Positions 1-64,000 of a DNA stretch of 64,000 nt are shown one piece after another. Position 1 is the stretch's first letter. The number at the start of each line of letters is the position of its first letter. The translations under genes were made by a program, and so were the position numbers. The notes under the pieces were generated by a model that worked only from the letters and a program-made list of their open reading frames with translations, had not been told where the DNA came from and searched no databases. Source of the stretch: Bradyrhizobium sp. ISRA464 (GTDB lineage: Bacteria > Pseudomonadota > Alphaproteobacteria > Rhizobiales > Xanthobacteraceae); assembly GCF_029910095.1 (NCBI RefSeq), contig NZ_CP094526.1, positions 3,720,001 through 3,784,000 on the forward strand. Direction: 5' to 3'.

Positions 1-571
1 AAAGCGCTTGGGGGGCGACTTGACGAAGCACGAAGAGTCATTTCGCCGGCATTCGAGTCTGATCCCGACTTGCGGCTCTCCAGTCTCAAACGCCTGGTGC
101 CGTTCCGACGGCCGGAAGACTTCGCTATGTTTGCGAACGGCCTTAGCAGGGCAGGGCTTCCGGATTGAGGTCTCCTCTTGGACCCAAAAGCGAACCTCAC
201 GGATCTGGCGGCGGTCTGCATGGAAGCGGGTGTTACGCGGGCGTAAGCGGGTCGGAGCCGGCCGGGGACCGAAAGGCTCAAATCACCCTGGCGTCGCGAG
301 CCCGTCGACGATCAATTCGCCCGAAGATCTCCGGCGGCAACGAACTCAGCCGCGCACCGCGGCGGCAGTAAGCCGCGGGGTGGTTTGCCGGGGGCGTGCA
401 GCAACCGCGGGAGGGGAAAACGCGACCAAGGCTTGTCCGAAAGTCGCATGGAACTTCTCGTTGGAACTTCTCGTTGGTGGTTCACACACGACGAGGCAGA
501 CATTTCATCGAGTGGGGCGCGCCTCATCCAACCGCTGCCGGACAATCGGCAAACAACCGGGAGGAGCCCAG
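1..571. other. Upstream region of the ABC importer, no gene recognised
   Basis: No coding region with a recognisable product was found. The frame of the downstream binding protein stays open through almost all of this stretch, but the translated residues are low-quality and Arg/Gly-rich and precede a textbook Tat signal peptide, so it reads as leader or intergenic DNA. It contains a 13-bp tandem duplication at 450-475. Promoter elements for the importer operon are expected here, but none could be assigned with confidence. Confidence 0.5.
450..475. repeat. Tandem duplication of a 13-bp unit
   Basis: GGAACTTCTCGTT occurs twice back to back about 100 nt upstream of the binding-protein start. 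It may be a recent slippage duplication in the leader or a tandem binding site; the sequence does not distinguish these. Confidence 0.8.
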
Positions 572-1918
572 ATGAGTACAGCCAGACCTTCATCCATCAC
601 CCGGCGCCGGTTCTTGCGGGACACCAGCCTCGCTCTAGCCGCCGCCGGTGCGTCTCCGGTGCTGTCCGCGCCCTTTGCATCCCGCGCCATGGCCGACACC
701 AAGACGCTGACGATCGTGCAATGGAGTCACTTCGTTCCGGCCTACGACACATGGTTCGACAAATTCGCAAAGGATTGGGGCGAGAAGAACCACATCGAGG
801 TCACGGTCGACCACATTCCGGTGCAGGACGTCGCCGCGCGCGCGGCCGCCGAAGCATCGGCCGGATCCGGGCACGATCTGTTCGGATGGAACGGCGCGGG
901 CGGGGCGCATCTCTACCGCAAGTTCCTGGTCGACGTTACCAGCCTGGTCGAGTCGGTCGAGAAGAAGTACGGCAAGATCACCGTGATCGGGCGGCAGATC
1001 GGTTACAACCAGGACGACCACACCTGGTCCGCGTTTCCGGACTATTACATCAATTTCCCGGTCATGTACCGCAAGAGCCTGTGGGACGGGATCGGCATGA
1101 AGCCCGAGACGTGGGACGATGTCCGGATCGGCGGCGCGAAGCTGAAGCAGAAAGGTCACCCGGTCGGGATTTCGCTCGGTCACTCAAACGATCCGAACAC
1201 GACGTGGCGAGGCGTGCTGTGGAGTTATGGCGGCGCCGTCCAGGACGAGGCCGGCAAGCATGTCGTTCTCGACAGCAAGGGGTCGGTCGAGGCGGTCAAG
1301 TTCGCCGCCGCCCTCTACAAGGAGGCGATGACGTCGGACGTCCTGTCGTGGAGCGACGCCAGCAACAACCAGTACATCGACTCGGGCGTCAGCTCGCTGA
1401 TCATCAACCCGATCTCGGCCTATCGGACGGCCCAGCAACTCAACAAGAAAGTGGCCGACGATATCTTCGTGATGGAGCCCCCCAAGGGTCCGGTGCGTCG
1501 GTTGATGGGCGGCGCTTCGGAATTCTACGGAATCTGGAAGTTCGGCAAGAACCAGGAGGCGGCGATCGAGTTTCTCAAATACTACGCCGACCACTGGATC
1601 GAGGCGTTCAAGGCGAGTTCGGGGTACAACAACCCGATCTTTGCCAATATCGTGCCAAAACCGATGCCGCTGCTGTCGGATGATCCAACCTCGACACCGC
1701 GCGACAAGTTGGCCGCGCTGCAGACCTCAGACGAGTGGTCCGCCGTTCCCGGCTATCCCGGGCCGGCAACGCCCGCGACCGACGAGGTCTACAACGACTT
1801 CATCATCTGCGACATGATGGCGAAGGCGGCAACGGGCGCGATGACGGCTGAAGACTCGGTCAAATGGGCTGCGCAACAGTGCGAGGCCATCCTCACCAAG
1901 TGGCAACAAAAGACGTGA
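572..1918 (+). CDS. ABC transporter extracellular solute-binding protein (family 1, Tat-exported)
   Basis: This 448-residue periplasmic binding protein would capture a carbohydrate-like substrate and deliver it to the two permeases encoded just downstream. The start at 572 is preferred because it follows a purine-rich GGGAGGAG ribosome site and begins a twin-arginine signal (TRRRFLRD at about residues 9-16), a hydrophobic Ala-rich stretch and a likely cleavage after the ASRAMA segment. The mature part has the family 1 pattern (YRKSLWDGIGMKPETWDD, GGASEFYGIWKF). The open frame continues upstream but lacks protein character. It is first in an operon with an ATPase and two permeases, the usual CUT1 layout. 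The substrate cannot be told from sequence; sugar, polyol or glycerol-phosphate are family possibilities. Confidence 0.9.
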   Translation: MSTARPSSITRRRFLRDTSLALAAAGASPVLSAPFASRAMADTKTLTIVQWSHFVPAYDTWFDKFAKDWGEKNHIEVTVDHIPVQDVAARAAAEASAGSGHDLFGWNGAGGAHLYRKFLVDVTSLVESVEKKYGKITVIGRQIGYNQDDHTWSAFPDYYINFPVMYRKSLWDGIGMKPETWDDVRIGGAKLKQKGHPVGISLGHSNDPNTTWRGVLWSYGGAVQDEAGKHVVLDSKGSVEAVKFAAALYKEAMTSDVLSWSDASNNQYIDSGVSSLIINPISAYRTAQQLNKKVADDIFVMEPPKGPVRRLMGGASEFYGIWKFGKNQEAAIEFLKYYADHWIEAFKASSGYNNPIFANIVPKPMPLLSDDPTSTPRDKLAALQTSDEWSAVPGYPGPATPATDEVYNDFIICDMMAKAATGAMTAEDSVKWAAQQCEAILTKWQQKT

Positions 1919-2048
1919 AGCGATTGCCCGCGCCCAGGCCTGGGTTCGTACGCAGGCCACGGCGCAGACTGGAAGCAGAAGGGCAGACAGGAACCACGCG
2001 CCGCCAAGCGATCGGCGGAGCGAAAGATCAACGCTGCTAGGATGACCA

Positions 2049-3071
2049 ATGGCTACGGTATCTGCGCGGAACATCGTCAAAAGGTTTGATGAAGTTCTCG
2101 CGGTCAACGGCATTTCGCTGACGGTACCGGACGGCGAGTTCGTGGTCCTGCTCGGACCCTCGGGCTGCGGAAAGACGACCTTCCTGCGCATCATCTGCGG
2201 GCTCGAGAGGCAGACGAGCGGCGATCTCGTCATCGGCGGCAATGTCGTCAACGACGTTCCGCCGCGGGCCCGCGGCGTGGCGATGATGTTTCAGAGCTAC
2301 GGCCTCTATCCGCACTATACGGTGCGCAAGAACATCGCCTTTCCGCTCCGAACCCAGCGCGTGCCCCGCACCGAGATCGAAAAGAAGGTCAATTGGGCAT
2401 CGCGCCTTCTCGGGATCGAGCATCTGCTCGACCGGACGCCGCGTCAGCTGTCCGGCGGCGAACGACAGCGTGTTGCGCTTGCGCGTGCGCTGGTGCGCGA
2501 GCCGACCGCGCTCCTGCTCGACGAACCGCTGTCAAACCTCGACGCCAAATTGCGGGCTTCAGCCCGCCAGGAGATCAAGCAGTTCCAGCGGCGGGTCGGC
2601 GTCACCACCATCTATGTCACCCACGATCAGGTCGAGGCGATGGCCATGGGCGATCGCATCGCCGTTGTCGATCATGGGAAGGTTCGGCAAGTGGGAACGC
2701 CGGCAGAGATCTACGACGAGCCCGCCGATCGATTTGTCGCGACCTTTGTCGGCGCGCCGCCCATGAACCTGCTCACCCACAATGGGGCGTATCTCGGCTT
2801 CCGTCCGGAGAATTTTCTCCCCATGGAAATGATGAGGGACGGTACGGTCACAGAATTTTGGTTCCGCGTCGATCGCTACGAGTATCTCGGCTCCGAACGG
2901 ATCGTTTACGGCGCGATTGAAGGCTTCGATTCGCCTCAGCTTATTACGGCGAAGTTGCCGGCCCACATCGCAGAAGAAAGCGTCCGACCCGGCGAGCGGC
3001 ACCTGTTCGCCGTGCACAACCGCGACCTGCGCTATTTTGACCAGGACGGCAAGCGGACCGGTCGACATTAA
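2049..3071 (+). CDS. CUT1-type ABC transporter ATP-binding protein (MalK/UgpC family)
   Basis: This 340-residue cytoplasmic ATPase energises import by the neighbouring permeases. Visible motifs in order are Walker A GPSGCGKTT (about residue 36), Q-loop MMFQSYGLYPH, signature LSGGERQR (about residue 135), Walker B LLLDEPLSNLD and the switch histidine in YVTHDQVEAM. The C-terminal third is the shortened OB-fold/TOBE regulatory region of MalK-type ATPases, with a LGFRPENFLP stretch. It lies 130 nt after the binding protein and 13 nt before the first permease. One such ATPase homodimer would pair with the two different permeases. Confidence 0.93.
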   Translation: MATVSARNIVKRFDEVLAVNGISLTVPDGEFVVLLGPSGCGKTTFLRIICGLERQTSGDLVIGGNVVNDVPPRARGVAMMFQSYGLYPHYTVRKNIAFPLRTQRVPRTEIEKKVNWASRLLGIEHLLDRTPRQLSGGERQRVALARALVREPTALLLDEPLSNLDAKLRASARQEIKQFQRRVGVTTIYVTHDQVEAMAMGDRIAVVDHGKVRQVGTPAEIYDEPADRFVATFVGAPPMNLLTHNGAYLGFRPENFLPMEMMRDGTVTEFWFRVDRYEYLGSERIVYGAIEGFDSPQLITAKLPAHIAEESVRPGERHLFAVHNRDLRYFDQDGKRTGRH

Positions 3072-3084
3072 ACCAGGTCGTATA

Positions 3085-4014
3085 ATGGTTACCATTGCTG
3101 AACCAGTCACCAAACCAGGCTCGCGCTTCCGCTACATTCTGGACAGGCGCGGAACGCTCGGCGCCGTCTTCGTCGCGCCCGCGATCCTTTATGTCCTGCT
3201 GCTGGTCGGAGGGCCGTTTCTGCTGGCAGTGTATTACTCGGTCAGCGCCTATACGATCTACGATCCGTCGTGGCGCTTCGTGGGGCTGGCAAATTTCGCG
3301 CAGATTGTAAAGAACCCGGTGTTTCTCGAGACGCTGGGCAACACGTTTCTCTTCACGTTTGGATCGCAGCTCCTGGGACTGATCCTTGGCAAGTTCGGTG
3401 CGTTCTTGCTGATGCGGCCGTTCGCCGGTCGCAAGATCGTCAGGGCGTTGATCATATTGCCCTGGGCCGTGCCGATCGCGCTGGCCTCCGTCGCCTGGGA
3501 GTGGATGTTTGATTCCCTCTACAGCGTCATCAACTGGTCGATGATCGCGCTGGGCATCATCAACCGCTCGGACGCGCCGAACTGGCTCGGCAACCCTCAT
3601 CTGGCAATGCTCTGCGTGATCATTGTCAACGCATGGCGCTTCTTTCCCTTTGCGATCGTCATCTTCCTCGCGGGCATCACTTCGGTCCCGCAGGATATCA
3701 TCGACGCGGCGACCGTCGACGGCGCCGGCTTCTGGCGGCGCAACTACCAGATCGTGCTGCCGTTGATCCTCCCGATCGTCGCCGTCGGCTTGATCTTCGG
3801 CATCGTGTTCACCTTTACCGACCTTTCCATCGTCTACCTGCTGACCAATGGCGGCCCCGTCAATGCAACCTCGGTTCTGGGCTTTCGGGGGTTCCAGGTC
3901 GGCATCGTTTCCGGCGACGTATCGCACGGTGCCGCCATCTCGCTGTTCATGCTGCCGGTCCTGCTCATCGTGGTCATCGTCGTGTTGCGATTCATCCGGC
4001 GGAGGGAGGTCTGA
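3085..4014 (+). CDS. ABC sugar transporter permease (MalF/UgpA type)
   Basis: This 309-residue inner-membrane permease forms half of the importer channel. Six hydrophobic segments can be picked out, and the EAA loop that contacts the ATPase is visible as IDAATVDGAGFWRRNYQIVLP at about residues 206-226. The ATG at 3085 was chosen because it gives a normal cytoplasmic N-terminus before the first membrane helix (FVAPAILYVLLLVGG). The frame is open further upstream but overlaps the ATPase gene. Its stop is separated from the second permease start by one base, so the two are almost certainly co-translated. Confidence 0.92.
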   Translation: MVTIAEPVTKPGSRFRYILDRRGTLGAVFVAPAILYVLLLVGGPFLLAVYYSVSAYTIYDPSWRFVGLANFAQIVKNPVFLETLGNTFLFTFGSQLLGLILGKFGAFLLMRPFAGRKIVRALIILPWAVPIALASVAWEWMFDSLYSVINWSMIALGIINRSDAPNWLGNPHLAMLCVIIVNAWRFFPFAIVIFLAGITSVPQDIIDAATVDGAGFWRRNYQIVLPLILPIVAVGLIFGIVFTFTDLSIVYLLTNGGPVNATSVLGFRGFQVGIVSGDVSHGAAISLFMLPVLLIVVIVVLRFIRRREV

Positions 4015-4015
4015 G

Positions 4016-4861
4016 ATGCAACGCGTCGTCACCAACGTGGCTGGTCAGGTCGGGTTCTATCTCGCAATTGCCTTCTTCGTCGTCGTGACCACTTTCCCGT
4101 TCTATTGGATGCTGATCACCTCGTTCAAGAGCAATCCAGACCTGTACGATGTCACCAACGTTCCGTTCTGGTTCAACGAGGCGCCCACGCTCGAACATTT
4201 CCGCTACCTGTTCGAGCAGACGCTGTTCGCGCGTTGGCTGTTGAACTCGCTGGTGATCGGGCTCTGCGTAGTCGCGATCACGTTGATTGTGGCATTGCCC
4301 GCCGGATACAGCCTGGCACGGTTGACGGGGAGAAACGGTGAAGCGCTGGGGATCGGCATCTTCCTGACCTACCTGGTGCCGCCAACCCTGTTGTTCCTGC
4401 CACTCTCGCGGATCATCGCCAACCTCGGACTGCAGAATTCGATGTGGTCGCTCGTGCTGGTCTACCCAACCTTCACAATTCCATTTTGTACGTGGCTGTT
4501 GATGGGGTTCTTCAAGGCGTTGCCGCCCGAGATCGAGGAAGCGGCGATCGTCGACGGCTGCAGCATGTTCGGCGCTTTTGTCAGGATGGTGATCCCATTG
4601 TCGTTGCCGGCGATTCTGACGACCGTGATCTTCACGTTCACCTTGACGTTGCAGGAGTTCGTATACGCGCTGACCTTTATTTCCTCGTCCGCGCAGAAGC
4701 CGATCACGCTTGGTGTGGCGACTGACCTTGTTCGAGGCGATATCTTCTTCTGGGGCGAGATCATGGCCGGCGCATTGATTGCCAGTGTCCCGGTGGCGAT
4801 TGCCTACAACCTCCTTCTCGATCGCTTCATCACCGGCATTACCGGCGGTGCGGTCAAATAG
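4016..4861 (+). CDS. ABC sugar transporter permease (MalG/UgpE type)
   Basis: This 281-residue inner-membrane protein is the partner permease. It starts with a typical N-terminal helix followed by TTFPFYWMLITSFK, a conserved MalG-family signature, and carries the ATPase-coupling EAA loop as EEAAIVDGCSMFGAF. Six membrane segments are evident. A GGAGGGAGG ribosome site lies inside the end of the preceding permease. It is the last gene of the importer operon; the next gene, 7 nt further on, is on the opposite strand. Confidence 0.92.
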   Translation: MQRVVTNVAGQVGFYLAIAFFVVVTTFPFYWMLITSFKSNPDLYDVTNVPFWFNEAPTLEHFRYLFEQTLFARWLLNSLVIGLCVVAITLIVALPAGYSLARLTGRNGEALGIGIFLTYLVPPTLLFLPLSRIIANLGLQNSMWSLVLVYPTFTIPFCTWLLMGFFKALPPEIEEAAIVDGCSMFGAFVRMVIPLSLPAILTTVIFTFTLTLQEFVYALTFISSSAQKPITLGVATDLVRGDIFFWGEIMAGALIASVPVAIAYNLLLDRFITGITGGAVK

Positions 4862-4868
4862 CTGCGCG

Positions 4869-5795
4869 CTAGAGCCCGACCGCAGCAATCGCGATCGGCA
4901 TCGTGATCGCGGCCAGGATCGTTTGCAGCGTGATGATCTGGGCGAGCAGCGGCGCGTCGCCGCCCATCTGGCGGGCCATCACATAGGCGGAGGGGGAAGT
5001 CGGCACCGCGGCACAAGCGGCGACGATCGCAAGGCTGGATCCGCTGAGGCCGAACCACAGCGCGAGCGCGACGGCGAGGAGAGGCATCAGCACCAGCTTC
5101 AGGACCAGCGCGACACTCGCGGCGAGGCTGGGGCGGAACATGCCTTCCAAATGCAATCCCGCCCCGGTCACGAGCAGGCCGATCGCAAGCGACGAGCCAC
5201 CAAGCGCATTGGCAACCTCGTGCCAGATCTTCGGCAGCGGGATGTGCGCCACGTTGATGGCGAGACCGATGACGCAGGCCCAGATCAGCGGATTCTTCAC
5301 GACCGTCATCACGATCGCGCCGGTCGACTGCTTCTGCGGCGCGGCATAGCGCGCCAGCACGGCGACGCTGAAGACGTTGACCAGCGGGATGATCGCGACC
5401 ATCGCGACGGATGCGAGCGCGAGCCCGACGCTTCCAAAGAGATTGCCTGACACCGACAGCGCGACATAGGTCTGCCAGCGGATCGCGCCCTGGAAGATCG
5501 AGGTGAAGGCCGGACCGTCGACGCCGGCGCGGGCGAGCGGGGAGCGCAGCACAAGGCACAGCAGCGACATCGCGAGCGCCGACAGCAACAGCGCGCCGCC
5601 GACACCCGCGATCGGCACTTTTGTCAGATCCGCCTTCACCAGGGTCTGCACCAGCAGCACCGGGAACAGCACGTAATAGGTCAGCCGCTCCAGCCCGTGC
5701 CACTGCGTGTCTATTCGCATCAGCGTGCGCCTCAGGACGAAGCCGAGCACGATCAGCAGGAACACCGGCAACAGCGCCGCAATCACCACGGCCAT
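4869..5795 (-). CDS. AEC family transporter (auxin efflux carrier-like)
   Basis: This 308-residue integral membrane protein has roughly ten hydrophobic segments in two similar halves, as in the bile/arsenite/auxin carrier superfamily. The N-terminus (LLPVFLLIVLGFVLRR) and the C-terminal LQTILAAITMPIAIAA helix are typical of bacterial AEC permeases, some of which move malate or malonate. No substrate can be assigned. It starts 2 nt after the end of ruvX on the same strand, so the two are probably co-transcribed. It converges on the sugar importer operon. Confidence 0.85.
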   Translation of the reverse strand: MAVVIAALLPVFLLIVLGFVLRRTLMRIDTQWHGLERLTYYVLFPVLLVQTLVKADLTKVPIAGVGGALLLSALAMSLLCLVLRSPLARAGVDGPAFTSIFQGAIRWQTYVALSVSGNLFGSVGLALASVAMVAIIPLVNVFSVAVLARYAAPQKQSTGAIVMTVVKNPLIWACVIGLAINVAHIPLPKIWHEVANALGGSSLAIGLLVTGAGLHLEGMFRPSLAASVALVLKLVLMPLLAVALALWFGLSGSSLAIVAACAAVPTSPSAYVMARQMGGDAPLLAQIITLQTILAAITMPIAIAAVGL

Positions 5796-5797
5796 GG

Positions 5798-6280
5798 TCA
5801 GCGATCCGCGCGCAGCTTCGCGAGCCGGTCCAGCGCGCCCTGCAGGATGAAGATCGCGGCGTGTTCGTCGATCACCTCGGCGCGTCGGCTACGGCTGACA
5901 TCCATCCCGATCAGCTCGCGCTCGACCGCCGCAGTCGAGAGCCGCTCGTCCCACAACGCAATGGCAAGCGGAGTAAGCCCTGCGAGGTTGCGGGCAAAGG
6001 CCCGGGTCGATTGCGCGCGCGGGCCTTCGCTGCCGTCCATGTTGATCGGCAAACCCAGTACGAAACCAACCGCGTTGCGCTCGGCTGCGATCGTGAGCAG
6101 CCGCGCCGCGTCCGCCTTGAAGGCCTTGCGCTTGACGGTCTCGACACCGGTCGCGAGCCGCCGGTCCGGATCGGAGACGGCAACGCCGATGGTCTTGGTG
6201 CCGAGGTCGAGGCCGATCAGCGCGCCGCGCTCGGGCCAGTGCGGTGCTGTATCGATCAGAGGAAGGATAGGGGCGGGCAT
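5798..6280 (-). CDS. ruvX: Putative pre-16S rRNA nuclease / Holliday junction resolvase-like RuvX (YqgF)
   Basis: This 160-residue RNase H-fold protein processes the 5' end of 16S rRNA in other bacteria. The motifs GLDLGTKTIGVAVSD (first catalytic Asp), LGLPINMDGSEGPRA and WDERLSTAAVER (second acidic site), with a terminal conserved IDEHAAIFIL, define the family. The start at 6280 is preferred to one 12 codons upstream because the additional residues are not conserved in character. ruvX commonly lies divergent from gatC in this lineage; here about 3.6 kb of LysR, nitronate monooxygenase and small genes separates them. Confidence 0.92.
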   Translation of the reverse strand: MPAPILPLIDTAPHWPERGALIGLDLGTKTIGVAVSDPDRRLATGVETVKRKAFKADAARLLTIAAERNAVGFVLGLPINMDGSEGPRAQSTRAFARNLAGLTPLAIALWDERLSTAAVERELIGMDVSRSRRAEVIDEHAAIFILQGALDRLAKLRADR

Positions 6281-6365
6281 GGCCTGCGCATAGCATGCGC
6301 CCGCGCGGTGAGGCAAAGCCCGATCACGGCGTGGTGTCCATGCGAAAACGCCACGCCTGAGGTCG

Positions 6366-7256
6366 TCATGCGGCGATCACGCGATCGTCGCCGGCAAGGC
6401 AGGCGACCAGTCCCTGCAGTGCGCTGTATTGATGCGTGGTGCGGCGATGGATGAACAGCGTGTCGACGCCGGCGTGCCGCGGGTCGAGCTTGTGGATACT
6501 GACCTCGCGACGGACGTGATCGCGTTCGACGACGGCGCGCGGCAGCAGGGTCACGCCCATGTCGGCGGCGACACAGCCGACCATGCCGTCAAGCGTGCCG
6601 AGTTCGAAGCGCGCGGCCGACGGCCAGCCGAACTCGGTGAAGACCTGTTCGAGGCGTTGCCGGTAGGTGCAGCCGGTGCGGAACACGAGCGCCGTCGGCC
6701 CGGATTCCGCTGTGCCGGCACGCAATGCGGCCAGCGACTTCCAGCGCGGCGCGGTGACGAGAACCAGTTCCTCCCTAAAGGCGGCCGTCGAGGTGAGCTC
6801 GGCGTGCTCGATCGGGCCGGCGACAAAGGCGCCGTCGAGCGTGCCGTCGAGCACGGCCGCCACGAGATCGGCGGTCGGTCCGGTGCGCAGCGTCAGGCGC
6901 ACGGCCGGATAGCGGCGATGAAATTCAGCGAGCAGCGTCGGCAGCCGCACCGCGGCGGTCGTCTCCATCGAGCCGATCGACAGCGGACCCTTGGGCTCGC
7001 CATCGTCGCGCGCGGCAAGCACCGCTTCGCGCGTCAGCGCCGCCATGCGTTGGGCGTAAGGCAACAGTCTGCGGCCGGCGCCGGTCAGCGTCATGCCGCG
7101 GCTGTGCCGTTCGAACAGCGCGGTGCCGATCTCGGCCTCCAGCGCCTTGATGCGCTGGGTGACGTTGGACTGCACCGTGTTGAGCTCCTCGGCGGCGCGC
7201 GTGATGCCGCCGAGCCGCGCGACGGCAGAAAAGGTGAGCAGATCGGTCAGTTCCAC
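6366..7256 (-). CDS. LysR family transcriptional regulator
   Basis: This 296-residue protein has an N-terminal winged helix-turn-helix (residues about 1-60, with TRAAEELNTVQSNVTQRIKA as recognition region) and a C-terminal periplasmic-binding-protein-like effector domain. It is transcribed away from the first nitronate monooxygenase gene, with a LysR-type ATTC-N9-GAAT site in the shared intergenic region, so it probably regulates that pair and itself. The effector is unknown. It ends shortly after ruvX begins, with no overlap. Confidence 0.9.
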   Translation of the reverse strand: MELTDLLTFSAVARLGGITRAAEELNTVQSNVTQRIKALEAEIGTALFERHSRGMTLTGAGRRLLPYAQRMAALTREAVLAARDDGEPKGPLSIGSMETTAAVRLPTLLAEFHRRYPAVRLTLRTGPTADLVAAVLDGTLDGAFVAGPIEHAELTSTAAFREELVLVTAPRWKSLAALRAGTAESGPTALVFRTGCTYRQRLEQVFTEFGWPSAARFELGTLDGMVGCVAADMGVTLLPRAVVERDHVRREVSIHKLDPRHAGVDTLFIHRRTTHQYSALQGLVACLAGDDRVIAA

Positions 7257-7300
7257 TGGCGGTGCTCCGTTTCATTCTGGAGATGGCAGCGTTCTCTCGT

Positions 7301-7317
7301 ATTCATTTTTCAAGAAT
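7301..7317. promoter_or_regulatory. Candidate LysR-type operator (T-N11-A)
   Basis: ATTC-N9-GAAT fits the T-N11-A rule for LysR proteins. It sits 45 nt upstream of the LysR start and 45 nt upstream of the monooxygenase start, the expected position in a divergent promoter. The arms are only 4 bp, so this is a positional argument. Confidence 0.4.
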
Positions 7318-7361
7318 GTTAGGCCCGCTTAGGCTCCCTGTCCAGAACAGGGAGCAAGCGC

Positions 7362-8375
7362 ATGCCGATCAGCACCGAACTGACCGCGCGACTGGGCATC
7401 CAACATCCGGTCCTGCTGGCGCCGATGGACACGATCTCCGGAAGCAGGCTCGTCCGGGCGGTGAGTGAAGCCGGTGGCTTCGGCATCCTGGGCGGCGGTT
7501 ACGGCGACCGGGACCGGCTCGCGGGCGAGACCGCGAAACTGAAAGATTTTGCCCGCCCGTTCGGCATCGGCTTCATCACCTGGAGTTTGGCGAAGCGACC
7601 TGAGCTGCTCGACATAGCGCTCGAGGCGCGGCCGCATGCCGTCATGCTGTCGTTCGGCGATCCCGCGCCGTTCGCGCCCAGCATCAAGGCGGCGGGCGTG
7701 CTGTTGATCTGCCAGATGCAGGCCGAGGACATGGCGCGGCAGGCGCTCGACTGCGGCGCCGACATCCTGATCGCGCAGGGCACGGAAGCCGGCGGGCACG
7801 GCGCGTCACGCACCACGATCGATATCGTGCCGGCGATCGTCGATCTCGCAGCGGGGCGCGTGCCGGTTGTCGCTGCCGGCGGGATTGCCGACGGGCGTGG
7901 GCTGGCGGCGATGTTGATGCTCGGCGCTTCAGGCGTGCTGATGGGAACGCGCTTCTATGCCAGCATTGAAGCCGACGGCGCCGACGAGGCGAAGCAGCGG
8001 ATTTGCGCCGCAAGGAGCGGCGAGACCGTGCGTGGCGTCGTGTTCGACTGGTCGCGCAAGCTGATGTGGCCTTCGCCGTTCACCGCGCGCTCGCTTTCCA
8101 ACGATCATCTGCGGCGCTGGACCGGCCGCGAGATCGAGCTGATGCAGCGCGCAGACCAGATTGCCGCCGAATATGCCGAGGCGAAGGCCGTCGGCAATTT
8201 TGATGTCGCCGCCGTCTTTGCCGGCGAGTCCGTGGGCCTGATCCATGATATTCCACCAGCGGCCGAGATCGTCGGGCGCATCGTCGCCGAGGCCGAGCAG
8301 TCCCTGCAGGGCCGGCGCAACTCTCTTCCTTCTCCCACAAGGGGAGAGGGTACTTACCCATCAGCCGAGCAATGA
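7362..8375 (+). CDS. Nitronate monooxygenase family protein (NAD(P)H-independent, FMN)
   Basis: This 337-residue TIM-barrel flavoprotein is of the 2-nitropropane dioxygenase family, which oxidises alkyl nitronates such as propionate 3-nitronate using FMN and oxygen. Seen are the N-terminal IQHPVLLAPMDTISG strand, the substrate loop AQGTEAGGHGASR and the FMN phosphate-binding segment VVAAGGIADGRGLAAMLMLGA. It begins after an AGGGAGCAAGCGC ribosome site. Its stop overlaps the next, related gene by 4 nt, so the two are translationally coupled, and both lie opposite a LysR gene. Distant family members act as enoyl-ACP reductases, so the true substrate is open. Confidence 0.88.
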   Translation: MPISTELTARLGIQHPVLLAPMDTISGSRLVRAVSEAGGFGILGGGYGDRDRLAGETAKLKDFARPFGIGFITWSLAKRPELLDIALEARPHAVMLSFGDPAPFAPSIKAAGVLLICQMQAEDMARQALDCGADILIAQGTEAGGHGASRTTIDIVPAIVDLAAGRVPVVAAGGIADGRGLAAMLMLGASGVLMGTRFYASIEADGADEAKQRICAARSGETVRGVVFDWSRKLMWPSPFTARSLSNDHLRRWTGREIELMQRADQIAAEYAEAKAVGNFDVAAVFAGESVGLIHDIPPAAEIVGRIVAEAEQSLQGRRNSLPSPTRGEGTYPSAEQ

Positions 8376-9463
8376 GACACACCATGTGGCCAGATCATCG
8401 TATCATCGACCTCTTCAAGACCGAATTCCCGATCGTGCTGGCGCCGATGGCGGGCGTCATGGACGCCGAGCTGGTGATCGCCGTGGCGCAGGGCGGCGGG
8501 CTTGGCTCGCTGCCGTCAGCGATGCTGTCGGCGGAAAAAGCGCGCGAGCAGGTCAACATTATCCGCCAGCGCGTCAAGGCGCCGGTCAACATGAACTTCT
8601 TCTGCCACAAGGCGGTCGATGCCGAACCCGCGCGCGAGGCCACATGGCGACAGCGGCTCGCGCCCTACTATCGCGACTATGGCCTTGATCCGAACGCGCC
8701 GGTCAACGCGGCCAACCGCGCGCCGTTCGACGCCGCGTTCTGCGCGGTGGTCGAGGAGCTGAAGCCCGAGGTCGTGAGCTTTCATTTCGCCCTGCCGGAG
8801 TCGAAGCTGTTGCAGCGTGTGAAGGCGACGGGCGCGATCGTGATGTCGTCGGCCACGACCGTGAAGGAGGCCATCTGGCTGGAAGAGAACGGCGCCGATG
8901 TGATCATCGCGCAAGGCGCGGATGCGGGCGGCCATCGCGGCATGTTCCTGACCGACAACATCGCCGAACAGCCCGGCACGTTTGCGTTGGTGCCCCAGGT
9001 GGTCGATGCGGTGAAAGTGCCGGTGATCGCGGCCGGCGGCATCGCCGACGGACGCGGCATCGCGGCGGCGTTCGCGCTCGGTGCGTCCGGCGTGCAGATC
9101 GGTACCGCCTATCTGCGCTGCCCGGAGTCAAAGCTAATTCCGGCCGCGCGGGTTGCGCTGGCGCAGGCGAGTGACGAATCGACCGTCATCACCAACGTGA
9201 TGACCGGACGGCCGGCGCGCGGCGTCGCCAACCGCGTGATGCGCGAGGTCGGCCCGATCTCATCCGATGCGCCGGCGTTCCCGCATGCAGCGACGGCGCT
9301 CGGGCCGCTGAAGGCGGCTGCCGAAAAGCAGGGCAAGGTGGATTTCACCAATCTGTGGGCCGGGCAGGCGGTACGGATGGGCAAGGAAATGCCGGCCGCC
9401 GAGCTGACCAGGGCGCTGGCGGGCGCTGCGCTGGCGCGAATGGGCGCGCTATCTCAGGCCTGA
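8372..9463 (+). CDS. Nitronate monooxygenase family protein, second of a tandem pair
   Basis: This 363-residue FMN-dependent TIM-barrel enzyme is of the same family as the preceding gene but clearly divergent from it. Family features are PIVLAPMAGVMDAELV at the N-terminus, NMNFFCHK, the IIAQGADAGGHRG active-site loop with the catalytic-type His, and PVIAAGGIADGRGIAAAFALGA for FMN phosphate. The start is the ATG in an ATGA overlap with the upstream stop; a second ATG lies four codons in. Its 3' end overlaps a small opposite-strand gene by 10 nt. Confidence 0.88.
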   Translation: MRHTMWPDHRIIDLFKTEFPIVLAPMAGVMDAELVIAVAQGGGLGSLPSAMLSAEKAREQVNIIRQRVKAPVNMNFFCHKAVDAEPAREATWRQRLAPYYRDYGLDPNAPVNAANRAPFDAAFCAVVEELKPEVVSFHFALPESKLLQRVKATGAIVMSSATTVKEAIWLEENGADVIIAQGADAGGHRGMFLTDNIAEQPGTFALVPQVVDAVKVPVIAAGGIADGRGIAAAFALGASGVQIGTAYLRCPESKLIPAARVALAQASDESTVITNVMTGRPARGVANRVMREVGPISSDAPAFPHAATALGPLKAAAEKQGKVDFTNLWAGQAVRMGKEMPAAELTRALAGAALARMGALSQA

Positions 9464-9624
9464 TGCGCGGACTCGTCGCGGCGGATCTCGAGGTGCTCCG
9501 CGGCGAGTGCGCGATAATGCGCGGCCATTTCCTTGTAATGTTGCCGGGAGATCGGGTCGGTCGCGCTTTCGGCGCGACGCTCGAACATCTCGGCCTTTTC
9601 CTGCAGAACCTTTGCCTGGGACAT
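9454..9624 (-). CDS. Small hypothetical protein (56 aa), helical
   Basis: A 56-residue, highly charged, probably all-helical protein with the pattern EKAEMFERRAESATDP and HYKEMAAHYRALAAEHL. No function is recognised, though the repeated Ala/Glu/Arg heptad-like spacing suggests a short coiled coil. The ATG at 9624 was chosen from a longer open frame because only this part has protein-like composition. It overlaps the tail-to-tail monooxygenase gene by 10 nt and may be co-transcribed with the small membrane protein just upstream. Confidence 0.6.
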   Translation of the reverse strand: MSQAKVLQEKAEMFERRAESATDPISRQHYKEMAAHYRALAAEHLEIRRDESAHQA

Positions 9625-9641
9625 GGCTGTCCTCGCCTCAC

Positions 9642-9749
9642 TCAGACGAGACAAGCGACGTAGAGGATCGCGATACCCAGCACCGTGCCGATCGACCAAA
9701 GCGCCGGGTCCCAGCCTTCCGGCCGGGGCGTGTTTCCGAGCATGGACAT
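9642..9749 (-). CDS. Small single-span membrane protein (35 aa)
   Basis: A 35-residue peptide: a polar N-terminus followed by one hydrophobic helix, SIGTVLGIAILYVACLV, reaching the C-terminus. GGAG lies 7-8 nt before the ATG at 9749; a second in-frame ATG lies two codons in. It is 17 nt upstream of the 56-residue helical gene on the same strand and head-to-head with gatC. No function can be assigned; its size makes the call less certain. Confidence 0.5.
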   Translation of the reverse strand: MSMLGNTPRPEGWDPALWSIGTVLGIAILYVACLV

Positions 9750-9993
9750 GACGCGCTCCACATTCTTCCGTTTGGGAGAAGTAGGCGCCGTGAGTGTTTC
9801 GGGACGACTTCGTCGGGGGCACAAAGTGGTTTCGTCGTGGGGTGTTGCTGCCTGAATGCGCCTGATTTGGCAGGACGTTCGGCGCGGTCGCCGGGTAGTG
9901 GCTATCGCCCAAGCGGTCCGCCGCCGCGGTTGCGGTGCAAAACCGGGCTCTGCTATACGGCGGGCTGACCTTTCAGCCCCGAGGCCATATATA

Positions 9994-10281
9994 ATGTCCG
10001 TTGACGCCACAACCGTCCGCCGCATCGCGCATCTGGCGCGGATCGCGGTCAGCGACGCCGAAGTTCCCCATCTCCAGGGCGAGCTGAACGCGATCCTGGC
10101 CTTTGTCGAGCAGCTGTCGGAAGTGAACGTCGACGGCGTCGAGCCGATGACCTCGGTGACGCCGATGGAGATGAAGAAGCGTGCCGACGTGGTCAATGAC
10201 GGCGACATCGCCGATGCCATCGTCAGGAACGCGCCCGACACGATGAACCACTTCTTCCTAGTGCCGAAGGTGGTCGAGTAG
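9994..10281 (+). CDS. gatC: Aspartyl/glutamyl-tRNA amidotransferase subunit C
   Basis: This 95-residue subunit stabilises the GatCAB complex, which converts Glu-tRNA(Gln) and/or Asp-tRNA(Asn) to the amidated forms in the cytoplasm. The conserved features are [14 protein letters not shown] at the start, [21 protein letters not shown] in the middle and the short FFLVPKVVE tail that wraps around the partner subunits. Length is normal for the family. It heads the gat cluster, followed 26 nt later by a small CxxC protein and then gatA. Confidence 0.95.
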
Positions 10282-10307
10282 CTCTCTAATTCGGGAACGA
10301 CAGTCCG

Positions 10308-10538
10308 ATGTGTCTGCTCTGCGACGACGAGAAGGCCTACAAGGCCTATATGGACTTCCTCGATGCGATGGAGCGGAAGGGGAAGGTCGCCGATCCAAAT
10401 GAGGCGATGGACGCCGTGCTCGATCATCTCGAGGCGCTCGATGCGGCGCGCGCCAGGGAAAATGCCAACGCCCGGCAAGACGATCCCGCCAACGACAAGA
10501 CCCTGTCTCCGTTCTTTTGCAGCCCGATCAATAAATGA
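10308..10538 (+). CDS. Small CxxC protein encoded between gatC and gatA
   Basis: A 76-residue cytoplasmic-looking protein of unknown function that starts [14 protein letters not shown], so a CxxC pair sits at residues 2 and 5, and a third Cys lies close to the C-terminus. The middle is acidic and helical ([20 protein letters not shown]). Its stop overlaps the gatA start as ATGA, so gatA translation is probably coupled to it. That position suggests a link with the amidotransferase or with redox or metal control, but no function is established. Confidence 0.75.
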
Positions 10539-12010
10539 CCGATTTGACATCGCTGACGATCGCCGAGGCCCGCCAGGGCCTCGCGAACAAGTCTTTCACC
10601 GCGCGCGAACTCACCGACGCCCATCTGGCGGCGATGGAATCGGCGCGCGTGCTCAATGCCTATGTGCTGGAAACGCCGGATCGCGCGCGCGAGATGGCGA
10701 AAGCCGCCGACGACAAGATCGCCAAGGGTGAGGGCGGTCCGCTCGCCGGCATTCCGCTCGGCATCAAGGATCTGTTCGCGACCCGCGATATCAGAACCAC
10801 CGCGTGCTCGAAGATCCTCGGCAATTTCCTGCCGCCCTACGAGTCGACCGTGACCTCGCAACTCTGGCGCGACGGCGCGGTGCTGCTCGGCAAGCTCAAC
10901 AACGACGAATTCGCAATGGGCTCGTCGAACGAGACGTCCTGCTTCGGCCCGGTGACCAATCCGTGGCGGCGCGACGGCTCCAACACCACGCTGGTGCCGG
11001 GCGGCTCGTCCGGCGGTTCGGCGTCGGCGGTGGCGGCATTGCTGTGCATGGGTGCGACCGCGACCGACACCGGTGGCTCGATCCGGCAGCCGGCGGCATT
11101 CACCGCAACCGTCGGCATCAAGCCGACCTATGGTCGCTGCTCGCGCTGGGGCATCGTGGCGTTCGCGTCCTCGCTCGACCAGGCCGGCCCGATCGCGCGC
11201 AGCGTCCGTGACTCCGCGATCCTGATGCGCTCGATGGCGGGCCACGATCCCAAGGACACCACGTCGGTCGATGTCGCCGTGCCGGATTACGAGGCCGCGA
11301 TCGGCAAGTCCGTGAAGGGCATGAGGATCGGCATCCCGAAGGAGTATCGCCTCGACGGCATGCCGGACGAGATCGAGAAGCTCTGGAGCGAAGGCGCCAA
11401 ATGGCTGAAGGCGGCCGGCGCTGAACTCGTCGAGGTGTCGCTGCCGCACACCAAATACGCGCTGCCGGCCTATTACATCGTGGCACCAGCCGAAGCTTCG
11501 TCGAACCTCGCGCGCTATGACGGCGTGCGCTACGGGCTGCGCGTTCCTGGCCGCGGCATCACCGAGATGTACGAGGGCACCCGCGCCGAAGGTTTTGGCG
11601 CGGAGGTGCGCCGCCGCGTGCTGATCGGCACCTATGTGCTGTCGGCCGGCTATTACGATGCCTATTATCTGCGCGCACAAAAAGTGCGCACGTTGATCAA
11701 GAAGGATTTCGAGGACTGCTTCGCCAAGGGCGTGAACGCGATCCTCACGCCGGCGACGCCGTCGGCGGCGTTCGGGATCGGCGAGAAAGCCGGCGCCGAT
11801 CCGGTCGAGATGTATCTCAACGACATCTTCACCGTGACCGTGAACATGGCCGGTCTGCCGGGCATCGCCGTTCCTGCCGGCAAGGACGCGCAAGGGTTGC
11901 CGCTCGGCCTGCAGTTGATCGGCCGTCCGTTCGACGAGGAGACGCTGTTCTCGCTCGGCGAGGTGATCGAGCAGGTCGCGGGCCGCTTCACGCCAGCGAA
12001 ATGGTGGTGA
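10535..12010 (+). CDS. gatA: Aspartyl/glutamyl-tRNA amidotransferase subunit A
   Basis: This 491-residue amidase-signature subunit releases ammonia from glutamine for the transamidation done by GatB. The Ser-cisSer-Lys triad is present: Lys in PLGIKDLF (about residue 77), the Ser cluster in [11 protein letters not shown] and the nucleophile in [12 protein letters not shown]. Length is standard. It is translationally coupled to the small CxxC gene upstream and is followed 3 nt later by a 96-residue hypothetical gene. Normally gatB follows closely; here an insertion sequence intervenes. Confidence 0.97.
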
Positions 12011-12013
12011 GCG

Positions 12014-12304
12014 ATGGCGGATTTCTGGGCCAGTCTCGCTGACGCTGCGCCGGACAAGACGCTGTCGCCGCCGCTCGCCGCGCTGTGGTGGGCCGCCAAG
12101 GGTGATTGGGATCGGGCGCACAAGATCGTGCAAGACGAGAGCGATGCCAATTCGGCCTGGGTGCACGCCTATCTGCATCGGGTCGAGGGCGATCTCGGCA
12201 ATGCCGGCTACTGGTATCGTCGCGCCAGCCAGCCGGTCGCAAAGGACACGCTCGAGGCGGAGTGGGAGCGGATCGTCTCCGCGCTGTTGGCCGAGCGCAA
12301 TTGA
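12014..12304 (+). CDS. Conserved hypothetical protein (96 aa)
   Basis: A 96-residue soluble protein starting 3 nt after gatA, so it is probably in the same transcript. It is Trp-rich (ALWWAAKGDWDRAHKIVQ) and has a tetratricopeptide-like helix pair (WVHAYLHRVEGDLGNAGYWYRRA). This resembles short helical-repeat proteins, though no catalytic motif is visible. Function unknown. Confidence 0.75.
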   Translation: MADFWASLADAAPDKTLSPPLAALWWAAKGDWDRAHKIVQDESDANSAWVHAYLHRVEGDLGNAGYWYRRASQPVAKDTLEAEWERIVSALLAERN

Positions 12305-12401
12305 TGGTGCCGAGGCACCGCGATCGTTAACCCTGTTTTGCCCGCCATGCGGGCGTCCAGAAGCAGCGTCTTTGTGCCGGACGCGCCGGAACGTGCTCTG
12401 T

Positions 12402-12542
12402 CATCTATAACCGCACGCCCTTCGTGTTCGGCAAGACGTCCTTCGACGCGCTGTGCAGCGACATTAATCCCTAGCTGATCGCGGGCGGGGCGGATGCCCT
12501 GCGCTCGAACACGGCGTATCAATCGTTCCGGCGCGGCCTCTG
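12402..12542 (+). pseudogene. Decayed coding remnant upstream of the IS element
   Basis: One frame here has protein-like codon use and composition (NRTPFVFGKTSFDALCSDIN, then after a TAG stop LIAGGADALRSNTAYQ) and ends in TGA at 12540-12542. The internal stop and lack of any start argue that it is the tail of a disrupted gene. Its family was not recognised. It lies between the gatA cluster and the IS200/IS605 element, so the insertion or related rearrangement may have broken it. Confidence 0.4.
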
Positions 12543-12584
12543 ATCTCGTTTACTCGGCGAACGCCCTAACCAAGCCTGCTAAGC

Positions 12585-13207
12585 CCCCGCCTATGGCGGG
12601 GCGAAAACCGGCAGTTCTACAGCTGCGGGAATGAAGTCATGGAGTCTCCTTGGGGAACCGCCAAGAACCCTCAAGGAGACCATGATGGAAGCAGAGTACA
12701 ATCATCTTAATCACGCGACTTGGGAGTGCAAGTACCACGTCGTGTTTACGCCGAAGTACCGCAAGAAGCTGCTGTTCGGGAAGATCAAGCGACATCTGGG
12801 CCAGGTATTTCACGATCTGGCACGACGGAAGGAGTGCCGGATCGAGGAAGGTCACCTGATGCCGGATCATGTCCACATGCTGATATCGATACCTCCGAAA
12901 TATTCGGTGGCGCAGATCATCGGGTATATGAAGGGGAAGAGTTCGATCTGGATCGCGCAGAACGTCGAACGGAAGATGCGAAATTTCCTGGGCCACAAAT
13001 TCTGGGCACGCGGATATTTTGTCACGACCGTCGGCCGCGATGAGGAAATGATCCGGGCCTACATCAAGAATCAGGAAATGGCCGACCAGCAACTGGATCA
13101 GTTTGAGCTAAAGATTTCAGCTGCCCCAAAATCCAAGCAATCGTCCTAACATCCCTTAAAACCGCCTTTGGCGGTTCCCAATCAAACCTCCAGCTTTGCT
13201 GGAGGTT
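12585..13207 (+). mobile_element. IS200/IS605-family insertion sequence (tnpA only)
   Basis: The element holds one Y1 transposase gene and the subterminal hairpins of this family. At the left is CCCCGCC-TAT-GGCGGGG (12585-12601). At the right are AACCGCC-TTT-GGCGGTT (13160-13176) and a 10-bp stem AACCTCCAGC-TTT-GCTGGAGGTT (13185-13207). There are no inverted-repeat ends or target duplication, as expected for single-strand peel-and-paste transposition. Exact ends cannot be fixed without an empty site; they lie slightly outside the hairpins. Confidence 0.8.
12682..13149 (+). CDS. tnpA: IS200/IS605 family transposase TnpA (Y1 HUH)
   Basis: A 155-residue single-tyrosine HUH transposase that cuts and rejoins single-stranded IS ends. 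The HUH pair is in MPDHVHMLISI (about residue 65), and the nucleophilic Tyr lies in the helix RAYIKNQEM near residue 133. The start at 12682 (two Met codons) follows AAGGAG at the right distance. Length matches IS200-type TnpA, and no tnpB is present. Confidence 0.92.
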   Translation: MMEAEYNHLNHATWECKYHVVFTPKYRKKLLFGKIKRHLGQVFHDLARRKECRIEEGHLMPDHVHMLISIPPKYSVAQIIGYMKGKSSIWIAQNVERKMRNFLGHKFWARGYFVTTVGRDEEMIRAYIKNQEMADQQLDQFELKISAAPKSKQSS

Positions 13208-13215
13208 ATTGGCTC

Positions 13216-13315
13216 CTCATCCTGAGGAGCCCGCAAGGCGGGCGTCTCGAAGGATGTAGGCTACAGATGGGCCTCATGGTTCGAGACGCGCGTTCCGCGC
13301 TCCTCACCATGAGGG
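13216..13315. repeat. Dispersed palindromic repeat, family A (copy 1)
   Basis: An imperfect 100-nt palindrome starting CTCATCCTGAGG and ending CTCACCATGAGG, with internal GTCTCGAAGGATG and GGTTCGAGAC segments. A second copy in the opposite orientation lies at 37553-37655. It occupies the space between the IS element and gatB. Such GC-rich bacterial interspersed palindromes can fold in RNA and act as transcript boundaries. Confidence 0.7.
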
Positions 13316-13416
13316 ACAAATGCCCCCGCGCGGGCTGTAAGGCGGCTTGACTGCCGCGGTCGGTTGCGCGAAGCCCAATTCATCCCAGATATCACTTTAT
13401 CCGGAAAACGAGATCC

Positions 13417-14904
13417 ATGACCGCATCTGCCGCACCCCATAAACTGATCAAAGGCGCGACCGGCGACTGGGAGGTCGTGATCGGCATGGAGATCCATGCC
13501 CAGGTCACCTCGAACTCAAAGCTGTTCTCGGGCGCATCGACCGCGTTCGGCGGAGATCCCAATTCCCACGTCTCGCTGGTCGATGCCGCGATGCCGGGTA
13601 TGCTGCCTGTCATCAACGAGGAGTGCGTCCGCCAGGCGGTGCGCACCGGTCTCGGGCTGAATGCGAAGATCAACCTGCGCTCGGTGTTCGACCGCAAGAA
13701 CTATTTCTATCCGGACTCGCCGCAGGGCTACCAGATCAGCCAGTACAAGTCGCCGATCGTGGGCGAGGGCGAGGTGCTGCTTGAGCTCGACGGCGGCCGC
13801 AGCGTCACCGTCGGGATCGAGCGGCTGCATCTGGAGCAGGATGCCGGCAAGTCGCTGCACGATCAGTCGCCGACGATGTCCTATGTCGACCTCAACCGCT
13901 GCGGCGTCGCGCTGATGGAGATCGTCTCCAAGCCCGACATCCGCGATGCCGAGCAGGCCAAGGCCTATGTGACCAAGCTGCGCTCGATCCTGCGCTACCT
14001 CGGCACCTGCGACGGCGACATGGAGAAGGGCAATCTGCGCGCCGACGTCAACGTGTCGGTGCGCCGCTTTGGCGAGACCGCATTCGGCACCCGCTGTGAA
14101 ATCAAGAACATGAATTCGGTCAACTTCATCGGCCAGGCGATCGAGTACGAGGCGCGGCGCCAGATCGAGATCATCGAGGACGGCGGCAGCATCGACCAGG
14201 AGACCCGCCTGTTCGATCCCAACAAGGGCGAGACGCGCTCGATGCGCTCCAAGGAGGAGGCGCACGATTACCGTTACTTCCCGGATCCGGATCTGCTGCC
14301 GCTCGAGTTCACCCAGGCCTTCGTCGACGATCTCAAGGCGCATCTGCCGGAGCTGCCGGACCAGAAGAAGATCCGGTTTATTGCGGGCTTCGGTCTGTCG
14401 CCCTATGATGCGAGCGTGCTGGTCGCCGAGCGCGAGAGCGCCGACTTCTACGAGACGGTGCTGTCCGGCCTCGCCGACAAGACACGCGACGGCAAGCTCG
14501 CCGCCAACTGGGTGATCAACGAGCTGTTCGGCCGACTGAACAAGGAGAGCCGCGACATTGCATCGTCGCCGGTGTCGGCTGCGCAGCTTGGCGCGATCGT
14601 CGATTTGATCGGTGAGGGGACGATTTCCGGCAAGATCGCCAAGGACTTGTTCGAGATCGTCTGGCAGGAAGGCGGCGATCCGCGGGAGCTTGTCGAGACG
14701 CGCGGCATGAAGCAGGTCACCGACCTCGGCGCGATCGAGAAGGTGGTCGACGACATCATCGCGGCCAATCCGGACAAGGTCGCGCAAGCCAAGGCGAAGC
14801 CGCAAATGGTCGGCTGGTTCGTCGGTCAGGTGATGAAGTCGTCCGGCGGCAAGGCGAACCCGCAGGCGGTGAACGACCTGCTCAAGTCCAAGCTCGGCAT
14901 CTGA
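13417..14904 (+). CDS. gatB: Aspartyl/glutamyl-tRNA amidotransferase subunit B
   Basis: This 495-residue subunit binds the mischarged tRNA, activates the side chain with ATP and performs the amidation. Seen are the catalytic-domain signature [13 protein letters not shown] and KLFSG near the N-terminus, the [13 protein letters not shown] segment, the RADVNVSV strand, and the C-terminal YqeY tail domain ending in [18 protein letters not shown]. It should act with GatC and GatA encoded upstream, but it is now separated from gatA by 1.4 kb containing an IS200/IS605 element, so it probably relies on its own promoter. Confidence 0.97.
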
Positions 14905-14931
14905 GCCAACGACGCGACGATGTCGTCTCCG

Positions 14932-14978
14932 GAGCATGATCCTTCCCGAAAGCGGTCTCGCGCTTCCGGATCATGCTC
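14932..14978. repeat. Palindromic repeat / hairpin after gatB
   Basis: GAGCATGATCC (14932-14942) pairs perfectly with GGATCATGCTC (14968-14978), and an inner AAGCG/CGCTT pair extends the fold. There is no clear T-run, so it is not a standard intrinsic terminator. This type of GAGCATGATCC element is familiar as a dispersed repeat in Rhizobiales. It may still end or protect the gatB transcript. Confidence 0.65.
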
Positions 14979-15526
14979 TCGCAACGTCTCTTTTCGGCGT
15001 CGTCGCGGGCGCGTGATTGCACTGTGATTGCGCCTCACACCCTCCATTCGTCGTCGCGATGACGGCTGTCCTCCCGAATCGTCCGAGCCGCGATTCGTCC
15101 TCGGACCGGGCCTTCACGACCTCAAACGAGGCGAAAAGCGTCTTTCCCAAGAAAATTTTTTCGTTGCCAAAGTTTGCGACTCGGAGGCCGCGACGCGCCG
15201 CATTTCGACATCGCCGGCGACTCAAAGCGACGACGATCACGCTTCGATCATGTGAATGCGAATTCAAGAAGTGCCTGCAAAACGGGCGTTTCCTGCGATA
15301 TTGACAAATGCCGACGTCGACGGCTGCTGCACTTCTTGCATCGTCGCGCTTGCGCATCATCGATTTGACCGATGACGCGCGCTGCGCGTACGCCCATCGC
15401 TGCGTCAACACTTCCTTAAGCGGGACACTGTTTTTTTTGGCCTGTTGGTGTATTCGGAAAGAAGTGCATTTCGATTCCCGAGTGCACGCAGCGAAGTAAG
15501 AGCCATCTCACATACTGGAGGGCAAC
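14979..15526. other. Intergenic stretch upstream of the histone-like gene
   Basis: No convincing gene. Several overlapping open frames on both strands have atypical Arg/Ser-rich translations. The part just before 15527 becomes A/T-richer and includes a T8 run at 15431-15438, suggesting the promoter and leader of the small histone-like gene. Near its end GTGCA and TGCAC form a short inverted repeat around 14 nt. Confidence 0.45.
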
Positions 15527-15619
15527 ATGGCTAAGAAGGCTAAGAAGGCTAAGAAGGCGAAGAGCGCAGTGAAGAAGACTGCGAAGAAGACCCGCAAGGT
15601 CGCCAAGAAGAAGAAGTAA
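15527..15619 (+). CDS. Tiny lysine/alanine-rich histone H1-like protein (30 aa)
   Basis: A 30-residue peptide of almost only Lys, Ala, Thr and Val: MAKKAKKAKKAKS followed by AVKKTAKK and a Lys4 tail. The composition matches the tail repeats of bacterial H1-like/AlgP-type DNA-binding proteins, so it probably binds nucleic acid non-specifically. A good ribosome site (CTGGAGGGCAAC) precedes the ATG and there is long non-coding DNA on both sides, so it appears to be a stand-alone gene rather than a fragment. It falls below usual gene-finder length limits. Confidence 0.7.
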   Translation: MAKKAKKAKKAKSAVKKTAKKTRKVAKKKK

Positions 15620-16431
15620 GCCTTTCGCCTCGAGAGGATTGCCGGCAGCTTGATGCCGGCACGTCACGAGAGCCACCGGGCGGACTGCTGAGAGGCAAAT
15701 CCCACGCGAGGCTCTGGTTGACGAAAGAGGGTGTCGGCGAGACATCAGGTCAAACGGCTGGATCGTATTTCGGGAAGCTTCGCTTTCCAAAACCGGTCCG
15801 GCAGAAGAAACGAGAGATTTCTTCGTTCGGTGCGGAACCCTTCTGGTTCCGCAATTTCACCGGCGGGAATGCCCAGGTGAAATCTGGCCCTGACGTGTTC
15901 GCCGACCCCCTCGTTCCGGCGGCCCGCGCAGTCCGCGCCTTGGCGGCCTATTTCCCCAAAGTCCAGCTCTGATCGTCATCGGCCCGCGGCGCCTCGCGTT
16001 TTCTGAGTGCGCGCGCCAGCTGCATCCATGACGATGAACTGTCGGCCGTTCCTGGGCGGCCTCTCATCAAACTCCAAACCGATCACGCGCGGCCATGGCC
16101 GCGGCATGCAGTGGCGTGCTGCCATTGTCCGCAATGGTTATCGTTGTCCGAAAAGCCAGGGTAAACCAGCGTTCACGAATGCGCAGAAGTGCCTGTGGCA
16201 CAGGCACTTCTGCGCTTTCCCAGATCGCGGCGCGCGCCCCGAATTTACATCCCGTTCATCGCGATACTTAAACCGCTCTTCAAACTTGATGGGCCATGAT
16301 CACCCCAACAAGCCGGCAAACGGCGAGCGCATGATCCGCGGGATCAGCGCGGAGACAGACGGGCGTTTTGACAGTGGACGGGGGCCGCGCTCGGGGGAGG
16401 GCGGTCAACAATAATAAGGGGAGTTGCGACA
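15620..16431. other. 812-nt stretch without a recognisable gene
   Basis: Open frames occur but none has recognisable protein character. The distinctive element is the perfect 35-nt palindrome at 16181-16215. The last 25 nt contain a strong GGGGAG ribosome site for the next gene. Confidence 0.5.
16181..16215. repeat. Perfect 17-bp inverted repeat with a 1-nt centre
   Basis: GCGCAGAAGTGCCTGTG is followed by a single G and then its exact reverse complement. Perfect arms with almost no loop are poor for an RNA hairpin but suit a dimeric protein site, a cruciform or a replication-generated palindrome. No T-run follows, so it is not a terminator. The nearest gene starts 217 nt to the right. Confidence 0.9.
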
Positions 16432-16698
16432 ATGTTTCAGGGGGTCATCGATCAGGACACGGCCGTTCCGGTCGCGGCGACTGCGATCCAGGACGTGCTG
16501 TTCGAGCGCGGACTGTATTGGGCGAGCGGCCGCTCCGGCGTGGTCAATCTCGTCGCAGCGCACAAATGGTTCAACCTGGCGGCCCTCAAGGGGCGCACCG
16601 ACGCTATCGCACTGCGCCGCGAGGTCGCCGAGCAGATGTCCGACGTCGAGATCGCTACCGCCCAGCGCGAAGCCCGCGCCTGGATGACGACGAACTAA
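16432..16698 (+). CDS. Hypothetical protein with a Sel1-like motif (88 aa)
   Basis: An 88-residue protein containing AAHKWFNLAALKGRTDAI, which closely resembles one Sel1/TPR-like repeat (xxYKWFxLAAxxGxxxA). The rest (LFERGLYWASGRSG before, ALRREVAEQMS after) continues the helical pattern. The start follows AAGGGGAGTTGCGACA. It may be a small protein-interaction module; no partner is evident. It converges on the TSUP gene. Confidence 0.7.
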   Translation: MFQGVIDQDTAVPVAATAIQDVLFERGLYWASGRSGVVNLVAAHKWFNLAALKGRTDAIALRREVAEQMSDVEIATAQREARAWMTTN

Positions 16699-16742
16699 CG
16701 GATTGGTCTTGATGCGGGGGCCATCGGCCCCCTCGTGATACC

Positions 16743-17504
16743 CTAAAGCCAATATCGGGCCGCATAGATCACGGTCATTACCGCGCCGGCCACGATCACG
16801 AATTGCCTGACGATGTGGCCCGGAAGAATCCGGATCAGGTGACCGCCGGCATATCCGCCGACCATCGCGCCGACCAGCATCGCTCCGGTCTCGGGCCAGC
16901 GCACTGCTCCCTGCATGATGAAGATGAGGGTGGCGGCGCACGCGACGCAGGCCGCAAGCAGGTTCTTCAGCGCCTTTATCGCCCTGATATCGTTCGGCTC
17001 GGTGATCGACAGCACCGCGGTCAGGATGACGCCGAGGCCGGCGCCGAAGAAGCCTCCATAGACGCACGCCAGTCCGAGGACAGCACTGCTCGAGCCTGTC
17101 GACGACAGGGCGGCCTTCTGACGCCGGACGCTCCAGGGCTGGATTTGCGGTGCGACGGCGAACAGCAAGGTCGCAAACGCGATCAGGGCCGGCACCGGCA
17201 GCGCGAATAGCCGTTCCGGAAGCAGCAGCAGGACGACGGCGCCAACCGTTCCGCCGAGCAGGGCGACGATGACGAAGACCATCGCCCGCAGGCTGGGCGG
17301 CGGCAGCTTGCCGCGATCGGCGAGCGCCGCGATCAAATGCCCCGGCGAGATCGCAACCGCGTTCGATGCGTTGGCGATGACCGGCGGCAAACCCGCAGCC
17401 AGCATCGCCGGAAAGGTGATCAGCGTCGCGCCGCCTGCCAGCGCGTTGATCAAGCCTCCCGCGACACCGGCCGTCACCAGCAGCACGCCTGTCTGCCCAT
17501 CCAT
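16743..17504 (-). CDS. TSUP family (TauE/SafE) membrane exporter
   Basis: A 253-residue integral membrane protein with about eight hydrophobic segments in two related halves. GVAGGLINALAGGATLITFP at the N-terminus is the family signature, mirrored in the second half by YGGFFGAGLGVILT. TSUP proteins move sulfite, sulfoacetate or other small sulfur anions, but the substrate here is unknown. It lies 70 nt downstream of the AraC-type regulator on the same strand. Confidence 0.85.
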   Translation of the reverse strand: MDGQTGVLLVTAGVAGGLINALAGGATLITFPAMLAAGLPPVIANASNAVAISPGHLIAALADRGKLPPPSLRAMVFVIVALLGGTVGAVVLLLLPERLFALPVPALIAFATLLFAVAPQIQPWSVRRQKAALSSTGSSSAVLGLACVYGGFFGAGLGVILTAVLSITEPNDIRAIKALKNLLAACVACAATLIFIMQGAVRWPETGAMLVGAMVGGYAGGHLIRILPGHIVRQFVIVAGAVMTVIYAARYWL

Positions 17505-17574
17505 CCTTCACCCCCCGTCGGGTGAGGGATAGCTGGGCGCATGCAGGTCCGTCTGGAACGTCTGTGACCGCGTA

Positions 17575-18294
17575 TCAATCGCGCCAGTAGCCGCCCGGCG
17601 TCGTGCCAAACGTTCGGCGGAAGCGCCGGGTGAGGTGGCTCTGATCCGAAAAACCTGCCTCGGCTGCCACCGCGGCGATCGGCCAGCCTTGCCTGAGCAA
17701 TCGCCGGGCCAGGTTCAGCCGGGCCAGCATCCGGAACGTATGTGGTGCGATGCCGAGCTCGCGCGTCACCAGGCGGGTGAATCCTTCCCGGCTGCGTCCA
17801 AGCCTTGCGGCGATGTCGCCGATCCGCTCCACGCTATCGGTCAAGCGCTCACCGAGCATCGCCTTGTCTGTTGTCACGGAGACCCGAACGCGTTCGTGGG
17901 ACAGCACCTCGTCCGCGATCTCCAGGATATGTTCGGGAGATATGTCGGCGGCGTCTTGCCAGCGCTGCGCGAAACGCGAGACCAGAACGGTCGACGGGGA
18001 GCGGCTGGCCGGAACATAGGCGTTCAGGCAAACCGTGTCCTTGTCCGACGTCGGCGTCGGAGCATGCAGCAGGCCGGCTGGAATGATCGCCGCATGGCGC
18101 GCCGGCACCGTCACCGTCGCACCGTTGATGCGAAAGGCGCGAGAGCCCGATAGGACGAGCACGATCTGGGTCTCGTCATGGAAGTGCGGTCTGAGACCAA
18201 GCGAGCCCGCACCGCGCCAGGATGCGAGCTCAACGATACCGGCGACGTCCGTGCGCCGGTAATTCCATGTCGTGGCCGGGGCCGAGCCTGTCAT
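17575..18294 (-). CDS. AraC family transcriptional regulator
   Basis: A 239-residue regulator with an N-terminal cupin sensor (HFHDETQIVLVLSGSRAF, about residues 35-50) and a C-terminal double helix-turn-helix (IGDIAARLGRSREGFTRL; PIAAVAAEAGFSDQSHLTRR and the terminal FRRTFGTTPGGYW). The start at 18294 removes an Arg/Ser-rich upstream extension that overlaps the next gene. No strong ribosome site is visible, so the start is less certain than the identity. It is positioned to control the TSUP exporter or the MFS transporter upstream. Confidence 0.85.
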   Translation of the reverse strand: MTGSAPATTWNYRRTDVAGIVELASWRGAGSLGLRPHFHDETQIVLVLSGSRAFRINGATVTVPARHAAIIPAGLLHAPTPTSDKDTVCLNAYVPASRSPSTVLVSRFAQRWQDAADISPEHILEIADEVLSHERVRVSVTTDKAMLGERLTDSVERIGDIAARLGRSREGFTRLVTRELGIAPHTFRMLARLNLARRLLRQGWPIAAVAAEAGFSDQSHLTRRFRRTFGTTPGGYWRD

Positions 18295-18373
18295 CGCGAA
18301 CCACTGACCGGGGACCACGTCGGGTGAGCGGTCGAGCGTACCACACCACGCCGCGGAGACGTTATGCGAAGCC

Positions 18374-19636
18374 TCACGGCACTGCCACCGCAGCGATTGG
18401 CGAGGCGGTTCGCAGTGTCGCCATCGCGATGACGGCGGCGGCGACGTTGGCCGCTGCGCTGATCGCCACCGGGATGAAGTAGCTATGGCTGACGTCGAAC
18501 GCGAAGCCCGCCGCGCTCGGCCCCAGCAGCGTCCCGATCGCGACGCTGGTGTAGAGGATGCCGATGATGCCGCCGACGTTGCGGCCGCCGAAATGGTCGG
18601 TGACGACGGCGGGCAGGATCGCGACCCAGCCGCCGTAGAACACGCCGAACAGCAGCGCGAAGATCGTGAGCGACCAGAACCCGCGTGCGATCGCCCAGAT
18701 CGCCAGCGAAACGGCCATTCCGACATACATCGCGATGAGGAACGTATCGCGGCCGATCCGATCGGCGATGCTCCCTAAGAAGAAGCGGCCGGCCGTGCTG
18801 CCGACACCGATCATCCCGAGCAGCAGCACGGCGAGCGCAGGCGTCACGTGGTGGTCGACGGCAAAGGGCACCAGATGCACGAAGGGGACGAACACGCCGA
18901 ACGCGCTGATCAGGCACGCCGCATAGAGGCCGGCGAAGCGGGGCGTCCGCACAGCCTCGCCGATCGAGACGCCTTGGCGGACCGGCGCGCTCGACATGGA
19001 ATCGAGCGGATCGCCGTCCGGTCCGGTTCCATGCCGGCGCGGATCGTCCGCGATCAGCAGCGATGAGCCGATGCCGGTGATGGCGGCCAGGACGCCCAGA
19101 ACCAGATAGGAGTCCCGCCAACCCAGACTTGCGATCAGCCAGGTCGCGAGCGGCGGCATCACCAACGTGCCCACACCAATCCCGCTGACCGCCAGTCCCG
19201 ACGCGAAGCCGCGCCGCCTGACGAACCAGCGCTGCACCGCGCCGAGCGTCGGGACATAGGCGCAGCCGACGCCGGCGCCAATGCCGATGCTGTAGGCGGC
19301 ATAGACCTGAACGATCGTCTGCGCCTGGCTCGCCAGCATGAGGCCGAGACCGACCAGTGCCATGCCGGGCGCGGCGAGCTTGCGTGCGCCCCAGCGGTCG
19401 GCAAGCGGCCCGGAGATCACGCCGAGACCGAAATACAGGAAGCCGGCGAAGGAGAAGACCAGCGACACCGAGCCGCGCGAGGCGCCGAAATCGCGTTGCA
19501 GCGACTCCACGAAAGACGAGAAGGTATAGGCGCTGCCGAAGCCGACGAACGTCACGACGAAGGCGGCCGCCACGACGAACCAGCCGTAGAACAGCCTTGT
19601 TCTTGGTTGCACGGCATGCATGACGGCGCTCCTCAT
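18374..19636 (-). CDS. MFS transporter
   Basis: A 420-residue permease with twelve predicted membrane helices, the MFS loop 2-3 motif as GPLADRWGARKL and its second-half counterpart GSIADRIGRD. It resembles the oxalate/formate or monocarboxylate group (YGWFVVAAAFVVTFVGFG N-terminus). Its start overlaps the stop of the upstream thioesterase gene as ATGA, so they form an operon. This pair is divergent from a LysR gene with twin operator-like palindromes between them. The substrate is probably a carboxylate or aromatic acid, by inference only. Confidence 0.88.
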   Translation of the reverse strand: MRSAVMHAVQPRTRLFYGWFVVAAAFVVTFVGFGSAYTFSSFVESLQRDFGASRGSVSLVFSFAGFLYFGLGVISGPLADRWGARKLAAPGMALVGLGLMLASQAQTIVQVYAAYSIGIGAGVGCAYVPTLGAVQRWFVRRRGFASGLAVSGIGVGTLVMPPLATWLIASLGWRDSYLVLGVLAAITGIGSSLLIADDPRRHGTGPDGDPLDSMSSAPVRQGVSIGEAVRTPRFAGLYAACLISAFGVFVPFVHLVPFAVDHHVTPALAVLLLGMIGVGSTAGRFFLGSIADRIGRDTFLIAMYVGMAVSLAIWAIARGFWSLTIFALLFGVFYGGWVAILPAVVTDHFGGRNVGGIIGILYTSVAIGTLLGPSAAGFAFDVSHSYFIPVAISAAANVAAAVIAMATLRTASPIAAVAVP

Positions 19637-20139
19637 GATTGCTGGGTTGGCGCCATGCGGCCGACAGCGTCGGCGGGCGGATAGAGCAGCATCTGGGTGC
19701 AGCGAAACAGCGCGATAGCCTTTCCTGCCGCCTCGCTGCGGATCTCCGCATCCCAGACCTGGGTCGTGCGCCCTGCATGGATGAGACGCGCCTCGCAGCT
19801 CACGATGCCTTCGCGCGCGGCGCCGATGAAATTCGTCTTCAGCTCACCGGTGGCAAAGCCTGTCGCGCCCTCTGGCAGGGAGGCGAGACAGCCGAAGCCG
19901 CATGCGGAGTCTGCCAGCGCGACGATAGTTGCGCCGTGCAGGAGGCCATGCGGTGAGAAGTGTTTCTTCGCGACGTTGAAGCGGCCGCGCACGCGGCCTC
20001 TCTCCGCCTCGACCCATTGAAACTCCAGCAGGGCAGGCAAGCTGCCTGCCTGGGACGCGTTGATGTGCTCGACCAGCGTAGTCGCGCGGTCACTCCCGCT
20101 CGGACCGTGGACGGCGAATTTGTCGGGGGCATCGGTCAT
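19633..20139 (-). CDS. PaaI-type hotdog-fold thioesterase
   Basis: A 168-residue cytoplasmic thioesterase that would hydrolyse an acyl-CoA. The hotdog signature is HFSPHGLLHGATIVALADSA with the catalytic Asp, followed by ATGELKTNFIGAAREG. The start at 20139 follows GGAGCGCCAGAA; a start 11 codons upstream is possible. Coupling to an MFS permease and the divergent LysR regulator suggests an uptake-and-catabolism unit for an aromatic or other acid. Confidence 0.85.
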   Translation of the reverse strand: MTDAPDKFAVHGPSGSDRATTLVEHINASQAGSLPALLEFQWVEAERGRVRGRFNVAKKHFSPHGLLHGATIVALADSACGFGCLASLPEGATGFATGELKTNFIGAAREGIVSCEARLIHAGRTTQVWDAEIRSEAAGKAIALFRCTQMLLYPPADAVGRMAPTQQS

Positions 20140-20204
20140 TTCTGGCGCTCCATCAGCCACGCAAATGCCCATCGGGAACGGGTGATTTAGGCATTGCGTA
20201 TGAG

Positions 20205-20338
20205 GTAGAAAATCTAAGCTTTGTCGTGGAGCTCTCTCCGCGTTGACGCGGTTTTGGCTCGCGAGTTATGCTTGTATGTAGCGAGAAGCCGAGGCTCACA
20301 AACCAGAATTGCTGGTTAAATTGGATTAGAAAATCTAA
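20205..20338. promoter_or_regulatory. Pair of TAGAAAATCTA operator-like palindromes
   Basis: TAGAAAATCTA occurs at 20206-20216 and again, as TTAGAAAATCTAA, at 20326-20338, 120 bp apart in the divergent LysR/thioesterase intergenic region. Each copy is a palindrome (TTAG-N5-CTAA). The distal copy ends 3 nt before the LysR start codon, where binding would block translation or transcription of the regulator; the other is close to the thioesterase. Two identical sites bracketing both promoters fit autoregulation with DNA looping. Confidence 0.65.
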
Positions 20339-20341
20339 CGC

Positions 20342-21244
20342 ATGGATCAGAAGGTTCCGCCGCTGAATGCGCTCAAGGCGTTTGAAGCCGCCGCGCGCCG
20401 CCTCTCGGTGAAGCTCGCGGCCGAGGAGCTGTGCGTGACGCCGGGCGCTGTCAGCCAGATGCTCAAGACGCTGGAGGCCCATCTCGGCGTGCGCCTGTTC
20501 GAACGCGTGCCGCGCGGCATCTATCTCACCGATGCAGGGCGCGACTATCTGCCGTCGATCCGCAATGCCTTTCGCCAGATCGCCGAAGCGTCGCGCCGCG
20601 TCGCCGCGTCAAACGACGTCGGTACGCTCACGGTCAGCGTGACGCCGTTCTTTGCCTCCGCCTGGCTCGTGCCGCGTATGGCGTCGTTTCAGCGCGCGCA
20701 TCCCGAGATCGATCTGCAGATCGTCACCAGCAGCGCGCTGGTGGATTTTTCGCGCAGCGGCGTCGACGTCGCGGTGCGCCACGGTCTCGGCCGCTATCCG
20801 GGGCTGCGCAGCGACCGTGTGGTGACGGTGGAGATGGTGGTGGTCGCGGCGCCCTCGCTGGTGGCGCGGCTTGGGCGGCCGACATCACCCGCCGATCTCG
20901 CGCGCTGGCCGCAGGTGCACGACGCCGATCGCAAGGGCTGGAGCCTGTGGTTTCAAACCAATGGCGTCGGGGAGGTGCGCGCGCCGCGCGGACCGTCATT
21001 CGACGACACGAGCCTGCTTCTGAAGGCCGTGACGTCAGGGCAAGGCGCGGGTCTGCTGCCGGCGGCGATGGTCGAGAACGAGATCCGCAGCGGCGAACTG
21101 ATCCAGTTGATGGAAACGACGCAGATGGAAGAGTTCGCCTATTACCTGGTGTGCCCGGACAACAAGCAGGGGCTCCCGAAGATCGCAGCGTTCAGGGAAT
21201 GGATATTGGGGCCAGTCGCCCAATCGGCCGCCGCGGAGCAGTAG
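20342..21244 (+). CDS. LysR family regulator (GcvA-like)
   Basis: A 300-residue regulator with the GcvA-subgroup N-terminus PPLNALKAFEAAARR, a winged helix with the LCVTPGAVSQMLKTLE recognition region and an effector domain starting GTLTVSVTPFFASAWLVPR. It is divergent from the thioesterase-MFS pair, which it probably controls. No Shine-Dalgarno sequence is visible; instead a TTAGAAAATCTAA palindrome occupies that position. Confidence 0.88.
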   Translation: MDQKVPPLNALKAFEAAARRLSVKLAAEELCVTPGAVSQMLKTLEAHLGVRLFERVPRGIYLTDAGRDYLPSIRNAFRQIAEASRRVAASNDVGTLTVSVTPFFASAWLVPRMASFQRAHPEIDLQIVTSSALVDFSRSGVDVAVRHGLGRYPGLRSDRVVTVEMVVVAAPSLVARLGRPTSPADLARWPQVHDADRKGWSLWFQTNGVGEVRAPRGPSFDDTSLLLKAVTSGQGAGLLPAAMVENEIRSGELIQLMETTQMEEFAYYLVCPDNKQGLPKIAAFREWILGPVAQSAAAEQ

Positions 21245-21456
21245 CTATCGATGTCCACCTTTCCTGGCTGGAAGCCCATCCCTCCGGGGGAAAACAGAAA
21301 CTTCGATCCATTCACCCGAGGCAGCGGTTGACGTCAATCGAGCCGGCGAACCGGTATCCGCCGAGATGTTTTGGAACTCTTTTCGTGCAGGCGCCGTTGT
21401 CGATTTCGAACGGCGCGACGGCCTCGACGTCACATTCACCAGCCCGGGAAGGGCAG

Positions 21457-21690
21457 ATGAAAGCTCTGTTGATGGCTGTGTCGATGCTCATGCTCGGTAT
21501 CGGCCCAGCGGCAGCGACAAACGAGTGCGGGCCCGGCTGCCATGCCACGATCAACGGTGCGTGCGTCGTGGACGGCTGGGGCACCGGGGCGCGCGTCTGG
21601 AATGAATGCCCTGCGGGATCCCATCCTCGCCCGCCGTGTCCGGCGGACTATGTCTGGCACGCGCAGATGCGCGCCTGTTTCCCGAGGTAG
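21457..21690 (+). CDS. Small secreted Cys-rich protein (77 aa)
   Basis: A 77-residue protein with a Sec signal peptide (MKALLMAVSMLMLGIGPAAA, cleavage likely after AAA) and a short mature part containing six cysteines in the pattern NECGPGCHATINGACVVDGW, then ECPAG, RPPCP and RACFPR. The CGPGCH motif recalls the GCG_CRPN-type secreted peptides of Bradyrhizobiaceae. The cysteines probably form disulfides in the periplasm. GGGAAGGGCAG precedes the ATG. Function unknown. Confidence 0.75.
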   Translation: MKALLMAVSMLMLGIGPAAATNECGPGCHATINGACVVDGWGTGARVWNECPAGSHPRPPCPADYVWHAQMRACFPR

Positions 21691-21808
21691 CGCGCATCCT
21701 GGAGAGGCGGATCACGTTCCGAAGGCGGCAACCTGGTTCGCAAGAATGGTGTGCAACCATTCGTTAACCATAGCGGTTGAGCAGAGGTGACATCGCACGG
21801 AGGCGGTC

Positions 21809-22090
21809 ATGACCGGGAAGATGTTGATTCTCGCGATGTTGGTGAGCGCAATCGGGTTGGACTTCACGCTCGGATATATCCTGGGTCTGCTGGGATTTCG
21901 ACCTCTGACGCTCGCGCGCCGTGGCAAGGCTGTCCGGCCGTCCCGCGCTAGGGAATTTCTTGAGCGGCTGGCGGGAGATACGACAGGACTGTTTGCCAAA
22001 GTTCCCGCGGTTCCAGGGCGCGTTCGGACTGCCGATCGATCTTCCCGAACCGGGAGCGGCGGGTTGGGCGGATTGCGTGCTCCCCGGTGA
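21809..22090 (+). CDS. Hypothetical protein with N-terminal membrane helix (93 aa)
   Basis: An open frame of 93 codons beginning with a plausible membrane helix (ILAMLVSAIGLDFTLGYILG) followed by a basic, low-complexity tail. The first 35 residues look real; the Gly/Ser/Arg-rich end does not, so it may be a degraded gene. A GAGGCGGTC stretch precedes the ATG. It sits at the left edge of the fluoride island. Confidence 0.4.
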   Translation: MTGKMLILAMLVSAIGLDFTLGYILGLLGFRPLTLARRGKAVRPSRAREFLERLAGDTTGLFAKVPAVPGRVRTADRSSRTGSGGLGGLRAPR

Positions 22091-22264
22091 AAGGTTGCAG
22101 GAAGCTGCTTGTAGAGATCGAGAAGGGTCATTCGTGTCGAGTCGGCCGCGCCCGGTCATGTCTGGTCGAGCCCTCGCAGCCGACATGTGGAGAGCACCCC
22201 ATTTTGTCACGTGTCTGGGGAGTCCGATCCCGAGCGCGCGGCACGCCTTCGGTCCTCGCTCTCC

Positions 22265-22950
22265 CTATTCTCGGAAAGGGCTTTTGAAGATTGCCACTGA
22301 TCCGAGCTCCCGCTCGATTTCGAGCAGGCGGTTGTATTTGGCGAGTCGTTCGCTGCGTGACAGCGAGCCTGCCTTGATTTGTCCGCCGCCCATTGCGACT
22401 GCGAAATCAGCAATGAACGTGTCTTCGGTCTCGCCAGATCTGTGCGAGACGACGTATTGCCAGCCTGCCTGCCGGCACATTTCTATGGCTTTGATCGTCT
22501 CCGAAACTGTGCCGATTTGATTGAGTTTGATCAGAACGGCGTTCGTTGCCCGGCTGTCGATGCCCTTTTGAATGAAGCGAGGGTTAGTTACGTAGAGATC
22601 GTCGCCGACGATTTGAATTTGATCGCCGCAGGCTGCAGTTTGCATCCGGAAGCCGTCCCAATCGTCCTCGGCGAAGCCATCCTCGATCGAAACTATTGGG
22701 TAGCTATCCAACAGGCGATTGTAGATCGCGAGCAGCTCTTCGCGCGAGATGGCTTTGTTTTCCGTGCCATCGAGTGCGATCAGGGCCGCATCGATCGATT
22801 CTTGGCGCGTGTCGGTCATGCCTGCGAGGCGATCTCGGATGACACCATTGACGTGTCCAACCGCCTTGAACACGCCTTTTCCGCCATATCGGGATATGTC
22901 GCCGTCTCGAAGTTCAAGCGCCTCGTGCCGTCCCGTCGAGGCCCCGGGAG
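22265..22950 (-). pseudogene. eno: Enolase remnant with internal deletion
   Basis: The frame encodes enolase residues starting inside the N-terminal domain ([17 protein letters not shown], then [12 protein letters not shown] and [11 protein letters not shown]). It then jumps directly to the second half of the barrel ([58 protein letters not shown]). About 150 residues in the middle, including the general acid Glu and the first metal Asp of the active site, are missing, as is the extreme N-terminus. The last dozen residues are atypical. It cannot be a working glycolytic enolase. Enolase genes are known companions of fluoride-resistance loci because fluoride inhibits enolase. Confidence 0.9.
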
Positions 22951-23133
22951 CTTCACGCCCATGTCGTGGCTGGCCATCCTGTTCGCGACATCGTGGACTT
23001 CGCGACCAAGATCAGGGCCGAACTCCTGGTCATTGGGGCGACCGGCCATTCGGCGCTCTATGAACGCCTGATAGGCAGCCGCGCCGATCGCATCGTGCAA
23101 CTCGCGCGTTGCCCGGTGCTGGTCGTAAAGTAG
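22951..23133 (+). pseudogene. Universal stress protein (UspA) C-terminal fragment
   Basis: About 60 codons encode only the second half of a Usp domain: [35 protein letters not shown] and RCPVLVVK, ending TAG at 23131. The GxxGHS(x)9GS-type ATP-binding loop is present, but the N-terminal strands are absent. The fragment begins exactly where the opposite-strand enolase remnant stops, so both were cut at one rearrangement junction. Usp genes are recorded neighbours of fluoride riboswitches and crcB. Confidence 0.8.
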
Positions 23134-23193
23134 AGGTGCGTGCCGCAGAGGATGAACCGAGCAGGGTTGCTCGACAAAAGCAGGATTAGAGAA

Positions 23194-23550
23194 ATGCAAC
23201 TTCAGCGAGACGCGGTCTTGTTGAGAATCTTCTTCGGAGAAGAAGACAGAGCGAACCATCTGCCCCTATACGAGGCGATCGTGCTCAAAGCGCGGGAGAT
23301 GCATCTCGCTGGTGCTACAGTGCTGCGAGGACATCTTGGGTTTGGTCATTCGACACGGCTGCATACAACGAAGATACTGCGCCTTTCGGAGGATCTTCCA
23401 GTGATTGTGGAGATCGTTGACACGCAGGAACAGATTGACCGCTTCCTTCCCGTCCTTGACCAGCTGATGAGCAGCGGACTTGTGACAATCGAGAAGGTGC
23501 AGGTCCTGCAATATGGCTCCGAAATGGCGCCCCCGGCGACGAAGGCATGA
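23194..23550 (+). CDS. DUF190 family protein, copy 1
   Basis: A 118-residue soluble protein of the DUF190 family, predicted to have a PII-like ferredoxin fold. Seen are LLRIFFGEEDR, LYEAIVLKAREMHLAGATVLRG, FGHSTRLHTTKILRLSEDLP and the C-terminal SGLVTIEKVQVLQYG. The start at 23194 matches that of the second copy. DUF190 genes often sit next to crcB, and a regulatory or accessory role with the fluoride channel is a reasonable inference; no biochemical function is established. It points towards copy 2 on the opposite strand, with which it shares most residues. Confidence 0.88.
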   Translation: MQLQRDAVLLRIFFGEEDRANHLPLYEAIVLKAREMHLAGATVLRGHLGFGHSTRLHTTKILRLSEDLPVIVEIVDTQEQIDRFLPVLDQLMSSGLVTIEKVQVLQYGSEMAPPATKA

Positions 23551-23724
23551 GGTGCTCGCCGCAAGAACCGTCAGCCGTCAGGATCCGTCGATCGATGCCG
23601 CGCAGCGAATTGCCTCGCGAGAATTGCTTACCTGATGAGCGATGTGTTCGAAGACAATCGGACGCTCCTTTAGAACCTCAAGCCCAAGGTCTGCCATAGA
23701 TCGAGTGCATGAGAGAGAGCTCGA

Positions 23725-24066
23725 TCATGTTACGGCAGTTCCTCCATATTGCAGCACTTGGACCTTCTCAAGCGTGATGAGCCCGCTGGACATCATGTCG
23801 TCGAGCACCGGGAGGAAACGATTGATGTTATCCTCGCTATCGACGATCTCTATGACCAGAGGCAAATCTTCCGAAAGCCGCAGGATCTTGGCCGTGTGAA
23901 GACGGCTCGACTTGCCGAAGCCCATCGGGCCCCGAAGCACGGTGGCCCCGGCGAGGTGTTGCTCGCGCGCTTTCATCACGATGGATTCATGCAGGGGGCG
24001 TCCCTCGAATTGATCGTTCTCGCCAATGAATATCCGGAGCAGGAGCGCGTGTTTCGGAATTTGCAT
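23725..24066 (-). CDS. DUF190 family protein, copy 2
   Basis: A 113-residue paralogue of copy 1 (LLRIFIGENDQ, HESIVMKAREQHLAGATVLRG, FGKSSRLHTAKILRLSEDLP, SGLITLEKVQVLQYGG). It starts 2 nt after the stop of a crcB gene on the same strand, making it the last gene of the crcB-crcB-DUF190 operon. The tight spacing indicates co-translation and supports a function with the fluoride channel. Confidence 0.9.
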   Translation of the reverse strand: MQIPKHALLLRIFIGENDQFEGRPLHESIVMKAREQHLAGATVLRGPMGFGKSSRLHTAKILRLSEDLPLVIEIVDSEDNINRFLPVLDDMMSSGLITLEKVQVLQYGGTAVT

Positions 24067-24068
24067 GA

Positions 24069-24509
24069 CTAGGTCCTTTTCAACCGATTGAGACGAGCAG
24101 CGAGCGTGTGTCCGAGCCACACGGCGAGCAGCCAGCAGAGGACGGAGGCGAGGATGTTGGCGAGCGCCGTGTGCGTCAGGCCGGCATGGAACAGTCTGAA
24201 TGTTTCAAGGCTGAAGGTCGAGAAGGTCGTATAGCCTCCGCAGAACCCCGTCATGACGAATTGCCGTTGCCTAACACCGGCAAACATCCGACCGTCCGGA
24301 CCACTGAGTGTCGCGTAGAAGCCGATTACGAATGAGCCGGTTGCGTTAATAAAGAGCGTTGACCAAGGAAAACCGGGGCCAGTTTGAATCACCAGCGCGA
24401 CCAGAAAACGGGCCACGCCGCCCAGAACGCTGCCGGCCGCCACGCAGGCATAAAGCGCTGCGGTGCCCCGCCATTGACCGGAGGATTTCGATGATTTCGA
24501 TATCGTCAT
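24069..24509 (-). CDS. crcB: Fluoride exporter CrcB/Fluc, second subunit gene
   Basis: A 146-residue four-helix membrane protein forming half of a dual-topology fluoride channel that lets F- leave the cytoplasm. The family signatures are GGVARFLVALVIQTG near the N-terminus, FPWSTLFINATGSFVIGF (pore Asn) and GFCGGYTTFSTFSLETF (both phenylalanines of the Phe box present). It follows the other crcB by 12 nt and precedes DUF190 by 2 nt, in one operon behind a fluoride riboswitch. Confidence 0.95.
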   Translation of the reverse strand: MTISKSSKSSGQWRGTAALYACVAAGSVLGGVARFLVALVIQTGPGFPWSTLFINATGSFVIGFYATLSGPDGRMFAGVRQRQFVMTGFCGGYTTFSTFSLETFRLFHAGLTHTALANILASVLCWLLAVWLGHTLAARLNRLKRT

Positions 24510-24521
24510 CGCGGGCGCCCC

Positions 24522-24917
24522 TCAGCCGGTCAACCGTTCGGCCAGCCGAAAGCCGGAGGTGACTGCGCCAAGGCAAAGTGCGACCGACAAAAGAATGTTG
24601 CCTGCCGCACGGGAGAATTCACCATCGCGAGCGAGTGCGAGAGTTTGCAGGCTGAAGGATGACACGGTCGTATAACAACCGAGAAAGCCCGTCACAGCGA
24701 ACAGCCATGGCGCCGGCGATGCCATCAGAGATGTGTTGTTCACTGCCATGGCCCCGACGATGCCGATGACGAACGCCCCGCTGACGTTGACAGTCATCGT
24801 TCCCCACGGAAACGTTTCACCCATATGCCGGGCTACCACACCCGACACAAAGTAGCGCGAGATGCCTCCCAATATGCATCCGACCAGTAGACAAATGGAT
24901 CCGCTTAGCAATTGCAC
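24522..24917 (-). CDS. crcB: Fluoride exporter CrcB/Fluc, first subunit gene
   Basis: A 131-residue CrcB protein with GCILGGISRYFVSGV, FPWGTMTVNVSGAFVIGI (pore Asn) and GFLGCYTTVSSFSLQT. Here the first Phe of the TFSTF pore motif is Val, unlike the neighbouring subunit, which suggests that the two gene products form an asymmetric heterodimer. It lies 33 nt downstream of a small membrane-protein gene and about 600 nt downstream of the fluoride riboswitch, all on the minus strand. Confidence 0.95.
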   Translation of the reverse strand: MQLLSGSICLLVGCILGGISRYFVSGVVARHMGETFPWGTMTVNVSGAFVIGIVGAMAVNNTSLMASPAPWLFAVTGFLGCYTTVSSFSLQTLALARDGEFSRAAGNILLSVALCLGAVTSGFRLAERLTG

Positions 24918-24950
24918 GCACTCCCTTCTGCGCTCGATTTTCGACGGTAG

Positions 24951-25211
24951 TCAGCGCTCAAGCTCGATATCCTTCAAGATCATGTGCAGCCGTGCAATCG
25001 CCAGGCCAGCGGCCTGCCATATCGCGGCCATCACGACCATGGTGCCGAGCAACACCTCGATGCCTGTCCGATCGAGTGTTTGAACGCCGATGTTGTCGAG
25101 GAAGAACTGAAAGCCGGCGAGAAGCGCCAGCGTGAAAGCTTGCCGGAGCACCATGTGACGGTCTGCCCAGCGCTTGTGCAATTTGATGATCCGCATCGCC
25201 CCTGGATGCAT
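24951..25211 (-). CDS. Small membrane protein ahead of crcB (86 aa)
   Basis: An 86-residue protein with two hydrophobic segments (FTLALLAGFQFFLDNIGV and VLLGTMVVMAAIWQAAGLAI) flanked by basic N- and C-termini. The start at 25211 follows GGGAG at a good distance; a start five codons later is possible. It is the first recognisable gene after the fluoride riboswitch, and the same strand continues into crcB after 33 nt. Family not recognised; it may be an unnamed member of the fluoride-response operon. Confidence 0.6.
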   Translation of the reverse strand: MHPGAMRIIKLHKRWADRHMVLRQAFTLALLAGFQFFLDNIGVQTLDRTGIEVLLGTMVVMAAIWQAAGLAIARLHMILKDIELER

Positions 25212-25511
25212 TCGCGTCTCCCATCGCCGACATGCTGGAGGGTAAAATGGAGATTACCAGGGATCGGATGCACCGGGCCGAATGCAAGCACTGCCTCGAT
25301 GAGGCACGGCAGAAGGCGCACAGCTACCCTCGTGAATTGCTCCCACTGCATTATTCACGAACTGCGCCGTCGTCATCCGCCTGCGAGGGAGTGATTGAGG
25401 CTGCTGGGTTGATGCGGTCATGTGTTGCCCAAATTCTTGTCCAGGCAACAAAACCCGCCACGCACGGATCCACAACGCTCCGCCGCAGCGAGGCGTTGCC
25501 GCCTCATCTCA
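25212..25511 (-). other. Leader between fluoride aptamer and first gene
   Basis: About 300 nt on the minus strand with no recognisable protein. Just after the aptamer, GAGGCG-GCAA-CGCCTC (25490-25505 in plus coordinates) forms a perfect 6-bp stem with a GCAA loop, a candidate expression-platform element although no U-run follows. Short frames here shift between phases and may be remains of a lost first gene. Confidence 0.45.
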
Positions 25512-25560
25512 GCAGGAGTTATCAGCCCACGTCGGGCGGGTATCGGGGAACCCCATCCCC
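25512..25560 (-). ncRNA. Fluoride riboswitch (crcB motif) aptamer
   Basis: Read on the minus strand from 25560, the RNA has the three parts of the crcB-motif aptamer. A GGGG/CCCC first stem encloses ATGGGGTT. A second stem GCCC-GACGT-GGGC follows. The 3' strand is CTGATAACTCCTGC, closely matching the consensus CTGATGACTCC. The loop sequence GGGGTT can pair with AACTCC to make the required pseudoknot (five Watson-Crick pairs plus one G-U). It lies upstream of a small membrane protein, two crcB genes and DUF190 on the same strand, so it would switch that operon on when fluoride binds. Confidence 0.85.
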
Positions 25561-25802
25561 ATCTTCATTTCAAGGCTAACACGATTGACAATGGAAAGGG
25601 AAGCTCAGTCGCCACGAGAAAGATCTTAGGGATGCTGGTGAGCTCGACAAAGTTGCCGAGACCGTCGCGCATCGCGTTGTAGAGATCAGTGGTATCTGAG
25701 CCGTCGCTGATCGTCGTGCACAAGGAAGGTACCTACCGCAGCAGCCGCACCCCACAATCTGTCGACGCATGGACGGCTGCTGCAAGCCCGACCGCAAAAG
25801 GT

Positions 25803-26222
25803 CTATTGTCTGCGGCCGCTAACAGCAACCAATCTTTGGCAAAGCGAGATGAGCTGCCGGGCGCGCTCGGAGCGCGTCCAGCTCTTCTCGCGCCGAATGC
25901 ACGTCGCCAAGAGCTCAGCCGCGATTGGATTAGCTTCCGCGCGTGGTGTCTCTCGTTGCAGCAGTGCGTCGACGTCCTCGATCGCAACCAAGGTGCGCGA
26001 GCCTTCGGCGGCGGGCAGCAACGTCGCGGTGCCAAGCACGTCAACAGCATACTGAAGGCGTCGAGCCGCAGCGTTGATTCCAATCGTCGATGATGTATTT
26101 GCGAGAGCGTCTCGCACGAGATCGGCAACCAGCGCTTTCGCTGGCTCCAATGGGCGCTCTGATCTCAGAACCGCGTAAACGTTCTCAAGCGCCACCGCCA
26201 ACTGACTGGCCCTCCGCTTCAT
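25803..26222 (-). CDS. Hypothetical protein (139 aa)
   Basis: A 139-residue, mostly helical, soluble-looking frame (SQLAVALENVYAVLRSERPLEP, then VADLVRDALANTSST and AEANPIAAELLATCIRREKS). Composition is protein-like but no family was recognised, and competing frames overlap on the other strand. It lies between tRNA-Ser and the fluoride riboswitch on the minus strand, and could be an island-borne gene or a degraded one. Confidence 0.4.
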   Translation of the reverse strand: MKRRASQLAVALENVYAVLRSERPLEPAKALVADLVRDALANTSSTIGINAAARRLQYAVDVLGTATLLPAAEGSRTLVAIEDVDALLQRETPRAEANPIAAELLATCIRREKSWTRSERARQLISLCQRLVAVSGRRQ

Positions 26223-26453
26223 CGCGCCGAGTGGTTCGCAACGAGAAGCAAATTTCAGATTGGCCGATGATATGGACGAGATCTAAGGGAGTGGCCTTGC
26301 GAAACCAGCAAATGCCGGCCTTGCGTTGTAGATACATGGTGAATCAAGTCCCCTTGCCGCCGGCCGCCCTGGTGGCCGAGCGGTGACAGGGACCTGTGAC
26401 AAATGCCTCCTTTTCGCGAGGCTCGTCCTTCAACGATTTCAAGGGGTTATGGC

Positions 26454-26547
26454 TGGCGGAGACGGAGGGATTCGAACCCTCGATAGGCCTTTACAAGCCT
26501 ATAACGGTTTAGCAAACCGCCGCCTTCAGCCACTCGGCCACGTCTCC
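26454..26547 (-). tRNA. tRNA-Ser (anticodon GCT)
   Basis: The minus strand folds as a class II serine tRNA: acceptor GGAGACG/CGTCTCC, D-arm GTGGCCGAGTGGCTGAAGGC, anticodon arm with loop TTGCTAA (anticodon GCT reading AGC/AGT), a long variable arm (TAGGCTTGTAAAGGCCTA) and the T-arm GAGGGTTCGAATCCCTC. CCA is encoded at 26454-26456. The fluoride island lies beyond its 3' end, the side where tRNA-targeting islands integrate. Confidence 0.97.
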
Positions 26548-26875
26548 AGTGGCGCCGATATGCCCGAGAGGGCGCTAAGCCGCAAGCGGCAGATTCAGAT
26601 TGGGGCAAGGTGATTTGATGGCAGCTCGACTTGACGTCAGGGCCGGGGGCTCGGATCAGGCGCAAACGGCCCGCCGGCTTGCCAGTCAGCCAGCCTGATC
26701 CGGCGCCCGCCAGATGCCAAAATTCGCGGAATTTCTATTCCTGACAATGGCTTACGCAAGCGATCTTGCGCCACATTCGGGCGTCTAGAGCACGTTGTTT
26801 TTGGCTGGAATCGGGATTCCCAGAGGAGGCAATTTCTGATTCAAACTCCATGCTGGAGGACGGAGGCCAGCATGG

Positions 26876-27262
26876 ATGACGCGACCTTATTCGGAAGACA
26901 TCCGCGAGCGGGCCTTGGCGCGAGCTGACGCGGGGGAGACAGTTCGTTCGATTGCAGAGGCGCTACAGATCAGTCCCTCCTGTGTGACGAAGTGGAAGAA
27001 TCTGAGGCGGGATACCGGTAGCCTGTCGCCTGGCAAGATCGGCGGCCACAAGAAGCGGGTTCTATCGGATGCCAACGCCGACTGGCTGCGCAAACGCATT
27101 CGCTCGGGGCCATTCACCTTGCGCAAGCTGACACAGGAGCTGGCTGCACGCGGGATCAAGACAGACGTGCGGGCGGTGTGGACTTTTGTTCACACCGAGG
27201 GGCTCAGCTTCAAAAAAAACGCTTCTACCAGCCGAGCAGGATCGCCCCGACGTCGCCCGTAA
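26876..27262 (+). CDS. IS630 transposase, N-terminal part (helix-turn-helix)
   Basis: A 128-residue frame with the DNA-binding half of an IS630 transposase: MTRPYSEDIRERALARADAG, the helix-turn-helix SIAEALQISPSCVTKWKN and a second HTH-like region TLRKLTQELAARGIK. It continues in another frame at an A8 run (27212-27219), after which the encoded residues become nonsense. The start follows GGAGG. Confidence 0.88.
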   Translation: MTRPYSEDIRERALARADAGETVRSIAEALQISPSCVTKWKNLRRDTGSLSPGKIGGHKKRVLSDANADWLRKRIRSGPFTLRKLTQELAARGIKTDVRAVWTFVHTEGLSFKKNASTSRAGSPRRRP

Positions 27263-27818
27263 GCGGACCCGCTGGAAAGCACATCAAGGCAGGATCGACG
27301 TAGCGCGGTTGGTTTTTATCGACGAGACGTGGATCAAAACCAATATGGCGCCGCTGCGCGGCTGGGGGCCCTGTGGGCAGCGCCTCCAAGCATCTGCGCC
27401 TTTCGGTCATTGGAAGACCATGACCTTCATCGCGGCGCTGCGTCACGATCGGATCAGCGCGCCTTGGGTGATCGATGGTCCCATCAATGGTGAGTTCTTC
27501 ACGCTGTACGTCGAGAAGGTGTTGGCACCCACCCTCGCACCGGGCGAGATCGTCATCCTCGACAATCTTGGCAGCCATAAGGGCAAAGCGGCTCGCCAAG
27601 CCATCCGCGCCAGAGGCGCCCACCGCATCTTCCTCCCGCCCTATAGCCCTGACCTCAATCCGATCGAGCAGGTCTTCGCCAAACTCAAACACCTCATGCG
27701 AGCTGCAGAGCCTCGTGACGTGGAGGCAACCTGGCGAAAGGCCGGTGAACTCCTCGATCTCTTCTCCAAGGAGGAGTGCACCAACTACTTCAAAAACTCA
27801 GGTTACGTTTCCGTATAA
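27186..27818 (+). CDS. IS630 transposase, catalytic DDE part
   Basis: This frame carries the DDE nuclease: first Asp in LVFIDETWIKTNMA, second Asp in VILDNLGSHKG and the Glu in PDLNPIEQVFAKLKH. Family sequence resumes right after the A8 run (KKTLLPAEQDRPDVARKR), so the functional product is probably made by frameshift or transcriptional slippage from the upstream frame rather than from its own start. If slippage does not occur, the transposase is inactive. Confidence 0.88.
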   Translation: MFTPRGSASKKTLLPAEQDRPDVARKRTRWKAHQGRIDVARLVFIDETWIKTNMAPLRGWGPCGQRLQASAPFGHWKTMTFIAALRHDRISAPWVIDGPINGEFFTLYVEKVLAPTLAPGEIVILDNLGSHKGKAARQAIRARGAHRIFLPPYSPDLNPIEQVFAKLKHLMRAAEPRDVEATWRKAGELLDLFSKEECTNYFKNSGYVSV

Positions 27819-27866
27819 AAACATCATGCTCTAGCGCATAGGCTGTTGAAAACCTTCGGCGTCGGC

Positions 27867-30077
27867 TCATTCGAGGCTGGCGCCGCGGCGCAGGTCGGCC
27901 TCGATCTGCAGCTTGGTCCCGCCGCCGAAGCGGGCGCGATAGACCTGCAGGTTCTCCATGATCCGCTGGACGTAGTTCCGCGTCTCCGAGAATGGAATCA
28001 GCTCGACCCAGTCGACCGCGTCGACCTTCGGGTCGCGCGGATCGCCATAGCGCTCGATCCACTTCCTCACGCTGCCGCGCCCGGCGTTGTAGGCGGCAAA
28101 GGTCAGGATGTAGGAGCCCCGGTAGTCCTCGAGCAGGCCGCCGAGCTCGGCCGCGCCGAGCATCGCATTGTAGACCGGATCGGTCTTCATCCGGTTGAGG
28201 TCGAAGCCGATGCCTGCGCGCTTGCACACGTAGCGGCCGGCCTCCGGCGTCACCTGCATGAGGCCATAGGCCTGTGCCGGCGACACCACGGCGGGATTGA
28301 ACGCGCTTTCCTGGCGCGCGATGGCGTAGACGATGCTCGGCTCGACCTCCGGACCGACCTGCCTGAAGGAGGGGATTCCGTTGACCGGATAGGCGTAGTG
28401 GTCGAACGGCAGTCCGCGGTTAAGCGCGGCCTTGCCCAGGAGCAGCATGCCGCGCGCATCGCCGTGGCGTGCGGTCAATTCGCCGAGTCCGGCCAGCGCT
28501 TCCGGATCGCCATTGTCGCCCATGTCGCTGTAGATCGGGATCGCGAGCTCGCGCTCGCCGATGTCATAGAGCAGCGCTGCCGCGCGCACGATCTCCAGCC
28601 GCTCGGCGCCGCGGCCGCGCGGCACGCCGTTCAGTTCGATCTGGGGCAGGCCGAGTTTCGCGCGCGCGAGCTGGCCATAATAGCTCGTCGACTGCTCGGC
28701 CGCGCGCGCATAGGCGGCGCGGGCCTCCTGGCCACGGCCGGCGGCTTCCGCGGCGCGGCCCTGCCAGTAGCCGGCCCGCGCCAGCGCGGTCGGATTGCTG
28801 CTGCCGACGCCGATCCGCGCGAAGTGCTGCGCGGCGACCGCGGGATCCCTGAGGAAGCGCAGCGCGATCCAGCCCGCGGTGAATTCCTGTTCGGTCTTGT
28901 AAATGCCGCGGGCGGGCATCGCGGCGTCGCGCGCGATCAGATAGGCGGTGCGGTACTCGCCGACGTCGATCATCTTGCGCGCCAGCAGCCTGCGCTCGAC
29001 CCACCATTCGTCGACGTTGTGGAGACGCGCGGGCTCCCTCGGCGCGCTCATCATCAATTGCGCGGCCTCGGCGAATTTCTCCTCGCGGCGGAGCAGCTGG
29101 ATCCTGGCGAAGAGATAGCCGGTGTCGCCGGTCAATTCGCGCGGCACGGCCTCGAGCAGCGCGCGCAGGTTCGAGGCCTTGCGGTTGGCCGCGATGCGGG
29201 CCTTTGCCAGCGCCACATAGCCGGAGCCAAGACGTCTTGCCGCGCGCATGCCGGCGGCCTCGTTCTCGGTGCCGTAGAGCATGGTGTCCATGCGCGCCTT
29301 GTGGTCGCCGGCGGTCAGGAACGACCCGAACAGATCGAGCGCGGTGCTCTCGGTGTCCTCGCTCATCGGGTCGTTGCGCCAGGCCTCTCGCACCAGGCGT
29401 TCGGCGTTGGCGCGGTCACCGCGTCCGATCATCACCTTGGCCAGCGCGAGACGGCCCTTGGCCGAGATCGGCGATTCATTCTGGAACCAGGCCCAGACTG
29501 CAGAGTCGTCCCGGTGGTCGTCCCACAGCGAGGCCTCGATGCGGCGGCGAAGGAATGTCTGCGATGGCCAGCTCGGATTGGCGTCGAGGAAGCTGCGGTA
29601 GCGCTCGACCGACGCGCCATTATCCTCGCTGCGCAGGATGAGCCATTCCGCAAGCTTGCGCGCCACCGGATCGGAGATTGAGGACTCGGCGTCGGTGGCG
29701 TCGCCCGGCCTGCGTTTGCGCAGGAGCTCGACGACGGTCTTGAGCGCCTCCTTGTCCGACTGTGACGTTGACGATGTCGCGGCCACCGCCGCCGGCAACA
29801 CCGGCTTGCTACGCGCCGCAGGTGCGACGTGCTGCCGGGTGGCCGGAACCAGTGCAGGTGCGATCGCGGTCGGTCGCGCCACCTCCGCCTTCGGCGTGGT
29901 TCGGGTCGCGACCGCTGTCTTGGGAGCAGCGCTGCGGGAGACCGGCCGCGGCTTGGGCAATGGAACTTTTGCGTCGGCCCACGCATCGGCAACGATCGCC
30001 GAGAAGCCGACTGCGAGCGCCAGGCTGGTCGCCAATGCGGTCGATCGCAATGTGCCTGCGCGGGCGGAACGGATCAC
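27867..30077 (-). CDS. slt: Soluble lytic murein transglycosylase (Slt family)
   Basis: A 736-residue periplasmic enzyme that cleaves peptidoglycan glycan strands with 1,6-anhydro product formation. After the signal peptide (ALATSLALAVGFSAIVADAWA) comes a Pro/Ala/Lys-rich linker, a long alpha-superhelical region of TPR-like repeats and the C-terminal lysozyme-like domain: ARQESAFNPAVVSPAQAYGL with the catalytic Glu, LMQVTPEAG and FAAYNAGRGSVRKW. The start at GTG 30077 places a normal signal peptide at the N-terminus with AGGGGA upstream; an ATG 41 codons earlier would bury it. Divergent from dapA. Confidence 0.9.
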   Translation of the reverse strand: MIRSARAGTLRSTALATSLALAVGFSAIVADAWADAKVPLPKPRPVSRSAAPKTAVATRTTPKAEVARPTAIAPALVPATRQHVAPAARSKPVLPAAVAATSSTSQSDKEALKTVVELLRKRRPGDATDAESSISDPVARKLAEWLILRSEDNGASVERYRSFLDANPSWPSQTFLRRRIEASLWDDHRDDSAVWAWFQNESPISAKGRLALAKVMIGRGDRANAERLVREAWRNDPMSEDTESTALDLFGSFLTAGDHKARMDTMLYGTENEAAGMRAARRLGSGYVALAKARIAANRKASNLRALLEAVPRELTGDTGYLFARIQLLRREEKFAEAAQLMMSAPREPARLHNVDEWWVERRLLARKMIDVGEYRTAYLIARDAAMPARGIYKTEQEFTAGWIALRFLRDPAVAAQHFARIGVGSSNPTALARAGYWQGRAAEAAGRGQEARAAYARAAEQSTSYYGQLARAKLGLPQIELNGVPRGRGAERLEIVRAAALLYDIGERELAIPIYSDMGDNGDPEALAGLGELTARHGDARGMLLLGKAALNRGLPFDHYAYPVNGIPSFRQVGPEVEPSIVYAIARQESAFNPAVVSPAQAYGLMQVTPEAGRYVCKRAGIGFDLNRMKTDPVYNAMLGAAELGGLLEDYRGSYILTFAAYNAGRGSVRKWIERYGDPRDPKVDAVDWVELIPFSETRNYVQRIMENLQVYRARFGGGTKLQIEADLRRGASLE

Positions 30078-30369
30078 GGAGGTCCCCTGCGGCGCCGAAT
30101 CACCTGATCGCTCGGGCCATCGATCTTTATTTGATTGAATATGTGGACAAAATGCTAAAGAGCGTCGCTGGTGCGGCTGTTTGCGCCAACACCACGGCAA
30201 AATCGCGGCTGGGATAGGTACGATGCGGCCCTTTCGTCCCTACGCCAGACCCGATATGAATTGCCCTTCACGGCGTTTTCGCGCGTGCCGGGTGGCGGCG
30301 TGCGAGCGGGAAGCACGCCAGAACCAAGATCGTCGGCCCAGCCGCAGCCTGAAGCGTTGGAGGAAGTCC

Positions 30370-31260
30370 ATGGCAGCCAAGACAAAATTCCGGGGGTCAT
30401 TCACTGCCTTGGTGACGCCCTTCAAAAACGGCGGGGTGGACGAGGCGGCGTTCCGCAGCCTCGTGAACTGGCAGATCGCCGAGGGCACGCACGGCCTCGT
30501 ACCGGTCGGCACCACCGGCGAGAGCCCGACGCTGAGCCACGATGAGCACAAGCGGGTGGTCGAATGGTGCATCGAGGAGGCCAGGGGCCGGGTGCCTGTG
30601 ATCGCCGGCGCCGGTTCGAATTCGACCAAGGAAGCGATCGAGCTGGCTGAACATGCCGAGAAGGCAGGCGCGACCGCGGTGCTGGTCGTGACGCCGTACT
30701 ACAACAAGCCGACCCAGGAAGGCCTGTACCAGCACTTCAAGGCGATCAACGACGCGATCGGCATTCCGATCATCATCTACAACATCCCGCCGCGCTCGGT
30801 GATCGACATGTCGGTCGACACCATGAAGCGGCTGTTCGAGCTGAAGAACATCGCCGGCGTCAAGGACGCGACCGCGAGCATGGTGCGGGTCTCGCAGCAG
30901 CGCGCAGCGATGGGCGAAGACTTCAACCAATTGTCCGGCGAGGATGCGACCATCCTGGGCTACATGGCGCATGGCGGCCATGGCTGCATTTCGGTGACGT
31001 CGAACGTCGCACCGCGGCTGTGCTCGGAATTCCAGACCGCCTGGCAGAAGGGCGATGCGGCAACCGCGCTGAAGATCCATGACAAGCTGATCCCATTGCA
31101 CACCAATCTCTTCATCGAGAGCAATCCCGCGCCGGTCAAATACGCGATGTCGCTGCTCGGCAAGATGGATGAGAAGCTGCGCCTGCCGATGGTCCCGGTC
31201 TCAGAATCGACTCGCGCGGCGGTCCGCAGCGCCATGGTGCATGCCGGGCTGATCAACTGA
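30370..31260 (+). CDS. dapA: 4-hydroxy-tetrahydrodipicolinate synthase
   Basis: A 296-residue cytoplasmic TIM-barrel enzyme that condenses pyruvate with aspartate semialdehyde, the first committed step to lysine and diaminopimelate. Key residues are the Thr pair in [11 protein letters not shown], the Tyr in [13 protein letters not shown] and [10 protein letters not shown], and the Schiff-base Lys in [10 protein letters not shown]. The start at 30370 begins the conserved [12 protein letters not shown] region. It is followed by mscL and smpB, spaced closely enough for one transcript. Confidence 0.97.
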
Positions 31261-31319
31261 GGCGTGCGGGGATAGCCGCGAATAATCCGGTGCGTAACGT
31301 CGAACAGAAGGGGATGGAC

Positions 31320-31736
31320 ATGCTGAAGGAATTTCGCGAGTTCGCCATGAAGGGCAACGTCGTCGACCTCGCCGTCGCCGTCATCATCGGCGCGGCCTTC
31401 GGCGCGATCGTCAATTCGCTGGTCGGCGACATCATCATGCCGATCATCGGCGCGATCACCGGCGGCCTCGATTTCTCGAATTATTTCACCGGGCTGTCGA
31501 AGGCGGTCACCGCTACCAACCTGGCCGACGCCAAGAAGCAGGGCGCGGTGCTGGCTTGGGGCAACTTCATCACACTGACTCTCAATTTCCTGATCATCGC
31601 CTTCGTGCTGTTCATCGTGATCCGCGTGATGAGCCAATTCAAGCGCAAGGAAGAAGTGAAACCCGCGGAGCCGCCGAAGCCGACGCCCGAGGTCGAGCTG
31701 CTGACGGAAATCCGCGACCTCCTCAAGAAGAGCTAA
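31320..31736 (+). CDS. mscL: Large-conductance mechanosensitive channel
   Basis: A 138-residue inner-membrane channel that releases solutes on hypo-osmotic shock. It begins with the amphipathic N-terminal helix [20 protein letters not shown], followed by TM1 with the pore constriction ([21 protein letters not shown]), the periplasmic loop, TM2 ([17 protein letters not shown]) and the cytoplasmic helix ending EIRDLLKKS. The start at 31320 is six bases after GGGG; an ATG two codons earlier abuts the ribosome site and is less likely. Confidence 0.96.
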
Positions 31737-31737
31737 A

Positions 31738-32214
31738 GTGGCTGCCGACAAGAACGAGCGCCCGATCAAGGTCGTCGCCGAGAACCGCAAGGCCCGCTTC
31801 AACTACGCCATCGAGGACACCATCGAGGCCGGCATCTCGCTGACCGGTACCGAGGTGAAGTCGATCCGCAGCGGCAAGAGCACGATCGCGGAATCCTATG
31901 CGGATTCCAAGAACGGCGAGCTGTGGCTGATCAATGCCAACATTCCGGAATATCTGCAGGCCAACCGCTTCAACCACGAGCCGAAGCGCCCGCGCAAGCT
32001 GCTGCTGCATCGCAAGCAGATCAACAAGCTGCTCGGCGCGGTCGATCGCGAGGGCATGACCCTCATTCCGCTGAAGCTCTATTTCAACGAGCGCGGCCGT
32101 GCCAAACTGCTGCTCGCGGTCGCCAAGGGCAAGAAGCTCCACGACAAGCGCGAGACGGTCAAGAAGCGCGACTGGGGCCGCGAGAAGGGCCGCCTGATGC
32201 GGGCGCGGGGATAG
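31738..32214 (+). CDS. smpB: SsrA-binding protein SmpB
   Basis: A 158-residue partner of tmRNA in trans-translation rescue of stalled ribosomes. Family features are [39 protein letters not shown] and the basic C-terminal tail [17 protein letters not shown] that enters the decoding centre. It uses a GTG start one base after the mscL stop, so it is likely translated by re-initiation. The tmRNA gene is not in this window. Confidence 0.96.
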
Positions 32215-32228
32215 GGATTACTCGTCTG

Positions 32229-32308
32229 TCATTGCGAGGAGCGAAGCGACGAAGCAACCCATCTGCATCCTTGCCACACTATGGATTGCTTCGCTGCGCT
32301 CGCAATGA
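32229..32308. repeat. Dispersed palindromic repeat, family B
   Basis: TCATTGCGAGGAGCGAAGCG at the left mirrors TTCGCTGCGCTCGCAATGA at the right across about 28 nt, giving an imperfect 25-bp stem. This TCATTGCGAG type of repeat is common between genes in Bradyrhizobium-like genomes. It separates smpB from the peroxiredoxin gene. Confidence 0.75.
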
Positions 32309-32329
32309 CGATCTGCGGAGATCGATGCG

Positions 32330-32911
32330 ATGAGCCAGAACAGCCTGACCGAAGTCGACTGGAGCAAGATTCCGGCGCCGTCAGACGATGGCGGCGCGGC
32401 GCATCTGACCGGCATGACTATCCCCTCAGTCACGCTGCGCGCTACCAACGATACGTCAGTAGCGCTGTCGGCGCTCGAGGGCCGCACGGTGGTGTTCGCC
32501 TATCCGCGCACCGGCGAGCCCGGCAAGATCGGGCTGGTCGACGATTGGGACATGATCCCCGGCGCCCGCGGCTGTACGCCGCAGGCCTGCTCCTTCCGCG
32601 ACCTGTTCGCCGAGCTGAAGGCGGCCGGCGCCGCCCATGTGTTCGGTCTGTCGACGCAGAGCAACGAGTACCAGACCGAGATGGCCTCGCGGCTGCATCT
32701 GCCGTTCCCGGTGCTGTCGGACGAGGGGTTGGAACTGACGCACGCGCTGAAGTTGCCGACGATGTCGGTTGCGGGACTGACGCTGATCAAGCGCCTCGCG
32801 CTGATCATCGACGACGCGCGCATCACGCACGTGTTCTATCCGGTATTTCCACCCGACCGGAGCGCCGGCGATGTGCTGGACTGGTTGAAGGACAATCCAC
32901 AGACGGTCTGA
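32330..32911 (+). CDS. Peroxiredoxin (AhpC/TSA/Bcp-like redoxin)
   Basis: A 193-residue thioredoxin-fold peroxidase. The strand VVFAYPRTG leads to GARGCTPQACSFRDL, where the first Cys occupies the peroxidatic position and the second lies five residues on (CxxxxC spacing), as in the atypical two-Cys PrxQ group. The long insert (GEPGKIGLVDDWDMIPGA) before the Cys is unusual. It would reduce peroxides using thioredoxin or a similar donor. It stands alone, converging on the uracil-DNA glycosylase gene. Confidence 0.85.
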   Translation: MSQNSLTEVDWSKIPAPSDDGGAAHLTGMTIPSVTLRATNDTSVALSALEGRTVVFAYPRTGEPGKIGLVDDWDMIPGARGCTPQACSFRDLFAELKAAGAAHVFGLSTQSNEYQTEMASRLHLPFPVLSDEGLELTHALKLPTMSVAGLTLIKRLALIIDDARITHVFYPVFPPDRSAGDVLDWLKDNPQTV

Positions 32912-32999
32912 AGCGTTGTGCAAGATCGCTACGCGTGCAGGCGAGGCGTCGAGACGACATCCGCAGCTTCGATACTGCGGCTGTCAGAATCGAAATCAG

Positions 33000-33659
33000 C
33001 TAGCCGAGTTCCTTCCGCACATTCGCGAAGACCTTGCGGAACATATCGGCCGTCAGCACGCCGGTGTTCGTGTTGTACCGCGAGCAATGGTAGCTGTCGT
33101 ACAGCTTGAATTGCCCGGTCATATGCACGGCACCGTGCGCAAAGGGCGCCGCAGCCAAGCGAAGCCCCAGCGCCTTTAGCGTCGATTCGTGGGCGATGCG
33201 CCCGAGCAGCACGATCGCGCGCAGCTTCGGCATCGCCGCGATGGTCGCGCTCAGGAATTGCCGGCAGGTGTTGATCTCCGCGGGCATCGGCTTGTTCTGC
33301 GGCGGCACGCAGCGCACTGCGTTGCTGATCCGGCAATCGACGAGCTTGAGGCCGTCGTCCGGCCGTGCCTGATAGACGCCGCTGGCAAAGCCGTATTCCA
33401 GCAGCGTGGCGTAGAGCAGGTCACCGGCGTAATCGCCGGTGAAGGGGCGGCCGGTGCGGTTCGCCCCTTGAAGACCCGGTGCAAGCCCGACGACCAGCAG
33501 GCGCGCGCCGGCATCGCCGAAGGAATCCACCGGCGAGTTGAACCAGCCCGGCTCGCGTGCACGGGCCTCCGCGCGAAAGGCGGCCAGCCGTGGACAGAGC
33601 GGACAGTTGCTGTCGGGTCGGGTGGATGAGGGGACGAGACTACTCGTCGAAATCGTCAT
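33000..33659 (-). CDS. Uracil-DNA glycosylase, Fe-S cluster family (UDGb-like)
   Basis: A 219-residue base-excision-repair enzyme that removes uracil and related bases. Visible are the N-terminal cluster cysteines NCPLCPRL, motif LLVVGLAPGLQGANRTGRPF, the cysteine in SNAVRCVPPQNKP, VLLGRIAHES and the C-terminal LYDSYHCSRYNTNTG, which corresponds to the SYHPSxxN motif with Cys in place of Pro. The start at 33659 follows GGGGAG, trims an upstream low-complexity extension and overlaps the end of the NYN gene by 20 nt. Confidence 0.85.
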   Translation of the reverse strand: MTISTSSLVPSSTRPDSNCPLCPRLAAFRAEARAREPGWFNSPVDSFGDAGARLLVVGLAPGLQGANRTGRPFTGDYAGDLLYATLLEYGFASGVYQARPDDGLKLVDCRISNAVRCVPPQNKPMPAEINTCRQFLSATIAAMPKLRAIVLLGRIAHESTLKALGLRLAAAPFAHGAVHMTGQFKLYDSYHCSRYNTNTGVLTADMFRKVFANVRKELG

Positions 33660-34278
33660 CGGCTCCCCGGGGGGCCACGGTGGTGGTGGTCGCGCGCTGC
33701 AGGAATTGCGGGGAGTGATGGCGCGGCTCGCGCGGGGCCGGACGTTCGGACGGATCGCGGCCAAGCTTCGACTGCAACTCCACCAGGTCGGTGAAGACGT
33801 CGGCCTGGCGGCGCAGTTCGTCGGCGATCATCGGCGGCTGGCTGGCGATGGTGGAGATCACGGTGACGCGAACACCGCGGCGCTGCACCGCCTCGACCAG
33901 CGAACGGAAGTCGCCATCGCCGGAGAACAGAATCATCTGGTCGATGTGTTCGGCAAGTTCCATGGCATCGACCGCGAGCTCGATGTCCATGTTGCCCTTG
34001 ACCTTGCGGCGGCCGCTGGCGTCGATGAATTCCTTGGTGGCCTTGGTGACGACGGTGTAGCCGTTGTAGTCGAGCCAGTCGATCAGCGGACGGATCGATG
34101 AATACTCCTGATCCTCGATGATCGCCGTGTAGTAGAACGCGCGCAGTAGCGTGCCGCGGCCCTGGAATTCCTTCAGCAGGCGCTTGTAGTCGATGTCGAA
34201 CCCCAGCGTCTTTGCGGTTGCGTAAAGATTCGCTCCGTCGATGAAGAGCGCGATCTTGTTGGAAACAGGTGACGACAT
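33640..34278 (-). CDS. NYN domain ribonuclease-like protein (LabA/DUF88 family)
   Basis: A 212-residue protein with a PIN-like NYN nuclease fold: NKIALFIDGANLYATAKTLG with the first acidic site, VKGNMDIELAVDAM with the next, and MILFSGDGDFRSLVEAVQRRG with the metal-binding GDGDF. The C-terminal 40 residues are disordered and end in an acidic DDDFDE tail. It probably cleaves RNA, but its substrate is unknown. Its 3' end overlaps the uracil-DNA glycosylase start, so the two are co-expressed. Divergent from rpoZ. Confidence 0.88.
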   Translation of the reverse strand: MSSPVSNKIALFIDGANLYATAKTLGFDIDYKRLLKEFQGRGTLLRAFYYTAIIEDQEYSSIRPLIDWLDYNGYTVVTKATKEFIDASGRRKVKGNMDIELAVDAMELAEHIDQMILFSGDGDFRSLVEAVQRRGVRVTVISTIASQPPMIADELRRQADVFTDLVELQSKLGRDPSERPAPREPRHHSPQFLQRATTTTVAPRGADDDFDE

Positions 34279-34635
34279 CAAAGTGTTCTCGCGTGGTTGT
34301 TAGTGTTCTTAGCGCACCGGCGATCGACCGCGCGCAATTTCCTGCGTTGCTGCCTAAAGTTCGGTGAATCTTTCCCCACGACAGTCACCACCGGAATTAT
34401 GGTGAGGCGAGGGCAAAATGCCTAGACTTTTGACATTGCAATGAAGAGATTTAATTGTCTGGGACAGCAACCAGGCTATGTCATCAGACGCTCCGGCCAT
34501 TCTGGCCCGGCCAACGGGGTATCAGAGCCTGTTCCGAAGGCAAGTGACAAATTTGCCTTGCGAAACGGTGGCCGGGCCTATAACTAACCCTCATAATCAG
34601 CATATTCGGTTCCTTTTACCACGGAGCGCCTTGAG
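34279..34635. other. NYN/rpoZ divergent intergenic region
   Basis: No gene. It carries the promoters of both flanking genes. A short inverted repeat AAGGCAA-N9-TTGCCTT at 34537-34559 lies about 75 nt ahead of rpoZ and could form a leader hairpin. Confidence 0.5.
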
Positions 34636-35028
34636 ATGGCTCGCGTCACCGTTGAAGACTGCATTGATAAGGTCGACAACCGCTTCGACCTCGTCCTGTT
34701 GGCGGCGCATCGCGCCCGGATGATCTCGTCGGGTTCACAACTCACGGTTGATCGCGACAACGACAAGAATCCTGTCGTGTCGCTGCGGGAGATTGCCGAT
34801 TCTACGATCTCGCCGGAAGACCTCCGCGAGGAACTGGTGCACTCCCTGCAGAAGTTCGTCGAGGTCGACGAGCCTGAGCCCGACACTGTTCCGCTGATCG
34901 GTTCCGCCGGCGCCAGCGTCGATGCCGACGACACCGAGGTTGCCGTCGAACGGATGACCGAAGAGGAGCTGCTGAAGGGCCTCGAAGGTCTGGCGCCCCC
35001 GGAAGAGCAGCCCGAGGAAGACGAGTAG
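34636..35028 (+). CDS. rpoZ: RNA polymerase omega subunit
   Basis: A 130-residue subunit that helps assemble the polymerase and contributes to the ppGpp site. The conserved N-terminal core is [27 protein letters not shown] followed by [11 protein letters not shown]; the C-terminal acidic extension ([23 protein letters not shown]) is typical of alphaproteobacteria. It is followed by a strong terminator and then by the ppGpp synthetase gene. Confidence 0.96.
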
Positions 35029-35064
35029 GCCCGGGCTTCCAGCCCCAGTTTCGGACGGATTGCC

Positions 35065-35098
35065 AAAGGCCCGGACATTGCTCCGGGCCTTTGCTTTT
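35065..35098 (+). terminator. Intrinsic terminator after rpoZ
   Basis: AAAGGCCCGGA (35065-35075) pairs perfectly with TCCGGGCCTTT (35082-35092) around a 6-nt loop, followed by GCTTTT. It ends 37 nt after the rpoZ stop and well before the rsh start. Confidence 0.9.
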
Positions 35099-35241
35099 GT
35101 TGACAATTTTGCTGTTACGGTGCGTCCTATGGGGGCGCGGGAAATTGAACGTTCTGGCCCCATGCGGGGTGCAGCTTCATTCGAAGGCGCACTAGATTGG
35201 ATAGAGAGGGCCCTCTGGCCCGCGCGAAAGGCAGTGCGTCC

Positions 35242-37533
35242 ATGGTTTATCGGCGCCGGAGTTCCAGCCAGATGCAGGCTGCGACCGAGACAGTCGCGGT
35301 GGCGCCGGCGTCGTCCACGGCGGAGAAGCCGGCCAGACCGAGGGCGCGGATGATGCGGCAATATGACCTCGTCGAGCGCGTCCGCTCCTACAACCCCGAC
35401 ACCAACGAAGACCTGCTGAACCGCGCCTATGTCTACGCCATGAAGGCGCATGGCGCCCAGACGCGCGCCTCCGGCGACCCCTATTTCTCGCATCCGCTCG
35501 AGGTCGCCGCGATCCTGACCAACCTCAAGCTCGATGATGCCACGATCGTTGCCGCGCTGCTGCACGACACAATCGAGGATACCGAGGCGACACGGGCCGA
35601 GATCGATCATGTGTTCGGTCATGAAATCGGCGCGCTGGTCGAGGGCCTGACCAAGCTGAAGCGGCTGGAGCTGGTGTCGCGCGAGGCCAAGCAGGCCGAG
35701 AACCTGCGCAAGCTGCTGCTTGCGATCGCCGACGACGTTCGCGTGCTCCTGGTCAAGCTTGCCGACCGCCTGCACAACATGCGTACGCTGGAGTTTGTGC
35801 CGCCGGCGTCGCGCCGCCGCATCGCCGAGGAAACGCTCGATATCTATGCGCCGCTCGCGGGCCGCATGGGCATGCAGGAAATGCGCGGGGAGCTGGAGGA
35901 CCTCTCGTTCTTCGTGCTCGATCCCGAGGCCTATGCGGTGGTCAAGCAGCGGCTCGATGCTCTGGCCGACCGCAACCGCAACCTGATCGGCGAGATCGAA
36001 ACCCAGCTTTCCAAGAACCTGCAGAAGAACGGCATCACCGCGCGGGTCTTCGGCCGCCGCAAGCAGCCGTTTTCGATCTGGACCAAGATGGAGCGCAAGT
36101 CGATCGGCTTCGAGCAGCTGTCCGACATCTACGGCTTCCGCGTCATCCTCGACGATATCGGTGCCTGCTACCGTGCGCTCGGCATCGTCCACACGACCTG
36201 GCCGGTCGTGCCGGGCCGCTTCAAAGATTACATCTCGACGCCGAAGCAGAACGATTACCGTTCGATCCACACCACCGTGATCGGGCCGGGTAAGCAGCGC
36301 GTCGAGCTGCAGATCCGCACCGAGGAGATGAACCAGATCGCCGAGTTCGGTATCGCGGCGCACGCCTTCTACAAGGAAGGGGCGGGCTCGCCGAACGAGC
36401 GGCTGAAGCACGAGTCCAATGCCTTCGCCTGGCTGCGCCACACCATCGGCATCCTCTCGGATAGCGCCAACCCGGAAGAGTTCCTGGAGCACACCAAGCT
36501 GGAACTGTTCCATGACCAGGTGTTCTGCTTCACGCCGAAGGGCAAGCTGATCGCGCTGCCGCGCCAGGCCACGGTGGTCGACTTCGCCTATGCGGTGCAC
36601 ACCGACGTCGGCAACAGCGCGGTCGGGTGCAAGATCAACGGCAAGTTCGCGCCATTGTCCTCCGAGCTGCAGAACGGCGACGAGGTCGAGGTTCTCACCT
36701 CGAAGGCGCAGTCGGCCCCGCCGTCGGCCTGGGAGGCGCTGGCCGTCACCGGCAAGGCGCGCGCCGCGATCCGGCGCGCCACCCGCAACGCGGTGCGCGA
36801 CCAGTATGCCGGCCTGGGCCGCCGTATCGTCGACCGCCTGTTTGCCCGCGCCAAGATCGAATATGCCGACGACAAGCTGAAGGGCGCGCTGCCGCGGCTG
36901 GCGCGCACCTCGATCGAGGACGTCATGGCGTCGGTCGGGCGCGGCGAGATCAAGGCCTCCGACGTCGCGCGCGCGATGTATCCCGACTACAAGGAAGAGC
37001 GACTGGTGCGCTATGGCACCTCGAAGGGGCTCGCCGCCAAGCTGAAGACGCAGACCACGCCGCATCCGGCGCGCGCCGCCACGGTGATCCCGGTGCGCGG
37101 CATCAATTCCGACCTGCCGGTGAAGTTCGCGCCGAATGGCGGCGCGGTGCCGGGCGATCGCATCGTCGGCATCGTCACGCCGGGTGAGGGGATCACGATC
37201 TATCCGATCCAGTCGCCGGCGCTGAAGGACTTTGAGGAGCAGCCGGAGCGTTGGCTCGACGTGCGCTGGGACGTTGACGAGACCATGCCGCAGCGCTTCC
37301 CGGCGCGAATCCTGGTCCACAACGTCAACGAGCCCGGCAGTCTTGCCCAGATCGCAACCGTGATCGCCGAGCACGACGGCAATATCGACAACATCCATAT
37401 GTCACGCCGGTCCCCCGATTTCACGGAGCTGACCATCGATCTCGAGGTCTATGACCTCAAGCATCTCAGCGCTATCATCGCCCAGTTGCGCGCCAAGGCC
37501 GTCGTCGCTCGGGTCGAGCGCGTCAATGGGTAG
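35242..37533 (+). CDS. rsh: Bifunctional (p)ppGpp synthetase/hydrolase (Rsh)
   Basis: A 763-residue cytoplasmic enzyme that makes and degrades the stringent-response alarmone. From the N-terminus there is the HD hydrolase domain (FSHPLEVAAILTNL, ALLHDTIEDTEAT, KLADRLHNMRTLE), the synthetase domain (RKQPFSIWTKMERKSIGF, DIYGFRVI, YISTPKQNDYRSIHTTV), a TGS domain (VFCFTPKGKLIALP) and a C-terminal ACT domain (NEPGSLAQIATVIAEHDGNI). Both activities appear intact, consistent with the single Rsh usual in this group. The ATG at 35242 is preferred; the frame extends 15 codons upstream. Confidence 0.95.
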   Translation: MVYRRRSSSQMQAATETVAVAPASSTAEKPARPRARMMRQYDLVERVRSYNPDTNEDLLNRAYVYAMKAHGAQTRASGDPYFSHPLEVAAILTNLKLDDATIVAALLHDTIEDTEATRAEIDHVFGHEIGALVEGLTKLKRLELVSREAKQAENLRKLLLAIADDVRVLLVKLADRLHNMRTLEFVPPASRRRIAEETLDIYAPLAGRMGMQEMRGELEDLSFFVLDPEAYAVVKQRLDALADRNRNLIGEIETQLSKNLQKNGITARVFGRRKQPFSIWTKMERKSIGFEQLSDIYGFRVILDDIGACYRALGIVHTTWPVVPGRFKDYISTPKQNDYRSIHTTVIGPGKQRVELQIRTEEMNQIAEFGIAAHAFYKEGAGSPNERLKHESNAFAWLRHTIGILSDSANPEEFLEHTKLELFHDQVFCFTPKGKLIALPRQATVVDFAYAVHTDVGNSAVGCKINGKFAPLSSELQNGDEVEVLTSKAQSAPPSAWEALAVTGKARAAIRRATRNAVRDQYAGLGRRIVDRLFARAKIEYADDKLKGALPRLARTSIEDVMASVGRGEIKASDVARAMYPDYKEERLVRYGTSKGLAAKLKTQTTPHPARAATVIPVRGINSDLPVKFAPNGGAVPGDRIVGIVTPGEGITIYPIQSPALKDFEEQPERWLDVRWDVDETMPQRFPARILVHNVNEPGSLAQIATVIAEHDGNIDNIHMSRRSPDFTELTIDLEVYDLKHLSAIIAQLRAKAVVARVERVNG

Positions 37534-37552
37534 GCTTGCACACGTCATCGAT

Positions 37553-37655
37553 CCTCATGGTGAGGAGGCGCGTTTAGCGCCGTCTCGAACCATGCGGCCA
37601 GAGGCGGGCCCGCATCCTTCGAGACGCGGCGAAGGCGCCGCTCCTCAGGATGAGG
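37553..37655. repeat. Dispersed palindromic repeat, family A (copy 2)
   Basis: CCTCATGGTGAGG at the left and CCTCAGGATGAGG at the right bracket the GTCTCGAACCATG and GCATCCTTCGAGAC segments; this is the family A unit seen at 13216-13315 in reverse orientation. It fills the rsh-pdxJ gap. Confidence 0.75.
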
Positions 37656-37689
37656 GATAACTCAACCGGTTTGTCAGAGGGTCATTTTG

Positions 37690-38460
37690 ATGTCTGCTCC
37701 TCCGCTGCGCCTCGGCGTCAATGTTGATCACGTTGCGACCCTGCGCAATGCGCGGGGCGGCGCGCGGCCCGATCCGGTGCGTTTGGCGCTTGCGGCGATC
37801 GCGGCCGGGGCCGACGGCATCACCGCGCATCTGCGCGAGGATCGCCGGCATATCCGCGACGAGGACATGGCCCGGCTGAAGGCCGAAATATCCAAGCCGT
37901 TGAACTTCGAGATGGCCGCGACCGACGACATGCTGCGGATTTCGCTCACCACCAAGCCGCACGCCGTCTGCCTTGTGCCGGAGCGGCGCCAGGAGCTTAC
38001 CACCGAAGGCGGTCTCGACGTGGTCGGCCAGCGCAATGCGCTCGCGCCCTTCATTGCGCGACTCAGCGATGCCGGCATCCGGGTCTCGCTGTTCATCGCC
38101 GCCGATCCGAGGCAGATCGAAATGGCCGCGAAATTGAAGGCGCCGGTGATCGAGATCCACACCGGCGGCTGGTGCGACGCCGTGCTCGACGGCCACAAGG
38201 ACAAGGCCGAGGCCGAATGGAAGCGGATCGTCGAGGGGGCCAGGCTCGCGAATGCCGCGGGGCTCGAGGTCCATGCCGGCCATGGCCTCGACTATGAGAC
38301 CACCGAGACGATCTCGGCGCTGCCCGAGATTCGCGAGCTCAACATCGGCTATTTCATGATGGGCGAGGCGCTGTTTGTCGGCATTGCGGAGACCGTCCGC
38401 GCGATGCGCGCGGCGATGGATCGCGGACGCGCCAAGGCGAAGGGCGCTGTCAGCGCATGA
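37690..38460 (+). CDS. pdxJ: Pyridoxine 5'-phosphate synthase
   Basis: A 256-residue TIM-barrel enzyme that joins deoxyxylulose 5-phosphate and 3-amino-2-oxopropyl phosphate to form pyridoxine phosphate. Signatures are [46 protein letters not shown] and the C-terminal phosphate-binding [16 protein letters not shown]. The ATG at 37690 is used rather than the TTG before it. Its stop overlaps acpS by 4 nt (ATGA), a conserved pairing. Confidence 0.97.
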
Positions 38461-38873
38461 TCATCGGCATCGGCTCCGACCTGATCGACATCACCCGAGT
38501 CGCCAAGGTGATCGAGCGGCACGGCGAGCGCTTCCTCGAACGCATCTTCACCGACGCGGAAAGGGCCAAGGCGATGCGCCGTACCAAGAGCGAGAAGATG
38601 GTGGTCGCGACCTACGCCAAGCGCTTCGCCGCCAAGGAGGCGTGTTCCAAGGCGCTCGGGACCGGCATCCGGCGCGGAGTGTGGTGGAAGGACATGGGCG
38701 TGGTGAACCTGCCAGGAGGGCGGCCGACCATGCAACTGACGGGCGGGGCGCTGGCGCGGCTGCAGGAGCTGACGCCCGATGGCCTAGAGGCCAGGATCGA
38801 TCTCTCGATCACCGATGATTGGCCGCTCGCTCAGGCCTTCGTCATAATTTCGGCTGTTGCCCCCGCCAAATAA
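38457..38873 (+). CDS. acpS: Holo-[acyl-carrier-protein] synthase
   Basis: A 138-residue phosphopantetheinyl transferase that activates acyl carrier protein using CoA. The metal-binding Asp is in [14 protein letters not shown] and the Glu in [15 protein letters not shown]. The start is in the ATGA overlap with pdxJ. Around its stop, GCCCCGC and GCGGGGC can pair across the AAATAA that includes the stop codon, a hairpin without a T-run. Confidence 0.95.
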
Positions 38874-39159
38874 GCGGGGCAGCCCGCGGGGGCACCAGAA
38901 ACCTTCAGAAAACTAAAAAATCATTGATATTTCAATGGATTGTGAAGTTTTTGCGCGGCGATTGATTGCGTGCGTGCGAACAACCGTCTAAAACGCCGCA
39001 GGGTTAGCATCGAGCGAGACGCGGATTCGGGTTTACGCCGGAATTTGCCCTCAAGATCAGAATCAAGGCCATTTTCCTCACGCGAGGATCGCACGCTTCG
39101 CGGGAAGAGAACGTTCTGCCACCGCGTGGGCACCAAAGCTCGCGGGAATTGGGAAAGCA

Positions 39160-39918
39160 ATGAGCGCGACCACCGGGACCAAATCTGAAAGCGGCTTGGG
39201 CGAAACCATCCGCGTCGTCATCCACGCTCTGCTGATCGCGCTCGTCATCCGGACCTTCCTGTTCCAGCCGTTCAACATCCCCTCAGGCTCGATGAAAGCG
39301 ACACTGCTGGTCGGCGACTACCTCTTCGTATCGAAATACTCCTACGGCTACAGCCACTATTCGATCCCGCTGTCGCCGCCGCTGTTTTCCGGGCGCGTTT
39401 TCGGCTCCAGCCCGAATCGCGGCGACATTGTCGTGTTCCGACTGCCCAAGGACGACACCACCGACTACATCAAGCGCGTGATCGGCCTGCCGGGCGACCG
39501 TATCCAGATGAAGGAGGGACTGCTTTACATCAATGACGTCCCGGTCAAGCGCGAGCGTCTGAGCGACTTCGTCGGTGAGGACCCCTGCGGCTCGGACGCC
39601 ACCGCCCGCGTCAAGCGGTGGAAGGAGACGCTCCCGAACGGCGTCAGCTATGAGACGCTCGATTGCGTCGACAACGGGTTCTACGACAACACCAACGTCT
39701 ACACCGTGCCCGAAGGTCACTTCTTCATGATGGGCGACAACCGCGACAATTCGACCGACAGCCGCGTGCTGTCGGCGGTCGGCTACGTGCCGCTCGAAAA
39801 CATTGTCGGCCGGGCCCAGATGATCTTCTTCTCGATCGCTGAGGGCGAGCACGCCTGGATGTTCTGGCGCTGGCCCACCGCCGTGCGGTGGAATCGCATA
39901 TTCTCTATCGTGCGATGA
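39160..39918 (+). CDS. lepB: Signal peptidase I
   Basis: A 252-residue inner-membrane protease that removes signal peptides on the periplasmic side. One N-terminal membrane helix (VIHALLIALVIRTFLF) is followed by the catalytic Ser in PSGSMKATLLVGDYLFVSK (about residue 44) and the general-base Lys in DYIKRVIGLPGDRI, then MMGDNRDNSTDSR near the C-terminus. Its TGA overlaps the rnc ATG, forming the conserved lepB-rnc-era operon. Confidence 0.97.
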   Translation: MSATTGTKSESGLGETIRVVIHALLIALVIRTFLFQPFNIPSGSMKATLLVGDYLFVSKYSYGYSHYSIPLSPPLFSGRVFGSSPNRGDIVVFRLPKDDTTDYIKRVIGLPGDRIQMKEGLLYINDVPVKRERLSDFVGEDPCGSDATARVKRWKETLPNGVSYETLDCVDNGFYDNTNVYTVPEGHFFMMGDNRDNSTDSRVLSAVGYVPLENIVGRAQMIFFSIAEGEHAWMFWRWPTAVRWNRIFSIVR

Positions 39919-40736
39919 ACGACGAGACATCAGCCATCAAGGATCAACCGCCACCCGGTGAGCCGAACCCGACGCCTGCCGCCGGCGGTGAGGCCGCGCC
40001 GAAGAAGCGGCGCAGCAAGGCCGCCAGGGCCGCGGAAGAAAAGGCCGCGATCGCGGGCACCGAGGCGCGCATCGGGTACAAGTTCGCCGATCCCGCGTTG
40101 CTGACCACCGCGTTCACCCACGTCTCCGCGCTCAAGCCCGCCACCCGCAACCGCGCCGACAGCTACCAGCGCCTCGAATTTCTCGGCGATCACGTGCTCG
40201 GGCTGATCGTCTCCGACATGCTGTTCCGCGCCTTTCCGAAGGCCGACGAGGGCGAATTGTCGAAGCGGCTCGCCGATCTCGTGCGCAAGGAAAGCTGCGC
40301 CGACGTCGCCAAATCGCTCGGCCTGCTCGACGACATCAAGCTCGGCATGGTGAAGGCGGTCGAGGGAGCGCGTTTGCGCAAATCGGTGCTCGGCGACATC
40401 TGCGAGGCCGTGATCGGCGCGATCTATCTCGACGGCGGCTACGAGGCCGCGCGTCAGTTCGTCGAGCGCAACTGGACCGAGCGGATGCACAAGCCTCGCC
40501 GCCCGCTGCGCGATCCTAAGACCGTGCTGCAGGAATGGGCCCAGGGCAAGGGATTGCCGACGCCGGTCTATCGCGAGGTCGAGCGCACCGGCCCACATCA
40601 CGATCCGCAATTCCGCGTCGCCGTCGACCTGCCGGGATTGGCGTCGGCCGAGGGCCTGGGCGGCAACAAGCGCGCGGCAGAGAAGGCGGCGGCCTCGGCG
40701 ATGATCGAGCGCGAGGGCGTCGGTACCAATGACTGA
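39915..40736 (+). CDS. rnc: Ribonuclease III
   Basis: A 273-residue double-strand-specific endoribonuclease acting in rRNA and mRNA processing. It has an unusual 45-residue Pro/Ala/Lys-rich N-terminal extension, then the catalytic domain with YQRLEFLGDHVLGL and the acidic SVLGDICEAVIGAIYLDGG, then a dsRNA-binding domain (DPKTVLQEWAQGKGLPTPVY, GGNKRAAEKAAASAMI). The ATG at 39915 overlaps the lepB stop; its own stop overlaps era by 8 nt. Confidence 0.96.
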   Translation: MNDETSAIKDQPPPGEPNPTPAAGGEAAPKKRRSKAARAAEEKAAIAGTEARIGYKFADPALLTTAFTHVSALKPATRNRADSYQRLEFLGDHVLGLIVSDMLFRAFPKADEGELSKRLADLVRKESCADVAKSLGLLDDIKLGMVKAVEGARLRKSVLGDICEAVIGAIYLDGGYEAARQFVERNWTERMHKPRRPLRDPKTVLQEWAQGKGLPTPVYREVERTGPHHDPQFRVAVDLPGLASAEGLGGNKRAAEKAAASAMIEREGVGTND

Positions 40737-41652
40737 TCAGGCCAAAGGGCAGGGGTCCGCGACGCGCTGCGGGTTCGTCGCGCTGATCGGCGCTCCCAAT
40801 GTCGGCAAGTCGACGCTGGTCAACGCGCTGGTCGGCTCCAAGGTCACCATCGTCTCGCGCAAGGTGCAGACCACGCGCGCGCTGATCCGCGGCATTGTGA
40901 TCGAGGGCAATGCGCAGATCATCCTGGTCGACACGCCCGGCATCTTCGCACCGCGGCGCCGGCTCGACCGCGCCATGGTGTCGACTGCCTGGAGCGGCGC
41001 CCATGACGCCGATCTCGTCTGCGTGCTGCTCGACGCCAAGTCGGGCCTCGACGAGGAGGCGAACGCAATCCTCGGCAAGCTCGAGACCGTCGGGCATCCG
41101 AAGATCCTGGTGCTGAACAAGATCGACCTCGTGCCGCGCGAAAAGCTGCTGGCGCTGGCCCAGGCGGCCAACGAGCGGATGCGCTTCGAACGGACGTTCA
41201 TGATCTCCGCGCTGTCCGGCGATGGCGTTGCCGATTTGCGCCAGACGCTGGCGACGATGGTGCCGGAGGGGCCGTTCCTGTACCCCGAGGACCAGATGTC
41301 GGATGCGCCGATGCGGCACCTTGCGGCGGAGATCACGCGCGAGAAGATCTACGGCCACCTGCACCAGGAACTGCCGTACCAGTCGACCGTCGAGACCGAT
41401 AGCTGGACCGACCGCAAGGACGGTTCGATCCGGATCGAGCAGACGATCTTCGTCGAGCGTGAGAGCCAGCGGAAGATCGTGCTCGGCAAGGGCGGCGCCA
41501 CCATCAAGTCGATCGGCGCGGACTCGCGCAAGGAGATCGCCGAGATCATGGGCGTGCCCGTGCATCTCTTCCTGTTCGTCAAGGTGCGCGAGAACTGGGG
41601 CGACGACCCGGACCGTTACAGGGAAATGGGACTGGACTTCCCCAAGGAATAA
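40729..41652 (+). CDS. era: GTPase Era
   Basis: A 307-residue essential GTPase that assists 16S rRNA maturation and 30S assembly. The G motifs are GAPNVGKSTLVN (G1), VDTPGIF (G3), VLNKIDLV (G4) and SALSG (G5). The C-terminal KH domain is seen in KIVLGKGGATIKSIGADSRKEI. It is the last member of lepB-rnc-era and is followed 15 nt later by a membrane protein gene. Confidence 0.97.
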   Translation: MTDQAKGQGSATRCGFVALIGAPNVGKSTLVNALVGSKVTIVSRKVQTTRALIRGIVIEGNAQIILVDTPGIFAPRRRLDRAMVSTAWSGAHDADLVCVLLDAKSGLDEEANAILGKLETVGHPKILVLNKIDLVPREKLLALAQAANERMRFERTFMISALSGDGVADLRQTLATMVPEGPFLYPEDQMSDAPMRHLAAEITREKIYGHLHQELPYQSTVETDSWTDRKDGSIRIEQTIFVERESQRKIVLGKGGATIKSIGADSRKEIAEIMGVPVHLFLFVKVRENWGDDPDRYREMGLDFPKE

Positions 41653-41667
41653 GAACCGGCGTGTGCG

Positions 41668-42048
41668 ATGAACGTGCCTAGAAACGTGCTGTGGTTTGAA
41701 GTGCTGCTCTATCTCTCGCTGACGCTGGATGCGTTGTCTGTGGCGTTCCAGGACCGCACGCCGAACAATGAGATGACCGATCAGATGATCATGGTGGCGA
41801 CGCTGATGGCCGGCGGCATGATCCTGCTGCTGATGTATTTCGTCTGGCTTGCCGCGCAGCGCCGCAAGAACTGGCCGCGCTGGGCGCTGGCCGCGGCGCT
41901 GGTGCTGTCGGTGATCTCCCTGGTGCAGGTGATCGGCGACCGCGGCGTTGAGCTCGACAGCGGCATCGAAGTGGTGTCCTGCATCCTGACCACGGCGGGG
42001 CTCTATTTCTCCTTCACCGGCGATGCGCAGGGCTGGTTCAACGCGTGA
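41668..42048 (+). CDS. Hypothetical four-helix membrane protein (126 aa)
   Basis: A 126-residue protein with about four hydrophobic segments (VLWFEVLLYLSLTLDAL, MIMVATLMAGGMILLLMYFVWLA, WALAAALVLSVISLVQVI, VSCILTTAGLYFSF). No catalytic motif. It lies 15 nt after era and 137 nt before recO on the same strand, so it is probably co-transcribed with the era operon. Function unknown. Confidence 0.8.
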   Translation: MNVPRNVLWFEVLLYLSLTLDALSVAFQDRTPNNEMTDQMIMVATLMAGGMILLLMYFVWLAAQRRKNWPRWALAAALVLSVISLVQVIGDRGVELDSGIEVVSCILTTAGLYFSFTGDAQGWFNA

Positions 42049-42185
42049 AGCCGGCCGAGCGGGTTGGCCAACTGAGTCGGCCGCCCACGAGCGCGGGGCG
42101 AAGATGTGGCCCGCCCTTGTAACTTCCTGGCGATATCGGCGGATTGCGCTGCGCCAGTCCGCCCTGCGATGATACATTCGCAATC

Positions 42186-42935
42186 ATGGAATGGACCGAC
42201 GAAGGCATCGTGCTGGGCGTGCGGCGGCATGGCGAATCCTCTGCCATTGTCGAACTGCTGACACGCGGGCACGGCCGCCATCTCGGCCTGGTGCGCGGCG
42301 GCGCCAGCTCGCGGATGCGGCCGCTGCTGCAGCCCGGTAACAACGTCACCGCGGTGTGGCGAGCGCGGCTCGACGAGCATCTCGGCATGTATGCGATCGA
42401 GGGCACGCGGCTGCGCGCGGCGACGCTGCTCGGCTCGTCGCATGGCGTCTACGGCGTAACGCATCTGGCCGCACTGGCGCGGCTGCTGCCGGAGCGCGAT
42501 CCTCATGAAGAGATCTACGAGATGCTGCAGTGGACGCTCGACGATTTCGAGGATGCGGGCATCGCCGCGGTGCATGTGATCCGGTTCGAGCTGGCGATGC
42601 TGGCCGAGCTCGGATTCGGGCTCGATCTGCAAAACTGCGCAGCCACGGGTGCGACCACCGAGCTGATCTACGTCTCGCCGAAATCCGGCGGCGCGGTGTC
42701 GCGCGCAGCCGGCGAACCGTGGCGCGACCGTCTGCTGCCATTGCCGGCCTTCCTGCGTGAGGGCGACGGCGGCGCGAATGCCTGGTCTGAGCAGGACCTG
42801 CTCGACGGCTTCCAGATCACCGGGCTGTTCCTGCTCCGCCACGTGCTGGAGCCGCGCGGGCAGGGCCATTCCGATGCCCGTGATGGGTTTATCAACGCTG
42901 TGACCAAGCGGCGGACGCGGGCGTCAGGGACGTAA
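42186..42935 (+). CDS. recO: DNA repair protein RecO
   Basis: A 249-residue mediator that loads RecA onto SSB-coated gaps. It opens with the OB-fold sequence [24 protein letters not shown] and [23 protein letters not shown], then a helical domain with [16 protein letters not shown] and [21 protein letters not shown]. The start at 42186 corresponds to the usual RecO N-terminus; 14 upstream codons are not family-like. Position after era is typical. Confidence 0.94.
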
Positions 42936-43104
42936 GCGAGCGAGGCAACGGCCAAACGCCGGGGTCCGTCAGGCTCGTTGAGTTCGTCCAGTTCCTTTCG
43001 GCTGCATCGCTTCGACGTTCCCGCGCCCCTGTCATGCGCGCCAGGACAGGGAACCAGATCGCCCCGTGGTGCGTTTCGGCTTGGTTCCATCGATGGGGCG
43101 GCTG

Positions 43105-43362
43105 ATGTATCTTCGGGGAATTCTGATTTCGGCGGCGCTGCTGACGTTGGCGCCGGATGCAATCGCTGGTGAGCGGCATGGCGTGATCCGCCGCGTCTCC
43201 TGCACGTTGGTTCGCTACTACGTCGCCAAATACTCGGCCGCGGCTGCCGAAAGCTGGGCGCGAGCCCACGGTGCAACCGACGCCGAGATCGACGTCGCCC
43301 GCCGTTGCCTCAACGAAGCCCCCGTCGAGACCCTGCAGGCGGTCAACCAGTTCGCGCAATAA
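43105..43362 (+). CDS. Small secreted hypothetical protein (85 aa)
   Basis: An 85-residue protein with a signal peptide (YLRGILISAALLTLAPDAIAG) and a compact mature part with two cysteines (VSCTLVRYYVAKYSAAAAESWARAHGATDAEIDVARRCLNEAP), probably disulfide-linked and periplasmic. The start at 43105 has GGGG six bases before it; in-frame ATG 43093 and GTG 43066 are alternatives. Function unknown. Confidence 0.7.
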   Translation: MYLRGILISAALLTLAPDAIAGERHGVIRRVSCTLVRYYVAKYSAAAAESWARAHGATDAEIDVARRCLNEAPVETLQAVNQFAQ

Positions 43363-43443
43363 TCGCGCGAATCAGGTGCATCGGGGCGCGGCTGACGTGA
43401 TTCGCGTCTTGCCCGATTCACCGGCACGGTTTAACGCCTCCTC

Positions 43444-45699
43444 ATGGGAAAACGACAGCTACCGCCGGAAGAGCCGGCTGAAATCCACGAGGTGCCGCTG
43501 CGTGACGCGCTCGAGGAGCGCTATCTCGCCTATGCGCTCTCGACCATCATGCACCGCGCACTGCCGGACGCCCGCGACGGGCTGAAGCCGGTGCACCGGC
43601 GCATCCTCTACGGCATGCGGCTGTTGCGGCTCGATCCAGGGACCGCCTTCAAGAAATCTGCGAAGATCGTCGGCGATGTGATGGGTTCGTTCCATCCGCA
43701 TGGCGACCAGGCGATCTATGACGCCATGGTGCGTCTGGCGCAGGACTTCAGCTCGCGATATCCGCTGGTCGACGGTCAGGGCAATTTCGGCAATATCGAC
43801 GGCGATAACCCGGCAGCTTATCGCTACACCGAAGCGCGCATGACCGAGGTCGCGCGGCTGCTGCTGGACGGCATCGATGAGGACGGCGTCGAGTTCCGCG
43901 CCAATTACGACGGCCAGTCGAAAGAGCCGGTGGTGCTGCCGGGCGGCTTTCCGAACCTGCTTGCCAATGGCGCGCAAGGCATCGCGGTCGGCATGGCGAC
44001 CGCCATTCCGCCGCACAATGCCGCCGAGCTCTGCGATGCGGCGCTGCATCTGATCGACAAGCCCGACGCGAAGTCGAAGGCGCTGCTGAAATGGGTCAAG
44101 GGCCCGGACTTCCCGACCGGCGGCATCGTCGTTGATTCCAAAGAAGCGATTATCGAGGCCTACACGACGGGCCGCGGCTCGTTCCGCACCCGTGCGCGCT
44201 GGTCGGTGGAAGAGGGCGCCCGCGGCACCTGGGTGGTGGTCGTCACCGAAATTCCGTGGCTGGTGCAGAAGTCGCGCCTCCACGAGAAGATCGTCGAGCT
44301 GCTGGAGCAGAAGAAGCTGCCGCTGGTCGGCGACGTCCGCGACGAATCGGCGGAGGACATCCGCCTCGTCATCGAGCCGAAGTCGCGCACGGTCGATCCT
44401 GCCCTGATGATGGAGTCGCTGTTCCGGCTGACCGAGCTGGAAAGCAGGATCTCGCTGAACCTTAACGTGCTGATCAAGGGCCGCATCCCGAAGGTGGTCG
44501 GCCTTGCCGAAGCCCTGCGCGAATGGCTCGACCATTTGCGCGACGTGCTGATCCGCCGCTCCAATTTCCGCAAGGGCGAGATCGAGCACCGGCTCGAAGT
44601 GCTCGGCGGGCAGCTGATCGCCTATCTGAACCTCGACAGGGTGATCAAGATCATCCGCACCGAGGACGAGCCGAAGCCGGTCTTGATGAAGACCTTCAAG
44701 CTGTCAGAGATCCAGGCCGAGTCGATCCTCAACATGCGCCTGCGCAACTTGCGCCGGCTGGAGGAGATGGAGATCCGCAACGAGGATAAGGAGTTGCGGA
44801 AGGAGCTGAAGGGCATCGAGGGCCTGCTCGGGTCGGAAGCGCAGCAATGGGCAAAGGTCGGCGAGCAGGTCACAAAGGTCCGCGATATTTTCGGGCCCAA
44901 GACTCCGCTCGGCAAGCGCCGCACCACCTTTGCCGACGCGCCGGAGCATGATCTCGCCGCGATCGAGGAGGCCTTCGTCGAGCGCGAGCCGTGCACCGTG
45001 GTGATCTCCGAGAAGGGCTGGGTGCGAACGCTGAAGGGCCATGTCGCCGATCTCTCCGGCCTTGCCTTCAAGACCGACGACAAGCTCGATCACGCCTTCT
45101 TCGCGGAGACGACCTCGAAGCTTCTGCTGTTTGCGACCAATGGCAAGTTCTATTCGCTCGACGTGGCGAAGCTGCCAGGCGGCCGCGGCCATGGCGAGCC
45201 GATCCGCATGTTCATCGACCTCGAGCAGGACGCGGCAATCGTCGCGCTGTTCGTCAACAAGGGCGAGCGCAAGTTCCTGATCGCGAGCAGCGAGGGTCAG
45301 GGCTTCATCGTCAAGGAGGAGGACTGCGTCGGCAACACCCGCAAGGGCAAGCAGGTGCTCAACGTGGAGATGCCGAACGAGGCCCGCGCGATCACCACCG
45401 TGATCGGCGACACCGTTGCCGTGATCGGCACCAACCACAAGATGGTGCTGTTCGGTCTCGACCAGGTGCCGGAAATGGCGCGCGGCCGCGGCGTACGCTT
45501 GCAGAAATACACCAGTGCGGCGCTGTCCGATGTCGCGGTGTTCGATTCCAAGACAGGCCTGACCTGGAAGGATTCCGCCGGCCGCGACCACAGCATGACC
45601 ATGAAGGAACTGGCCGACTGGCGCGGCAACCGCGCCGACGCCGGCCGGCTCGCCCACGGCCTGCCGAAGTCGAACAAGTTCAATCGCGGCGTGGAGTAA
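43444..45699 (+). CDS. parC: DNA topoisomerase IV subunit A
   Basis: A 751-residue type IIA topoisomerase subunit that cleaves DNA to decatenate daughter chromosomes. The winged-helix domain has [17 protein letters not shown], the quinolone region [21 protein letters not shown] and the catalytic Tyr in [12 protein letters not shown] (about residue 128). The C-terminal half holds the pinwheel repeats ([21 protein letters not shown]). Length and the absence of a GyrA box favour ParC over GyrA. The partner parE is not in this window. Confidence 0.95.
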
Positions 45700-45708
45700 A
45701 CAAGGCCT

Positions 45709-45830
45709 GTAGCCCGGATGAAGCCAACGGGTCGCGCGAATGCGCGCTCGATGACAGGCTCCGCGAAATCCGGGAATCGTCTTCAAACGCACAGCAGCCC
45801 CCGGATTGCGCTACGCTCCATCCGGGCTAC
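45709..45830. repeat. Dispersed palindromic repeat, family C
   Basis: GTAGCCCGGATG (45709-45720) has its exact reverse complement CATCCGGGCTAC at 45819-45830. The interior also contains matching CCGGATTGCGCTACGC-type segments. GTAGCCCGGATG-ended units are a widespread repeat in proteobacteria. It lies between parC and the CDF gene. Confidence 0.8.
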
Positions 45831-45921
45831 GTTTTGGCCGAGCGCGGTGTGATAGTATCCACATTTCGCCGCGCCTATAACCATCGCCGAGGACATCCAT
45901 CAGGCGACGGTTGCCAGGCCA

Positions 45922-46872
45922 ATGGCGCATCATCATCACGACCATGATCACGACGGTCATGCCCACGGGCACTCTCATGGGCATGCAGGGCACAGCCACG
46001 CGCCCGACAGTTTCGGAAAAGCGTTCGCGATCGGCGCGTCGCTGAACACGGCATTCGTCGTCGCGGAATTGATCTTCGGCTATAGCGCCAACTCGCTGGC
46101 GCTGGTCTCGGACGCCGCTCACAACTTCTCCGACGTGATCGCCTTGCTGCTGGCCTGGGCCGGGGCATGGCTTGCGGGCAAGCGGCCGACCGATACCCAC
46201 ACCTATGGCTACCGCCGGGCGTCGATACTGGCCGCGCTGGTCAATGCCGGACTGTTGCTGATCGCCGTCGGTGGCATCGCAGTCGAGGCGATCAACCGCT
46301 TGCGCGAACCAACCGAGGTGGCGAGCTGGACCGTGGTCTGGGTTGCGGCACTCGGCATCCTCATCAATGGCGGTACCGCGCTGTTGTTCATGCGCGGCCG
46401 CCACACGGACCTCAATGTTCGCGGCGCCTATCTGCACATGGCAGCGGATGCCGGCGTCTCGCTCGGGGTCGTTGTCGCCGCGCTTCTGATCATGGCGACC
46501 GGATGGGAGTGGCTCGATCCGGCGATCAGCCTCGTCATCGCGCTGGTCGTGCTGGTGAGCGGCTGGGAATTGGCGCGCGACAGCGTCAGCCTGGCGCTCG
46601 ACGCGGTTCCGAAGGGAATTGATCTCAACATGGTGAGGGACTTTCTGCTGACGCTCGAGGGCGTCACGGAGGTTCACGATCTGCACATCTGGGCAATGAG
46701 CACGAGCGAGACCGCGCTGACCGCGCACCTGGTTCGCCCGGGCGGCCATGACGATGCCTTCCTGCATCACGCCTGCGCCGAGCTCTCGCACCGGTTCGGC
46801 ATCCACCACGCGACGTTGCAGGTCGAGATCAGCAGCGAGACGTGCCGGCTGGCGCCGGCGGAGATGGTGTAG
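45922..46872 (+). CDS. Cation diffusion facilitator family metal exporter (DmeF/CzcD-like)
   Basis: A 316-residue inner-membrane divalent-metal/proton antiporter. The first 27 residues are a His/Asp-rich metal-binding tail (HHHHDHDHDGHAHGHSHGH). Six membrane helices follow, with site-A ligands in SLALVSDAAHNFSDVIAL (TM2) and YLHMAADAGVSLGVV (TM5), and a C-terminal cytoplasmic domain with VTEVHDLHIWAMS. The His-rich N-terminus and length resemble the Co/Ni exporter DmeF, but Zn is equally possible. Confidence 0.9.
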   Translation: MAHHHHDHDHDGHAHGHSHGHAGHSHAPDSFGKAFAIGASLNTAFVVAELIFGYSANSLALVSDAAHNFSDVIALLLAWAGAWLAGKRPTDTHTYGYRRASILAALVNAGLLLIAVGGIAVEAINRLREPTEVASWTVVWVAALGILINGGTALLFMRGRHTDLNVRGAYLHMAADAGVSLGVVVAALLIMATGWEWLDPAISLVIALVVLVSGWELARDSVSLALDAVPKGIDLNMVRDFLLTLEGVTEVHDLHIWAMSTSETALTAHLVRPGGHDDAFLHHACAELSHRFGIHHATLQVEISSETCRLAPAEMV

Positions 46873-46943
46873 CAGCGTCGCCATTGAAGGTGGCCTCATC
46901 CCATGTGCATCGAATTGTTCTGCTCGATGAACGGAGGGCAACA

Positions 46944-47771
46944 ATGAAGAAGCTCATCGGTCTTGCAATGGTGTTCTGGGTCGCGGGCGCGATGCCGCGT
47001 GCAGACGCTCAGCCAGCCACCCCAGGCGTCGAGAGGCTCTACATCCTCAACTGCGGCGAGGGCGTTGCGGGTGACATCTCACGCTGGTCGCCTGGCGTGA
47101 ATGAAGGCAAGTCGATGGACTTTGTCGACAGTTGCTATCTGATCAAACACGCGCAGGGCTGGTTCCTGTGGGACACAGGCATCCCCGATGCGGTGGCGGC
47201 GATGCCGAACGGCCTCGCACCTGCCGATCCGAAAGCGATCACCTGGCGGCGGCCGAGGACGCTTGCCGCGCAGCTCGACCAACTTGGGGTGAAGCCATCC
47301 GATATTAAGGCGATGGCAGTCTCGCATAGCCATCCCGATCACATCGGCAATGTCGAGATGTTCCAAACCGCGATGCTGTATGTGCAGAAGGCGGAGTATG
47401 AGTGGCCAGGTGCCAACAACGCGCCGCGCTTCAAGCCCGGTCATCCCGTCACGAAGCTCGACGGCGACCGCGACGTCTTCGGCGACGGCAGCGTCACCAT
47501 CCTGTCGACGCCGGGCCACACGCCGGGCCACCAATCGCTGCTGGTGAAGCTGCCGAAGACGGGCGCGATCGTGCTGACCGGCGATGCCGTTCACTTCAAG
47601 GACAATTGGGACAATCGGCGCGTGCCAAGCATGAACGTCAGCAAGGACCAGACGTTGGCTTCGATGCAGAAGATCGCCGACACACTGACGAAAGAGAAGG
47701 CGCAGCTCTGGATCAACCACGACAAGGCGCAGCGCGACAGCCTTAGAATGTCACCGGACTTTTATGATTGA
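46944..47771 (+). CDS. Secreted metallo-beta-lactamase-fold hydrolase (AHL lactonase-like)
   Basis: A 275-residue hydrolase with a Sec signal peptide (KKLIGLAMVFWVAGAMPRADA), so periplasmic or secreted. The dinuclear zinc motif is AVSHSHPDHIGN, with downstream ligands in STPGHTPGHQSL and VLTGDAVHF. The N-terminal YILNCGEG and SCYLIKHAQGWFLWDTG segments match quorum-quenching N-acyl homoserine lactonases. GGAGGGCAACA precedes the ATG at 46944. It may degrade AHLs or other lactones; export is unusual for intracellular AiiA-type enzymes. Confidence 0.85.
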   Translation: MKKLIGLAMVFWVAGAMPRADAQPATPGVERLYILNCGEGVAGDISRWSPGVNEGKSMDFVDSCYLIKHAQGWFLWDTGIPDAVAAMPNGLAPADPKAITWRRPRTLAAQLDQLGVKPSDIKAMAVSHSHPDHIGNVEMFQTAMLYVQKAEYEWPGANNAPRFKPGHPVTKLDGDRDVFGDGSVTILSTPGHTPGHQSLLVKLPKTGAIVLTGDAVHFKDNWDNRRVPSMNVSKDQTLASMQKIADTLTKEKAQLWINHDKAQRDSLRMSPDFYD

Positions 47772-47859
47772 GCTGCTTCGGCGCTGCTCGCCTCCGGCCA
47801 ACGTCGGAACACCCGTGTGGTCTCGGCGGGATCTGGATTGCGACATCAACCCGGCCTGA

Positions 47860-48051
47860 TCAACTGCGTGGCGCGGACGGCGCCGTGACCGGCGGGGCGG
47901 GCGGATGCTTCGGCTTCAGTGTGCCCGCGTAGAACGACAGGGTGAAGACCAGGATCAGGGCGACAAGGTAGACCCCGTAGGACTGCGGCGGGGTGATCGC
48001 CCATTGCATGAGGCGTTGGATGCGATTGGTCGGGCCGGTGTCGTTGTCCAT
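47860..48051 (-). CDS. Small single-span membrane protein (63 aa)
   Basis: A 63-residue protein with one central membrane helix (YGVYLVALILVFTLSFYAG), a polar N-terminus and a Pro-rich tail (KPKHPPAPPVTAPSAP). The start at 48051 was selected from a longer open frame because upstream residues lose protein character. No clear ribosome site. It lies head-to-head with the adenylate cyclase gene; function unknown. Confidence 0.55.
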   Translation of the reverse strand: MDNDTGPTNRIQRLMQWAITPPQSYGVYLVALILVFTLSFYAGTLKPKHPPAPPVTAPSAPRS

Positions 48052-48251
48052 GCTGTTTTGTGCGCGAAAGCCCGAGCAAAGGGAAGCGCAAATCGGCCCC
48101 CTCGGCAGGTGGCATTCCGCGGAAAACGTCATGCTGCAGGCTTGCATTGCGGCATCCGGATTCGCATTTGTTCGAGACCCGCGACCCGGCATTGGCCTGG
48201 CGTGCGGACACGAGCCTTCCTCCCGCACGGATTGCCCGGCATAATCCACCC

Positions 48252-49511
48252 ATGGAACTGACGTCCCGTTTGCGCCTGACGAACTGGCTGGTCAGCCAGG
48301 GTCTCAAGGGCTTGCCTGAAAACGATCTGCTGCGCGGCTTCTGCGAGCGCTGCCGGGCCGCGGGCATGCCGCTGTCCCGGGCGATCGTCTTCATCGACAC
48401 GCTGCATCCGATCTTCGAGGGGCGCGGGTTCCGCTGGAACGACGGCGAAAGCAACGAGGCTGATGCGTTCGAATACGGCTCGACGAGTACGGGCGAGGCC
48501 AGCCAGACTTGGCGGCGGTCGGCCTTTTATCACATGCTCGAAAACGGCCACGATGAGATGGTGATCGATCTCTCCGACAGCGCCGCGCTTGATTTCTCGA
48601 TGGTCGGTGACCTTGCGGAGAAGGGCCACAAGCATTTCGCCGCCTTCGTGCATCGCTTTGGCGAGGCGGGCACGATCGGGGAGATGGACTGCTTCTATTC
48701 CTACTACACGACGCGCCATTCGGACGGGTTCGACGAAAACCACATGGCTGCGCTCCGCGACCTGGTGCCGGTGCTCGGGCTCGCGATCAAATCGGCCGCC
48801 CAGGTCGAGATCGCCCGTACGCTCGGGCGGGTCTATCTTGGACGCGAGACGGCAGAACAGGTATTGCGCGGGCGCATGCAGCGCGGTGTCACTGAGAAGA
48901 TCAAGGCCGTGTTGTGGTACTCTGACGTACGCGGCTCGACCGCGATCAGCGAGCGCATCGGCCCGGACGAGATCATCCCTTTCCTCAACGACTACGCGCA
49001 GGCTTCGATCGACGCGATCCATGACGCCGGCGGCGAGGTACTCAAGCTGATCGGCGACGGCGTGCTGGCGATGTTCACCAGCGAGAACATGGCAAACGCG
49101 AAGCGGGCGGCGCTTCGGGCCGAGCACAAATTCCGCAGCAACATGGATGCGCTGAACGCGCGTCGCGCCTCGGAGGCCCGGCCGACCACCACGGCCTATG
49201 TCGGCCTCCATGTCGGCGAGGTGTTCTACGGCAATATCGGCAGCGAGGACCGGCTCGATTTCACGGTGGTCGGACCCGCCGTCAACGAGGTCAGCAGGAT
49301 TGCCTCGATGTGCGCCTCGGTCGACCGGGAATTGCTGACTTCGACGGCCTTCCGTACAGGTCTCGACGCCGCGGGCCGGAACTATCTGGTTTCCACCGGC
49401 CGCTTCGTGCTGCGCGGCATCGGCAATGCGCAGGACCTCTATACGCTCGATCCGGCGGTTGCCGCCGACGAGGTTGTCGGCGGCAAGTACGAGCGGTACC
49501 TGGCGAGCTGA
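48252..49511 (+). CDS. Class III adenylate/guanylate cyclase
   Basis: A 419-residue, apparently soluble cyclase that would make cAMP from ATP. The N-terminal about 220 residues are an uncharacterised sensor-like region common in rhizobial cyclases (LTNWLVSQGLKGLPENDLLRGF). The C-terminal catalytic domain keeps all key residues: metal Asp in WYSDVRGSTAIS, substrate Lys and second metal Asp in GEVLKLIGDGVLAMF, Asp/Asn/Arg in DFTVVGPAVNEVSRI. A Lys/Asp base-selection pair favours ATP. The start at 48252 is the first good ATG before family-like sequence. Confidence 0.9.
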   Translation: MELTSRLRLTNWLVSQGLKGLPENDLLRGFCERCRAAGMPLSRAIVFIDTLHPIFEGRGFRWNDGESNEADAFEYGSTSTGEASQTWRRSAFYHMLENGHDEMVIDLSDSAALDFSMVGDLAEKGHKHFAAFVHRFGEAGTIGEMDCFYSYYTTRHSDGFDENHMAALRDLVPVLGLAIKSAAQVEIARTLGRVYLGRETAEQVLRGRMQRGVTEKIKAVLWYSDVRGSTAISERIGPDEIIPFLNDYAQASIDAIHDAGGEVLKLIGDGVLAMFTSENMANAKRAALRAEHKFRSNMDALNARRASEARPTTTAYVGLHVGEVFYGNIGSEDRLDFTVVGPAVNEVSRIASMCASVDRELLTSTAFRTGLDAAGRNYLVSTGRFVLRGIGNAQDLYTLDPAVAADEVVGGKYERYLAS

Positions 49512-49534
49512 AGTCTCCCGTTATATGCGGGGCG

Positions 49535-50776
49535 CTAGCACCGCGCCGGCTCGCCGACCATGTCGGGCTGGCGCGTCAGCGACACCGCGGGCGACATCAG
49601 GATCACCAGCGCCTGCGCGGCGAAGATTGCGGCCGCGAGGTGGAGGCAGGCTTCAGCGCCGTAGAGACCGCCGACAATGGCGCCGAGCGCGGAGCCGAGC
49701 GGGCGGGCGCCGTAGCTCATGATGTTGATCGCCGAGACCCGGCCGAGCAGCGAGGGCGGGGTCACCGACTGCCGCAGGGTGGTGGTCGAGATCACCCACA
49801 GGATCGGGCCGACGCCGAGCAGGAAGAAGCTCAGGCCTGCGAGCAGCGGCGTCGGAAACCAGGTCGTCAGCGCCATCACGGCCGCTGCGACGAAGCCGGT
49901 CACCGGGCCGAGCCCGATCACGGTGCCGAACGCCAGCCGCTTCATCACGCGGGTCGCGAACAGCGCGCCAACCACCATGCCGACGCCGTACATTGCGAGC
50001 GTCGTGCCGACGCCGGTCGCGCTGAGCCCGAGATGGCGCACGGCATAGGGCACGAACACGGCGAGCAGCAGGAAAGAGGCCGTGTTGAAGATGAACTGGG
50101 TGATGAACACCGGCCGCAGCAGGGCGTGGTGCAGCACGAAGGCGGCGCCTTCCTTGATGTCCTGCAGCGGATGGCGCCGCGGCGCCGGCTGGCGCGCAGG
50201 CTCATAGAGGCCGGCCAGCAGCACGACCGCGACCGCCGACAGCGCCGCGGCAAAGCCAAACGCAGGAGCAGCGCCGACCCAGCCGACCAGCACGCCGCCG
50301 AGCGCTGGTCCGCTGGCAAAGGCTACGGTGCGTGCCAGCTCGATGCGGGCGTTTGCCGCCGGCAATTGCTGCGATGTCACGAGCGATGGCACCAGCGCGG
50401 GCGCAGCGACGCTGTAGGCAACAGTCCCGCAGACCGCGACGAAGCCGAGCAGAGCGAGCAAGGGCAGGGTCAGCAAGCCGAGCCAGATCGACAGCAGGAT
50501 GGTCGCGAGCGCGGCCGCGCGTAGCGCCTCGGAGCCCGCCATGACCCAGCGCCGCGACACGCGGTCGGCCAGCAGGCCTGCGGGGATTGCGAACAGGATG
50601 AAGGGCAGCGTCAGCGCGGTCTGCAGCAGGCCGGTCTGACCCTCGCCGACGTCGAGCAGTAGCACGGCGACGATAGGAGCCGCGGCCAGAGCAATCTGCT
50701 CGGCCGATTGCGCGGCGAGGTTGGACCAGGCCAGGCGGTTGAACGTGGCTGGCAGGCGATGCGGATCGGCGGACAT
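49535..50776 (-). CDS. MFS transporter (enterobactin exporter/MdtG-like DHA group)
   Basis: A 413-residue twelve-helix permease. The loop motif GLLADRVSRRWVMAGSE follows helix 2, and the second half has GMVVGALFATRVMKRLAFG and LLGRVSAINIMSYGARPLGSALG. The last motif is characteristic of the EntS-like/MFS_3 exporters, so drug, siderophore or metabolite export is likely. The start at 50776 removes 38 codons of poor upstream sequence. Confidence 0.86.
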   Translation of the reverse strand: MSADPHRLPATFNRLAWSNLAAQSAEQIALAAAPIVAVLLLDVGEGQTGLLQTALTLPFILFAIPAGLLADRVSRRWVMAGSEALRAAALATILLSIWLGLLTLPLLALLGFVAVCGTVAYSVAAPALVPSLVTSQQLPAANARIELARTVAFASGPALGGVLVGWVGAAPAFGFAAALSAVAVVLLAGLYEPARQPAPRRHPLQDIKEGAAFVLHHALLRPVFITQFIFNTASFLLLAVFVPYAVRHLGLSATGVGTTLAMYGVGMVVGALFATRVMKRLAFGTVIGLGPVTGFVAAAVMALTTWFPTPLLAGLSFFLLGVGPILWVISTTTLRQSVTPPSLLGRVSAINIMSYGARPLGSALGAIVGGLYGAEACLHLAAAIFAAQALVILMSPAVSLTRQPDMVGEPARC

Positions 50777-50863
50777 GGCAGATTCCCTGAGAATTCGATC
50801 TGGCCATAGTGTGTGGTTTGAAGACGTTCCATCCCACCCGTTTCCCGACAACGCCAAAGCAAA

Positions 50864-50887
50864 GGCCCGCCGTGAGGCGGGCCCTTT
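50864..50887 (-). terminator. Terminator-like hairpin between mntH and the MFS gene
   Basis: GGCCCGCC-N4-GGCGGGCC is a perfect 8-bp stem. On the minus strand it is followed by TTTGCTTT, and on the plus strand by CTTT, so it could stop transcription from either side but better fits a minus-strand transcript. It lies upstream of the minus-strand MFS gene, with no complete minus-strand gene before it. Confidence 0.6.
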
Positions 50888-51044
50888 CAATGCGGCGATC
50901 CAAGCCGGCTCAGGCCATCACTGCGGTTTGGGACCCGCGGCGAGCTGACCTGTGATGGTGCCGACAAGCGGCGCCGTTCGAATGTTGTTTGGGGTCGCGG
51001 GCGGTTCCGCGAGTTGCTGAGCGATAGCGTCTTCGTGAGGCTAG

Positions 51045-51069
51045 ATGCAGTTGCAAATGAGTTGCATTT
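51045..51069. promoter_or_regulatory. Mur/Fur-like box upstream of mntH
   Basis: Three TGCA cores (51046-51049, 51052-51055, 51063-51066) lie in ATGCAGTTGCAAATGAGTTG followed by CATTT, with outer ATGCA/TGCAT arms forming an inverted repeat. The arrangement and the 31-nt distance to the mntH ATG fit the manganese-responsive Mur (Fur-family) operators described for rhizobial mntH genes. Confidence 0.5.
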
Positions 51070-51099
51070 AGCGGGCTGTTCAGCCATCTTTAGAGTGGT

Positions 51100-52476
51100 A
51101 TGGATGCTCGATCGCCTGAAGTAACCGCTGTTTCTCGCCTCGACGCCCTGCCGGGTACCTCCGGCTGGCGCGGCGATGCCGGCCATGCCCGGAGCCTGCC
51201 GGAGGTGAATGCGACGGTCGCGGTGCCGAAGGGCGGGTTGTGGTGGTGGCGGCTGCTGGCGTTTGCCGGGCCGGGCTACCTGGTGTCGGTCGGCTATATG
51301 GACCCCGGCAACTGGGCCACCGACCTCGCCGGCGGCTCCAAGTTCGGCTACACGCTGCTGTCGGTCATCCTGCTCTCGAACCTGATGGCGATCCTGTTGC
51401 AGGCGCTTGCGGCGCGGCTCGGCATCGCCACCGACCGCGATCTGGCGCAGGCCTGCCGAGCGACCTATTCGCGGCCGGTGAATTTCCTGCTGTGGCTCGC
51501 CTGCGAGGCCGCCATCATCGCCTGCGACCTCGCCGAGGTGATCGGCACCGCGATCGCACTCAAGCTGTTGTTCGGCATTCCCCTGATCGGCGGTGCGCTG
51601 CTTGCGGCGCTCGACGCCTTCCTGCTGCTGCTCCTGATGAACCGCGGCTTCCGTTTCCTCGAGGCTTTCGTGGTGGCGCTCCTGATCGTCATCGCGGTCT
51701 GCTTCGCAGTCCAGATCGCCGCCGCCGCGCCGCCGGTTGCAGCCGTGCTTGGTGGCTTCATGCCGTCGCGCGAGATCGTCACCAATCCGGAGATGCTCTA
51801 CATCGCGATCGGCATCATCGGCGCCACGGTGATGCCGCATAACCTCTATCTGCATTCCTCGATCGTGCAGACCCGCGCCTATCCGCGCACCGAGGAAGGC
51901 CGGCGCGACGCGATCAAGTGGGCGACGCTCGATTCCACCATCGCGCTGATGCTGGCGCTGTTCGTCAACGGCGCGATCCTGGTGCTGGCGGCCGCGACCT
52001 TCCACAAGAGCGGCCATTCGGATGTCGCCGAGATCGACCAGGCCTTCGAGCTGCTGTCGCCGCTGCTCGGCCTCGGCATCGCCTCGACGCTGTTTGCGGT
52101 GGCGCTGCTCGCATCCGGCCTCAACTCCACGGTGACGGCGACGCTGGCCGGCCAGATCGTGATGCAGGGCTTTCTCGACCTGCGGCTGCCGGACTGGGCG
52201 CAGCGGCTGGTGACGCGCGGCATTGCGATCATCCCGGTCATCGCCGTCGCCGCGCTCTATGGCGAGAGCGGCACGTCACAGCTTCTGGTGCTGAGCCAGG
52301 TCGTGCTGTCGATGCAGCTGCCATTCGCGGTGATCCCGCTGGTGCGCTTCGTGTCCGACAAGCGCAAGATGGGCGCGTTCGCGATCTCCGCGCCGGTTGC
52401 GGCCGCGGCATGGATCGTGGCCGGCCTGATCGTGATCCTGAACGTGAAGCTCTTGATCGACACGTTCTTCGGGTAA
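51100..52476 (+). CDS. mntH: NRAMP divalent metal transporter MntH
   Basis: A 458-residue proton-coupled Mn2+/Fe2+ importer with eleven or twelve helices. The metal-binding motifs are both intact: [12 protein letters not shown] in TM1 and [13 protein letters not shown] in TM6. The first 45 residues are a soluble extension before the membrane part. It is probably repressed by Mur through the box just upstream. It converges with the bpt gene, their stops being 6 nt apart. Confidence 0.94.
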
Positions 52477-52482
52477 CGACGA

Positions 52483-53262
52483 TTAGTCCTGCGGCTCCGC
52501 CAGCACCTCGCCGGCGGCGTCGACGCGCAGCCAGCCGCTTGGCGCGAGCCGCTCCTGCGGCAGGAAACGGCTCTTATAGTCCATCTTCGTGGACCCCTCG
52601 ATCCAATAGCCGAGATAGACGTAGGGCAGGCCCTGTCGGCGGGCGCGGGCGATATGGTCGAGGATCATGAAAGTGCCGAGCGAGCGGCTTTCCTGCGACG
52701 GCTCGAAGAATGAATAGACCATCGACAGCCCGTCGCTGAGCACATCCGTGAGGGCTACTGCCACCAGTTCGTCGCCACGGCCGGTGACGGCGCTGTCGGC
52801 GGCGCTGCGCTTGCGGTATTCGATGATCCGCGTCTCGACATGGCTGTCCTCGACCATCATCGCGTAGTCGAGCACCGTCATGTCGGCCATGCCGCCGTTG
52901 CGGTGGCGGCGGTCGAGATAGGCGCGGAAGACCGAATATTGCTCGGAGGTCGGTACTGCGCTGCGCTGTTCGCCGACGATGTCGGCGTTTCGGGCCAGGA
53001 CCTTACGGAAATTGCGGGACGGGCGGAATTCGTTGGCGATCACCCGGACCGAGACGCAGGCCCGGCACTGGTCACAGGCCGGGCGGTAGGCGATCGACTG
53101 GCTGCGGCGGAAGCCGCCATGGGTCAGCAAGTCGTTGAGATCGCCCGCCTTATCGCCCACCAGATGCGTGAACACCTTGCGCTCATGACGGCCCGGCAGA
53201 TAAGGGCAGGGCGAGGGCGCGGTCAGATAGAACTGCGGAGTATCACGCGAGTGCTGGGTCAC
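52483..53262 (-). CDS. bpt: Aspartate/glutamate leucyltransferase (Bpt, ATE-like)
   Basis: A 259-residue aminoacyl-tRNA-protein transferase that adds Leu to N-terminal Asp or Glu, marking proteins for ClpS/ClpAP degradation. Seen are the N-terminal [16 protein letters not shown], cysteine-rich [13 protein letters not shown] (ATE_N), [10 protein letters not shown] and the C-terminal [21 protein letters not shown] signature. Length is normal. It follows the RDD protein gene on the same strand. Confidence 0.93.
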
Positions 53263-53346
53263 GTCAGGTCGTCAGGCTCCACACAAAACAGGCAGCCGAA
53301 TAAGCATCGCCCCACAAAGACTAACGGTCAATTGGTTTAGGCGGGC

Positions 53347-53886
53347 CTAATAGGCCCGCGCGGCCGGCGCCACCGGGGCCCGAACCGAGCTGTTGATAAT
53401 GACGGTTCCGAGGATGATGTCGTGCAGCAGTCGGCGGCGGCCGTTGAACAGGCCGACCAGCAGGACCAGCGGCGACAGGAACGAGACCGTCACCCAGAAC
53501 AGCACGGCATGGACGGCGCCGAGTGCGAAGTAGCCAGGGGCACCGTACCAGGTGCGCAGTTCCAGATCCATCATACGCATGCCGATGGTGGCTGAGTGAG
53601 GGCCACCGATCGAGGCGCCGTAATACACGATCGCCCAGATGATCGAGGCCGGCGACACCAGCCAGAACAGTGCCCAGCCAAGGCCGAGCGTGACGATGCC
53701 GAAAATCGCGATGAACAGCACCGCGAGGATCACCGGCACCGAAAGCACCACGAGGTCGATCAGGAAAGCGAACACGCGTCGCGTCAGCACGCCGCGGAAC
53801 AGTTCCGGCTGCGTCCATGGATCGAACGCGTGCGGTGGAACGCCGCCGTCGTTGCGCCAGGTGCCGCCGTCATTGCCGTAGGACAT
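53347..53886 (-). CDS. RDD family membrane protein
   Basis: A 179-residue protein with an RDD domain: FRGVLTRRVFAFLIDLVVLS contains the family Arg-Asp pair, followed by three to four helices and SATIGMRMMDLEL and LLHDIILGTVII. A GGAGGTTGGTC ribosome site precedes the ATG at 53886. Function of RDD proteins is poorly known; some act in ion transport. Same strand and 84 nt upstream of bpt. Confidence 0.85.
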   Translation of the reverse strand: MSYGNDGGTWRNDGGVPPHAFDPWTQPELFRGVLTRRVFAFLIDLVVLSVPVILAVLFIAIFGIVTLGLGWALFWLVSPASIIWAIVYYGASIGGPHSATIGMRMMDLELRTWYGAPGYFALGAVHAVLFWVTVSFLSPLVLLVGLFNGRRRLLHDIILGTVIINSSVRAPVAPAARAY

Positions 53887-54000
53887 GACCAACCTCCGAT
53901 GAGAGTCCCGAGCAGGAGATGGGAAGCTGCGCCTGGCCTGCCAAGGGGGGTAGGGAGCGCGAATGGCGAATAGGGAACGCGCTTCCCCATCCGCTGCTCC

Positions 54001-55140
<1,140 letters not shown>

Positions 55141-55253
55141 TCATTGCGCCGTTGGCGCCCTCGATTTGCCGCAACGGCAATTGATTTTGCGGCTACGGCG
55201 GGCCAAGACTGCCGCCATGAACCCCAACTTGCAGCCCTTGCGCGGCGATTCGC

Positions 55254-55715
55254 ATGTCTGACACTTCTGCGCGCGATCAGGCGCGGGACAATGCCATGAC
55301 GGTCGGCGGGATCTCCTCCGACCGTATCGAGCCGGATGAGAATGCGTGGACGCGGCGGCTCGTCATCTTCCTGCGCATCATGGCGGTCGTGTCGATCGCC
55401 AAGGGTCTTTATCACTGGGCCCAGGTGACCGGCTTTGTCGGCGGCGAGGAGGAGGCTTTCGAGAACCAGTCATGGGCCTGGCAGACCGCGACGGTCTATT
55501 TCGCCGTGATCGAACTGGTCGCCGCGGTCGGATTGTGGCTTGCGACGCCCTGGGGAGCCGTGGTGTGGCTGACCACCGTGGTGTCGATGGCGGTCATCGA
55601 GCTGATGTTCCCGGCGATCTACGGCGGCAGCCTGCTGGTGGTCGGGTTCGAAGCGGTGATGCTCGCCGCCTATCTCGCGCTCGCCTGGATGGCGGCGCGT
55701 GAACGGCCGCCGTAG
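55254..55715 (+). CDS. DUF6163-type membrane protein (153 aa)
   Basis: A 153-residue protein with four hydrophobic segments (RRLVIFLRIMAVVSIAKGLYHW, TATVYFAVIELVAAVGLWLA, AVVWLTTVVSMAVIELMF, LVVGFEAVMLAAYLALAWMA). It is a small alphaproteobacterial family of unknown function usually found near hemB and ldtR, as here. Divergent from hemB with 188 nt between. Confidence 0.85.
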   Translation: MSDTSARDQARDNAMTVGGISSDRIEPDENAWTRRLVIFLRIMAVVSIAKGLYHWAQVTGFVGGEEEAFENQSWAWQTATVYFAVIELVAAVGLWLATPWGAVVWLTTVVSMAVIELMFPAIYGGSLLVVGFEAVMLAAYLALAWMAARERPP

Positions 55716-56397
55716 CGCCTCGCGCACGCCCGGGCTTGCGGGCCTCGCTGTGGCCTCGCGGCGACAGCCTAATGAATCCGGCGGGGCAGTTCCCAACTTA
55801 ATGGCGCTCATGCGCGCAATGAGAAGACAGGATCCCGTGGTCTGCTAGGTGGGTGGCACAGACCGCGCACCCTATCGAAACATCCCATCGGGAGCGCGCC
55901 TGCGGGATCGCCGTCGGGATCGATTACCGGATCTCGGCATATTTGCCAGTCGGCTTTGCGCTGGCCGACGGCGGGACCCGATGGTTGCGAGCGAGCGCTG
56001 AGAGCAGGAACGCGGCGTGCGCCGCCGCTACGCGCATCGCGTGCAGAGAATGCACCACGCGATCCAATAAATTTTCAAAGATTTTTCCGGTAACCGTTCG
56101 GTGACCGTAAAGGGTTCCCTCACACCTGTTACGTCACCGTTTCGAATTCAAACGAAGCTGTTTCCGAATGTGACAGGGGAGGCAGACGAAGCGTGAACAA
56201 AGGGCCCGCCACCGTCAATGAAAAGTTGCGAAAAGTCCTTGATCTACGGGCTTAATCCGCGATTCACTGTCTTAAATTCATGATCTCTTTATTGTCTTAT
56301 TTAAGCTGATCTTCAAACCACCCCCTTACGTTGCACCTATCAGGCGGGACACAAGTTTCGTCGAATAAGTCGATAAAACGACAACAGGGGAAGTGTC
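55716..56397 (+). other. Long leader/promoter region of ldtR
   Basis: No protein-like frame in 682 nt. The right half becomes A/T-rich, unlike its neighbours. It carries a tandem CGGTNACCGT pair (56088-56108) and an inverted repeat CTTAAAT/ATTTAAG (56271-56277, 56299-56305), indicating an extensively regulated promoter. Confidence 0.5.
56088..56108. promoter_or_regulatory. Tandem CGGTNACCGT sites
   Basis: CGGTAACCGT and CGGTGACCGT lie 11 bp apart, one helical turn, so two dimers could bind on one DNA face. Each unit is nearly palindromic. They lie about 290 nt upstream of ldtR, and the regulator that binds them is unknown. Confidence 0.45.
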
Positions 56398-56916
56398 ATG
56401 ATCAAAGCCGTTGCGACAACGGCGGTGGAAACCGCCGATCGCGCTGCCGGTCAATCGCCGGTGCAGCCGCTCTATCTCGAAGCACTGACTTTGGTGGAGC
56501 GGCTGCATCGCCGGCTCCTCGACGTCATCAAGGACGAGTTCGATCGCCGCGGCCGCGCCGACATCAACTCGGTGCAGGCGCTGCTCCTGTACAACATCGG
56601 TGACAAGGAGCTGACCGCCGGCGAGCTGCGCACCCGCGGCTACTATCTCGGCTCCAACGTCTCCTACAATCTGAAGAAGCTCGTCGAGCTCGGCTTCCTC
56701 GATCATCAGCGCTCACGCGTCGATCGCCGCTCGGTGCGCATTCGTCTGACTGCGCAGGGCCAGGAAGTCCGCCGCATCGTCGACGCGCTCTACCAGAAGC
56801 ACGTCAAGACGGTCGAGCAGGTCGGCGGCATCTCGAACGAGGAGTTCGCGAGCCTCAACAAGTCGCTGCACCGCCTCGAGCGTTTCTGGACCGACCAGAT
56901 CCTCTATCGCCTCTAA
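56398..56916 (+). CDS. ldtR: MarR family regulator LdtR
   Basis: A 172-residue winged-helix regulator. Core features are TLVERLHRRLLDVIKDEFDRR, the wHTH NSVQALLLYNIGDKELTAGEL and RGYYLGSNVSYNLKKLVELGFL, and the wing DHQRSRVDRRSVRIRLT. It matches the LdtR group of Rhizobiales that controls L,D-transpeptidases and stress tolerance in Liberibacter. A typical ACAACAGGGGAAGTGTC leader precedes the ATG, and an intrinsic terminator follows. Confidence 0.88.
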   Translation: MIKAVATTAVETADRAAGQSPVQPLYLEALTLVERLHRRLLDVIKDEFDRRGRADINSVQALLLYNIGDKELTAGELRTRGYYLGSNVSYNLKKLVELGFLDHQRSRVDRRSVRIRLTAQGQEVRRIVDALYQKHVKTVEQVGGISNEEFASLNKSLHRLERFWTDQILYRL

Positions 56917-56981
56917 GACCCAGCTTTCCCGCCTGACGGCCAAGCCGGCCGATCCAGAAGACCGGCAGCCATCCTCCAGAC

Positions 56982-57012
56982 ACGCATCGGCCATGCCCGG
57001 CCGGTGCGTTTT
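56982..57012 (+). terminator. Intrinsic terminator after ldtR
   Basis: ACGCATCGGCC pairs with GGCCGGTGCGT (11 bp including one G-U) around the 6-nt loop ATGCCC and is followed by TTTTG. It ends the ldtR transcript about 90 nt after the stop. Confidence 0.8.
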
Positions 57013-57101
57013 GTCATGCTGCATCTGCGAAAAAAAGCGCTCCGGCGGGGAACCAAGCCGTTCGTTACGGCTTATCCGTCAGCCCAACGGAGACGGGAGA
57101 C

Positions 57102-57335
57102 ATGGTGGTCGAGCACGGAATGCAGGTCGTCTTGAATGCCGAGGTCGTCGGCGACGCCTACGCCATCGCATCCAACTATCTGCGGAAGTCCGGCGCCATT
57201 CCCGACACGTTCGTCACCAACGAGCGCCTGCTCGGCATCATCGTGAAGCTGTTCCAGCGCGGTGAGCGCAACAGGATTCGCCTCGCCAACAAGGCGATCG
57301 CGCAATTTGAGGCCGAGACGCTGGTCGTCGCTTGA
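57102..57335 (+). CDS. Hypothetical protein (77 aa), first of a tandem pair
   Basis: A 77-residue soluble, helical protein (VVGDAYAIASNYLRKSGAIPD, ERLLGIIVKLFQRGERNRIRLANKAIAQFE). No known motif. The KLFQRGERNRIRLANKAI segment resembles the TLFEAGETDPHRLTVCGL segment of the next gene, so the two may be diverged paralogues. The ATG follows GGAGAC. Confidence 0.65.
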   Translation: MVVEHGMQVVLNAEVVGDAYAIASNYLRKSGAIPDTFVTNERLLGIIVKLFQRGERNRIRLANKAIAQFEAETLVVA

Positions 57336-57355
57336 GCGTTAACCCGGAGACATCA

Positions 57356-57577
57356 ATGGAAGCCGCCATCGATCGCATCATGCTGACCTACGATCTGCTG
57401 CTCAATCGCACGGCCGCAGCAAGCGACGAAGCGCGCGCCAAGGTGACCGAGTACGTGCGGACATTGTTCGAGGCGGGCGAGACCGATCCACATCGGTTAA
57501 CCGTCTGCGGCCTGACCTATCTGCGGCAGCTCGACGGCAGCACGGACCATGTGAAGGCCGGGTATACGGGGCTGTAG
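57356..57577 (+). CDS. Hypothetical protein (73 aa), second of a tandem pair
   Basis: A 73-residue helical protein (AAIDRIMLTYDLLLNRTAAASD, KVTEYVRTLFEAGETDPHRLT, GLTYLRQLDGST). The start at 57356 follows CCCGGAGACATCA; a TTG eight codons earlier would overlap the previous stop. Its second half has the LF-x-x-GE-x4-RL pattern of its upstream neighbour. Function unknown. Confidence 0.65.
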   Translation: MEAAIDRIMLTYDLLLNRTAAASDEARAKVTEYVRTLFEAGETDPHRLTVCGLTYLRQLDGSTDHVKAGYTGL

Positions 57578-57670
57578 CGCGCGGCCTGCTCTCGCCGCGT
57601 CATTGCGAAACGCGTCAGCGCGCTCGCGCAAATTTCCGATTCAACTGTCAAACAGCGTTGTCGCGGTGTC

Positions 57671-57767
57671 GTCACCCGCGCATGCGAGTGATCCAGTATT
57701 CCAGAGACGTCAGGGCTTGACCGACAGGCCGCGGCGTACTGGATGCCCCGCATGCGCGGGGCATGAC
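57671..57767. repeat. Dispersed palindromic repeat, family D
   Basis: GTCACCCGCGCATGCGAGTG with ATCCAGTATTCC at the left mirrors GTACTGGATGCCCCGCATGCG and GGGCATGAC at the right. The unit is an imperfect inverted repeat of the GTCATCCCCGCGCATGCGGG type found widely in Rhizobiales genomes. Confidence 0.75.
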
Positions 57768-57849
57768 AACTGAGAGGATGTGACACCGCATTCTCGCGAC
57801 ATGATTTGTCCGAGCTTTGCATCTCGTTCCGCCCTCTATTGATCAGAGG

Positions 57850-57956
57850 GCGCAGGGAAAGCCGGGTGCCGATCGCACCCATGGGTCCCGTGCAAATGGA
57901 AAGCACGGGAGGTAGGACCACAGGTGTAACCGGAGCAATCCCGGCTTTCCCTGCGC
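57850..57956. repeat. 107-nt inverted-repeat element with 17-bp perfect arms
   Basis: GCGCAGGGAAAGCCGGG (57850-57866) has its exact reverse complement at 57940-57956. The enclosed 73 nt is conserved-looking and has its own weak pairing (GGGTCCCGTGC with GCACGGGAGG). Open frames over it are not protein-like. This may be a dispersed element or a structured RNA; orientation is unresolved. Confidence 0.65.
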
Positions 57957-58367
57957 GATGGTTTTACGGCTTATATGTGCTCTCCCCGGCGAGACTTGGC
58001 TTTTTTGTCACCGTCTTCGCAAAGACGCGTTCGCGTGCTTAGCGAGGAGACACCTGCCACTGGGGCGTCGGAACCACACGACTTCACCGTCCGCTTCATG
58101 CGCACTCGTCAGTTGCGCACTCCGCGTCCACCGCATCTCGACCCAACACTCGTGACGATCGCGAAGCGCCCCTCAAGCGGGTGAGACGGGCCATTCATAC
58201 ACCAAGTTGCATTTCCGAAAAACAGAAATATTTTCACTGAGGGGGCTGGACAGGGTGAGTTGCGTTGGAATTGTTGGACAATTTGCTGCTTTCGGGCGCG
58301 TCGCCGTGGCGCCAGCGCGCTCGATTGCGTGACAATTTTCCCTCACACGGGCGGTGAGCTGGATGCG
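57957..58367. other. Intergenic stretch upstream of the nickel transporter
   Basis: No gene recognised. Short Cys/Arg-rich frames exist but lack protein character. The right part is less GC-rich and leads into the NikR-type operator. Confidence 0.45.
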
Positions 58368-58395
58368 GTATGACATTCGTATTGTATCGTCATAC
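58368..58395. promoter_or_regulatory. NikR operator (GTATGA-N16-TCATAC)
   Basis: The sequence GTATGA, exactly 16 nt, then TCATAC is identical to the nickel-responsive NikR consensus known from the E. coli nik operon. It lies 63 nt before the nickel/cobalt transporter ATG, so NikR with bound nickel would repress uptake. No nikR gene is in this window. Confidence 0.85.
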
Positions 58396-58457
58396 AGCTG
58401 CCGCTAGCGTCGATCTGCCGGGTAAATCGAACTGCAGAGATCCAGCGGGGATCGCTG

Positions 58458-59639
58458 ATGACCGGCGACGGCGGGCGTGCATTGATCTCAAGACTGTTCG
58501 ATGACGAGGCGGCGGATGCCAAGGCGAAGGCGTATTGTCTCGGTGCGCTGCTGATCCTGGTGAATGTCGCGGTCTGGCTGTGGGCCTATCTCAGCTTCCG
58601 CGATTATCCGCTGCTGCTTGGAACGGCATCGCTTGCCTACACGCTCGGGCTTCGACATGCCGTCGACCCCGATCATATCGCGGCGATCGACAACGTCACG
58701 CGCAAGCTCATACAGGACGGCAAGCGGCCGCTGGCGGCGGGCCTGTTCTTCGCGATGGGCCATTCGACGGTGGTGATCGCGGCCTCCTTGCTGGTTGCGC
58801 TATCGGTTGGCGCCCTCGAAGCCAGGTTCGAGGGCTTCAAGGCGTTCGGCGGCGTGATCGGGACCGGGGTGTCTGCCGCGTTTCTCTTGGTGATCGCCCT
58901 GATCAATACGATGATCCTGATCTCGGTCTACCGCGCCTTTCAAGCGTCCCGCCGCGGCGATCACGCGACCGAGCGGGAGCTTCACGAGCTGCTGCAACAG
59001 CGCGGCTTCTTTGCCCGCATGCTGCGCTCGCTGTTCGCGTTGATCACCAGGAGCTGGCAAATGTATCCGCTCGGCTTTCTGTTCGGCCTGGGGTTTGACA
59101 CCGCGAGCGAGATCGGCCTGATCGGAATTTCCGCCGCGCAGGGCTCCGCCGGCCTGCCGGTATGGTCGATCCTCGTATTTCCGGCGCTATTCACCGCCGG
59201 CATGTCGCTGATCGACACGGCCGACGGCATCATCATGGTTCAGGCCTATAGTTGGGCGTTCCGGCAACCCGTGCGCAAGCTCTACTACAATCTGACCATG
59301 ACCCTGATCTCGATCATCGTGGCGCTCTTGATCGGCGGCATTGAAGCGCTGGGTCTCATCGCGAGCAAGCTCGACCTTCAGGGACCCTTCTGGGATCTCG
59401 TCGGCAAGATCAGTGATGATTTCAGCCTGCTCGGATATCTCAGGCGTGTTCATCGCCGCGTGGTTGATCTCGGTGCTGGCGTATCGGCTGGGTCGGTTCG
59501 ACGAGATCAAGGGCGAAAGCCCGGTAGGCTGAGGGGCCGACGCTGCCCGAGATCGTTGTTGCCCGGGAAGGGCGGTTCGCCGTGCAATCAGGTCAGAGCA
59601 GCGGAGCGGACCGCCAACCGCGCGGCTGCGACCGCCTGA
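58458..59639 (+). CDS. NiCoT family nickel/cobalt transporter with 3' frameshift
   Basis: A HoxN/NixA-type permease of about 350 residues that imports Ni2+ or Co2+. The TM2 signature is GLRHAVDPDHIAAIDNVTRK, and FGLGFDTASEIGLIG and MSLIDTADGIIMVQAYSWA complete the family motifs. At about 59433-59442 the reading frame breaks: the true C-terminus (ISGVFIAAWLISVLAYRLGR, then FDEIKGESPVG) continues one base out of frame and stops at 59532, while the annotated frame runs into Arg-rich nonsense to 59639. The last membrane helix is therefore lost unless this is a sequencing error. The NikR box points to nickel. Confidence 0.85.
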   Translation: MTGDGGRALISRLFDDEAADAKAKAYCLGALLILVNVAVWLWAYLSFRDYPLLLGTASLAYTLGLRHAVDPDHIAAIDNVTRKLIQDGKRPLAAGLFFAMGHSTVVIAASLLVALSVGALEARFEGFKAFGGVIGTGVSAAFLLVIALINTMILISVYRAFQASRRGDHATERELHELLQQRGFFARMLRSLFALITRSWQMYPLGFLFGLGFDTASEIGLIGISAAQGSAGLPVWSILVFPALFTAGMSLIDTADGIIMVQAYSWAFRQPVRKLYYNLTMTLISIIVALLIGGIEALGLIASKLDLQGPFWDLVGKISDDFSLLGYLRRVHRRVVDLGAGVSAGSVRRDQGRKPGRLRGRRCPRSLLPGKGGSPCNQVRAAERTANRAAATA

Positions 59640-59865
59640 TTCGGAGCGCCGCATATCATCGAACCGCACGCTCGGCAGTGCGACGATTTGCAGCACCGGG
59701 TTGTCGCACCGGTCGGCTTGCCGAAGCCTGTGTCGAATGGTCGCTAGGGGCATCCGACATCGGCAAGCGATTCCTTCAAACAACGCCGCGCCGACTGACG
59801 ATGCGACCACGTGACAGGATGCGGCGATGATCGATCGGCCGCTCCGATAATCAGGAGGAGCCCCA

Positions 59866-60834
59866 ATGATCCCGTCCCGCATGCGCCTGCTCGGCGCGAT
59901 CGTCGCGCTGATGCTGGGAGCGAGCCATACGGCGACCGCGCAGCAGCTCGAGCTCAAGCTGATGGCGCCGGCGGCGCCTGGCGGCGGATGGGATCAGACC
60001 GCGCGATCGATGCAGCAGGCGCTCGTCGCCTCCGGCGTCGCGCGCAGCGTCCAGGTGACGAACGTCCCCGGCGCCGGCGGCAGCGTCGGCATCGCGCAAT
60101 TCGTCAACGGTGCCAAGGGCGACGGCAACCAGATGATGGTGAACGGCTTCGTGATGGTCGGGGCGCTCGCCATGAACAAGTCGCCGGTGACGCTCGATCA
60201 GGTGACGCCGATCGCGCGTCTCACCGAGGAGATTCAGGTCATTGTGGTGCCCGCGAACTCGCCGATCAAGACCGCGCAGGATCTCGCAGCCGCCGTCAAG
60301 GCCGATATCGCCAAGGTGACCTTTGCCGGCGGCTCGGCCGGTGGCGTCGACCACGTGATGGCCGCGCTGTTCGCGGGCGCGGTCGGCGCCGACGCCAGGA
60401 AGATCAACTACATTCCGTTTTCCGGCGGCGGAGAATCGCTGGCCGCCATTCTCGGCGGCAAGGTCACGGCAGGCATCTCGGGATTGAGCGAATACGAGGG
60501 TCAGATCAAGGCCGGCAAGCTGCGCGCGCTCGGCGTGACCTCGGCGAAGCGTCTGGCCGGCGTCGACATTCCGACCTTCAAGGAACAGGGCATCGATCTG
60601 GTGCTGGCCAATTGGCGCTCGGTGGTCGCGCCGCCCGGCATCACGCCGGAGCAGCGCAAGACGCTGAGCGACGCCGTGGAGAAGATGGTCAAGTCCGACG
60701 CCTGGAAGGAGATCCTGAAGCAGAAGGGCTGGGATGATGCCTATCTCGGCGGCGACGCGTTCGCGGATTTCCTGAAGAAGGAGACCGTGCGCGTGACCGA
60801 CGTGCTGAAGTCCGTCGGCCTCGTGAAGTCATGA
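59866..60834 (+). CDS. tctC: Tripartite tricarboxylate transporter substrate-binding protein
   Basis: A 322-residue periplasmic protein of the Bug/TctC family that captures a carboxylate such as citrate. Signal peptide [20 protein letters not shown], then [35 protein letters not shown] and [15 protein letters not shown], all family hallmarks. AGGAGGAGCCCCA precedes the ATG. Its stop overlaps the tctB start by 4 nt, giving a tctC-tctB-tctA operon. Confidence 0.92.
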
Positions 60835-61328
60835 CGCCGGACAGCGCCCCCGCCGAGGCGCACCAACCAGCGCTGTGCGTCGATCGCGCGGGCCTTGTCA
60901 TCGCAGCCGCGCTTGCCGTGGTGGCTGCGGTGCTGGTCTGGGACGCGAGCAAGCTGCCGTCCACCACGATGTACGGAATGGGGCCGGAGGCGATGCCCAT
61001 TGTCATCGCCGTTGGCCTCGCCATTCTCGCCGTCGGCAATCTGATCGACGCGTTGCGCGGCAAGCTGCCGCCGCGCGAGAGCGCCGATCCCAGGCCGGTG
61101 TGGCTGATCATCGGCGGGCTTGCGCTCCTGATCGCCATCATCGGCTTCGGCGGGGGCTTCATCCTCGCCACCTCGGCGCTGTTCGTCACAACCTCGGCCG
61201 CATTCGGCCGGCGCGCCATCCTGGCCGACACCGCCATCGCGCTTGTCATAACCACGCTGATCTATCTCGCGTTCGACAAGCTGTTGACGCTGAGCCTTCC
61301 CACCGGCCCGCTGGAGCGACTGCTGTGA
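60831..61328 (+). CDS. tctB: Tripartite tricarboxylate transporter small membrane subunit
   Basis: A 165-residue protein with four membrane helices ([72 protein letters not shown]) and the [14 protein letters not shown] loop typical of TctB. It overlaps tctC at the start and tctA at the stop. Confidence 0.9.
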
Positions 61329-62827
61329 TGGATACCTTCGCCGCGCTGGCGCATGGCATGGCGGTCGCCGTCCAGCCCATGAACCTGCTCTATGCGCTGA
61401 TCGGCGTCTTCCTCGGCACCGCGGTCGGTGTGTTGCCGGGCATCGGTCCGGCGCTGACGGTCGCCTTGCTGCTGCCGGTGACCTACAAGCTCGATCCCGG
61501 CGGCTCGCTGATCATGTTCGCCGGCATCTACTACGGCGGCATGTATGGCGGATCGACCACCGCGATCCTGATCAACACGCCGGGCGAGAGCGCGTCGATG
61601 GCGACCGCGCTCGAGGGCAACAAGATGGCGAAGGCCGGCCGCGGCGGTCCGGCGCTCGCGACCTCGGCGATCGGCTCGTTCGTGGCTGGCACCATCGCCA
61701 CCATCGGTCTCGCCTTCCTGGCGCCCTGGCTGGTCGATTTCGCGGTGCGCTTCGGACCCGAGGATTACTTCGCGCTGATGTGCGTCGCCTTCGTCACGGT
61801 CTCGGCAACCTTCGGTGACTCTCCGGTCCGCGGGCTGACCAGCCTGTTCATCGGGCTGACGCTCGGGCTTGTCGGCATCGACAAGCTGACCGGTCAGGCG
61901 CGGCTCGCCTTCGGCATCCCCGAACTGCTCGACGGCGTCGAGGTGACGACGTTGGCGGTCGGCCTTTTCGCGGTGGGGGAGGCGCTCTACGTCGCTTCGC
62001 GCCGTCATCATACGGAAGAGAAGCTGGAGCCGGTGCGCGGCTCGCTGTGGATGACGCGCGAGGACTGGCGGCGGTCATGGAAGCCATGGCTGCGCGGCAC
62101 GCTGTTCGGCTTCCCTATCGGCGCGCTGCCCGCCGGCGGCGCGGAGATCCCGACCTTCCTGTCCTATTCCACCGAGCGGCGACTGACCAAGCATCCGGAC
62201 GAATTCGGCAAGGGGGCCATCGAAGGCGTCGCCGGGCCGGAAGCCGCCAACAACGCCTCCGCCGCCGGCACGCTGGTGCCGCTGTTGACGCTTGGACTTC
62301 CGACATCGGCGACCGCGGCGATGATGCTGGCAGGCTTCCAGCAATACGGCCTGAACCCCGGGCCGCTTTTGTTTGCCGAGCGGCCCGAGCTGGTGTGGGG
62401 GCTGATCGCGAGCCTGTTCATCGCCAACGGCATGCTGCTGGTGCTCAATTTGCCGCTGGTCGGCCTGTGGGTGCGGCTGCTCGCGATCCCGCAGCCCTGG
62501 CTCTACGCCGGCATCCTGGTGTTCGCGACCATGGGCACCATCGCGGCAAAACCGTCGGTCGTCGAACTGTCGATGCTGGCGGGCTTTGGCGTGATGGGCT
62601 TTGTGATGCGCCGGTTCGATTTCCCGATCGCGCCTGTCGTCATCGGGCTCATCCTCGGGCCGATCGCCGAGAGCCAGTTGCGCCGTGCGCTGGCGATCAG
62701 CCTTGTCGATCCCCTGGTGTTGCTGCAAAGCCCAATGTCGGCGACGCTGCTCGCGATCGCGCTGATCGCCCTGCTGGCGCCGTTCGTGCTGAAGGGGTTG
62801 GGACGGTTCAAGGCGAATGAGGATTAG
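61328..62827 (+). CDS. tctA: Tripartite tricarboxylate transporter large permease
   Basis: A 499-residue permease with about twelve helices. Family signatures are [40 protein letters not shown] and the second-half [20 protein letters not shown] repeat. The start shares one base with the tctB stop. With tctC and tctB it makes a complete secondary, binding-protein-dependent importer for a di- or tricarboxylate; no two-component tctDE regulator is nearby. Confidence 0.94.
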
Positions 62828-62996
62828 CGCTGCGACACGCTACGATGTGGCGGTGTGCAATTCGTCGTCAGCGCCAGCGCGCTGACAGCGTTGCGGAGAG
62901 GAAGGAGTCGAGAGCTGCGTGCGCCCAGCAATCATTGGCGCGCGTCGTCGGCGGTATCGTCGTGTGCAAGCCGCGCACAAATGCGCGAGCCGGCGG

Positions 62997-63167
62997 TCAC
63001 GCAGGCGAGGTCTTCTTTTTCTTGTTCTGCTTGATGACCTTGGCCTGGGCGCGAAACGCCGACGCGAGCGCCTTCAGCTCCTTGGTCACGATCTCATCGG
63101 CGGTCGCCTTTGCCGCGACTTCGGCCTTGCGGGCCTGCTTCTTGAGTTCTTTGGTCGTCTTGCTCAT
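62997..63167 (-). CDS. Small lysine-rich helical protein (56 aa)
   Basis: A 56-residue basic, Ala/Lys-rich protein (SKTTKELKKQARKAEVAAKA, ADEIVTKELKALASAFRAQA, then a KQNKKKKTSPA tail), likely one long helix able to bind nucleic acid or acidic partners. Two adjacent ATG codons (63167, 63170) can serve as start; no strong ribosome site. Function unknown. Confidence 0.6.
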   Translation of the reverse strand: MSKTTKELKKQARKAEVAAKATADEIVTKELKALASAFRAQAKVIKQNKKKKTSPA

Positions 63168-63221
63168 CATCCAGATCGCGACCAAAGCCGCGCTCCTCGC
63201 CGCATATCCTGCCCGTCGCAT

Positions 63222-63636
63222 GCTACGGCGCGTCGCCGACGCGGCCGCGTTTCACACTGCACAACCAATCAATAATGACGTGATGGACCCCGCAAAGGAT
63301 CCATTCGCGAATCCCGATCGGCCCATCTATCACACGGCGTTGCCGGTTATGTAACGCTGGCGGCGGCGTCTCAGGCGTCCCGCGGCCAGCACCGGTTCCG
63401 CAGGTTTGGCCGCCTGCTCCGGTCGGGGCGGGGGGCCCCGGGGGCGGGAGCCCGGTCCCGGTTCGATCTGGCGAATCCCCGCCATTCCCACCATATCTGG
63501 CATAATTGGCGGCCGGGGACCGCAACCGCTTGGCCATTTTGGGCCGATGTGGTAACGCTCTGCAACCAGCTTCGACCGCCACTCGTGACCGTCCGCATCC
63601 CGTGTAAAGGCTTGCGGCGGTGGAGATATTTCGCCG
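63222..63636. other. Region upstream of glyA
   Basis: No gene is supported. A very GC-rich block around 63421-63475 (GGGGGGCCCCGGGGGCGGGAG) could fold strongly. The glyA ribosome site GGTGGAGAT is at the right end. Confidence 0.45.
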
Positions 63637-64000
63637 ATGACCTCTTCGCCCAAGAACGCTGCAACCACTGCTTCCGCGCCCGATTCCTTCTTCACGGCCA
63701 CGCTTGCCGAGGCCGATCCCGAGATCGCGGCCGCGATCAAGGGCGAGCTCGGCCGCCAGCGCCATGAGATCGAGCTGATCGCCTCGGAGAACATCGTCAG
63801 CCGGGCGGTCCTGGAAGCGCAGGGCTCGGTGATGACCAACAAATACGCCGAGGGCTATCCGGGCGCGCGGTACTATGGCGGTTGCGAGTGGGTCGACGTT
63901 GCCGAGAACCTGGCGATCGATCGCGCCAAGAAGCTGTTCGGCGCTGGCTTTGCCAACGTCCAGCCGAATTCCGGCAGCCAGATGAACCAGGCGGTGTTCC
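63637..64000 (+). CDS. glyA: Serine hydroxymethyltransferase, N-terminal part (cut by window end)
   Basis: The first 121 codons of a PLP enzyme that converts serine and tetrahydrofolate to glycine and methylene-tetrahydrofolate. After a variable 20-residue leader come [39 protein letters not shown] and [15 protein letters not shown], all diagnostic of GlyA. The start follows GGAGATATTTCGCCG. The gene runs off the window, so its C-terminus is not seen. Confidence 0.95.

Follow-up and report, generated by a model that had tools for sequence, protein, structure and literature searches.

The window, i.e., the whole stretch of 64,000 nucleotides that was analysed, contains on its minus strand what is, by its sequence, a genuine fluoride riboswitch, and its aptamer is predicted to bind fluoride. 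This sensor part appears intact. We consider the chances about even that the aptamer has stayed intact, the intrinsic terminator behind it has decayed and the intrinsic OFF state has largely been lost; in the best reading, the two crcB genes of this genome are leaky or are controlled otherwise. The sequence-only reading, which placed a riboswitch ahead of fluoride channel genes, is supported to that extent, but it is incomplete, as the gene-control part departs from that of the closest relatives, and neither the expression platform (25518-25450) nor an 86-aa frame (25211-24951) had been mentioned. The aptamer as such is unremarkable. Comparison with relatives yields a testable four-strand model of transcription end for many Bradyrhizobium fluoride riboswitches, and the window would be one natural variant, with the aptamer kept and the terminator worn. 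As such, it would show RNA control changing or eroding after an operon rearrangement on a decaying genomic island.

The aptamer and the genes downstream

An Rfam cmscan of the whole window matched the fluoride riboswitch model RF01734 at 25569-25506 on the minus strand with 53.0 bits (E 7.7e-12), against a gathering score (cut-off) of 34 bits. The match is full length (model positions 1-64), with 0 non-standard pairs marked. The covariance-model search by which the earlier identification was to be checked thus returned a strong match, and the proposed fluoride riboswitch on this strand is borne out. The features of the aptamer and of the operon are the following.

25506-25569 (-): fluoride riboswitch aptamer (RF01734); 53.0 bits, and the same 53 bits in a search of its own genome
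25549 (-): U of the pseudoknot; 75 of 77 aligned sequences have C here and one has a gap
25520 (-): flagged A of CTGATA, paired with U 25549; C-G to U-A, changed on both sides
25404-25421 (-): first codons of a lost MFS transporter gene, with the ATG at 25421; from similarity to genome G452 and the sequence of locus L067
24951-25211 (-): 86-aa frame, putative membrane protein, between the aptamer and crcB1
24522-24917 (-): crcB1, fluoride channel subunit; PF02537 83.7 bits, NF010799 193.9 bits
24069-24509 (-): crcB2, fluoride channel subunit; PF02537 93.4 bits, NF010802 144.2 bits
23725-24066 (-): DUF190 protein; PF02641 138.4 bits on a longer frame from 24120

On the minus strand, P1 consists of GGGG (25560-25557) with CCCC (25548-25545), P2 of GCCC (25537-25534) with GGGC (25528-25525), and the pseudoknot of GGGGTT (25554-25549) with AACTCC (25520-25515), which gives six pairs, including one G-U. 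The stems and the pseudoknot pairing that had been named beforehand are all present in the sequence, and according to the sequence, the cmscan and the pair counts in the alignment all three can form in the window. Like other members of RF01734, the window matches the model over its full length, with P1, P2 and the pseudoknot, ahead of crcB genes; it differs by a U-A pair at the inner end of the pseudoknot, where most aligned relatives have C-G.

This pair contains the deviation at CTGATA, which had been read correctly from the letters, the deviant base being the A at 25520. In an alignment of 77 rows, the pair 25549-25520 is C-G in 75, U-A in one (the window) and gapped in one. Among 117 distinct aptamers, i.e., those that could be parsed from the fetched loci, it is C-G in 91, U-G in 21, U-A in two (the window and L172), G-G in two, A-G in one and C-A in none. 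The A is thus found in two of the 117 aptamers, opposite U both times and never opposite C, and the deviation therefore leaves the case for a riboswitch unweakened. Judged from these counts, it is a compensated change, which favours the structure. Since three of the 117 aptamers have no standard pair here, the pair is not strictly required. A reading of CTGATA as the sign of a broken aptamer, or of one for a different ligand, was rejected because the pair is compensated.

The downstream genes are fluoride-resistance genes, two with CRCB domains and one with DUF190; Pfam confirms the predicted order crcB-crcB-DUF190 on the same strand. A search of the whole genome revealed just these two CRCB genes. 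The DUF190 protein likely starts at the ATG at 24066, directly after crcB2, within a Pfam-matched frame of 24120-23725.

The aptamer is separated from the 86-aa frame by a leader of about 294-295 nt. The product of this frame had neither Pfam nor NCBIfam matches, and a scan of genome contigs yielded no relatives. Among the tblastn matches listed, a relative (51% over residues 26-85) lies directly upstream of crcB1 in L143, where its coding sequence is broken into two frames; the translation of L095 shows the last part of a similar protein. DNA similarity to G452 (78%) spans the platform up to 25404 and thereby extends into the MFS gene, of which only the first codons are left in the window.

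The expression platform in relatives and in the window

Eighty loci were fetched by similarity to crcB1, and 67 of them have an MFS transporter gene upstream of crcB1 (the copy in L098 matches MFS_1 with 126.9 bits). Among the loci listed, MFS-crcB-crcB-DUF190 is the usual operon behind a platform of the terminator type. Upstream of the MFS gene, the aptamer core was found in all 67 stretches with a loose pattern and in 60 with a stricter one, and a terminator with a positive score is present in all 67.

In these relatives, the aptamer ends with CTCCTGC (element 1) and is followed by an inner hairpin, GGCGGGAG (element 2), AACCCGCC (element 3) and GGCGGGTTTTTT (element 4). Pairing is possible between elements 1 and 2, 2 and 3, and 3 and 4. 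As these pairings share strands, 1:2 together with the terminator 3:4 excludes the antiterminator 2:3. When fluoride is absent, element 1 (CTCCTGC) would pair with element 2 (GCGGGAG), thus freeing elements 3 and 4 for the terminator AACCCGCC/GGCGGGTTTTTT, and transcription would stop. When fluoride is present, the pseudoknot would hold element 1, and element 2 (GGCGGG) would pair with element 3 (CCCGCC), so that transcription could proceed into the operon. We infer the order of folding and the direction of switching from this anatomy. The sections of Weinberg et al. (2010; PMC2864571) on which we draw describe a terminator overlapping the aptamer in many crcB RNAs, where, likewise, stabilisation of the aptamer should keep the terminator from forming; in contrast to the terminators described in those sections, the hairpin in the window starts approximately 36 nt past the Rfam match and is reached via element 2.

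The alignment was based on 78 distinct sequences of the terminator type. L032, which belongs to another genus of the family and has another platform, was dropped, leaving 77 rows (the window and 76 relatives), and 96 matches without such a terminator were left out. The ON-state pairs are formed in 99.7% of the cells and the OFF-state pairs in 98.3%, as compared to 37-60% in slid controls. Most platform pairs barely vary, and these percentages therefore reflect chiefly the conservation of complementary strands. Changes on both sides of a pair are few: in the ON state, two pairs with one cell each and, in the OFF state, one pair with three cells. Both ON-state changes (C-G to U-A and G-C to A-U) occur in a single sequence, which is the window row. 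In the test of the ON state, a +3 slide exceeded the structure in covariation score (0.037 versus 0.023), and in the tests of both states further pair types were no more numerous than in shuffles. For the OFF state, 64 of 500 shuffles and two slides also reached one pair with a both-sided change. Covariation support for the platform is thus thin.

The window has the same four elements in the same order and the same crcB-crcB-DUF190 tail as the listed Bradyrhizobium loci with this platform, but it has lost the MFS gene, contains the 86-aa frame and has an eroded terminator.

25512-25518 (-): element 1, aptamer 3' strand CTCCTGC, presumed to pair with element 2 when the switch is OFF; from the alignment and pair counts
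25478-25484 (-): element 2, GGCGGAG (GGCGGGAG in relatives), putative antiterminator strand; from the alignment, folding and pair counts
25464-25469 (-): element 3, ATCCGT (mostly ACCCGC in relatives), putative 5' arm of the terminator; from the alignment, folding and pair counts
25450-25459 (-): element 4, GGCGGGTTTT, putative 3' arm of the terminator with a tract of 4 T; from the alignment, folding and scores

The T tract counts 4 residues in the window versus mostly 6 in relatives. When each hairpin was folded alone, the terminator reached -8.0 kcal/mol in the window versus a mean of -13.4 (sd 0.7) in relatives, and the antiterminator -7.4 versus -12.0 (sd 1.1), with none of the 76 relatives weaker in either case; the OFF hairpin reached -25.7 versus -30.0 (sd 2.1), with two of the 76 weaker. 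The terminator score, calculated with a formula that is uncalibrated in this analysis, is -23.7 in the window; none of the 76 other aligned sequences scores below 18.8. Since the 77 rows had been selected by a terminator pattern, the comparison was repeated on the 67 loci selected by their MFS gene and not by a terminator; their minimum is 22.7 and their median 36.9. A stable terminator hairpin with a T tract is thus lacking in the window. Nevertheless, each of the three strand-sharing pairings 1:2, 2:3 and 3:4 can form, the latter two being the weakest of the 77, and the terminator hairpin still has 7 pairs, three of which are G-U. A single-strand fold of 25573-25424 (-71.1 kcal/mol, z -5.17) pairs a P2 strand with element 4; being blind to the pseudoknot and to the order of synthesis, it was weighed neither for nor against.

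In the window, two ON-state pairs would thus have been kept by changes on both sides, i.e., the U-A pair of the pseudoknot and an A-U pair between elements 2 and 3, and the terminator hairpin and its T tract would have eroded, with the MFS gene lost. Given the eroded terminator, transcription of crcB-crcB-DUF190 probably meets little intrinsic termination here, and from this we infer a loss of repression. The antiterminator is also the weakest of the 77 and, hence, the loss is not confined to the OFF side. Plain decay is opposed by the 7-pair hairpin, which might retain partial function. A wider proposal is less probable than that of a decayed terminator: the riboswitch may stand between two control modes, with the ligand fold and part of the antiterminator kept by compensation and the terminator let go after the loss of the first gene, and the exporter may now be constitutive or under terminator-free control.

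Other modes of control

The best surviving alternative is control without any terminator, in which the aptamer acts together with a long leader, e.g., via access of Rho to the untranslated leader, and toward which the platform of the window would be shifting. Rho control is known from other riboswitches. At five of the 13 crcB1 loci without an MFS gene, a loose pattern placed an aptamer on the same strand at a distance of 199-885 nt upstream, and the best terminator scores at these five loci range from -65.7 to -27.4, none being above zero. All five are thus negative like the window, which means that a missing terminator need not imply missing control, and this lowers the odds for the decay reading. 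In four of them (L133, L143, L167 and L172), a CTCC is followed by GGTAGGAG and then by a second CTCCT, which would leave a choice between 1:2 and 2:3 pairing without an element 4. However, the sequence in the window is of the terminator type, the platform sequences of the five loci are different, the other eight of the 13 loci have no aptamer on that strand by the loose pattern, and the involvement of Rho is extrapolated from other riboswitches. We consider this mode unlikely for the window.

At the four loci, the terminator-free platform lies 259-885 nt ahead of crcB1 in operons without an MFS gene. To judge from the letters, the GGTAGGAG strand could pair either with the CTCC of the aptamer or with the second CTCCT strand, and crcB operons of this kind may be controlled without an intrinsic terminator.

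It is somewhat less probable still that intrinsic termination continues to work, with a weakened terminator that suffices and mutually tuned changes in elements 2, 3 and 4. The intact aptamer, the three alternative helices that can each still form and the both-sided changes preserving ON pairs agree with such a working switch, but a terminator that is the weakest of 77, with a tract of 4 T, does not.

Translational control appears improbable. In this case, the GGAG in element 2 (25481-25478) would be the ribosome-binding site of a short leader frame and would be masked by element 1 when fluoride is absent. Candidate starts are a TTG at 25475, which opens an existing frame of 73 aa, and a GTG at 25473, and a crude classifier assigns the window to the 29 matches, out of 130 distinct ones, that show a ribosome-site pattern. 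However, Pfam gave no match for the leader frame, which stops 42 bases short of the 86-aa frame, and the GGAG pattern is short enough to occur by chance.

The region upstream of the aptamer contains a candidate promoter box.

25574-25579 (-): putative -10 box TTAGCC; from right-justified upstream sequences of relatives

Relatives (40 listed of 76, the window included) have TTGtcC- and TGCTAG-like boxes at fixed upstream positions, which presumably are promoter boxes. TTAGCC is kept in the window, as in L064 and L065, and CCCTTT stands where these two have TTGACC, so that the -35 position, in register with TTGACC/TTGTCC of relatives, is degenerate. A simple sigma-70 scan, which is weak, detected no promoter-like site in 23500-25750 on either strand. 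The degenerate -35 position and the leader of about 294-295 nt would suit a relic RNA that is ignored by a crcB operon with another promoter between 25450 and 24917, but the end-to-end fit of the aptamer to the model, its compensated odd base and the outcome of the promoter scan make this the least probable explanation of all. A decayed terminator behind an intact aptamer remains the preferred reading.

The putative island and other fluoride riboswitches

Several genes and gene fragments surround the operon.

26457-26547 (-): tRNA-Ser (GCT), possible integration site; from the Rfam scan of the window
26188-26337 (-): DUF6538 fragment; PF20172 39.1 bits, after which the frame stops
23140-23550 (+): second DUF190 gene, on the opposite strand; PF02641 132.2 bits
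22900-23130 (+): C-terminal fragment of a universal stress protein (Usp); PF00582 positions 79-141 of 141, 60.6 bits
22265-22873 (-): truncated, internally deleted enolase; Enolase_N 63-101 directly followed by Enolase_C 126-288

DUF6538 we take to be the N-terminal part of integrases. Enolase is a known fluoride target; the copy in the window lacks a central segment as well as the greater part of its N-terminal region, and a full-length enolase is present elsewhere in the genome. Together with the fragments of an integrase, an enolase and a Usp, the tRNA-Ser suggests a fluoride-resistance island that is eroding. When a copy of the 3' end of the tRNA was sought as the far end of the island, the tRNA itself was the only match within the window. 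Region 21600-26600 matched 85 plasmid records, none covering 80% of it; among the best 20 of the 85, 15 matched at the enolase, two at crcB-DUF190 and three where no gene is annotated. Two overlapping frames at 26876-27818 (+) presumably encode an IS630-type transposase.

RF01734 matches were found in 146 of 195 genomes of the same genus (144 with a match over the cut-off) and in 134 of 295 genomes of the same family (129 over the cut-off). The site in the window is the best match of its own genome. The second, at 5968171-5968231 (+), scores 32.1 bits, which is under the cut-off of 34. In this second aptamer (L199 2172-2232), the P1 loop begins with GA rather than AU, and a TAGGAGG complementary to its 3' strand lies just ahead of the ATG of a 259-aa frame, the product of which has no Pfam match. 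DNA matching the L199 stretch was found in five of 257 genomes of the genus, its own included.

In L036, L040, L049, L082 and other loci, the aptamer strand CTCCTAC is complementary to a GTAGGAG near a start codon, and this type of platform in the genus likely exerts translational control. It corresponds to the 29 of 130 matches mentioned above, a number which was obtained with a crude pattern and includes the window.

One genome of the same family, G258, has 21 fluoride riboswitches over the cut-off within 59 kb (L195, L196 and L197; G258:C49:14000-73244); a stricter search of the genome listed 17 RF01734 matches. Pfam matches were obtained for 24 of the 29 scanned frames of contig C49. They include an enolase (the end of which weakly matches Usp), peptide deformylase, dihydroxy-acid dehydratase, cytochrome oxidase subunit I, NADH/Mrp-type antiporter subunits, a phosphate transporter, a CLC channel, NUDIX, MutS, a conjugation coupling protein and two proteins of the histidine-phosphatase superfamily, which we assume to be phosphoglycerate-mutase-like. 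The cluster resembles a mobile island for the response to fluoride that carries spare copies of enzymes sensitive to it. Smaller clusters were found in L198 (G332:C15:9000-28900), with 7 riboswitches over the cut-off and 11 matches in the genome, and in L200 (G021:C139:20000-38000), with 5 over the cut-off and 17 matches in the genome. In L195 (9409-11256, minus strand), a CLC channel and a DUF190 domain are combined in one protein of 615 aa, a fusion that points to a role of DUF190 alongside transporters of fluoride or chloride.
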